DNA from: an uncultured Clostridia bacterium
GTDB taxonomy: Bacteria > Bacillota > Clostridia > Christensenellales > UBA1242
Reading direction: 5' to 3'
Length of the DNA stretch: 34,602 nucleotides
Assembly: GCA_944332315.1 (NCBI GenBank)
Contig: CALVJT010000010.1
Coordinates: 1-34,602, forward strand
The translations under genes and the position numbers were made by a program. Each line of letters starts with the position of its first letter. Position 1 is the stretch's first letter. Under the pieces are notes generated by a model that saw only the letters and a program-made list of their open reading frames with translations, ran no database searches and was not told the DNA's origin. Below, piece by piece: positions 1 through 34,602 of this stretch.

Positions 1-305
1 AAAAATTTGTCCAACTTTTGGGGTTCACATCAAAATATTTAATTAAATTTTTATATAATTTTTGAGGCTTACCCCATTGCCACTAAGTGTTGCTTTTTAT
101 TGTTTTTAGTTTATTAATAAGGAATACATAAATTTAACTTTTGCAAATTTTCATCCTGCCACACAAGCATATATACTTTTTATTATATAACTTTTTTATA
201 TTGCCCTTTTAATAAATTATAAATAACACTTATTTGCATTTATATAAAAAATTATTATGCAACATTCTTTTAATGCATTTACCTATATAATATATAGCAT
301 TTTAC
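1..305. other. Intergenic edge with an IS3-like terminal repeat
   Basis: No gene is visible here. Positions 8-36 read TGTCCAACTTTTGGGG followed by TTCACATCAAAAT. This matches the reverse complement of 23392-23420 at 28 of 29 positions. The sequence resembles terminal inverted repeats of IS3-family (IS150-group) elements. In this orientation the body of the element would lie to the left, outside the window. The remainder is AT-rich spacer downstream of the surface protein gene. Confidence 0.5.
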
Positions 306-2528
306 CTATATAATAATACCGCCAAGATTTGGTGTGCTTATGCTAAAGTTTATTATTGTTGGTGTGCTTGAATTAAATGTAGATATTGTGTATATTCTAT
401 CATTATTAACATCTTGCTCAATATTATCGCCAGTTGCCGATACGCTTGAGTAGTATCCACAAACAAATTGTATGCTATATTTGTTGCTTGCGTAATCTAG
501 ATATGGCAATGCAAAACTTGTTGTTTCAGTTGGTGCAATTTGCAAAATAAGCTCATCTCCACTATATACATATATCATAAAATGCTGATTTGCGTAGTTT
601 ATGCAGTTTATAGTTACATTCATATTTAATGCATTAAAATGCGCATAGTATGTTTTATTGCCCGAACTGCCCACATTTATGCTAGGTGCAGTTTGCGTGA
701 TTTGCCCATTTTGCGTAGTGCTCCAACCCGCAAAAGCGTATCCTTGCGGAGCGGTTGGTGCAGTAAAACTTATAACACTATCCTCTACGGTGTATGTTTT
801 AGTATTTGTGTTGCTAGAATCTGCCCACTCGGTTACCACGCCATCGGTTACTATGTAGTATGTGATTGTATATGGTACAGCAGTCCACTTTGCATACAAG
901 GTGATATTGCTTGTGTAGCCCGTGCCTGATAGCGTTGTTAAAGCATTGCCAGTGCAAGTGGAGTTATCGAACCAACCGCCAAATGTGTAATAGTTTTTTG
1001 TAGGCTTAATAAGAGTTGTGGCAGTGTTATAGGTGTGTGTTGTTGGCGAATTTGCGCCCAAAACCCCGCTAAATTCGGCATTGCCTTGGTCGCGATATGT
1101 GATAGTGTACTGCGCAGGCGCCCATTGTGCAGTTAGGGTTAAATTATCACTTAAATTTACAGTTTGTCCATCACTGTAAGTTACGCCATCCGAGCCAAGC
1201 CAGCCAGCAAAGGTGTGCCCCACGCAACTAAAACCTAACGATTGTAGCGTACTCAAATTAAAATCTACATTTTTATCATATGAAATAGTCTGCTCACTGC
1301 CCGTGCCCTGTCCCGCTTGATAAGTTACATCCACCTCGTAAAAAGCGCGCAAATAAGGGTATCCATCATTAATACTGCTATCTATGCACCAAACTTCATC
1401 AAAGTCCCAGCCACTAAAGTAGCTTTGGGCTTGTGGCGAGGTTAGACGATAAGAATTTGTGGCATTAGAGCCAATACTTTTACTCCCCGCCGTTTCTGCG
1501 TAACTTACAATCGTGCCCGTTGTATAACAATTTTTTGCATTATCTGAAATGCCAATCATAGTTAGCCCAACCATATCTGGGTTACCTGTCAAATCACCAG
1601 TATTATAGCAATTTATTACAGTGCCATTATTCCTGCCACAAATTGTACCCATTCCATATCCACCTCCACTAACCATTCCAGAATTTTCAAAGATGTTTGC
1701 TTCATTATAACATTCAGATACAGTTCCTGACGCTAGATTACCTACAATGCCCCCACCCGCACCATCTTGCGAATTTGAATTGCCTAATGTTGTCGTCAAA
1801 ACTCCTTTGTTAATACAGGCGTTAATTGTTGCGTTGCTAGCATATCCAACAATTCCTCCCGCATCGGTGGAAAAAGATGCGTATCCGCCCGCTCCGCTAA
1901 TTTTAATTGTAGCATTATTTATACACTTCTCAATTGAACTTTCTACTAATTCGCCAACATAACCTCCTGCTGAATATAGATAACTATCCGAGCCTCCTCC
2001 TATGTCAACTTTCCCTGAAAGTGAGCAATTTACTATGCTTGAATTAGATGCTGAACCAACAAAAGTACCTGCTTTCTCCATATAGGAGTTATCTATCACT
2101 ATATTATTACCAGATATATTCAAGTTTTTTATAGTGGCGTTTTCGCAGTTTCCCCAAACTCCAGAGGTATACCCCGAACCAATACTAAACGAACATTCGT
2201 CCGCTACAAACGATATTGTATTTTCCCCACCATCAAAAACACCAAAAAATGGCATTAAAACAAGATCATAATCTAAAGAAACTCTTCTCCCAATTGGTTT
2301 CCACGATGTATAATTTAATTCTATATCGTCAACCATTTTGTAATAGACTGTATTATTTTTACTGCCCCAATAAGTTGTATAATCTGTTGTAGTGGATACA
2401 TACCTCAAATTATCTCCACTTGCAATAATGTATGGATCTTTTTCAGTCCCGCTCCCTGTGGGTGCTGTGCCTTCAGCAATAGATATAGGCAAGCTAATTT
2501 TATTATCAATTTCGTTATTAATTTGCAA
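306..2528 (-). CDS. GLUG/InlB-repeat surface protein, 5' end disrupted
   Basis: Large repeat protein of the cell-surface type. After a start of the form GSGTEKDPY, typical of the beginning of GLUG-repeat regions, it has about four GLUG-like units (GGYVGE, GGIVGY, GGIVGN, GTICGR; about residues 185-320). Then come three InlB B-repeat/Listeria-Bacteroides type units (HTFAGW, YTFGGW, YAFAGW, each followed by a short strand ending in W or F; about residues 400-635) and a beta-rich C-terminus. No LPXTG or other wall anchor is visible. The frame opens only at a TTG with no ribosome binding site and has no convincing signal peptide. The plausible promoter, ribosome binding site and ATG lie upstream at 2635 in a different frame, so the gene is either frameshifted or carries a sequence error near 2470-2540. 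The role is probably adhesion or surface exposure, by family resemblance only. Confidence 0.75.
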   Translation of the reverse strand: MQINNEIDNKISLPISIAEGTAPTGSGTEKDPYIIASGDNLRYVSTTTDYTTYWGSKNNTVYYKMVDDIELNYTSWKPIGRRVSLDYDLVLMPFFGVFDGGENTISFVADECSFSIGSGYTSGVWGNCENATIKNLNISGNNIVIDNSYMEKAGTFVGSASNSSIVNCSLSGKVDIGGGSDSYLYSAGGYVGELVESSIEKCINNATIKISGAGGYASFSTDAGGIVGYASNATINACINKGVLTTTLGNSNSQDGAGGGIVGNLASGTVSECYNEANIFENSGMVSGGGYGMGTICGRNNGTVINCYNTGDLTGNPDMVGLTMIGISDNAKNCYTTGTIVSYAETAGSKSIGSNATNSYRLTSPQAQSYFSGWDFDEVWCIDSSINDGYPYLRAFYEVDVTYQAGQGTGSEQTISYDKNVDFNLSTLQSLGFSCVGHTFAGWLGSDGVTYSDGQTVNLSDNLTLTAQWAPAQYTITYRDQGNAEFSGVLGANSPTTHTYNTATTLIKPTKNYYTFGGWFDNSTCTGNALTTLSGTGYTSNITLYAKWTAVPYTITYYIVTDGVVTEWADSSNTNTKTYTVEDSVISFTAPTAPQGYAFAGWSTTQNGQITQTAPSINVGSSGNKTYYAHFNALNMNVTINCINYANQHFMIYVYSGDELILQIAPTETTSFALPYLDYASNKYSIQFVCGYYSSVSATGDNIEQDVNNDRIYTISTFNSSTPTIINFSISTPNLGGIII

Positions 2529-2635
2529 AATAAATAGCGATTATTATTTAGTTTTGTATCAAATTTTGCGTTCCTTTTTATTGGGTTAGAACTAAATACC
2601 CCCCCCCCCCCTACTTTTTTGTTACGATTAAACAT
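2405..2635 (-). pseudogene. Apparent 5' end of the surface protein gene, out of frame
   Basis: This frame starts at an ATG with a good ribosome binding site (AAGGAG, about 10 bases upstream) and a promoter at 2674-2703. It begins MFNRNKKVGGGGVF, where the glycines come from a 13-G tract. It contains a Lys-interrupted hydrophobic stretch (YLFCKLITKLIIKLACLYLLL) and ends at 2405 after running over the start of the 740-residue frame. I read it as the original N-terminus of the surface protein, now separated from it by a shift of one base (or two in the other sense). An assembly or read error near the homopolymer is equally possible. Confidence 0.45.
2598..2610 (-). repeat. 13-base poly-G tract near the 5' end of the surface gene
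   Basis: A run of 13 C on the plus strand gives GTA followed by 13 G on the coding strand, inside codons 8-13 of the frame starting at 2635. Such tracts near the start of surface genes are classic slipped-strand sites. Here 13 G is the only nearby length that stays open: adding one G meets TAG at once, and removing one meets TAA soon after. Confidence 0.9.
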
Positions 2636-2673
2636 ATCTCTCCCGCTCCTTTTTAGGTTGATTTACTAAGATT

Positions 2674-2703
2674 AGTATACCACATAAAATAATTTTTAAT
2701 CAA
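2674..2703 (-). promoter_or_regulatory. Promoter of the surface protein gene
   Basis: On the minus strand, TTGATT is followed by an 18-base spacer and TATACT. It lies about 40 bases upstream of the ATG at 2635, which supports that ATG as the original start. Confidence 0.6.
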
Positions 2704-2906
2704 CTGTTTTATGCTTAAATCTAACAATTTTTATTTATATCTACACTCTTTTTGATATTCTTTTTGTTTATACCTATATTTATAAAATGTGTGCCAATTA
2801 CCCAAAAGTTTATAAACTATTAAATAGTATAAATTTTTTAGCAATAAATATAGTATAGAAATAAGAGTCATTTACAAGTAGTATTATATAAAAATAAATG
2901 TTATTC

Positions 2907-3341
2907 TCAACTAGGGTCATCGGTTAAGCCGAGCAAAAAATCGATTGTGGTATTAAAGTATTTTGCCATTTCAATCAAATTGAACATTCTTGGAGTTTTA
3001 CCGCGCCTCCACTTATATATGGCGTTTCGATTTATATTTAGTTGTTTACACACTCTACTATTATTTGTTTTGTTGAGTTTTAGCAAATATTCATAATTTT
3101 CAATAAAACTTTTATTTGTTTTTATTTGCTTAAAGTTTATTTTATCATCTAGCCCTAGTAGATAGTTTACCGAGCAATTAAAGTATTCGCTCAAAACTAT
3201 TGCAATTTCGGCATCGGGTGGCACATCGTTTTTTAGATTGTAGTACAAGGAATTTAATTTTAGCCCTGTGTTGTTTGCCAATTCTTTTAGCGTGATGCCT
3301 TTATCAATCAACAAATCTTTTAAGTTTTCCGCAAAACCCAT
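2907..3341 (-). CDS. Double-HTH XRE-family regulator
   Basis: A 144-residue protein made of two consecutive helix-turn-helix domains of the XRE/Cro-CI type. The first spans about residues 1-65 (ITLKELANNTGLKLNSLYY, ending in FNCSVNYLLGL). The second spans about 72-141 (SRVCKQLNINRNAIYKWRRG, ending in FNTTIDFLLGL). Each half ends in the phrase N-x-x-x-x-LLGL that often closes such domains. A covalent pair of DNA-binding domains suggests binding of a pseudo-palindromic site as a single chain. It starts 8 bases after the stop of the paralogous regulator at 3350-3778, with GAGGTG as ribosome binding site, so the two are almost certainly co-transcribed. No effector domain is present and the target is unknown. 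Confidence 0.85.
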   Translation of the reverse strand: MGFAENLKDLLIDKGITLKELANNTGLKLNSLYYNLKNDVPPDAEIAIVLSEYFNCSVNYLLGLDDKINFKQIKTNKSFIENYEYLLKLNKTNNSRVCKQLNINRNAIYKWRRGKTPRMFNLIEMAKYFNTTIDFLLGLTDDPS

Positions 3342-3349
3342 ATTTCACC

Positions 3350-3778
3350 TCAATACCCCAACAAATAATCTAATGAGCACCTAAAATGTTTTGCAATTTT
3401 TATCAATGTGCTGATGCTCGGCTTTGTGCCATTTTTCCAGTTTACAAAGCAAGATTTATCTACACCAATATTTTTGCACAAAGTGCGCTGTGATATACAA
3501 TTTGCGCTCAACAAAACCTGTACTCTACTAATAAATTGCGCCACATTATAAACTCGCTTTTCTAAAACCAATTTATAGTTATCATTCAAACAAAATAGAT
3601 AATCAAAGTTGCAATCAAAATAATTGACTAAATTTAGAGCATTATCCAAACTAGGCAAATTTACGCCATTATAAAAGTTGCTTAAACGCGCGGTGGATAT
3701 GCCCGTTGCCCTTGCAAGTTCGGCATTTGAGATTCCTTTTAGTTTTAATAAATCAAAAAGCCTTTCGCTAAACTCCAT
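3350..3778 (-). CDS. Double-HTH XRE-family regulator, paralogue
   Basis: A 142-residue protein, again two XRE-type domains in tandem. The first, residues 1-62, includes ISNAELARATGISTARLSNF and ends FDCNFDYLFCL. The second, about 75-142, includes CISQRTLCKNIGVDKSCFVNW and ends FRCSLDYLLGY. It is the first gene of a two-gene unit with the regulator at 2907-3341, and the two share the same two-domain plan. I chose the ATG at 3778 (MEFSERL), preceded by AAGGGGG. An upstream in-frame ATG at 3799 adds seven residues that do not fit the family, although an AGGAG precedes it closely. The promoter region holds two copies of a 22-base element (3821-3866), which suggests autoregulation. Confidence 0.85.
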   Translation of the reverse strand: MEFSERLFDLLKLKGISNAELARATGISTARLSNFYNGVNLPSLDNALNLVNYFDCNFDYLFCLNDNYKLVLEKRVYNVAQFISRVQVLLSANCISQRTLCKNIGVDKSCFVNWKNGTKPSISTLIKIAKHFRCSLDYLLGY

Positions 3779-3820
3779 AATGCCCCCTTTATGCACCATA
3801 AACTCCTAATTTTACATTTA

Positions 3821-3866
3821 ATTATAACGCTAATTACACTCATTATTATAGCGCTAATTACACTCA
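3821..3866. promoter_or_regulatory. Tandem operator-like repeat over the regulator promoter
   Basis: Two copies of a 22-base element, 3821-3842 and 3845-3866, differ at one position and are spaced 24 bases apart. Each contains ATTATARCGCTAATTA; the second has the perfect core TAGCGCTA. On the minus strand TTGCAA, an 18-base spacer and TATAAT form a promoter whose -10 box lies inside the second copy, and the first copy carries another TATAAT. This layout fits an operator bound by the adjacent HTH proteins. Confidence 0.65.
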
Positions 3867-3991
3867 AATTGCAACGAATATGCAACCTTTTTACCAAAAA
3901 TTTGCATAATCACTAGATTTAACCAACAAAATTGTACTTATTTTGCTATTAGTTCTATATTTATAAGGGCAAGCGAAAATAATACTACAAA

Positions 3992-4023
3992 CAAAAAAAA
4001 AGTAATTGTTAATAAACAATTAC
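3992..4023 (-). terminator. Rho-independent terminator of alr
   Basis: On the minus strand GTAATTGTT-TATT-AACAATTAC is followed by nine T. The stop region of the racemase gene (4020) lies within the stem. Confidence 0.9.
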
Positions 4024-5948
4024 AATCTTGCTAGGTTAAAGTTGGTTAGCACTTCGTACTCAATTGTGCCTGATAGGTGTGCCCAATCGCGCGCGGTCAA
4101 CTGCTCATCACCATCGCGCCCCAGTATGGTTGCCCACTCGCCTACTAGTTCTTGCGAAGGGCAGTGTACAGTACTTTGCGCGTGGCAACAAGTAGATGCT
4201 TTGGTGGAATCTATTTCATCCAATTCTTGCAGACTTTCTTTTACTGTATTTAACAGGTTTTGTAGCACTTGCCCTAGCGGTAGGATATCTAATATAGCAT
4301 TAGTGGACGCAGATGCTTTGCTATCAAACAATTTATAGATTGTATCCTCGTTTATAAACAATTTTTGCGGGGCTTGATTTGCAAACATTGTTTTTATTTT
4401 AGATATTATATCGTCATCGGTATTCGATTTATCTGTGCCAAAACTATCACTAAAAAATATATTTTCTGCTTTTGAGCTACCTTTATAAAATTCGCTTTCA
4501 ATTTTATTTATATAAGAGTCATCATTATAATGGTTTTCGTTTTCATTTTGTTTATAAGGAGCATTGCCACTATGTGTGCTACCATTTGCGTTGCCACTTT
4601 TTTGATTATTGCTTATTTTGCCATATTGTGTATTGTTGGAACTTTGACTATCGTGGGCTTTGCCACTTGGGCTTTGTTTTTTAGTTGCATTACCACTTTG
4701 TGTGCTACCTTTTATGTTATTGGGGCTTGCATTATCGGTTTCTTTTTCTGCATTATCAGGGCTTTGGTTGCACTTGCTAAAACAATTTGCACTGTTTTCT
4801 AAACCATCTAAAAAGTTATCAAAATTTTCTAAACTCAAAAAGTTTGCGTCAAAATCGGTGTTTTTTGCGTCAAAATCGTTAAAATTTTGCAAAATTTCGT
4901 TAAAATTCAAATTTGTGTTTAATTTTTCATTGTTTTTATTTGTGCTGGTATGCTGATTTGCACTTATGTTTTCTGCGCTACTTTTGTTGGTTTTTTGGCA
5001 GGCGTTTTGCGCGCTACAAAGGTGCGTGACATCGCACATAAGCATATCCATACAAACTTTGCCCACTATTTTGCATTTTGTGCCTTTTATAAGCACAAAG
5101 CCATTTTTATATGCGCGCGCAAAGCCATCGGCGTAGCCTATTGCTACAACTGCTATGGTCATATCGCGGGGTGCGACAAACTCGGCATCGTAGCCCACGC
5201 TTTCGCCACACTTTATGTTTTGCACTTTTACTATTTTTGCTTTTAATGTCAGTGCGGGCAAGGTTTTTACTTTATCCACTTGGTCGTAGCCATACATAGC
5301 AATGCCCACCCTTACCATATCGTACGCGTACTTATTAGATTTTAGGAACGCAGATGAGTTGCTGGCGTGCAGTATAATCTTTTTTAGGTCTTTTTGCGGA
5401 ATGGCTTTTAGCATTGATAAAAATTTAGCGTTTTGCCTTTTTAGTTTATAACTGTTTTTATTATCGGCGGTTGCAAAGTGCGTATAGATGCCCTCCACCT
5501 TTACATATTTGCACTGCTTTAGGGTGCTGTAGATATTTTGCAGTTGCAATTTATCTTTTATGCCGAGCCTATTCATACCGCTATTTATTTTTATATGCAC
5601 ATAGGCGCGCTTTTTCATAGCCATAGCCATTGCAACTATGTGCGCTACATCGTCTATGCTATCAACTGTCAAGCGCACGCCCTTGCTTATTAGTTTTGGT
5701 ATATCGTGCACATCCACTTTGCCTAGCACCAGCACTTTGTTTTTTAGGTGCATCTTTTTTATATCTAGTGCTTCATTTGCGTTTGCCACTGCAAAAAAAT
5801 CGACTAAGTCGGCTATATCTTTGCAAATCTCTATTCCGTGTCCGTACGCGTTGGCTTTGACTACTGCACAAAAGGCATTTTTGCTTTTCTCTTTTAGTTT
5901 TATTATGTTTTGCCTTATTCTATTTGTATCCACCGTTTTTACTATCAT
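4020..5948 (-). CDS. alr: Alanine racemase with a large internal insertion
   Basis: PLP-dependent racemase converting L- to D-alanine for peptidoglycan. The N-terminal barrel carries the PLP lysine in VVKANAYGHG (Lys31). The C-terminal domain has the catalytic tyrosine in SVGYDAEF (Tyr253), GYADGF at 271-276 and the CMD motif at 299-301. The family-typical end (LVGEWATILG to SGTIEYEVLTNFNLARL) lies at 601-642. Between residues about 311 and 598 sits an insertion of about 290 residues (DNA 4155-5018), rich in Asn, Ser, Lys and Gln, with Cys at both edges and SGNA/GSTxSGN repeats in the middle. The usual length is about 370 residues, and removing the insertion leaves about 355. The frame is unbroken. 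No ribosome binding site precedes the ATG; TATAAA ends six bases before it, so a leaderless mRNA is possible. Confidence 0.9.
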   Translation of the reverse strand: MIVKTVDTNRIRQNIIKLKEKSKNAFCAVVKANAYGHGIEICKDIADLVDFFAVANANEALDIKKMHLKNKVLVLGKVDVHDIPKLISKGVRLTVDSIDDVAHIVAMAMAMKKRAYVHIKINSGMNRLGIKDKLQLQNIYSTLKQCKYVKVEGIYTHFATADNKNSYKLKRQNAKFLSMLKAIPQKDLKKIILHASNSSAFLKSNKYAYDMVRVGIAMYGYDQVDKVKTLPALTLKAKIVKVQNIKCGESVGYDAEFVAPRDMTIAVVAIGYADGFARAYKNGFVLIKGTKCKIVGKVCMDMLMCDVTHLCSAQNACQKTNKSSAENISANQHTSTNKNNEKLNTNLNFNEILQNFNDFDAKNTDFDANFLSLENFDNFLDGLENSANCFSKCNQSPDNAEKETDNASPNNIKGSTQSGNATKKQSPSGKAHDSQSSNNTQYGKISNNQKSGNANGSTHSGNAPYKQNENENHYNDDSYINKIESEFYKGSSKAENIFFSDSFGTDKSNTDDDIISKIKTMFANQAPQKLFINEDTIYKLFDSKASASTNAILDILPLGQVLQNLLNTVKESLQELDEIDSTKASTCCHAQSTVHCPSQELVGEWATILGRDGDEQLTARDWAHLSGTIEYEVLTNFNLARL

Positions 5949-6149
5949 ACATATTTTATATGTTTTATACCTATTTTATGTGATTTATTTATATTTTTTA
6001 TTTTTTATTTTATTATATTTTAAGAATTTTTCTTTTTACTATCGTAAAAAGTAAATTTATTAAACATAATCAAACATAAATTATAAATATAAATTAATAA
6101 ATAATTTATAAAATATTGCCATTCAAATATTTGCAACTTCGTGCAAATT
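5949..6149. other. AT-rich spacer upstream of alr
   Basis: No gene is seen. It contains the short fold-back CTTTTTAC-TATC-GTAAAAAG at about 6030-6050, a motif of the kind that recurs inside the interspersed repeat blocks of this window. Confidence 0.5.
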
Positions 6150-6889
6150 TAGGGGAAAGCCTTTTCCCCTATAACCCCTCGGGTGCGATGGCGCACTCCC
6201 ATGGTCTTGGTTAGTACTACGCGCTAGTTTTGTGCACTTTATTTATTTTGTGCTAAGCCGACTTTATACGCTTTCTATCTTTGCGATGGCGCACTCCCAT
6301 GGTCTTGGTTAGTACTACGCGCTAGTTTTGCGCACTTTATTTATTTTGTGCTAAGCCGACTTTATACGCTTTCTATCTTTGCGATGGCGCACTCCCGTGG
6401 GCAGGACAGGCGTCCTGCACCTGTGGTCATTGCTTGAGTGCTAGTTTATAGTTGTGTTTTCTATTTGCAGTTAGTACTTGGCGAGCTTATATATAGTCGC
6501 CCTTGAACTGTGGTCATAAGTTGAGTGCTAGTTTGTGATTTATATTTCTATTTTAATGTAGCGCTCGGCGAACTTGTGTATTGAGCGCCTTTTTCTAGTT
6601 TGCTTAAAACTAACTACAAATAAAATATATAAATATGCCCAAACACAACTAAGACTATGCCATAGGTGGGGAAACATAAGTACGCACCTGCAGTATACAC
6701 AAATAGAAAACAAATATAAATATCAGTACTCAACCCCGACCACAGGTCAAGGACACCTTATATGAGCTCGCTGAGCACTAACACCTAATAGAAAAACAAC
6801 TATAAATAAGCACCTAACCAAGACCACGCCATGGGTGGGGCATCCCACCCCGTGGGGGTGCGGGGGCGGTGGTAGCCCCTGCGTAATAA
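6150..6889. repeat. Interspersed fold-back repeat block 1
   Basis: The largest of eight related intergenic blocks. It begins with TAGGGGA...TCCCCTA and contains two complete tandem copies of a 98-base unit (starts 6185 and 6283) plus a truncated third at 6381. It also has the perfect hairpin GCAGGAC-AGGC-GTCCTGC at 6401-6418, followed by a tail ending TGTGGTC. Its right half carries inverted modules (GACCACAGG and GACCACGCCATGG), so the block as a whole folds back on itself. It lies between alr and the 3' end of the deaminase gene. No coding potential is supported. Confidence 0.75.
6185..6400. repeat. 98-base tandem repeat inside block 1
   Basis: Starts at 6185, 6283 and 6381 each read GCGATGGCGCACTCCC. 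The first two units are nearly identical over all 98 bases; the third stops after about 20 bases, where a different hairpin module begins. Each unit contains the hairpin GTGCG-ATGG-CGCAC or its near copy followed by CCCATGGTC. Confidence 0.9.
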
Positions 6890-7044
6890 CTTTATTATTA
6901 ATTAAATATTTAGTTTTTGTTTTTATTTTATTTTGGTATTTTTATTTTATTTACTTTTTTCGACAGAAAAAAGTAAAATAAGAATATAAAAAATAATAAA
7001 AAATATAAAATAAAATAACAAAAAAAAATAAAAAATATAAAAAA

Positions 7045-7503
7045 TTAATATATTGTTTTATCTTTTATGTTGTTGTATTCCTCAAAGAGTTTTAGGCAAG
7101 CATCTCTATCAATTTGCACTAGAATATCCAAATCTTTTCTACCGCCTAGCAAAGCATCGAACTTTTTATCTCTAAAGCCGATTTGCTCGGTATCCAGCAT
7201 CGAGCACCCGTAGTATATCTTTTGTATGTTCGCCCACAGGCACGCGGATAGGCACATTGGACACGGTTCTGCGGTTGTATAGAGTTCGCATCCCGATAAA
7301 TCAAAGGTGTTTAGAAGCTTGCTTGCTTGCCTTATTGCCTCCATTTCGCCGTGACAAGTGGCATCGTGGTTGGCTAGCACTCTGTTGTGCGCTTGGGCTA
7401 TAATTTCGCCATTTTTTACAATCACTGCGCCAAATGGTCCGCCGTCCCCACTTATAATGCCCTTTCGCGCCTCATCTATTGCAATTGCCATAAATTTATT
7501 CAT
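7045..7503 (-). CDS. Guanine deaminase-like nucleoside/base deaminase
   Basis: A 152-residue zinc-dependent deaminase of the cytidine deaminase superfamily. The metal site is His51 and catalytic Glu53 in HGEMEAIRQ, with Cys81 and Cys84 in PCPMCLSACLW. The GGPFGAVIVKNGEII segment near the N-terminus and the WAN and IGFRD segments after the zinc site resemble bacterial guanine deaminase (GuaD, guanine to xanthine) more than the tRNA adenosine deaminase TadA, but the substrate is not proven. The metal motif has Gly where Ala is usual (HGE instead of HAE). The ATG is preceded by AGAGG. It stands alone, with repeat block 1 downstream. Confidence 0.8.
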   Translation of the reverse strand: MNKFMAIAIDEARKGIISGDGGPFGAVIVKNGEIIAQAHNRVLANHDATCHGEMEAIRQASKLLNTFDLSGCELYTTAEPCPMCLSACLWANIQKIYYGCSMLDTEQIGFRDKKFDALLGGRKDLDILVQIDRDACLKLFEEYNNIKDKTIY

Positions 7504-7722
7504 AAAAAACCTCTTTTTACGCCTTTATTAAAATTCTGTTGTGCTTATTAAATTTTATAAAGACTTATTTATATTTTACGCTTTATTATATCATACAAAA
7601 TATAAATTTATTTACTAATTTGAATATTTTATTAAATTTTATTATTTGCAGTAAAAACGCATTTGTGTTATCTTTTTTGTTACCTACCACGAATATTATA
7701 TAACACAAAATAAAAACAAAAA

Positions 7723-7742
7723 GGTAGCACAGATGTGCTACC
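7723..7742 (-). terminator. Terminator of tRNA-Leu
   Basis: On the minus strand GGTAGCAC-ATCT-GTGCTACC is followed by TTTTTGTTTTT, a few bases after the tRNA CCA end. Confidence 0.92.
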
Positions 7743-7746
7743 AGTT

Positions 7747-7831
7747 TGGTGCGATCGAGAGGACTTGAACCTCCATGTCGTTAGACACAAGATCCTTAGT
7801 CTTGCGCGTCTGCCAGTTCCGCCACGACCGC
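7747..7831 (-). tRNA. tRNA-Leu (anticodon AAG)
   Basis: An 85-base class II tRNA including encoded CCA (7747-7749). The acceptor stem GCGGTCG pairs with CGATCGC. The anticodon stem CAAGA/TCTTG encloses the loop CTAAGGA, giving anticodon AAG. There is a variable arm, and the T arm GGTTCAAGTCC is intact. A34 implies deamination to inosine if it is to read CUC as well as CUU. Confidence 0.92.
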
Positions 7832-7842
7832 TTGCAGGAATT

Positions 7843-7871
7843 AGTATATCACATAAAATAAAAATTAGCAA
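7843..7871 (-). promoter_or_regulatory. Promoter of tRNA-Leu
   Basis: On the minus strand TTGCTA, a 17-base spacer and TATACT lie just upstream of the tRNA 5' end. Confidence 0.7.
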
Positions 7872-8354
7872 GTACTTTTATATTTTTTTTATTTGTTTTT
7901 GCTATTTATTTTTTATTTCGTATACTTTTTACTTTTGGAATTAGATACTTATAAATTGTTTTACTATTTCGTTGCATATATTTTATAAACCATTTATTAT
8001 TTTTAGTTACATAATTTTATCCCCTTTATTATTTTAGTTACCCTTTTTGCTATCAAATTTATAAATTATAGAGCCATATTTAATAAAAAAATGGCGTTGT
8101 TTTATTTATATTATAAAACACGATAAAGCCCTACTTTTACATTACTATTTAATTTTATATTAGTTTTATTTATTCTTATTTATTTTTTGCATTTTATTAT
8201 TATCATTTTTATTTTTGCATTTTATTTATATATTGTTTTAATTTTTGATAAGTTTTAATATGGTATGAATAAAATTACTTGCATTGTTAAGTGTTTTTAC
8301 TATATCATATATAGCGCTAAACACTTTTGTTTTATGCGGTTATATTTTTGATGT
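7872..8354. other. AT-rich intergenic region
   Basis: Nearly 500 bases of very AT-rich sequence between the divergently transcribed tRNA-Leu and the acetyltransferase gene. I see no open frame, repeat or RNA that I can support. Confidence 0.5.
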
Positions 8355-8383
8355 TTGACAAATTTGGGTTTTGGTACTATAAT
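8355..8383 (+). promoter_or_regulatory. Consensus promoter giving a leaderless mRNA
   Basis: TTGACA (8355-8360), 17 bases, TATAAT (8378-8383): both boxes match consensus perfectly. Exactly six bases follow before the A of the ATG at 8390, which is where transcription should start. There is no room for a 5' leader or a ribosome binding site. Confidence 0.8.
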
Positions 8384-8389
8384 AATAGT

Positions 8390-8845
8390 ATGGAAATAAT
8401 TAAAAATTACAAACTAGATGAATGTATAAAGATTTTTGAAAATAATCACAAAAGTTTTGTTTTTGATAAAAGTAGCATCACTGACCCTATTTATACAAAG
8501 TATGTCTGCGTAGAAAATGGCGAGCCGATTGGCTATGCTGTGGTGTATCCGCACAACGATTTTATTGCGCGCGAACAGTTTGCTTGCAACTATGCATCCG
8601 AGCCTGATAGCATTTATATTTGGCACATTGTTGTACACTCGGCGCACTGTGGCAAGGGCGTGGGCAAGTTTATAAACGATGCTATACTTGCTGATTATAA
8701 GGGGCGCCCTATTTACTGCGCCATTGATAAAAACAATTTGCCATCACTACACCTACATCAAAAGCAAGGCTTTGCAATTGTGGCGGAGTTTACGCAGATG
8801 TTCCACGGCAACATGACAACTTTTGCAATTTTAAGGCACGCATAA
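8390..8845 (+). CDS. GNAT-family N-acetyltransferase
   Basis: A 151-residue acetyl-CoA-dependent acetyltransferase. The central beta strand IYIWHIVVHSAHCGKGVGKFI contains the pyrophosphate-binding motif (HCGKGVGK). The C-terminal part, with NLPSLHLHQKQGF followed by a final strand, is the usual GNAT motif B. The substrate is unknown. I chose the ATG at 8390 (MEIIKNYK) over an upstream in-frame ATG at 8327, because a perfect consensus promoter lies between them and because the protein begins like the family. Translation would then start on the first base of the mRNA. The metallophosphoesterase gene follows 84 bases downstream on the same strand and may be co-transcribed. Confidence 0.87.
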   Translation: MEIIKNYKLDECIKIFENNHKSFVFDKSSITDPIYTKYVCVENGEPIGYAVVYPHNDFIAREQFACNYASEPDSIYIWHIVVHSAHCGKGVGKFINDAILADYKGRPIYCAIDKNNLPSLHLHQKQGFAIVAEFTQMFHGNMTTFAILRHA

Positions 8846-8929
8846 AATAAAAACACAACTTTACAAAAACTACATAACTTTTAGATAAAACTGCAAATAA
8901 AACACAAAATATTGTACAAAAGGAAAATT

Positions 8930-9736
8930 ATGAAAATACTTGTTTTTACCGATATTCACGGCAACCTAGAACTGCTAAAGGCGCTATTTAGCACGCAAGA
9001 TTTTTTAGAGAGCGATTTACGAATTTGCCTTGGCGACTGCATTGACCTAGATATGCCCAACAACGAGTGTTTGGAACTATTGAGGGCGCACGATGTGATT
9101 TGCACATATGGCAACTACGAGGCACGGCTGTTTGATTGGTTTGAGGAGCCGAGCAAGCAAAAGCCAAAGTTTGTTGAAAAAAACGCGCTTATAAAGAGCA
9201 GTTTGGATGATGGTAGCTTACGATTTTTAGGCACTTTTTGTAAAGAATTTACTCTTGATTTAGGCAAGGCTTTTACTTTTTGCCACTACAAGTGGAAGGA
9301 CAACTATAGTTTGGTGGAAAGGCTGGAGCCTACAAAAGAATACATATCCCACATTTATAGTGGTGTGAAAAGTGATTACATTATTTGCGGGCACGACCAC
9401 AACACTTATCATTATTATGATGGCAAGGATATGATTTGCATAGGCTCGCTTGGGCTAAAGTGCCCTGCCCCTTATGTTATAATTGAGGCAGATTTACCGG
9501 TTGATGATTTTATGCAACACAACATAGAGTACAAAGAGCACTGCAAAAAGGTTGATGTGGTGGGAGCTACTCCGCAGATAGAGGTTGAGGGCGTAGATAC
9601 CCAAATATTATCTAAAAAGGATGGCTTTACTATAACCCTAAAGCTTATGCACTACTCGCTAGATTTTCTTAAACAAATTTACCCGATACCCAAATTTATA
9701 AAACGCAATTTTAATCTTAATATATCTATTCAATAA
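8930..9736 (+). CDS. Calcineurin-like metallophosphoesterase
   Basis: A 268-residue protein with the two-metal phosphoesterase motif set in order: D-x-H in FTDIHGN (Asp8, His10), GD in CLGDCIDLD, GNYE (a variant of GNHE) in ICTYGNYEA, and GHDH in IICGHDHNTYHYY. The Asn of the GNxE motif is kept while the catalytic His is replaced by Tyr, which may alter activity. The second half follows the YfcE/serine-threonine-phosphatase-like plan; the substrate is unknown. The start is the ATG at 8930, with AAAGGAA before it. A TTG at 8912 opens the same frame but overlaps that ribosome binding site. An interspersed repeat begins almost immediately after the stop. Confidence 0.85.
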   Translation: MKILVFTDIHGNLELLKALFSTQDFLESDLRICLGDCIDLDMPNNECLELLRAHDVICTYGNYEARLFDWFEEPSKQKPKFVEKNALIKSSLDDGSLRFLGTFCKEFTLDLGKAFTFCHYKWKDNYSLVERLEPTKEYISHIYSGVKSDYIICGHDHNTYHYYDGKDMICIGSLGLKCPAPYVIIEADLPVDDFMQHNIEYKEHCKKVDVVGATPQIEVEGVDTQILSKKDGFTITLKLMHYSLDFLKQIYPIPKFIKRNFNLNISIQ

Positions 9737-9750
9737 TTGGTGCATACTCC

Positions 9751-10300
9751 ACCATGGCGTGGTCTTAGCTTGTGGACTTATAGTAGTTGGTGGCTTGCGG
9801 ACTTACACCTATATTCGGATAGAACTTTAATTATAGCATTTTCTATTTAGTATTAGTACTTTGCGGGCATGGAAGGAATTCAAACTTGCTAAGCTCTTTT
9901 TGATAAATATTTCTACCCCTCAAGTATTTTAGAAGCAAAAATTTCGTAATTACCGAGTTAAACAAAAGATAGCCATCCCCATCATCATTGACAGCAGGTA
10001 TACCAAAATTTCATAATTTAATACCGAGTTAAAAAAACAAAAGATAGTACTAAACTAGGTACTATCTCAGGCTGTAGATAAATTAAATTCTAGGGGATAT
10101 TCCATCCCCTAGAACCCTAGTCCAAGGGCTCTCGCCCTTGACCCGTGGTCAAAAACAACAAAAAATATGTTTTTGTGTACAAAACACAATAATATTTTGC
10201 TTTTTGCTTTCGCAAAAAGTAAATTATAAATTATATTGCGTTTTCTATTTGTAGTTTATCTACAATCTGAGATAGTACTAAACTAGGTACTATCTTTTTG
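9751..10300. repeat. Interspersed fold-back repeat block 2
   Basis: It fills the whole space between the convergent phosphoesterase and 226-residue genes. It starts with a CCATGGCGTGGTC module. It then has a direct repeat (TTTCRTAAT ... ACCGAGTTAAA ... ACAAAAGATAG at about 9945-9975 and 10005-10045), and then a MITE-like element at 10044-10300. The latter contains TAGGGGA...TCCCCTA, the hairpin CAAGGGC-TCTC-GCCCTTG and the ACCCGTGGTC tail. Confidence 0.7.
10044..10300. mobile_element. MITE-like element with about 42-base terminal inverted repeats
   Basis: The left end (10044-10085) and the reverse complement of the right end (10259-10300) agree over about 42 bases with a few mismatches: AGATAGTAC, an 8-base middle, GTACTATCT, then CAGGCTGTAGATAAA or CAGATTGTAGATAAA. 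Each end is itself a hairpin. The interior, 170 bases, is made of the common repeat modules and has no open frame. Part of the right end is read as the last codons and stop of the neighbouring gene. Confidence 0.7.
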
Positions 10301-10963
10301 GTCGAAGGTGCTGTAGGTATCCTTTGAGGCGGTTTTGGTTGGGTTATAAATTGTATATGTATTGCCATCCACAGATTTTACAAATTCTCTTTTTACTTGG
10401 AATGGCCTTGATTTGGAATCGCACTCAATTATGGTAGATGGGCTGATATTCAACATTCTTGTATCCACCACTCTATCAAACACATTGTTTATTACATTCT
10501 TAAACGCGTTGCCTATACTCATTTTGTACGCAACATTTAATGAGAACAACACTTTATTATCTTTGGCTAAAAACACATCGTTTTTGTACTGGGCAAGTTC
10601 GGTTGGCGAAATTAGGCGAATTTTATTGCCGAATAGGTACACGACATCTAGCCCTATAACGGAGATATCCTCGCAGTTACAGATGATGATTTTTGCTTTA
10701 TTTAGGTTGGAGAGCGCTTCGTAGTTGCCTTGTTTTAGTAGTTGACGCTTGATAAAATCGTTATCCACGCGCTGGCAATGCTCGCCGTTTATAACCACTA
10801 TGGGGCTGAGCAAAAAGGCGTTTAACTCCTCAAAAGTCAGTTTTTCGACTAGTGATGTTGCCAAAAACCTTGCATCGTCTGTAGGCAACAGTTCCTTTAG
10901 GTTGTCGTACAGCGCTTTATAATAAAACTCCTTGTTTTTTACTAAATTTGCTATGTTTATCAC
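10283..10963 (-). CDS. Conserved-looking protein of unknown function, 226 residues
   Basis: I do not recognise this family. The protein is soluble, with no signal peptide or membrane segment. It is mixed alpha/beta, with a helical N-terminal third (residues 1-60) and a middle region containing NLNKAKIIICNCEDISVIGLDVVYLF. The C-terminus, about 170-226, is polar and beta-rich. The start is a GTG at 10963 preceded by AGAGG, with a good promoter at 10985-11013. The last residues (QKDST) and the TAG stop are encoded inside the terminal repeat of the MITE-like element, so the original C-terminus has probably been replaced or trimmed. Confidence 0.75.
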   Translation of the reverse strand: MINIANLVKNKEFYYKALYDNLKELLPTDDARFLATSLVEKLTFEELNAFLLSPIVVINGEHCQRVDNDFIKRQLLKQGNYEALSNLNKAKIIICNCEDISVIGLDVVYLFGNKIRLISPTELAQYKNDVFLAKDNKVLFSLNVAYKMSIGNAFKNVINNVFDRVVDTRMLNISPSTIIECDSKSRPFQVKREFVKSVDGNTYTIYNPTKTASKDTYSTFDQKDST

Positions 10964-10984
10964 TAAAAACCTCTATTTTTATAT

Positions 10985-11013
10985 AGTTTATCACACAAAT
11001 ATCGCCTTGTCAA
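10985..11013 (-). promoter_or_regulatory. Promoter of the 226-residue gene
   Basis: On the minus strand TTGACA, a 17-base spacer and TAAACT, about 20 bases upstream of the GTG start. Confidence 0.75.
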
Positions 11014-11035
11014 TATGTATATGTTTTATTTGTTT

Positions 11036-11215
11036 GCAAGGACAGGCGTCCTTGACCTGTGGTCTTGGCTTGGGTGCTAGTTTTAAGTTATGTTTTCTAT
11101 TCGGTGTTATACAATGACATATTTTAAGTTCTTTCCACCCATGGCGTGGTCTTAGATGGGTGCTGGGCGAATTTATGTATTCTATGGTTTATAAGGGAAC
11201 GGGTAGTTCACTTAC
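11036..11215. repeat. Interspersed fold-back repeat block 3
   Basis: A short block downstream of rubrerythrin. It contains the perfect hairpin CAAGGAC-AGGC-GTCCTTG (11037-11054) followed by ACCTGTGGTC, then a second module CCATGGCGTGGTC near 11145 and the short inverted piece GGGAACGGGTAGTTC near 11200 that also occurs in block 6. Confidence 0.7.
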
Positions 11216-11232
11216 AAAAAAACAATAAAACA

Positions 11233-11262
11233 AAAAGACCTAGAAATAAAAGTAGGTCTTTT
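11233..11262 (-). terminator. Terminator of rubrerythrin
   Basis: On the minus strand AAAAGACCTA pairs with TAGGTCTTTT and a T-rich tail follows, beginning a few bases after the stop codon at 11269. Confidence 0.9.
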
Positions 11263-11268
11263 GTACTA

Positions 11269-11802
11269 TTAAAAATTATCTTTTGCAAGTTCAAAGAATG
11301 CGCGTGGATGGCTACATACTGGGCAAACTTCTGGAGCCTCTTTTGCGTATGTTCTAAAACCGCAGTTACGGCATATCCAAAGCACTTCCTCATCCTTCTT
11401 AAAGGTTTGCCCTTTATCGATATTTTCGAGCAATTTTTTATATCTCTTTTCGTGGTCCTCCTCGATTTTTGCAACGCCCTCGAACATTTTTGCAATCTCC
11501 TCAAAGCCTTCCTCGCGGGCAGTTACGGCAAAGTTTTTGTACATATCTGTCCATTCATAGTTTTCGCCGTTTGCTGCGTCCATCAAATTTTCCTTAGTGG
11601 AGCCTATGCCGTGCACGAGCTTGAACCACATTTTTGCGTGCTCTTTTTCGTTGCCTGCAGTTTCCTCAAAGATAGCGGCAATTTGCTCGTACCCTTCCTT
11701 TTTAGCTTGGCTTGCATAGTAGTTATATTTGTTGCGTGCCTGACTTTCGCCTGCAAACGCTGTCCATAAATTTTGTTCGGTTTTACTTCCTTTTAATTCC
11801 AT
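11269..11802 (-). CDS. rbr: Rubrerythrin
   Basis: A non-haem iron peroxidase that reduces hydrogen peroxide in anaerobes. The N-terminal four-helix bundle carries the di-iron ligand motifs ([48 protein letters not shown]). The C-terminal rubredoxin-like domain has two Cys pairs, CRNCGF and [12 protein letters not shown]. The length, 177 residues, is slightly short for classical rubrerythrin but complete. The start is the ATG at 11802 with AAAGGAG ten bases upstream. A frame-open codon further upstream overlaps this ribosome binding site and is not used. It is a single-gene unit with its own promoter and terminator. Confidence 0.95.
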
Positions 11803-11830
11803 AATTAAATCTCCTTTATTAAAGTACAAT

Positions 11831-11859
11831 ATTATATCATATAGCTAAATTTTTAGCAA
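11831..11859 (-). promoter_or_regulatory. Promoter of rubrerythrin
   Basis: On the minus strand TTGCTA, a 17-base spacer and TATAAT. The -10 box is perfect and the -35 box moderate. No obvious PerR box is seen. Confidence 0.6.
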
Positions 11860-12408
11860 ACATTTTTATACAACTCAAAAAAAATCAACAATAATTTTGA
11901 CATATTTTATAAATAGTTTTTAGATTAAAAACAAGGAACATACAAAACGAGATATACCATAAAAAACAAAAGCAAATTTATTTTTACTCTATAAATAAAT
12001 ATGGGGGGTTGATGTAATTTATATTTTTCTATTAAGTACGATTATATGCCCCAACATTTTGCATAGAATCTTATTTTTTGCATAAAAAACATATTTTTAG
12101 GTATCAAGATTGCAAATAAACTCATTTACTTTTAGTACTTATTGGCAACCGCAAAATATAAGCCATTGCACAGTTCTAGCCCCAATAAGCCATTGCATCC
12201 GTAAAGTTGTTCTAGCCCCAACTGCAAAATATAAGCCATTGCGCCCTAAAACTAAGTTTATATAAATATTCCAACAATATTTAATTTATATAAAAAGTTT
12301 ATAAAATTTAATCTAAAATGTACACTATTTTATTATTTGCATTTAATCTAAATGTATATAGTATAATTATTTAATTTAATTTAAATGTATATAGTAAAAT
12401 AATTTAAT
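11860..12408. other. Intergenic region with simple and direct repeats
   Basis: No gene is seen. It holds one arm (12049-12072) of a 24-base inverted repeat whose partner is at 16334-16357. Next come three copies of ATAAGCCATTGC at about 12160-12240, two of which also share GCAAAATATAAGCCATTGC. Then tandem AT-rich units built on TTTAATYTAAATGTATATAG lie at about 12330-12410, just after the rarA stop. Confidence 0.6.
12049..12072 (+). repeat. 24-base distant inverted repeat, left arm
   Basis: CCCCAACATTTTGC followed by ATAGAATCTT. It is the exact reverse complement of 16334-16357. The pair encloses rarA and the following unknown gene. Confidence 0.85.
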
Positions 12409-13710
12409 TTAATCTAAATATTTATTTCGGTGCGGGTCCTTGGGGATAATGATATCCTTTTCCTTTCCGTTATTAGAAAACACAACATACTTTCTATCTT
12501 TTAGGCTATCGGGCAGATACTGCTGTTCGGTATATCCGCCATAAAGGTGAACATATTTGTACTGGCTAGATTCCTCGATAGGTGCGTAGGTGTGGTCTTT
12601 TAGGTACACGGGTATGGCATCATCCTTATTTTGTTTTAAGTCGGCTTGCACTGCCTCCATAGCGCGGATGACTGCGTTAGATTTTGGCGCTAGGCACACA
12701 TATATTGTGGCGTGACATAATGAAAGTTTTGCTTCGGGCAGGCCTATATTTTTTAGCGCTTGCATTGCGCTTACGGCAACTACAAGGGCATTGCTATCTG
12801 CCATACCCACATCCTCGCTTGCGTGAGCAATTAATCGGCGCGCTATTATCATGGGGTCGCAACCGCTTTCGATAAGGCGCAGGCAGTAGTACACGCCCGC
12901 ATCGGGGTCGCTACCGCGCAATGATTTACAAAACGCGCTCAACAGGTCGTAAAACAAATTCTCGTCTAGCGCAAGGCTCTTTTTTTGTAGGCAGTTTATG
13001 ATAGTTGTTTTATCGATAATGGTATTGCCACTATCATCGTAGGGGCTTGTCATAACGGCAAGCTCTATTGTGTTTAGCATTGTACGCACATCGCCATCGC
13101 ACGCGTTTAATAAGTGCTTGCGCGCATCATCGTTTAGCACAACATTGTATTTTTTTAAGCCCTTTTCCGCCGTCAGTGCGCGGTCGAGGGCAAGGCTCAA
13201 ATCTTGCACTGTCAGTTTTTTGAACTCGTACACTATGCACCGCGAGAGTATTGCGCGCGTGAGCGCCACATTTGGGTTTTCGGTTGTGGAGCCGATAAAC
13301 ACAATGCTACCATCCTCGATGCTTGCAAGCAGGCTATCTAGTTGCGCCTTGTTGAACCTGTGGCACTCATCTAGCAGTAGATAGGTGCGCTTGCCGTACA
13401 TATTCATTCTATCCTTAGCCTGCTTTATCACCTCTTTTACATCGGCAACTCCGCACGATACCGCATTTAGTTTGGCAAACTCGCCCCCGCAGGTTTTGGA
13501 TATTATGTTTGCAAGCGTTGTCTTGCCACACCCTGGTGGGCCCCAAAATATCATACTCTGCACCCTATCTGCGCGGATTGCCCGCTCTAGTGGCATACCT
13601 TTTGCCAAAATGTGCTGTTGCCCATAAAACTCATCGAGTGTTTCGGGGCGCATACGCTCGGCAAGGGGCGCATAACTCACACCACAGTTCATTGAAAATA
13701 AATTATCCAT
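12409..13710 (-). CDS. rarA: Replication-associated recombination AAA+ ATPase RarA (MgsA)
   Basis: A 433-residue clamp-loader-like AAA+ protein that acts at stalled replication forks together with SSB. The family start YAPLAERMRPETLDEFYGQQH is present. Walker A is GPPGCGKTT (57-65), Walker B is LLLDECHRFNKAQ (Asp114, Glu115) and sensor 1 is GSTTENP. It is followed by the sensor 2 region and the C-terminal tetramerisation domain (SEDVGMAD, ALKNIGLPEAKLSL). The length matches the family. The start codon follows a weak AAAGGT, and a good promoter lies at 13728-13756. It is apparently a single-gene unit. Confidence 0.95.
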   Translation of the reverse strand: MDNLFSMNCGVSYAPLAERMRPETLDEFYGQQHILAKGMPLERAIRADRVQSMIFWGPPGCGKTTLANIISKTCGGEFAKLNAVSCGVADVKEVIKQAKDRMNMYGKRTYLLLDECHRFNKAQLDSLLASIEDGSIVFIGSTTENPNVALTRAILSRCIVYEFKKLTVQDLSLALDRALTAEKGLKKYNVVLNDDARKHLLNACDGDVRTMLNTIELAVMTSPYDDSGNTIIDKTTIINCLQKKSLALDENLFYDLLSAFCKSLRGSDPDAGVYYCLRLIESGCDPMIIARRLIAHASEDVGMADSNALVVAVSAMQALKNIGLPEAKLSLCHATIYVCLAPKSNAVIRAMEAVQADLKQNKDDAIPVYLKDHTYAPIEESSQYKYVHLYGGYTEQQYLPDSLKDRKYVVFSNNGKEKDIIIPKDPHRNKYLD

Positions 13711-13727
13711 ATTTTTACCTTTGCTTT

Positions 13728-13756
13728 ATTATAGCACAATTGCGCCTTTTAGACAA
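13728..13756 (-). promoter_or_regulatory. Promoter of rarA
   Basis: On the minus strand TTGTCT, a 17-base spacer and TATAAT, about 17 bases before the ATG. Confidence 0.7.
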
Positions 13757-13863
13757 CTTGTTTTATTAATTGCTTTTTGCTATATGCAAAATTAATTAAA
13801 AATAAGGTTTACATTGTTAGTAGTATTTTTTTTATGAGGGCGAAAATTAAATGTAAAAAAGCT

Positions 13864-16053
13864 TTACACAGTTTCCTCCCCGCCAATCAACTTTAGTGCG
13901 CTAGATATTCCGTTTAGGTTGTACGGCAAAAATAGGTTTTGATTATATAAAACACTGCCCTTTTGAATTGTTTGCAATTTGTTGCCTTTTAGCCAAATAT
14001 TTATGTGCTTTTGCTCAAAATTTAGCGTAAAAACATTATTAAATTTGCATTTATCGCACTTAAAACGAAAGTTGCCCTCTCTAAACTCTAGCAAATAATC
14101 GCACAACAACTCCAAGTTAAACAGTGTTGGCGCAAGCGCATTTATTAGGCTATCAAAACTATCAAAGTGCGCTAGCTTTGCGTACACTGGCGCAAGTTTT
14201 GTAGAAAAATATTTTTTTATGCTGTTTAATTTATCAAAATATTCCAAAAAAAGTGCGTTTGTGCAAAGATTTTTTGCGTGCAGATACAAAATTATCAAAT
14301 CATCCGCTTTTTGCGCGTTTTTTGCAAGATAAAAACTGGTAAATATATTTTGCAAAATTTGGCGCTTATACATATTTACAAAATTATTATCTACTAGCCC
14401 TAGTTGCTGGCTTTTTATTAGATAGTAGTATGCCACCAATTTGTTGCTAATTTTTGTATTGGAATTTAGCGCTTCAAAAGCCTTTATAAAGTTTGTATTT
14501 AGGTTATAAATTAGCGCGATTTGCGGGCAAAGTTCTATGCAACTATCTAAATTTACAAATATTGCGTTTTCGTATTCTGTATCCTGCCAAAAATTTATAA
14601 ACAGTTTTTTGTTTTTATTTATGTTGCTAATTTTTATAGCCACATCTAAATAGTTTACATTTCTTATAACCGCGTTGCAAACTACTAGCGCCGAACTGCT
14701 TTGCAAGCAAACCACCCCGTTTATAAACTTTATTGAGCTTGAAAAATTGTAGACGGTGCGCTGTTGCAAATTTTCTAAAATAAGGGAGTTGTGGATGATT
14801 TTATAATTTATAAAACTTGCAGTTTTTATATAAAAATTTTTATTTTGCAAAATGGCGTATTTATAGTTTTGCATATAATCGTAGCAGAACTCAATTTCTG
14901 TTTGCTCTTTGCCCTCGCCTTGCGTTTTTGGCTTTTCATCCGCAAACGAAAAATACTTTTTTAGGTACTCAAATATGTGCAGTTTTGCACTATAAAAATT
15001 AATGAATTTTATATTTTTATTGCTTTGCATATAAATATTTTTGTAGGCACACACAATTTGGATATCAAAAGCCGATAGTTTATTATAATTTTGCAGTATT
15101 TTTTTATAAAGCAAGTAATCGTTGTGGCTAAACAAATGTATATAAAATGCCCTTTTAAGATTTATGCCGTTTGCATTACAAAAGTTTGCCACATCCTTAA
15201 ATTTGCTGTAGTTTGTAAGCCAATTTCTGCTTAAAACACTGTATATTATTTGCGGATAAACTCTTTTATGTGCATAGAACTTTGTGGCAGAAAATAGATT
15301 GCCTTGCACGGAATTTACACAAAAACTAAAAGTTCTTTTATTAATTAAATTAAAATTATAGTTAATTTCTGCCGAATTATTATTTACATTTATTATGTGG
15401 TTGCCCTTTATTTTACAAAATATATTTTTATTGCAACCGTGCACCGCAAAACTATATCCAGCTACAATCGGGCGCTTTGTGCGATTTATAAATCGCACTG
15501 AAACTTGCAAATTGGGGAAAATTGTGATTGATATCGAGCATTTATTTGTAGAGTGTTTATAAAATAGGCACTCATCTTTTTTATAAAAATTTGATAGAGA
15601 TAACTCTGCATAAAAATCATCATAAAACACTGTAAACTTGAATTGCACATTTTGCTTGCCACTAAATAGAAAGGTATCGAACAAACAAGCGTTGTGCGTT
15701 TTACTATAAATATAGGTGATGGGTTGATAAAAATCTACATTCCTTTTTACAAAAACTTTATTTTTTATAATGCATCCACTTTTTATTTTTTGCAATTTGA
15801 TATCTTTTTTGATGCGGGCAATTCTAGATTTACTGCTAAATTGCAAACAAAAATAGCTTAAAGTGATATCTACGCAAAACAAAAGCAACACAACAACTAA
15901 AAACAAAATTAACATACTATGATTATTGACAACTTTTGGCAAATTAAAATGTATTTTAAGCCCACCCATTTTACTTTTTGTTGACAAAATTAGCAAAAAT
16001 TCTATAATTGTTTTTTTTGAGGGTAATGCAGTTGTATTAACATTTACAAACAT
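13864..16053 (-). CDS. Large single-pass membrane-anchored protein of unknown function
   Basis: A 729-residue protein that I do not recognise. One strong transmembrane segment (MLILFLVVVLLLFCVDITLSYF, residues 47-68) is followed by a basic stretch. Then comes a long region rich in Asn, Phe, Tyr, Lys and Cys, with alternating beta (about 90-260) and mixed alpha/beta parts. The absence of a cleavage site suggests an N-terminal anchor. The region around 375-385 (KTQGEGKEQTE) looks like a charged linker. The start is uncertain: neither Met1, Met29 (15969) nor Met47 has a clear ribosome binding site, and Met29 or Met47 would give a more normal membrane-protein start. The pattern faintly recalls proteins of envelope glycan metabolism, but no catalytic motif can be named. 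The gene ends two bases from the long AT-rich gap before rarA. Confidence 0.75.
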   Translation of the reverse strand: MFVNVNTTALPSKKTIIEFLLILSTKSKMGGLKIHFNLPKVVNNHSMLILFLVVVLLLFCVDITLSYFCLQFSSKSRIARIKKDIKLQKIKSGCIIKNKVFVKRNVDFYQPITYIYSKTHNACLFDTFLFSGKQNVQFKFTVFYDDFYAELSLSNFYKKDECLFYKHSTNKCSISITIFPNLQVSVRFINRTKRPIVAGYSFAVHGCNKNIFCKIKGNHIINVNNNSAEINYNFNLINKRTFSFCVNSVQGNLFSATKFYAHKRVYPQIIYSVLSRNWLTNYSKFKDVANFCNANGINLKRAFYIHLFSHNDYLLYKKILQNYNKLSAFDIQIVCAYKNIYMQSNKNIKFINFYSAKLHIFEYLKKYFSFADEKPKTQGEGKEQTEIEFCYDYMQNYKYAILQNKNFYIKTASFINYKIIHNSLILENLQQRTVYNFSSSIKFINGVVCLQSSSALVVCNAVIRNVNYLDVAIKISNINKNKKLFINFWQDTEYENAIFVNLDSCIELCPQIALIYNLNTNFIKAFEALNSNTKISNKLVAYYYLIKSQQLGLVDNNFVNMYKRQILQNIFTSFYLAKNAQKADDLIILYLHAKNLCTNALFLEYFDKLNSIKKYFSTKLAPVYAKLAHFDSFDSLINALAPTLFNLELLCDYLLEFREGNFRFKCDKCKFNNVFTLNFEQKHINIWLKGNKLQTIQKGSVLYNQNLFLPYNLNGISSALKLIGGEETV

Positions 16054-16428
16054 TTTATATAGAATAAAAAAGTTCCATAATATTCGATGAGGGAAAAGCC
16101 GAACTTGCGAACCTATAAAAATTTTTAATTTATGTTGTGGTGTTCATAATCAATTTTGTGGTATGATGTAAAATTCATTGCTAATACCACATAAAATTCT
16201 ATAATTAATTTTGGGTTATTGATATCATTTGCAACTTTATTCCAACATTTTCTTTCCCCTCATCCGCAAAAATGGTTCTATATTATAAATGGGGCATAGT
16301 GAGTCTAACGCCCACAAATATTATAGAAACCCCAAGATTCTATGCAAAATGTTGGGGGCAACTATGGTATTTAATAAAAAAAACTAATTAAATGATTCAA
16401 TACCCCAATATTGATTATAGAAACAAAA
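16054..16428. other. Intergenic region with the right arm of the distant inverted repeat
   Basis: No gene is seen. It contains several imperfect inverted pieces (for example CATAATCAATTTTGTGG and its partial copies near 16140-16210). The exact 24-base partner of 12049-12072 lies at 16334-16357. Confidence 0.5.
16334..16357 (-). repeat. 24-base distant inverted repeat, right arm
   Basis: AAGATTCTATGCAAAATG followed by TTGGGG, the exact reverse complement of 12049-12072, about 4.3 kb away. Confidence 0.85.
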
Positions 16429-16464
16429 AAATTAGAAACTAGCAAAACTACTAATTTCTAATTT
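16429..16464 (-). terminator. Terminator of tRNA-Thr
   Basis: On the minus strand AAATTAGAAA pairs with TTTCTAATTT around a 16-base loop, followed by a run of T. It lies about 30 bases downstream of the tRNA. Confidence 0.8.
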
Positions 16465-16496
16465 CCGACAACAATAAAACCACAATTATTGTATGC

Positions 16497-16572
16497 TGGG
16501 GCTAGCGGCGGGACTCGAACCCGCGATCTATTGATTACGAATCAATTGCTCTACCAACTGAGCCACGCTAGC
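16497..16572 (-). tRNA. tRNA-Thr (anticodon CGT)
   Basis: A 76-base tRNA with encoded CCA. The acceptor stem GCTAGCG pairs with CGCTAGC. The D arm is TGGCTCAGTTGGTAGAGCA, the anticodon stem ATTGA/TCAAT has loop TTCGTAA (anticodon CGT, codon ACG), and the T arm is GCGGGTTCGAGTCCCGC. Confidence 0.95.
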
Positions 16573-16584
16573 AAATATAAAATC

Positions 16585-16613
16585 ATTATATCATAATATT
16601 ATGATATTTGCAA
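16585..16613 (-). promoter_or_regulatory. Promoter of tRNA-Thr with a palindromic spacer
   Basis: On the minus strand TTGCAA, a 17-base spacer and TATAAT, with the -10 box ending 12 bases before the tRNA. The spacer and -10 region contain the 20-base perfect palindrome ATATCATAATATTATGATAT. Confidence 0.7.
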
Positions 16614-16673
16614 TGATTTTATAATGCTAATTTTTATAATAATAATTACCATCTCCCTCAATTTTGGCATTGC

Positions 16674-17714
16674 TTACTTAAAGCACGCAAAGGCATTTTG
16701 ATATTCAAACACAACTTGCGGGATATAGGTGTATGCCACATACATTATTTGATTGTAGATATTTTGTTGCGCGTAGGAAAGGCTTTGCACATAAGCTTGC
16801 TCGGTTTCCTCACTGTTCCTCAATCTTTCAAAGTTAAATTTATCTAGGGCATCCATAAACACATTTATTTGTGCGTTGTAGTTTGCCTGACTGTTGTTGA
16901 TATCCTCGTACTCAAGTTTTTGCGTTGCTTGAGTTATAGTTTGCGTTGCGTTTGCCGATAGTGCAAGCACTTTATTCATTTCTAGGCACAATTTTGTTGT
17001 ATTTCCGCTTGCCACTGTGGTGCTAAAACTTGCGGTATCGACATCAAAGTATTCCTTATATTCTAGTTGATAGGAAACTTTTGCTATGCTAAAGGCTTTA
17101 TCGGCAAGAATTATTTTTAGGTGGTTTGCATCCACATCATCGGTGCCATTATATTCATAAAAGTATGGGTCTACGCTTTTATAGTATGCCTCGATATAGT
17201 TGCTTGTAAACGCCTGCAAATCTGCAACAAAATCGCCGTATTCCTTTATAAAGTTTGTAAGGTTGCTGTACTGGATGTTTGTAAATTCTCCGCCCGTGTA
17301 GCCACTAAAGGCGTTTTCCAGCCTCGATTTAGCGTTTTCAAGCGCCTCGAGTGCATTTTTTACGCTGTTTAAGCCGTTGTAGGTAGATGTTCTATCGTCA
17401 TCGCTCCACGCCTCATCGTTTATTGTGCTTTTTGTTAGGTTATAAAAGGCAAACGATGTTTTTGCTATGGGCAATAGATACTCGGTTAAAACTTTTGCGC
17501 GCACATCCGCGTTTATTGCTGTTTGTACGCTTTGACTGTACGAAACTTGAAAATCTTGATTATCATCAAAGTAGGTGCTAAAAGTTGAATACATATCCTG
17601 CGCAAGCACCTCTATTTCATCGGTTGTACGCACCCTTTCGTTACAGCCCACAAAGGCAAAGGCGATGCCTAGGCTTACTACTATTAATAAAACACTTTGC
17701 AATACTTTATTCAT
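16674..17714 (-). CDS. Predicted lipoprotein of unknown function
   Basis: A 346-residue protein starting MNKVLQSVLLIVVSLGIAF with lipobox FVGC (Cys24), so it is predicted to be lipid-anchored on the outer face of the membrane. The mature part is mainly helical and acidic, with coiled-coil-like stretches (NSVKNALEALENAKSRLENAF near 115-135; TQTITQATQKLEYEDINNSQ). No enzyme motif is visible. Its start overlaps the stop of the upstream 303-residue gene by four bases (ATGA), so the two are translationally coupled and probably act together at the cell surface. The helical layout resembles extracytoplasmic scaffold or sensor proteins, which is inference only. Confidence 0.85.
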   Translation of the reverse strand: MNKVLQSVLLIVVSLGIAFAFVGCNERVRTTDEIEVLAQDMYSTFSTYFDDNQDFQVSYSQSVQTAINADVRAKVLTEYLLPIAKTSFAFYNLTKSTINDEAWSDDDRTSTYNGLNSVKNALEALENAKSRLENAFSGYTGGEFTNIQYSNLTNFIKEYGDFVADLQAFTSNYIEAYYKSVDPYFYEYNGTDDVDANHLKIILADKAFSIAKVSYQLEYKEYFDVDTASFSTTVASGNTTKLCLEMNKVLALSANATQTITQATQKLEYEDINNSQANYNAQINVFMDALDKFNFERLRNSEETEQAYVQSLSYAQQNIYNQIMYVAYTYIPQVVFEYQNAFACFK

Positions 17715-18622
17715 ACCGTTGCCTCCAAATAGCTATAAATTCCAGTTAGGTGCGTTTTTAGGACATCATCTGTCAGTGCGTTTATATATGCGTTTTTATC
17801 GGATGCTCTTATAAAATCTACAAGCGTTTCGTAAGGCACTGCGTTGTAGTTATCAATAAAATTCATAAGGTCGGCAGTTATTAAGGTATTAAAACCGTTT
17901 TTAGTTCCGTTTTGAATTAGCGTTTCGAACTTAGTTAGATATTTACTATAGTTGTTAAAGTACTTATGCAACTCATCGGTTGTGCCTGCATTTTCGTACG
18001 AGGTTGCCGATACTGCCACTATTGCGCGGGCATCATACAAAATGTATTTTACATCCTCGGGCGTGCTACCCTCGTAGACATTGTTTACTAAATACGATTT
18101 TAGTTGCTGTAATGCGGTAGCACCAGCTTGTTCCATACTGTGCAAAGCAATTAGCAGGTTGTTTATTAAAATTTCGACATTTTCGGCGCTAAACTCTCCG
18201 CTTACATAGTATTCATAGAGGTAGCGCGCCTGATATGTCACGCCGTTTGTGCCGTAGGCAACATCGTTGTAGGCATCCAGCGCATCGAGCACTGCATCCT
18301 GCGCAGATTCATCGTACGCACTTGCGTAGTTTATTAGCAAAATATTTTGCTCAATTTGCTCCTTTATGGCGCTTACTAGGCGGTAGTGCGCTGAAAGGTT
18401 GGTGTTAAAATTGATTATTGCACTTTGCGTGCCTGTAGATGAATCGGTCAACGGTTTTGTAAAGTACTCGTAGTTTTGGTACGATTCTCTTTCGGTTAAA
18501 GATATATAATTTTCGTAGATGCGTTTGCTGTTATCTGGCCTGTTTAGAAGTAGCCAAACCACGGTTGTTACTATTGCTATTAGCAAAATTACTACAATCA
18601 ACCTTAATAGATACTTTGACAT
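17711..18622 (-). CDS. Single-pass membrane protein of unknown function
   Basis: A 303-residue protein with an N-terminal membrane anchor (LLRLIVVILLIAIVTTVVWLL, residues 5-25) and an extracytoplasmic, largely helical domain. It is the first gene of a two-gene unit with the lipoprotein that follows, which it overlaps by four bases. Both proteins are similar in size, acidic and helical, with spaced Tyr/Asn-rich segments (YLTKFETLIQNGTKNGF, LVDFIRASDKNAYI), so they may be distant paralogues or partners. The start is the ATG at 18622 behind AAGGAG, and a promoter lies at 18641-18670. No family is recognised. Confidence 0.85.
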   Translation of the reverse strand: MSKYLLRLIVVILLIAIVTTVVWLLLNRPDNSKRIYENYISLTERESYQNYEYFTKPLTDSSTGTQSAIINFNTNLSAHYRLVSAIKEQIEQNILLINYASAYDESAQDAVLDALDAYNDVAYGTNGVTYQARYLYEYYVSGEFSAENVEILINNLLIALHSMEQAGATALQQLKSYLVNNVYEGSTPEDVKYILYDARAIVAVSATSYENAGTTDELHKYFNNYSKYLTKFETLIQNGTKNGFNTLITADLMNFIDNYNAVPYETLVDFIRASDKNAYINALTDDVLKTHLTGIYSYLEATV

Positions 18623-18640
18623 CTTTTTCTCCTTTATGGA

Positions 18641-18670
18641 ATTTTACCACAATACACTAAAATTTGTCAA
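18641..18670 (-). promoter_or_regulatory. Promoter of the envelope gene pair
   Basis: On the minus strand TTGACA, an 18-base spacer and TAAAAT, just upstream of the ribosome binding site of the 303-residue gene. Confidence 0.75.
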
Positions 18671-18710
18671 GGTGTAGCAAATATTATGTTTATATTATTG
18701 TGCAACATAG

Positions 18711-19200
18711 TAGCCCCATAGGCAATTTCACATCCCCTAGAAACCCAGTGTTATAATTTTTAGGGGATTTGCCATCCCCTATAACCCTAGGTGCGATGGC
18801 GCACCCCCGTGGTCGCGAGTAAGTACAAAAAATTATATATGTATTTCTTTTTTAGTAGTTACTTTGCGTGCTTACTGCGCCCTTGCACCCGTGGTCTTTT
18901 AAGGCACTAGCCAACTTTTGTACTAAAGCAAAAAAATAATTTTTCTTTTTCTTACGAAAAAGTAAATTTATGTTTAGTACATAAAACTATACTTCGTACC
19001 ATATAAAAGCAGGGTTCGCGTGCTAAAAACTATGTTGTGTGCCATATAAGAACCAAGTGCAAAACTATGCTTTGATAGGAACACCTCTATATACTAGGTA
19101 CGCATTTGTATATAAAAGCAAATAGAAAAATTGAGTTAGTTTACGCACCCAACCAATGACCACGCCATGGTGGGGCATCCCACCGATAGGAAATCCCCTA
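18711..19200. repeat. Interspersed fold-back repeat block 4
   Basis: It contains TAGGGGA...TCCCCTA, the hairpin GGTGCG-ATGG-CGCACC followed by CCCCGTGGTC, a second tail CACCCGTGGTC near 18890, and the fold-back CTTTTT-CTTACG-AAAAAG. In inverted orientation it has GACCACGCCATGG plus GTGGG-GCAT-CCCAC near 19160-19185. The right boundary is TAGGGGATTTCC read on the minus strand, whose first three bases are the stop codon of the endonuclease III gene. Confidence 0.75.
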
Positions 19201-19833
19201 AAAATTATTTTTATAATAAAGGCAAATGCTTTTTAGTTTGCACTCCTTGCAATTAGGCTTTACGGCTTTGCAGTGGTACCTGCCAAACAGCACAAGCAAG
19301 TAGTGGTCTATGTTCAATTGCCTGCCCTGCAGTTGCTTTAGCAAGTCCTTTTCAACAAGCAGTGGCGTTTTGCCATCGCTCAAGCCAAGCCTGTGGCTTA
19401 CTCTAAAAATGTGCGTATCCACGCCAATGTTGTTTGCGCCAAAAACTTCCGCCGTCACAACATTTGCCGTCTTGCGCCCTACCCCGCTCAATTTTTGCAG
19501 TTTTTCGACATCATTTGGCACTTGTCCATCGAACTGCTCGATTAATTGCTTTGCGCAGTTTACTATCGATTTGGCTTTGTTCCTAAAAAAACCGAGCGAT
19601 CTTATAATGTCCTCCACTTGCGCGATATCCGCTTGTGCTAAGTCCTTAGCGGTGGGATACACCTCAAACAGTTTGGGCGTTACCGAATTTACGCGCTTAT
19701 CAGTGCATTGCGCGGATAGTATCACGGCTATCAGCAGTTCAAAGGCTGTGCTATAATTAAGTTCGCATTTAGGGTTAGGAAAAAGCTCTTTGAGGTATTC
19801 AAAAATTTTATCTATGTTTTCTTTTGTTTGCAT
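19198..19833 (-). CDS. nth: Endonuclease III (DNA glycosylase/AP lyase)
   Basis: A base-excision repair enzyme removing oxidised pyrimidines. The helix-hairpin-helix motif LSGVGRKTANVV carries the catalytic lysine (Lys121). The catalytic aspartate is Asp139 in GVDTHIFRVSHRLGL. The C-terminal iron-sulfur loop has the exact C-X6-C-X2-C-X5-C spacing (Cys188, 195, 198, 204) for a [4Fe-4S] cluster. The length of 211 residues is normal. The TAG stop is formed by the first bases of repeat block 4 (TAGGGGATT), right after the family-typical C-terminus, so the protein seems complete. Confidence 0.96.
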   Translation of the reverse strand: MQTKENIDKIFEYLKELFPNPKCELNYSTAFELLIAVILSAQCTDKRVNSVTPKLFEVYPTAKDLAQADIAQVEDIIRSLGFFRNKAKSIVNCAKQLIEQFDGQVPNDVEKLQKLSGVGRKTANVVTAEVFGANNIGVDTHIFRVSHRLGLSDGKTPLLVEKDLLKQLQGRQLNIDHYLLVLFGRYHCKAVKPNCKECKLKSICLYYKNNF

Positions 19834-20420
19834 AATTCACCTACTAAATTAAATTTGTTGTTCTTATTTATAAAATGTCTTTTATAAAATGCTTTATATA
19901 AAAAGTTAAAAATTAAGTTTTTGCTTTATTTTTACGCATCTGCCTATAATAAACTATTTTTTGTTGCAAAAAATAAAATTTGAAAAAATATATAAAATGT
20001 ATATTTATTTATTAAACAATTTTATTTTGTACCAAAAAGAAAGCAAATAAAATTGTATAAAAATTATACAACAAATTCAGCAATTTTACAATCAAAAAGT
20101 TTATATAAACAATTTATAAATCTTTATTTTTTTAGATGCTCTACAAAAAAACTCATTATGTTGCTATAAAACAAGCAAAAATTGCAATATTTTAGTTTTT
20201 TGCATCTTAATAGTGCTTACAACCTACTTTATTCTATAATAGTGCTTACACCCTACGCGCAATAAAAAAATGCAACAAAAGTCTACACAATAAATGCAAC
20301 AAAAGTCTACACAATAAATGCAACAAAAGTCCACATAATAAAGCAAACAAAAGAAAGACTACATAAAGGGGAATTATTTTTGTAGCATTTTTTGTAAATC
20401 GATCGTTTTACCCCCTGCCC
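19834..20420. other. AT-rich intergenic region with short tandem repeats
   Basis: Divergent spacer between nth and the 185-residue gene. No gene is seen. It contains AATAGTGCTTACA twice (about 20210 and 20238) and three copies of a 24-base unit from 20271. Confidence 0.6.
20271..20342. repeat. Three copies of a 24-base tandem repeat
   Basis: Units start at 20271, 20295 and 20319 with TGCAACAAAAGTCYACA and AT-rich joints. The third differs at two or three positions. It lies about 80 bases upstream of the -35 box of the next gene. Confidence 0.85.
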
Positions 20421-20449
20421 TTGACAAATTTTAGACATTGTTGTATACT
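20421..20449 (+). promoter_or_regulatory. Promoter of the 185-residue gene
   Basis: TTGACA (20421-20426), 17 bases, TATACT (20444-20449). The start codon is about 40 bases further, behind TTTAGGAG. Confidence 0.85.
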
Positions 20450-20493
20450 AATATTAAATAAATTTCCTTTTATTATAAGGTTTAGGAGCAAAT

Positions 20494-21051
20494 ATGAAAG
20501 ATAATCTTACGATAGATAAACTTTGTTTTGAAAACAATGATATGCAAATACAAACCGCCGTTTCGCTTTTGACGATAAAGGCGCAAAAAACAAATGATGA
20601 GCAGACGCAAATTAGGTACCTAAAACTTATAGATGACATTTGCAATTACAAGGACTACTACCTTTTTGCACATCAAAAGGCAACCTACAACACTTTGCTA
20701 GAAATGGTTGAAGGGCTGATAGATAAACTAAAAACTTGCGTAGATGATGCAAATATGAACATTAGTCACGCAAAGGCAAAATTTGTTATCACAAAAAATC
20801 AAGGTTCACCCTTAACCACATTTTTAATTACAGACCTAAAAAATCAGTACGAATTTTTACAAAAAAAATCTTATCCGCTTGTTTCAATGGTAAACAATGG
20901 TTTGCTTGACTGCGGTATTTTATCTACACAAAGCGCAAACAAGGTGGAAAATGTATTAAAAAGCGCCAGCATTTGCTTAAAAGATACTGGCGAACTTGTT
21001 AATTTATTTGAGGAATACAACAAATCTTTGCAAAACGATACTCAAAAATAA
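20494..21051 (+). CDS. Helical cytoplasmic protein of unknown function
   Basis: A 185-residue protein with no signal peptide, membrane segment or known motif. It is predicted largely helical from its composition, with a segment MVEGLIDKLKTCVDDANMN in the middle and a C-terminal helix ending in a polar tail. It has a near-consensus promoter and a good ribosome binding site (AGGAG, five bases before the ATG), so it is very likely expressed. It is one of the few plus-strand genes here. An interspersed repeat block starts within about 20 bases of its stop. I cannot assign a role. Confidence 0.8.
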   Translation: MKDNLTIDKLCFENNDMQIQTAVSLLTIKAQKTNDEQTQIRYLKLIDDICNYKDYYLFAHQKATYNTLLEMVEGLIDKLKTCVDDANMNISHAKAKFVITKNQGSPLTTFLITDLKNQYEFLQKKSYPLVSMVNNGLLDCGILSTQSANKVENVLKSASICLKDTGELVNLFEEYNKSLQNDTQK

Positions 21052-21072
21052 TCTAGTACTACAATTTTTTAT

Positions 21073-21713
21073 TCTAGGAGATTTTGCATTTCTAGGGGAT
21101 TTTCCATCCCCTAGAACCCTAGGAGCAGGATAGCATCCTGCACCTGTGGTCTTATAGGTTAACTTGCCTAGTTTTGTACTAAAACAAATAAAAAAAAATT
21201 GCTTTTTTCTTACGAAAAAGCAATTTTTTGTTTTAGTAATTAAAACTATGTTGTGTACCGCAAGGGCTACCACCGCCCATACAGCCATGGTTTATACGCA
21301 GGGGCTACCACCGCCCCTGCACCCCGCGCAAGGGCTCTTGCCCTTGACCCGTGGTCAAAAAACAACATAAAATATGTTTTTGTTCACAAAACACAATATA
21401 ATTGCTTTTTTCTTACGAAAAAAGTAAATTATAAATTATATTGTGTTTTCTATTTGTAGTTTCTCTACAATATGAAATTGCTTTTTAATAAGAAAAAGCA
21501 TTTTTTTTTGTTTAGTGCTAAAAACTATGTTGTGCACCATATAAGTACAAAAATGTAAGGTTATGTATTGATTGGAACACCTTTATATGTAGGTACGCAT
21601 TTGTACATACAAGCAAATAGAAAAATTTAGCTGATTTACGCACCCAACCAATACCACGCCATGGTGGGGCATCCCACCCCACGGGAGTGCTCCTCAGCAC
21701 TTTTTATGAAAGG
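21073..21713. repeat. Interspersed fold-back repeat block 5
   Basis: It occupies the space between two convergent genes. It contains TAGGGGA...TCCCCTA, the hairpin GCAGGAT-AGC-ATCCTGC (21125-21141) with tail ACCTGTGGTC, the fold-back AATTGCTTTTT-TCTTACG-AAAAAGCAATT and two GGGCTACCACCGCCC modules. The perfect hairpin CAAGGGC-TCTT-GCCCTTG (21329-21346) follows, with tail ACCCGTGGTC. A second fold-back GCTTTTT-AATAAG-AAAAAGC comes next, and inverted modules reach into the 3' end of the DegV gene. The part 21345-21470 is closely similar to the interior of the MITE-like element in block 2. Confidence 0.75.
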
Positions 21714-22557
21714 CTAGCCCTACTGTGCCTACTCCGCAGTGCGCACCAATTGTAGGACCTATAGGTTGCATTATGATGTTTGCCGAACTGCCAACATATT
21801 CTGCAATTAAATTTTTAAGCTCCTCGGCGCTTTCAGGCTGATTGGCGTGCGCTACATAGATATTATAATTTTTGGCTTTATCCTCGTTTGCTTTGAAAAT
21901 ATCAAACAGCGCTTTTACCACGCCTTTCATACCCTTTGCGGTTTGCATTTTTACAATGGCGCCGTTTTCATCCACTTTTAGTATAGGCTTTATGTTTAGC
22001 AAGGTGCCAAAAACTGCGGTTGTTCCGCTAACTCTGCCACCGCGCTTTAGGTGCATTAGGCTTTCCACGCCAAAGTATGTGCCAACCTCCTGCCTAAAGT
22101 TTTCCACAAATGCTACAATTTCCTCCGCGCTGGCTCCGCCCTTGTAGGCTTTGTATGCCTCCTCCACAATAAGCGCCTGCCCTATCGAAATCTGTTTTGT
22201 ATCTACATAATAAATTTTGCGCTCTGGGTACTTTTTTGCAAGTTCATCTATCGCCTGACGCATATACTCAAAGGTGTTTGATAGTTTGTGCGAAAAGGTT
22301 ACATATATAATATCGTTGCCCGCCTTCAAAACAGGCTCAAAGTACTGCAGATAGTTATCTTTGTTTAGCCCGCATGTTGTGGCGCGCGCACCGTTTTGCA
22401 CCCTTTCAAAAAATGTTTTATAATCGCTGTTTCGCCCTAAATCGGCTTCTAAAAGCTCATCATCTAAACAGTATGGCATATTTATGATGCCCACATCCAT
22501 TTTATCTACTTTTTCATACCAAAGCTCCGAGTTGGTATCCAAAAAAAATTTTAACAT
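21694..22557 (-). CDS. DegV family fatty-acid-binding protein
   Basis: A 287-residue protein of the DegV/FakB type, which binds a fatty acid so that a FakA-type kinase can phosphorylate it for phospholipid synthesis. Family marks are an N-terminal FFLDTNSEL strand, TTCGLNKDNYLQYFEP, the TFSHKLSNTFEYM region and VDTKQISIGQALIVEEA. Further on are FGVESLMHLKRGGRVSG and the hallmark GTLLNIKPILKVDENG, with GPTIGAHCGVGTVGLAF at the end. The start is the ATG at 22557 behind TTGGAG. The last codon and the TGA stop lie within the hairpin AGTGCT-GAGG-AGCACT at the edge of repeat block 5. The protein is otherwise complete. No fakA is in this window. Confidence 0.93.
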   Translation of the reverse strand: MLKFFLDTNSELWYEKVDKMDVGIINMPYCLDDELLEADLGRNSDYKTFFERVQNGARATTCGLNKDNYLQYFEPVLKAGNDIIYVTFSHKLSNTFEYMRQAIDELAKKYPERKIYYVDTKQISIGQALIVEEAYKAYKGGASAEEIVAFVENFRQEVGTYFGVESLMHLKRGGRVSGTTAVFGTLLNIKPILKVDENGAIVKMQTAKGMKGVVKALFDIFKANEDKAKNYNIYVAHANQPESAEELKNLIAEYVGSSANIIMQPIGPTIGAHCGVGTVGLAFHKKC

Positions 22558-22803
22558 TTTAACTCCAATAAATAAATTTTAAGCGCTTTTAATTATTTAA
22601 TACATTTTTATAATTTTAATTTGCCTATTTGTTAATTATCAATTTTTTGCTATCGTGATAAAATTAAATTATAAGCAAAAACAATGCTACCGTTTAATCT
22701 TTATAAATGCGTATTTATAAAATATATAGCACTTTTGCGCTTAAATCTATTTTAGCAATTTATGCGATATTTGTCAAATAAATGCGCAAATATTTATTAA
22801 ATA

Positions 22804-22832
22804 TTGACAAAATACCACTTGTGTGCTACAAT
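22804..22832 (+). promoter_or_regulatory. Promoter of the small charged protein gene
   Basis: TTGACA, 17 bases, TACAAT. The start codon is about 22 bases downstream of the -10 box, behind GAGGAG. Confidence 0.85.
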
Positions 22833-22853
22833 ATTTGCAGAGGAGATATAATT

Positions 22854-23108
22854 ATGAACTATTCTACACTAGATAAAAATCAAATTGAACAAAATGTTGA
22901 GAAACAAATTGACTTTGATGAGAACTATAAAACTAGACGCGCACAACAAATTATTAAGGCAAGGTTAAAGGCTAACCACGATAAGCGCCACAAGCAAAAA
23001 CAACAAAAACGCGAGCAAGAAAAAGAACAACGAGCCCGCGATGCAATATCCGTAAACTTGATAAAAGAATCTGTACAAAAAGATGCCGAAATTTTAGAAC
23101 TAGTGTAA
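22854..23108 (+). CDS. Small highly charged helical protein
   Basis: An 84-residue protein with more than a third Lys, Arg, Glu and Asp. It has a long uninterrupted helix-forming stretch (about residues 25-70; RLKANHDKRHKQKQQKREQE) that is likely coiled coil or nucleic-acid binding. The ATG at 22854 has a strong ribosome binding site and a near-consensus promoter. An upstream in-frame ATG at 22782 would precede the promoter and is not used. It stands alone between DegV and the heat-shock operon, with a terminator-like hairpin downstream at 23248. The family is not recognised. Confidence 0.8.
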   Translation: MNYSTLDKNQIEQNVEKQIDFDENYKTRRAQQIIKARLKANHDKRHKQKQQKREQEKEQRARDAISVNLIKESVQKDAEILELV

Positions 23109-23247
23109 AATTGCTTATAATTTAATTTGCTATTTTATAAATTTTATTTAAGTGTACTAAATTAATGTACTTATTTTTACTCAATTCTATAACAATTACT
23201 TAATATCAACAATTATTTGTTAAACTGATAACTAGATTTACTAAATA

Positions 23248-23283
23248 AAAACCCACTTTGTAAAAAATGTAAATGTGGGTTTT
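23248..23283 (+). terminator. Terminator-like hairpin
   Basis: AAAACCCAC pairs with GTGGGTTTT around an 18-base AT-rich loop, followed by ATTTTG. It probably serves the small charged gene 140 bases upstream. Confidence 0.7.
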
Positions 23284-23391
23284 ATTTTGTGCAAAATTTG
23301 AGTGCATTTTTATAGATTTTTTGTTGCAAAATAATTTTTCTTAAATTTTTAATTAATTATTGCATATTTTTATACCTAAACTTTATTTAAG

Positions 23392-23420
23392 ATTTTGATG
23401 TGAACTCCAAAAGTTGGACA
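23392..23420 (+). mobile_element. Solo IS3-like terminal inverted repeat
   Basis: It matches the reverse complement of 8-36 at 28 of 29 positions and ends CCAAAAGTTGGACA, as IS3-family left ends do. The sequence to its right (to about 23590) shows no transposase frame, so the element is either heavily decayed or this is a solo end. No target duplication can be identified. Confidence 0.5.
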
Positions 23421-23612
23421 ATTCTTTGGAGCGTACTTCAATATTGATTTGCACTTGTTAGATACGCAAAATTAGGCTATAAAATCTATGTTTACATTGC
23501 CTAAAAATAAGTTCGATAAGGTGCCTCAAACTATTGTACAGATTGTAGTTTTAACTGGCATTTTACAGTGGAATTATCAAATACAACTATTAATATAATT
23601 ATATATTACACA
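23421..23612. other. Non-coding spacer beside the IS3-like end
   Basis: No open frame of note. The base composition is less AT-rich than the surrounding spacer, which may reflect an IS remnant, but no transposase motif can be read. Confidence 0.4.
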
Positions 23613-23649
23613 AAAAACACTCAAAAATGAAAATTTTTTGAGTGTTTTT
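23613..23649 (-). terminator. Bidirectional terminator downstream of dnaJ
   Basis: AAAAACACTCAAAAA pairs perfectly with TTTTTGAGTGTTTTT around a 7-base loop. On the minus strand a T-rich tail follows, and this would end the heat-shock operon about 165 bases after the dnaJ stop. Confidence 0.85.
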
Positions 23650-23812
23650 ATTAAATATTTAGATAAATTTATAAAATATTTATAAATTATGTTTTTTTAT
23701 TTGTATAAATAATGCTTGTAATTTAATAAAATATCACCGAATTTATAAAATAGTGTTTACATTTTATTAATAAAACTTTTTATTTAACAAACAGTGTTTA
23801 TTAGAAAATATT

Positions 23813-24967
23813 TTATAGATTTTTTACTTTATCGACATACTTTTTGTACTTATCGTACTGAGTTTGGTCGACTGATGCATCGAGGTTTTTAACTGCTTCT
23901 TTGGTCTTTCTATCAAGGTTTTTAGGGAATTCCACTTTAACCGTTACGATTAAATCGCCTCTTGTAGACTTGCGCAACACTGGTATTCCTTTGCCTTTTA
24001 GCTTAAAGGTTGTGCCTGTTTGCGTAAGTTCGGGTATAGTGAGCTCTAGCTTGCCTTCAAGCGAAGGTATTATAACTTTGCCACCTAAAATGGAAGTAGT
24101 AAATGGGATAGGCACTTCTATCTTCACATCGTAGCCATCGCGCTCAAGCATAGGGTGTTTTGCCACTTTAACTTTGAGCATCAAATCTCCGTCATAGCCT
24201 CCGCTAATTCCGCTATTGCCCTCTCCGCGCAGAGTTAGAATTTGTCCGTCATCGATGCCTGCTGGCACGGTAACTTTAATGGTTCGCGTAACTTTATTTA
24301 TACCCCTGCCGTTACATTCGCTACACTTTTCCTTTATAATTTTACCTTTGCCGTTACAGGTTTTACATACCCCGACAGATGTCATTTGCCCAAACAGTGT
24401 GCTTTGGGTGTACCTCACCCTACCGCTACCGCCACACTCTTTACAGGTTTCGTACGCGGTGCCGTTTTTGGCGCCGGTGCCTTTACAGTGGGTACAGGTT
24501 TCCTCGCGGGTGATTTTTACCTCTTTATCGCACCCAAAGCACGCCTCGTTGAATGACAAATTTATTGTACTGTTGATATCGCTTCCATCGCGCGCTTGGC
24601 TTTGCGCCCCTGCACTCGCCCTTGCCCCGCCACCGAAGCCTCCGAATAAATCGCTGAAAATATCGCCAAAGCCACCAAAACCGCTAAATCCGCCTTGCGA
24701 ACTTTGGCTGAACCCTCCGCGCCCGCCAAAGCCACCAAAGCCGGTTGGGCCATCGGCGGAGCCATAGGTATCGTAGTTTTTACGCTTTGTTTCGTCCGAA
24801 AGCACGCTGTATGCCTCGTTTACTTCCTTAAACTTTTCGGCGGCGCCTTGAGGGTCATCCTTATTAAGGTCGGGGTGATACTGCTTTGCTTTTTTGCGGT
24901 AGGCGGACTTAATTTCATCTTGCGTGGCGTTTTTGGATACGCCTAGCACATCATAATAATCTGCCAT
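23813..24967 (-). CDS. dnaJ: Chaperone DnaJ (Hsp40)
   Basis: Type I Hsp40 co-chaperone that delivers clients to DnaK and stimulates its ATPase. The J domain at residues 1-70 has the HPD tripeptide (31-33). It is followed by a Gly/Phe-rich linker (about 75-125). Four zinc-binding motifs ([32 protein letters not shown]) occupy about 150-215, and then come the two C-terminal client-binding barrels. The length, 384 residues, is normal. It is the last gene of the operon, 18 bases after dnaK, with AAGGAA as ribosome binding site and a strong terminator downstream. Confidence 0.98.
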
Positions 24968-24985
24968 ATTTCAAATTTATTCCTT

Positions 24986-26842
24986 TTATTTATTTTCGGT
25001 ATTTTCGTCTTTCTTTTCTTGATAATCTTTTTCGTCTACAATAATTTCGTCATCTTTGTTTTCGTTGCTTGCGCTTGCTTGCTCGCCTTCGTTTGCGGTT
25101 GCGTTTGCTGTTTGGTAAAGTTTTGATACTACATCGCCACTTTCTTTGCTGAGTTCGTCGATTGCTTTGCGGACATCGTCTACATTATCCGATTTCATAC
25201 CCTCTTTTGCTTTTTCGAGCGCTTCGTTAAGTTTCTTTTTATCGTCCTCGCTAATTTTATCGCCGTTTTCACGAAGCAATTTTTCGATTGCAAGAATCAT
25301 ACCATCGCATTGGTTCTTTACATCTACAAGTTCCTTGCGCTTTTTATCCTGCTCGGCATATTCCTCGGCTTCCTTAACGGCTTTATTGATATCCTCCTCT
25401 TTGAGGTTGCTGGATGCGGTGATTGTGATATTTTGTTCTTTATTAGTGCCAAGGTCTTTAGCCGATACATGCACAATGCCGTTTGCATCGATATCAAATG
25501 TAACTTCTATTTGAGGCACACCGCGTGGAGCTGGTGGTATATCATTAAGGCTGAATCTGCCAAGCGTTTTATTATCTGCAGCAAATTCGCGCTCGCCTTG
25601 CAATACATGGATATCCACACCCGGTTGGTTATCAACTGCGGTTGAGAATATTTGCGATTTTTTGGTTGGTATGGTGGTATTTCTTTCGATAAGTTTTGTG
25701 AACACGCCACCCAATGTTTCGATGCCGAGTGATAGTGGTGTTACATCAAGTAGCAACACATCCTTAACTTCGCCACCCAATACACCGCCTTGTATTGCTG
25801 CGCCCATTGCCACGCACTCATCTGGGTTGATGCCTTTGAATGGGTCTTTGCCAATCAAGTTTTTAACCGCTTCAACTACGGCTGGCACACGGGTTGAACC
25901 GCCCACCAAAATTACTTTATCAACTTTATCGAGTGTTAAGCCTGCATCTTTGATGGCATCCTTTGTAAGTTCGATAGTTTCCTTGATATAATCGGAAATT
26001 AAGTCCTCGAATTTTGCTTTTGTAAGTTCGTATTCTAGGTGCTTTGGACCCGTTGCATCGGCTGTGATATAAGGCAGGCTGATAGATGTTTTGTTTGCGC
26101 CAGACAAATCGATTTTTGCTTTTTCGGATGCTTCCTTTAATCTTTGTAGCGCTGTTCTATCCTTTGAAAGGTCTATGCCGTTCTTTTCCTTAAAATCTTG
26201 AACCAATAGGTCGATAATTTTATTATCAAAGTCATCGCCACCGAGGCGGTTATTGCCCTTTGTAGCCAAAACTTCGAACACACCATCGCCTATTTCCATA
26301 ATTGATACATCAAATGTACCACCGCCTAGGTCGTAAACGCATATTTTTTGGTTTTTGTTTTCTGATTTATCAAGTCCGTACGCAAGCGCTGCTGCGGTTG
26401 GCTCGTTGATAATTCTCAAAACATTCAAGCCTGCAATTTTACCTGCATCTTTGGTTGCTTGCCTTTGCGAATCGGTAAAGTACGCTGGCACGGTGATAAC
26501 TGCTTCGGTCACTTTTTGCCCTAGGTACGCTTCGGCATCCTGTTTTAGTTTGCTAAGTATCATTGCGCTGATTTCTTGTGGGCTGTACGATTTATCATCG
26601 ATTTTTACCTTGTGGTCGGTGCCCATTTCGCGCTTGATTGATGCCACTGTGTGCTCGGGGTTTGCCACTGCTTGACGCTTTGCCATTTGCCCCACCAAAC
26701 GCTCGCCATCCTTTGTGAATGCCACTACCGATGGCGTTGTGCGCGCGCCTTCTGCGTTAGGTATTACGGTTGCTTCGCCCCCCTCCATAACTGCTACGCA
26801 TGAGTTTGTTGTTCCTAAGTCTATTCCTATAATTTTTGCCAT
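24986..26842 (-). CDS. dnaK: Chaperone DnaK (Hsp70)
   Basis: The Hsp70 ATPase and client-binding chaperone. The nucleotide-binding domain has [15 protein letters not shown] at the start, [20 protein letters not shown], the [12 protein letters not shown] phosphate loop and [12 protein letters not shown]. The linker [13 protein letters not shown] and the beta-sandwich ([30 protein letters not shown]) follow, then the helical lid and an acidic disordered tail. The length of 618 residues is usual for Gram-positive DnaK. It is the third gene of the operon, but nearly 490 bases separate it from grpE and repeat block 6 fills most of that gap. AGGGAG precedes the ATG. Confidence 0.98.
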
Positions 26843-26979
26843 AATTTTTTATCTCCCTTTTATTTTATTTTTATTATTTTTTATTTATATTTAATTTTTA
26901 ATATTTTATCTTTTGCTTTCGCAAAAGTAAAAAATTAATAAACAAATATCAAATTAAATTTATTAACTATCTTTTTGTG

Positions 26980-27307
26980 TAGGGGCACTACCCGTTCCCC
27001 TACAACCCCTTAGGGTGCGATAGCGCACTCCCGTGGTCGGGTTAGTACTAAGCGACAGTTTTGTACACTTTATTTTTTTTGTGCAAAGCCAATCTAATCG
27101 CTTTCTACCTGTGCGATGGCGCACTCCCGTGGTCGGGTTAGTACTAAGCGTTAGTTTTAGTGCCAAACAATTTACTTTTTGCTTTTGCAAAAAAGTAAAA
27201 TTATTTTTGTGTTTTGTACAAAACTGGGCAAGTTAACATATAAGACCACAGGTGCAGGATGCTATCCTGCTCCTAGGGTTATAGGGGATGGAAAATCCCC
27301 TAAAAAA
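26980..27307. repeat. Interspersed fold-back repeat block 6, inside the heat-shock operon
   Basis: It lies between grpE and dnaK in the direction of transcription. The left part has TAGGGGCACTACCCGTTCCCCTA and two tandem modules of the hairpin TGCGAT-(A/G)GCGCA followed by CTCCCGTGGTCGGG. The right part carries, inverted, the tail ACCTGTGGTC, the hairpin GCAGGAT-(3)-ATCCTGC (27254-27270) and TAGGGGA...TCCCCTA. The two halves are partly complementary, so the whole block can fold into a long hairpin. Confidence 0.78.
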
Positions 27308-27329
27308 GCCCACGGGTAGTTCCCTTACA

Positions 27330-28652
27330 TTACTTAGCGATTTTTACAATGCTGTGTCTTATCACCTTGCCATCCATAGTGTAGCCGGTTTCGATTTCCT
27401 CAATTATGGTGCCACTAGGCTGTGTGCTTTCCTCTGCCACAACGACATCGTGAAAGTTAGGGTCGTAGTGCGCGCCGAGGCACATAATAGGCTCGATATG
27501 GAAATCGGCAAAAGTCTTTTCAAAAATCTTGCGAATGAGTTTTATCCCCTCTAAGCTCTGCTCATCTTTGATATATTCCATAGCGCGGTCCACCGCATCA
27601 AGCGCGGGCAGAAAGTCGAGAACCGCCTCCCTCACTCCCTCGCTTTTGGCTTGCTTAACCGCCTCGGTGTTGCGCCTGCGATAGTTATCAAAATCGGCTT
27701 GAATTTGCCTTGCTAGCGCCAAGTACTCGTTTGCCAAATTCCTTTCGCTCTCGCACGCGTTTTGCTCGGGTTGCTCGCCGTGGTCGCATCCGCAATCGCA
27801 CTGATGTTCGCCCTCACCGTGATGCTCGCACTGGTGTTGCCCATCGTGATGTTCGCATCCGCAACCGCATTGGTGCTGATTATTGTGATGGTGGTGGTGA
27901 TGGTGATGCCCATTGTGCGCTTGATTGTGCTGGCTTGCATCACCTACATTCGAACTGTTATTTATTGTTTGATTTTGAGTTTTTTTTTCATTATCGTCAT
28001 TGCCATCATCACTGCCACCCGCAAATGCTGTTTGGCTAGATTCTTGACAATGCTCGCAGTTGCATTGACCGCCATCTGTTGTTTGAACATTATCTTGACA
28101 GCCGCAGTCGCAACCATCTTTGCAAAGCTCTACTCCACTGGCGCATCCGCAGTCGCATCCATCTTTGCAAGCATCGATTTTACTTGCGGGGTCTGCGCAT
28201 CCACAATCGCAACCATCTTTGCAAAGCTCTACTCCACTAGCGCATCCGCAGTCACAGCCATCCTTGCAAGCATCGATTTTACTTGCGGGGTCGGCACAAC
28301 CGCAGTCGCATCCGTCTTTGCAAAGTTCTACTCCACTGGCGCATCCGCAGTCACAGCCATCCTTGCAAGCATCGATTTTACTTGCGGGGTCGGCGCATCC
28401 ACAATCGCAACCATCTTTGCAAAGTTCCACTCCACTGGCGCATCCGCAGTCACAGCCATCCTTGCAAGCATCTATTTTGCTTGCGGGGTCTGCGCATCCG
28501 CAGTCGCAACCATCTTTGCAAAGCTCTACTCCACTAGCGCATCCGCAGTCACAGCCATCTTTGCAGAGTTGCAATTTATCTAAAAGTGTTTTTGCAATTA
28601 CCATATTAATAATAAGTTGCCCGTTTACAAATTGCCCTTTTAGTTTAATCAT
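27330..28652 (-). CDS. grpE: GrpE with a Cys/His-rich metallothionein-like N-terminal extension
   Basis: Nucleotide exchange factor of DnaK. The GrpE core is residues about 306-440 (LARQIQADFDNYRRR, FLPALDAVDRAMEY, GAHYDPNFHDVV, EEIETGYTMDGKVIRHSIV). Ahead of it is an extension of about 300 residues. After a 29-residue start it has ten copies of CKDGCDCGC at residues 30-185, arranged as four 33-residue tandem repeats plus a final half. A Cys/Asn/Gln linker follows, then a His-rich part (242-291) with a run of eight His and further CGCGC and CDCGC motifs. About 51 Cys lie in the extension. Such spacing strongly suggests metal binding. Typical GrpE has about 180-200 residues and no Cys cluster. 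The ATG is certain: it overlaps the hrcA stop by eight bases, and AAAGGAG lies inside hrcA. Confidence 0.95.
   Translation of the reverse strand: MIKLKGQFVNGQLIINMVIAKTLLDKLQLCKDGCDCGCASGVELCKDGCDCGCADPASKIDACKDGCDCGCASGVELCKDGCDCGCADPASKIDACKDGCDCGCASGVELCKDGCDCGCADPASKIDACKDGCDCGCASGVELCKDGCDCGCADPASKIDACKDGCDCGCASGVELCKDGCDCGCQDNVQTTDGGQCNCEHCQESSQTAFAGGSDDGNDDNEKKTQNQTINNSSNVGDASQHNQAHNGHHHHHHHHNNQHQCGCGCEHHDGQHQCEHHGEGEHQCDCGCDHGEQPEQNACESERNLANEYLALARQIQADFDNYRRRNTEAVKQAKSEGVREAVLDFLPALDAVDRAMEYIKDEQSLEGIKLIRKIFEKTFADFHIEPIMCLGAHYDPNFHDVVVAEESTQPSGTIIEEIETGYTMDGKVIRHSIVKIAK
28098..28565 (-). repeat. 99-base tandem repeat encoding the Cys-rich motifs of GrpE
   Basis: Four full 99-base units and a partial fifth, encoding CKDGCDCGCASGVEL plus CKDGCDCGCADPASKIDA. 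Units differ by scattered mostly synonymous changes, so copy number may change by recombination while the protein motif is kept. Confidence 0.95.
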
Positions 28653-29718
28653 ATATATCTCCTTTTTTATCGTCCGCGTTTGCTAATAAATCTGTTTTGT
28701 TGAATTCGTCCACTATAAACTTTAGTGCGCCCGAAATTTTTGCGTAGTCCATTCGTTTTGGCCCGATTATGCCCACCGAGGCTATGTTTTCGCCATTAAT
28801 TTTGCAGTGCGCTTTGGCAATGGTACAATCGCTCAGACGCTCATCGGGGAGTTCCTCGCCAATTGTAAACTCAATGTCATCCTCGCTATCGTCATCGATA
28901 AGCGCTTTTAATTCGTCTTTATCCTCTAGCAATTTCAAGATATCCTTTGCCTGCTCCACATTTTGGTATTCAGGATTTTTTAGTAGTTTTGTAGCGCCCT
29001 TGCTGTACACGCCGTTTTGCGCGTACCTTTTTGTGATGTTTACCAGCGATTGTAGCACATACTCAAAAAAACTTGCGTATTCGTTGAGTTCTGCCAAAAT
29101 TTCTTGGTGCTTAGTTTCGATGCTATCCACCATTTGCCCAATGCTCATACCCACAAACTTGCTCGATAGCACGCGCCCTGCATCTATGCAAGATTGCTCG
29201 TCCACGCTTTGCTCCAGTTCAAGGGTGTTGTTCAGTAGGCCCCGTGGGGTTTGTATCAGCATTAGCGCTTGATTTGTCATAAGCGGTATAATTTTTATGC
29301 TCAGAATTTCGAGTTTATCTATTCCGCCCAATGAAACCACGGTTGGATAATCGGTGACTTCGCTTATTTTTTCGGCTACTACCTTTATAAGTTCGCTCAA
29401 ATTTATAGTGCGTTGCTCAAACACGCTTTTAATTTTCATAAGCCCTTGCAGGTCCGCCCGACAGTTATCCTTTATTGTGTTTACAAAAAAGCGATACCCT
29501 TTTGTGGTAGGCACGCGCCCGCCCGAGGTGTGCAACTGCTTCAAGTACCCCATTTGCTCCAACGCGTTGAGTTCGTTGCGCAGGGTGGCACTCGAAAGCG
29601 CGGTTTCGCTTTTTTGCACCATTGCTCCGCTGGTTATAGGACTCGCGTTTTCTATGTAGTCCTCCACCGCTTGATAAAGTATTTGCTTTTTTCTATCGCT
29701 CAACTCTATATCACTCAC
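28645..29718 (-). CDS. hrcA: Heat-inducible transcription repressor HrcA
   Basis: A 357-residue repressor that binds CIRCE and holds off dnaK and groE operons until heat shock titrates GroEL. The N-terminal winged helix runs LSDRKKQILYQAVEDYIENASPITSGAMV, then SSATLRNELNALEQMGYLKQLHTSGGRVPTTKGYRFFV, followed by the GAF-like middle and C-terminal domains (PDERLSDCTIAKAHCKING, VGIIGPKRMDYAKISGALKFI). The start is a GTG at 29718 behind AAAGGGGG. It is the first gene of the operon, with a CIRCE element and a consensus promoter directly upstream. Confidence 0.97.
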   Translation of the reverse strand: MSDIELSDRKKQILYQAVEDYIENASPITSGAMVQKSETALSSATLRNELNALEQMGYLKQLHTSGGRVPTTKGYRFFVNTIKDNCRADLQGLMKIKSVFEQRTINLSELIKVVAEKISEVTDYPTVVSLGGIDKLEILSIKIIPLMTNQALMLIQTPRGLLNNTLELEQSVDEQSCIDAGRVLSSKFVGMSIGQMVDSIETKHQEILAELNEYASFFEYVLQSLVNITKRYAQNGVYSKGATKLLKNPEYQNVEQAKDILKLLEDKDELKALIDDDSEDDIEFTIGEELPDERLSDCTIAKAHCKINGENIASVGIIGPKRMDYAKISGALKFIVDEFNKTDLLANADDKKGDIYD

Positions 29719-29765
29719 ACCGTTCGCCCCCTTTTAGCTTTATTAGCAATCGTTTTCTAACATTG

Positions 29766-29792
29766 TTAGCACTCTTATCCTTAAAGTGCTAA
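29766..29792 (-). promoter_or_regulatory. CIRCE operator of the heat-shock operon
   Basis: TTAGCACTC, nine bases, AAGTGCTAA: the classical inverted repeat with one mismatch in the second arm (A for G at its first position). It overlaps the expected transcription start, the usual position for HrcA repression. Confidence 0.95.
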
Positions 29793-29796
29793 CCGT

Positions 29797-29825
29797 ATTA
29801 TACACCTATTATATGCCTTTGTCAA
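29797..29825 (-). promoter_or_regulatory. Consensus sigma-A promoter of hrcA-grpE-dnaK-dnaJ
   Basis: On the minus strand TTGACA, a 17-base spacer and TATAAT, both perfect. Transcription would start inside CIRCE. Confidence 0.92.
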
Positions 29826-29893
29826 CAAAAAATTACGCCTTTTTTAATTTTTTTTTAATTTTTTTTGTTTTTTGTTTTTTGTTTTTTGTTTTT

Positions 29894-30178
29894 TAGGGGA
29901 ACTCCCCGTTCCCCTATAACCCTATGGGAAGGGCTCTCGCCCTTAACCCGTGGTCTTATAGTGCCTCAAAGCCTAGTTTTGTACTAAAAACAATAAAAAT
30001 ATTTCTTTTTCTTGCGAAAAAGTAATTTTTGTTTTAGTGCTATGCTATGTACCATAAAAATGCATTAGTCGGAATGCGTCAAACTCAAAGCACGCTTACA
30101 ACATAAACGCAATTAGAACATGTGCTTCCGCTCAGCACCCAAACATAGACCACGCCATGGTGGGGCATCCCACCAAAA
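29894..30178. repeat. Interspersed fold-back repeat block 7
   Basis: It is preceded by a TTTTTTG tandem run (about 29866-29893). It contains TAGGGGAACTCCCCGTTCCCCTA, the hairpin AAGGGC-TCTC-GCCCTT with tail ACCCGTGGTC, then CCTAGTTTTGTACTAAAAAC and the fold-back CTTTTT-CTTGCG-AAAAAG. In inverted orientation it has GACCACGCCATGG plus GTGGG-GCAT-CCCAC near 30150-30175. It lies upstream of the heat-shock promoter and downstream of the 508-residue gene. Confidence 0.75.
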
Positions 30179-30181
30179 CGC

Positions 30182-30272
30182 ACTTATGTGACAAAAAATG
30201 TAAATTTCGACAAAATTTATGTGACAAAAAGTGTAAATTTTATTGATTTTTTACATTTTTTGTCACATAAGT
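30182..30272. repeat. Perfect 23-base inverted repeat with a third internal copy
   Basis: Positions 30182-30204 (ACTTATGTGACAAAAAATG plus TAAA) are the exact reverse complement of 30250-30272. A near copy in direct orientation (TTTATGTGACAAAAAGTG) starts at 30217. It lies between repeat block 7 and the terminator of the 508-residue gene. Confidence 0.9.
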
Positions 30273-30292
30273 AATATATTTGATATAAAAAA

Positions 30293-30322
30293 CGGGAATT
30301 TCCTTACACAAGGAAAGTCCCG
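30293..30322 (-). terminator. Terminator of the 508-residue gene
   Basis: On the minus strand CGGGACTTTCCTT-GTGT-AAGGAAATTCCCG, with one internal mismatch, is followed by TTTTTTAT. Confidence 0.92.
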
Positions 30323-30340
30323 CTAGATAGTATATTTATA

Positions 30341-31867
30341 TTAATTTTTTGTGATTGTATTATCGTTTTGCTTTATTTTATTGTTGTTGCCTATCACGAT
30401 ATTAAAGTTGCCAACTACATCGCTTATGTTTAGGTTGCCTATGTAGACGCTAATTGCATCTACCTCTTTTTCGGCTTGCTTTTTAATTTGCGCAGTTGTT
30501 GATGGAACTCCTTGTGGGCCGTGTGGTGCAGGTTGCGTTGATGTTCCTTGTGTCCCTTGCGGTGTAGTTTGTGATGGAAGTCTTTGTGGACCTATCGGTG
30601 CTCGCTGATAATCTCCATAATAATCTCTTTGCCTAGGTTGTCCACCAGTTGTAGTTGGTATACTATTGCGCCTTCTATCAACATCTGTTGGTGTACTTTC
30701 CCTTTCAGGTTCAGCATCAATGTAGGAATCAACAGCGTGGTCGTATCCCCACCCCTCAGAATCTACATAGTAGCTGGTGCTATCCTCATCGCTATCTAAT
30801 TCGTAATTCTCAATTTGTTCATTTCTAAAAAAGTCGTATAACTTTTTTTGTTTAGATGACTTATTTTTTTTGTTCTCATCATCTGTGTGTTGCGTATCAG
30901 CTATTGTATCAGGGTGCGTTGTTTTTCCTATTTCATCTACAAACTCTTTGTACTTACCCTCTGCCTTAAAGGCATTTTTGGTGATGATTTTTAAGTTGTA
31001 TCTTATGCCAAATAAAATGTTTTCGTAGTCTAAATCGGATAATTCATAGATATCTGCAACTTTATTATAAAATTGCAATGCTTCTGCTAAATCGTTTGCA
31101 CCCCAATCAGCAAATTTATCGACGCTATCAAAGTGATACCCCAATGCCTCGGCTAGTTTTTTGCTTTCTCGTTGCTCTATAAAATCTTTTAGCATTTTGT
31201 CAAATCTTTGGGCATTTTCCTTTTGTAACTGTAGGTACTGTTGCAACTTATTTTCGCACTTAGCAAGGTAGGCAAAGGCATCGGCGGTGGATATCAAATC
31301 AACATCCACGCTAGGTATCAAGCCCGTTTGCTTTGCCATATCCACTATGCCTACGGTGTTTGCGGATATTAGATAGTTTTGGCCATCAAAGCCTATTACG
31401 CCGAGGTTATAATCGCCTACCTTATTTTTGCCTCTAACAAGGCTTACATTTATTTGGACTTGCTCGTTTTCGTTAATGCGCATACGCTTTGCCACCTTAA
31501 ATAGCGTATCCATATCAAAAACATTCAGCACAAGGTCGTTTTCGCGCACAACTGCGGGTTCAAAACTTGGCAAAACTTTTGGCAGAGCCTGCTTTTGCAC
31601 ATACACTCCTTTTGGCGCTTGCGGAACGGATGGTTGCTTCATTTGTCTTGGTGCGGACAAACTATACACCCACTTTGCGCCTTTTGGGGCTTTTGGCAAG
31701 CACTGAATTGCCTCCACTATTGCCTCAAGTTCGGGCGATGCCACGCCCCCGTTTCGGCGCAGTTGCGTCCATTTAGGTAATAATGCTACTTGCTTGTAGT
31801 ATTTTTTTAATGCATCTTTCTGTTCATCCGTTAAAGATGCACTTAGTGTTACGCTATCTTTTTTCAT
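30341..31867 (-). CDS. Multi-region protein of unknown function, 508 residues
   Basis: No family is recognised, and it has no signal peptide or membrane segment. The N-terminal part (1-100) is basic and Pro/Gln-rich after residue 70. A globular middle (about 105-330) begins with NDLVLNVFDMDTLFKVAKRMRI and includes a helical region CENKLQQYLQLQKENAQRFDKMLKDF. A disordered linker (about 335-465) is first acidic and Lys-rich, then Tyr/Asp/Ser-rich, then built of PQG/TPQGTQGTSTQP-like repeats. The last 45 residues (VYIGNLNISDVVGNFNIVIG, then NNNKIKQN) look like two or three short beta turns. It has a near-consensus promoter, its own ribosome binding site (AAGGAG) and a strong terminator, so it is a single-gene unit. 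Confidence 0.82.
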   Translation of the reverse strand: MKKDSVTLSASLTDEQKDALKKYYKQVALLPKWTQLRRNGGVASPELEAIVEAIQCLPKAPKGAKWVYSLSAPRQMKQPSVPQAPKGVYVQKQALPKVLPSFEPAVVRENDLVLNVFDMDTLFKVAKRMRINENEQVQINVSLVRGKNKVGDYNLGVIGFDGQNYLISANTVGIVDMAKQTGLIPSVDVDLISTADAFAYLAKCENKLQQYLQLQKENAQRFDKMLKDFIEQRESKKLAEALGYHFDSVDKFADWGANDLAEALQFYNKVADIYELSDLDYENILFGIRYNLKIITKNAFKAEGKYKEFVDEIGKTTHPDTIADTQHTDDENKKNKSSKQKKLYDFFRNEQIENYELDSDEDSTSYYVDSEGWGYDHAVDSYIDAEPERESTPTDVDRRRNSIPTTTGGQPRQRDYYGDYQRAPIGPQRLPSQTTPQGTQGTSTQPAPHGPQGVPSTTAQIKKQAEKEVDAISVYIGNLNISDVVGNFNIVIGNNNKIKQNDNTITKN

Positions 31868-31888
31868 AAAGCTATTCTCCTTAGCGGT

Positions 31889-31917
31889 ATTGTATCACAA
31901 CAAATTTAACTTGTCAA
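31889..31917 (-). promoter_or_regulatory. Promoter of the 508-residue gene
   Basis: On the minus strand TTGACA, a 17-base spacer and TACAAT, about 20 bases upstream of the start codon. Confidence 0.85.
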
Positions 31918-32321
31918 TATGTGCCATTCAATTTTAGTATGCTCGTGCCATTTAATAATGAGTTTAGTGCAAAACTGCTTTTTTATTTATTTTATTTGGC
32001 ATATTTGCATTTTTGTTGTTATTGTTTGGCATTGTTTTTTATTTATGTTTTGTAAAAATTGTGTTGACTTTTAGCATTTAACATTATTGTGATACTTAAA
32101 AAGCATACAAATAAAAGTTAAAGAATTTATTACAAAGTGTTGCTTTTAAGTTGACAATTTTTATTAAAAAATAAATGATATTGCCTTATTAATTTTATTT
32201 TACAAAAACAAACCTCTACATTTTGTTAGCTATTAAAAAAAATTAGCAATAAATTCAATTTTTTATATAAAATTGTATTTATGCTAAAGATTAAATATAT
32301 TAATATAATAATGATAAGTTT
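31918..32321. other. AT-rich intergenic region
   Basis: About 400 bases with long A/T runs between the small acidic gene and the promoter of the 508-residue gene. No gene or structured element can be supported. Confidence 0.5.
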
Positions 32322-32588
32322 TTATTTTTCAGATTCATCCATAGTATTTTCGTTAGTTTTTACTATACTTATGTAGTAATCGCCTTTAACCTCAATTTGC
32401 TCCTCGGTATCATCTACAAATATATCATTTTCGGTTGGCTGTACCTCGATATCCTCGTTATTTTGCTGGGGATAACTAGCATTATCTTTTATACTTACAA
32501 CGACATCATCGTTTTTATATTCGATAGTAGCATCATCTTTATTTTGATTTGTTTGATTTTTGTTCATACTTTCATCTCTATTTTCCAT
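32322..32588 (-). CDS. Small acidic protein of unknown function
   Basis: An 88-residue protein rich in Asp, Glu, Asn and Gln, beginning MENRDESMNKNQTNQ. It is probably disordered for the first 30 residues. Two or three possible short strands follow (IEYKNDDVVVSIKD, EEQIEVKGDYYISIVKTNE). The ATG at 32588 is preceded by AAAGGAG at a slightly long distance, and a promoter (TTGCAT, 17 bases, TAAAAT on the minus strand) lies at about 32622-32650. An upstream ATG at 32651 would overlap that promoter and is rejected. No family is recognised. Confidence 0.7.
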   Translation of the reverse strand: MENRDESMNKNQTNQNKDDATIEYKNDDVVVSIKDNASYPQQNNEDIEVQPTENDIFVDDTEEQIEVKGDYYISIVKTNENTMDESEK

Positions 32589-32684
32589 ATAATAAATATC
32601 TCCTTTATAGTGATGTTCTTGTATTTTACCACATATTAAAAAATAATGCAAACAGTGTTTAGTATTTATATTTATGTTTTATTG

Positions 32685-33012
32685 TAGGGGATTTTCTAGT
32701 TTTTCTAGGGGGTCCAGTTTTTCTAGGGGATTTTCCATCCCCTAGAACCCTAGTCCAAGGACTCTCGCCCTTGACCCGTGGTCTTATAGTGCCACAAAGC
32801 CTAGTTTTGTACTAGAAACAAAAATAATATTGCTTTTTGCTTGCGCAAAAAGTAATTTTTGTTTAGTACTTAAAACTACGCTATGCTTTTATGTTAGAAA
32901 AAGCAATATTATTTTTTTGTTTTAGTATAAAAAACTTAAGCTAGTGCCACTGTGACCACAGGTGCAGAGATGCTATCCTGCTACTGGGGTTTTAGGAGAT
33001 GGAAAATCCCCT
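32685..33012. repeat. Interspersed fold-back repeat block 8
   Basis: The clearest fold-back copy. The left half has TAGGGGA...TCCCCTA (32724-32744), the hairpin CAAGGAC-TCTC-GCCCTTG with one mismatch (32756-32773), ACCCGTGGTC and CCTAGTTTTGTACTAG. AATATTGCTTTTT and a fold-back follow. The right half carries the same series in inverted order, from AAAAAGCAATATT to GACCACAGGTGCAG and TCCCCTA. It lies immediately downstream of the 374-residue lipoprotein gene. Confidence 0.8.
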
Positions 33013-33032
33013 AAAAAACAAAAGTAGCAAGA

Positions 33033-34157
33033 TTATAAATTAGCATCATCAACTTCAATGGTGATAGTAGCGCCGTTTTCGTCAAAAACAGCAATACCGC
33101 GGTCCTCGATTTGAGATTCCTCTACTCCACCGACAAGGTTGAATGGCATATATACATAATTATCGTACTGATTAGTGGTTCCGTAGCCAACATAAATATC
33201 AAACTCGTGTTCTGGGTTGTACTTAAATTCAAAAGTCTTTTTGCCGTCTACCAAATCTGCCCACTCAAATGCTAGCCACTGAGTTTCGTTGTAGGTGCTA
33301 CCGTACACATACTCCTCCGAGTTATCGGAAAGGAACACTCTAAAATCGCTGTTTTGGTAATCGGTGCCCTCAAGCGCGGATACATCCACGGTTACATACA
33401 CTGTCCAAACATCACCGTTTACTGCCTGCCCAAATGGCACAACTGTTACTGTTTTGGAAATTATTCTACCCTTTTGCGTATCCTCGACAACTATGGTTGT
33501 GGTGCCCAATTTTACTTGTGTTAGGTCCACCGTAAACTTTGCAGCGGTTGCACTTTGATAGCCCGATGTCACCGAAGTAGCCGTTGCGCCACTTAAGGCT
33601 TCGTCCTTTATTACAGCTTGGTTTGTAGAATAAATTTTTACATTTGATAGATATCCATCAGTGTTAGTGGTGTTTGTGATAAAGCCTTGCTGGTTGCCAA
33701 ACGAAAAGTTAAAATCTTGGTTTGCCAAAAATGATGTATCGCCAGCATCGGCTACAGAAATTTGGCTTGGTGCAAAGGACCAGCCCATACCGTACTCGGC
33801 GGTAGTTATTTCAGGCGCATCCACAACGGTTGCGGTTATGGTTACATCCGCCTCGGGCATTGTAAAGGTGTACTGCCCTACTGTATCCGATGCCACGCAC
33901 TCTACGCCGTTTGCAAACACTTTATCTACCATTATAAATGGCTGGGTTTCCACCGTAACAGTTACAGTATTACCCGCAGGCACTATTTGCGAGGCACTAC
34001 TGATATCGTACCACTGCCCGTCCTGACAAGTTACGCGATAACTGCTAGGATTTTTGTTTTTGCCATCGTCCCCTCCGCAAGCCGAAAAGACTATGGCTAC
34101 CATTGCAATAAACATCACTCCAACAATAGTTAAAATCGATTTTTTGCTTATACTCAT
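33033..34157 (-). CDS. Predicted surface lipoprotein with beta-sandwich-like domains
   Basis: A 374-residue protein with signal peptide MSISKKSILTIVGVMFIAM and lipobox FSAC (Cys27), followed by a Gly/Asp/Asn linker, so it is lipid-anchored on the cell surface. The first domain (about 40-113) has the pattern of a short Ig/big-like repeat ending in YTFTMPEADVTITATVVD, a phrase common in InlB-like and bacterial surface repeat modules. The second part (115-240) ends TTIVVEDTQKGRIISKTVTVVPFGQ, again Ig-like. The third (250-374) is beta-rich with many Tyr and Trp. The ligand is unknown. The start is the ATG at 34157 behind AGGAGGA. Confidence 0.87.
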   Translation of the reverse strand: MSISKKSILTIVGVMFIAMVAIVFSACGGDDGKNKNPSSYRVTCQDGQWYDISSASQIVPAGNTVTVTVETQPFIMVDKVFANGVECVASDTVGQYTFTMPEADVTITATVVDAPEITTAEYGMGWSFAPSQISVADAGDTSFLANQDFNFSFGNQQGFITNTTNTDGYLSNVKIYSTNQAVIKDEALSGATATSVTSGYQSATAAKFTVDLTQVKLGTTTIVVEDTQKGRIISKTVTVVPFGQAVNGDVWTVYVTVDVSALEGTDYQNSDFRVFLSDNSEEYVYGSTYNETQWLAFEWADLVDGKKTFEFKYNPEHEFDIYVGYGTTNQYDNYVYMPFNLVGGVEESQIEDRGIAVFDENGATITIEVDDANL

Positions 34158-34174
34158 ACTTTCCTCCTACATTT

Positions 34175-34203
34175 ATAATATCATTTTTACGCCAATTTAG
34201 CAA
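34175..34203 (-). promoter_or_regulatory. Promoter of the 374-residue lipoprotein gene
   Basis: On the minus strand TTGCTA, a 17-base spacer and TATTAT, just upstream of the ribosome binding site. Confidence 0.6.
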
Positions 34204-34241
34204 TAAATTTGATGCTATTTATACATATTTATATAGGCTTT

Positions 34242-34602
34242 GCGCGTGGAGCAACAGCTGTGCGCGGGTGCATCGGCTGGGCGTGTGGTGCAATGGCTGT
34301 GCGTGCGTGCATCGGCTGGGCGCGAGTGCATCGGCTGGGCGTGTGGTGCAACAGCTATGCGCGGGTGCATCGGCTGTGCGTGTGGATCCGTGGCTGTGCC
34401 GTGGGTGGAATGCCTGTGCGTGTGGAGCAATGGCTGGACGGGGGTGCATCGGCTGGGCGCGGGTGCAATGGCTGGGCGCGTGGAGCATCGGCTGTGCGCG
34501 TGGAGCATCGGCTGGGCGCGTGGTGCAAGGGCTGGACGCGGGTGCAATGGCTGTGCGTGGGTGCAATGGCTGGACGCGGGTGCAATGGCTGTGCGCGTGG
34601 AG
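34242..34602. repeat. GC-rich 19/20-base minisatellite, cut by the window edge
   Basis: About eighteen degenerate units of the form GCGCGNGTGCATCGGCTGG or GCGYGTGGWGCAAYGGCTGT follow each other to the end of the window. The region is strikingly G+C-rich compared with the rest. Several frames are open only because stop codons are excluded by the unit sequence, and the predicted peptides (His/Pro/Arg/Ala-rich) have no start signal, so I do not call a gene. Confidence 0.88.

Follow-up and report, generated by a model that had tools for sequence, protein, structure and literature searches.

A GrpE co-chaperone with a long cysteine- and histidine-rich, metallothionein-like N-terminal extension that is widespread in a family of uncultured Clostridia and likely to bind metal

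The window analysed here is the whole 34,602-nucleotide stretch of DNA from an uncultured Clostridia bacterium. It contains a heat-shock operon, hrcA-grpE-dnaK-dnaJ, with all genes on one strand and a CIRCE operator, in which the grpE product carries a long Cys/His-rich region ahead of its GrpE core. The features of the locus are the following.

27330..28652, minus strand: grpE with a Cys/His-rich N-terminal extension, 440 amino acids (open reading frame, ATG start, Pfam GrpE)
28575..28649, minus strand: genus-conserved hydrophobic segment, residues 2-26 (alignment; low-confidence predicted helix, block pLDDT 46-61)
28098..28565, minus strand: ten CKDGCDCGC motifs at 15/18-residue spacing, 33-residue unit, residues 30-185 (sequence)
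27741..28097, minus strand: spacer, His-rich stretch and CGC clusters (CNCEHC, CGCGC, CDCGC), residues 186-304 (sequence)
27885..27908, minus strand: eight consecutive His, residues 249-256 (read from the sequence)
27330..27764, minus strand: GrpE stalk helix, bundle and beta domain, residues 297-440 (Pfam, PDB sequence matches, AlphaFold2 model, Foldseek match to 1dkg_B)
28659..28663, minus strand: AGGAG ribosome binding site of grpE, inside hrcA (sequence)
28645..29718, minus strand: hrcA, heat-shock repressor, overlapping grpE by 8 bases (Pfam HrcA, 144.7 bits)
29766..29792, no strand assigned: CIRCE operator upstream of hrcA, one mismatch to the consensus (matched in 0 of 100 shuffles)
29797..29825, minus strand: promoter-like TTGACA-17-TATAAT, 12 of 12 matches, upstream of CIRCE
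24986..26842, minus strand: dnaK, downstream of grpE on the same strand (Pfam)
23813..24967, minus strand: dnaJ with zinc domain (PF00684 match)

The Pfam GrpE match (PF01025) scores 107.3 bits against a cut-off of 25.8, is confined to residues 296-440 and is the single GrpE match in the whole 1.33-Mb genome (98% complete). The start of the reading frame given by the first-pass annotation of this DNA, with its 8-base overlap with hrcA and a ribosome binding site inside that gene, was confirmed; it is an ATG, and the ribosome binding site is an AGGAG at 28659-28663. No in-frame ATG occurs from codon 17 to the GrpE core, and production of a tail-less GrpE from an internal start at the TTG of codon 306 is unlikely, because this sole candidate has a poorly spaced AAAGGA, 2 bases upstream. 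Promoter-like sites number 12 in the region, compared with 6.6 (sd 2.6) in shuffled sequence, and one alone scores 12/12. This site and the CIRCE operator, neither of them mentioned in the first-pass annotation, lie upstream of hrcA, and HrcA is therefore predicted to regulate grpE as a heat-shock gene. Two other repeated elements were seen in the window. One is an intergenic repeat of roughly 98 bases, dispersed and judged by eye to be GCGCACTCCCRTGGTC...GTTAGTACTA-like, at 27010-27160 and 6184-6400, which also occurs between grpE and dnaK; the other, at the contig end (34236-34600), is a G+C-rich tandem repeat whose unit measures about 19 bases.

Residues 1-304 of the GrpE contain 51 Cys, 19 His, 55 Asp/Glu and 21 Lys/Arg. 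Cysteine is scarce elsewhere in the operon, with one residue in the GrpE core, four in HrcA (357 residues) and four in DnaK (618 residues); an initial count of 51 Cys in all is right for the extension, but the whole protein has 52. The ten CKDGCDCGC motifs, the 33-residue tandem repeats and the run of eight His that had been read from the sequence were found again, the motifs alternating at 15 and 18 residues to form the 33-residue unit over residues 30-185. Among the four complete units 13 codon columns vary, all 13 synonymously, and among the ten 9-residue motifs 8 columns vary, again all synonymously, the columns being incompletely independent as the copies share ancestry. Because variation among the copies is synonymous throughout, this codon pattern shows, with the caution that some changes are common to duplicated copies, that the repeat region is translated in the grpE frame and that its peptide is under selection. 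A near-identical GrpE, P0001, one of the matches in the large protein set described below and tagged there like the window's own proteins, has 341 amino acids and four motifs rather than ten; as it is shorter by 99 residues, that is, by three 33-residue units, either the repeat number varies or copies were collapsed in assembly. Ahead of the Cys array, residues 2-26 (28575-28649) form a conserved, hydrophobic and possibly helical segment in the genus, which was not seen among the listed tails of other genera.

In an AlphaFold2 model built with 20 sequences, residues 30-294 have a pLDDT below 50, the core reaches about 90 and the stalk helix spans residues 297-360. Foldseek (E <= 0.001) returned 12 matches, exclusively to GrpE structures (1dkg_B: TMt 0.81, E 1.2e-9), and the stalk helix, bundle and beta domain of the GrpE fold are all found in the model. 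Homology to GroES or FKBP was not found among Pfam and PDB sequence matches, which recovered GrpE alone. The tail is thus predicted to be disordered, and since disordered residues 30-294 precede a stalk helix that begins at 297, the model places it at the N-terminal end of the stalk. In other GrpEs the N-terminus typically comprises 40-50 unstructured residues, which help DnaK to release its substrate in a way that is disputed, and this disordered segment has no agreed role (PMC12987570).

The extension is present in all five genomes of the genus, in one of which (G004) the gene is split over two contig ends with Cys motifs on both. In a set of 5.8 billion proteins, at least 20 matches were obtained (E <= 1e-5; at least 7995 candidates scored), and all those listed combine a GrpE domain with a Cys-rich N-terminus. 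Since all five genomes of the genus carry the extension, it is not an assembly chimera, and the refutation that the first-pass annotation had envisaged, relatives devoid of the extension and a chimeric assembly, failed on both the genus genomes and the independent proteins of the large collection.

A GrpE match was found in 291 of the 309 genomes of the family, of which 139 were examined alongside 22 GrpEs of the order's other families. The 139 are a non-random sample in which high-scoring proteins are favoured and genera are unevenly represented; weaker GrpEs are under-sampled because GrpE places were listed best score first. We defined a tail as at least five N-terminal Cys, a threshold of our own under which G010 (4 Cys) and G256 (4 Cys, two CxC) were scored as tail-less. 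By this definition, 89 of the 139 family GrpEs are tailed, with 5 to 51 N-terminal Cys, and tailed members occur in 23 of 40 genera, so that the search of related genomes proposed earlier was fruitful and the suggested fusion, which joins GrpE to a Cys/His-rich, metallothionein-like region, finds support well beyond the window. At least ten N-terminal Cys were counted in 64/139 family GrpEs and in 0/22 from the other families, where one GrpE has at least five and the remaining 21 fewer. The figure of 89 depends on taking the upstream-most start with a ribosome binding site; an earlier rule, which cut true tails (G141, G201), gave 87/139. Loci L275 and L314 were left out, and same-genome duplicates (L031/L034, L017/L046, L018/L044, L022/L037/L150 and L023/L047) were used once.

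Among the best 80 of 359 named GrpE loci, which overlap the other genomes and were counted apart from the 139, 21 have at least five N-terminal Cys; their titles refer mostly to uncultured Clostridia, Clostridiales and related Bacillota. Two of these loci, both titled 'Clostridiales bacterium' (L065, L078), encode GrpEs that have 6 and 7 N-terminal Cys and may fall outside the family. Five genomes (G020, G089, G118, G127, G136) gave no GrpE match despite 97-98% completeness, for which loss, divergence or assembly gaps are possible reasons.

The tail of the window's GrpE, compared with 60 relatives (E <= 0.001), matched its own genus alone, so that no common sequence can be recognised between the tails of different genera. 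On a FastTree phylogeny of 161 GrpE cores, built under the earlier start rule from 140 columns and with many forks open, the tail state changes at least 22 times, 12 of the changes being forced by starred branches, compared with 51.8 changes for shuffled labels. By this reconstruction the tail has been repeatedly gained or lost, and it is dispensable, as 50 of the 139 family GrpEs have fewer than five N-terminal Cys.

What the tails share is composition and spacing. In 87 tails (7253 residues), Cys accounts for 18.4%, Asp/Glu for 29%, His for 6% and F+Y+W for 1.2% of residues. Compared with 200 shuffles, CxC is enriched (585 versus 200.8, sd 12.5) as is CxxxC (275 versus 126.4, sd 10.1), while CC (39 versus 252.1, sd 12.7) and CxxC (61 versus 159.2, sd 12.0) are depleted 6.5-fold and 2.6-fold, respectively. 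Metallothioneins are characterized by CxC clusters and few aromatics, and CxxC is the usual spacing in thiol switches and zinc ribbons. The Cys spacing of the tails thus resembles metal-thiolate coordination more closely than a CxxC redox switch, and a spacing kept without conservation of sequence would be the expected trace of selection for such coordination. A neutral, functionless expansion of low-complexity sequence in the disordered N-terminus might be suspected from the evident tandem duplication and from the differing copy number (P0001 being 99 residues shorter), all the more as the disordered GrpE N-terminus tolerates change; yet the repeat copies vary synonymously only, CxC and CxxxC are enriched across 87 tails of many differing sequences, and 18% of tail residues are Cys, so we give this explanation hardly any credence.

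The GrpE tail shares with metallothioneins a dense array of Cys in CxC-type clusters and a paucity of aromatics; it is not a free-standing small protein, being fused to the core in a single reading frame. A known metallothionein hidden in the tail was considered and rejected, as residues 1-307 have no Pfam match at E <= 10 and the prokaryotic metallothionein family PF02069 was found in 0 of the 309 family genomes.

Oxidation sensing had also been suggested for the extension. In such a reading, Cys disulfides formed under oxidizing conditions would tune GrpE or act as a thiol sink; similar proposals exist for Cys87 of human GRPEL2 and for Hsp33. The precedent of GRPEL2 (PMC12987570) speaks for this explanation, as does the absence of Hsp33 from 307/309 family genomes, compared with its presence in 17/24 other genomes of the order, which leaves a redox chaperone function vacant in the family. 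However, Hsp33 is gone from tailed and tail-less members alike, and both genomes that keep it (2/309; G019 and G032) have tailed GrpEs, with 7 and 8 Cys, so that the idea of the tail as an Hsp33 replacement finds no support within the family and was rejected. Redox switches of the Hsp33/GRPEL2 type have a CxxC-containing layout. The tails do not follow this layout, for CxxC and CC are depleted in them 2.6-fold and 6.5-fold; an HSP33 match was not found in the window's genome, and the His richness of the tails would be left unexplained. Oxidation sensing is therefore disfavoured, and we hold it to be improbable.

Metal binding was further approached through the genomic context. Heavy-metal P1B ATPases exceed the cut-off in 146 of the 309 family genomes (145 in the pump list at E < 1e-100). 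They occur in 33/89 genomes with a tailed GrpE versus 32/50 others (Fisher p 0.0027) and, within five genera of mixed tail state, in 25/65 tailed versus 13/15 other genomes (CMH p 0.0016), although the within-genus test overstates independence because three of the six tail-less genomes of the largest genus belong to one clade. For pumps of the Zn/Cd type the counts are 32/89 versus 28/50 (p 0.032; CMH p 0.0065), after removal by eye of nine genomes, including five of the 139, whose TIGR01512 matches were weak or split. Phylogenetic pairing gave nine pairs on supported branches, in which tail and pump changed in opposite directions 3.1 times and in the same direction 0.2 times on average, a result that is not significant (median p 0.25). 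Tail-less genera, for example g2, g5 and g6, are mostly without a P1B pump as well, which is present in 2/9, 0/5 and 0/5 of the genomes of these three, and a Zn/Cd pump of the set grade was found in 0/5 genomes of the window's genus. Overall, the lower frequency of pumps in tailed genomes is suggestive support for metal buffering. Ten of the 145 pumps were typed, and because the Zn/Cd subfamily accounts for eight of these and the copper subfamily for two, Zn/Cd is preferred over Cu(I) as the metal of the tail.

A nickel tail of the HspA type was rejected, for the dedicated nickel enzyme that goes with the HspA/SlyD class is missing: [NiFe] hydrogenase (PF00374) was found in 0 of 36 family genomes and in 1 of the 60 genomes searched overall. 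On the same count a role in hydrogenase maturation like that of HspA or SlyD is unlikely.

A Cys/His-rich tail, such as HGCDCGCHEHHCDCGDDDCSCGC, was also observed at the C-terminus of a 2,4-diaminopentanoate dehydrogenase (PF19328; G000:C21:61112-62314; L279, L177). All five genomes of the genus have it, G001 on a fragment, whereas it is missing in 8/8 other homologues fetched (six from the family and two from the order, with 36 genomes searched). Cys/His tails can thus apparently attach to unrelated proteins in this genus, and because an unrelated dehydrogenase bears a similar tail, a generic metal-binding role would be favoured over a GrpE-specific switch. A module common to many proteins was ruled out, since tail searches return only their own protein type: the tail of the G110 GrpE yielded five proteins from 49 candidates, all GrpE, and the dehydrogenase tail two proteins from 22 candidates, both dehydrogenases. 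In the window's own genome CxCGC occurs at 34 places, of which grpE accounts for 12, compared with 4 places for the control reading; among 30 places fetched there were two other long reading frames, the remainder being short frames or none. A collagen-like Gly-Pro-Thr repeat protein near 27004-27036 of G000:C6 (L159) has CCNCGCDCGCGC near its N-terminus.

Judging from Cys spacing, composition and the association with pumps, the tail is likely to bind soft metal ions, e.g. Zn(II) and Cd(II); the identity of the metal and the benefit of the tail are what we infer from these data. The explanation that we consider best, at a probability of about 0.6, is that the GrpE tail of this family is an on-board, metallothionein-like buffer and sink for metal of the Zn/Cd type, carried on a co-chaperone that is predicted to be heat-shock regulated. 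It would work in the manner of the His/Cys tails of Helicobacter pylori HspA and of SlyD, on another component of the chaperone system. The tail of a stress-induced GrpE would sequester metal in bulk in organisms whose small genomes often lack a Zn/Cd pump, and it might locally shield the DnaK-DnaJ-GrpE machine from inhibiting metals. Mammalian metallothionein binds 7 Zn per 20 Cys; by extrapolation from this ratio, 51 Cys could hold about 17 ions per chain. Because the tail hangs off the N-terminal end of the stalk helix, the DnaK-binding core would stay free, and since the tail likely binds metal, the cell's heat-shock folding apparatus would serve as a metal sponge at the same time. Refolding by DnaK-DnaJ-GrpE is inhibited in vitro by Cd(II), Hg(II) and Pb(II), in the case of Cd(II) probably via the DnaJ zinc domain (Sharma 2008 as cited in PMC10699150).

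The DnaJ zinc domain also enters a different proposal, in which the tail would supply zinc to this domain or to nascent zinc proteins handled by DnaK. The neighbouring DnaJ does have such a domain and metallothioneins can give up zinc (PMC10612145), but 50/139 GrpEs of the family and 21/22 of other families have fewer than five N-terminal Cys and a donor is thus not generally needed, which makes this proposal very unlikely. Alternatively, DnaK could exchange nucleotide or release substrate differently according to the metal occupancy of the tail; GrpE would then sense metal stress and slow or speed the cycle. The position of the tail at the GrpE N-terminus fits such gating, as does the lowering of SlyD isomerase activity in vitro by nickel on the SlyD tail (PMC10653786). 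Against it, structures put the GrpE N-terminus away from the substrate-binding domain (PMC12987570), tails that span 5 to 51 Cys and are gained and lost repeatedly would be odd for a tuned allosteric switch, and the unrelated dehydrogenase has a similar tail; we regard gating as possible but doubtful. Rather unlikely in our estimation is the boldest form of these ideas, namely that the family has wired metal homeostasis into the Hsp70 machine, with GrpE as metallothionein and exchange factor in one, a Zn/Cd-loaded tail that gates the DnaK cycle, and replacement of P1B pumps in small genomes.

The tailed GrpE to which the reading as a metal buffer and sink applies is real and under selection; it is widespread in the family and, as far as can be judged, undescribed. 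The statement of the first-pass annotation that no GrpE of this architecture is described agrees with the literature: by titles and abstract openings of open-licence papers, no Cys-rich or metal-binding GrpE was found, and a 2025 review of GrpE-like proteins (PMC12987570) uses neither 'metal' nor 'zinc' in its main text. GrpE N-termini of dozens to hundreds of residues that are Cys-rich, probably metal-binding and often gained or lost offer natural variants for the study of links between metal stress and protein folding. If the proposed function is true, metallothionein function can reside as a tail on housekeeping proteins, where it is invisible to searches for small metallothioneins.

Among known systems, the candidate would group by its mode of action with the metal-tailed folding helpers, while in its make-up it is a GrpE with a non-homologous, metallothionein-like tail; the combination of a folding helper and a Cys/His-rich terminal extension is what it shares with HspA and SlyD. 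In Helicobacter pylori HspA, a GroES, the His/Cys-rich C-terminal extension binds nickel in vitro, and when it is deleted, nickel content falls and sensitivity to nickel rises (PMC3856676). As in the present case, the sole co-chaperone carries the Cys/His-rich extension; in HspA, however, it is C-terminal and nickel-dedicated, whereas the GrpE tail is N-terminal, up to 304 residues long, CxC-dominated and equipped with 51 Cys. SlyD, an FKBP-type isomerase and chaperone, is likewise a folding helper with a variable His/Cys-rich tail, which binds Ni, Zn and Co and in Escherichia coli has 13 His and 6 Cys and takes up to seven Ni (PMC10653786), but its fold is unrelated and its His-dominated tail is tied to hydrogenase maturation, while the GrpE tail is Cys-dominated. 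Canonical GrpE and human GRPEL2, the latter with redox-sensitive Cys (PMC12987570), have the same core and fold; the 40-50 unstructured N-terminal residues of the canonical protein (PMC12987570) contrast with the 304-residue extension of the window's GrpE. Bacterial metallothioneins buffer zinc and contain His, and metallothioneins can donate zinc (PMC10612145). The GrpE tail resembles the metallothioneins (bacterial SmtA, animal and plant) in its richness in Cys, its CxC clusters and its few aromatics, and the bacterial types also in its His, but they are small free proteins, whereas the tail, which has no sequence match to them, is fused to a co-chaperone.
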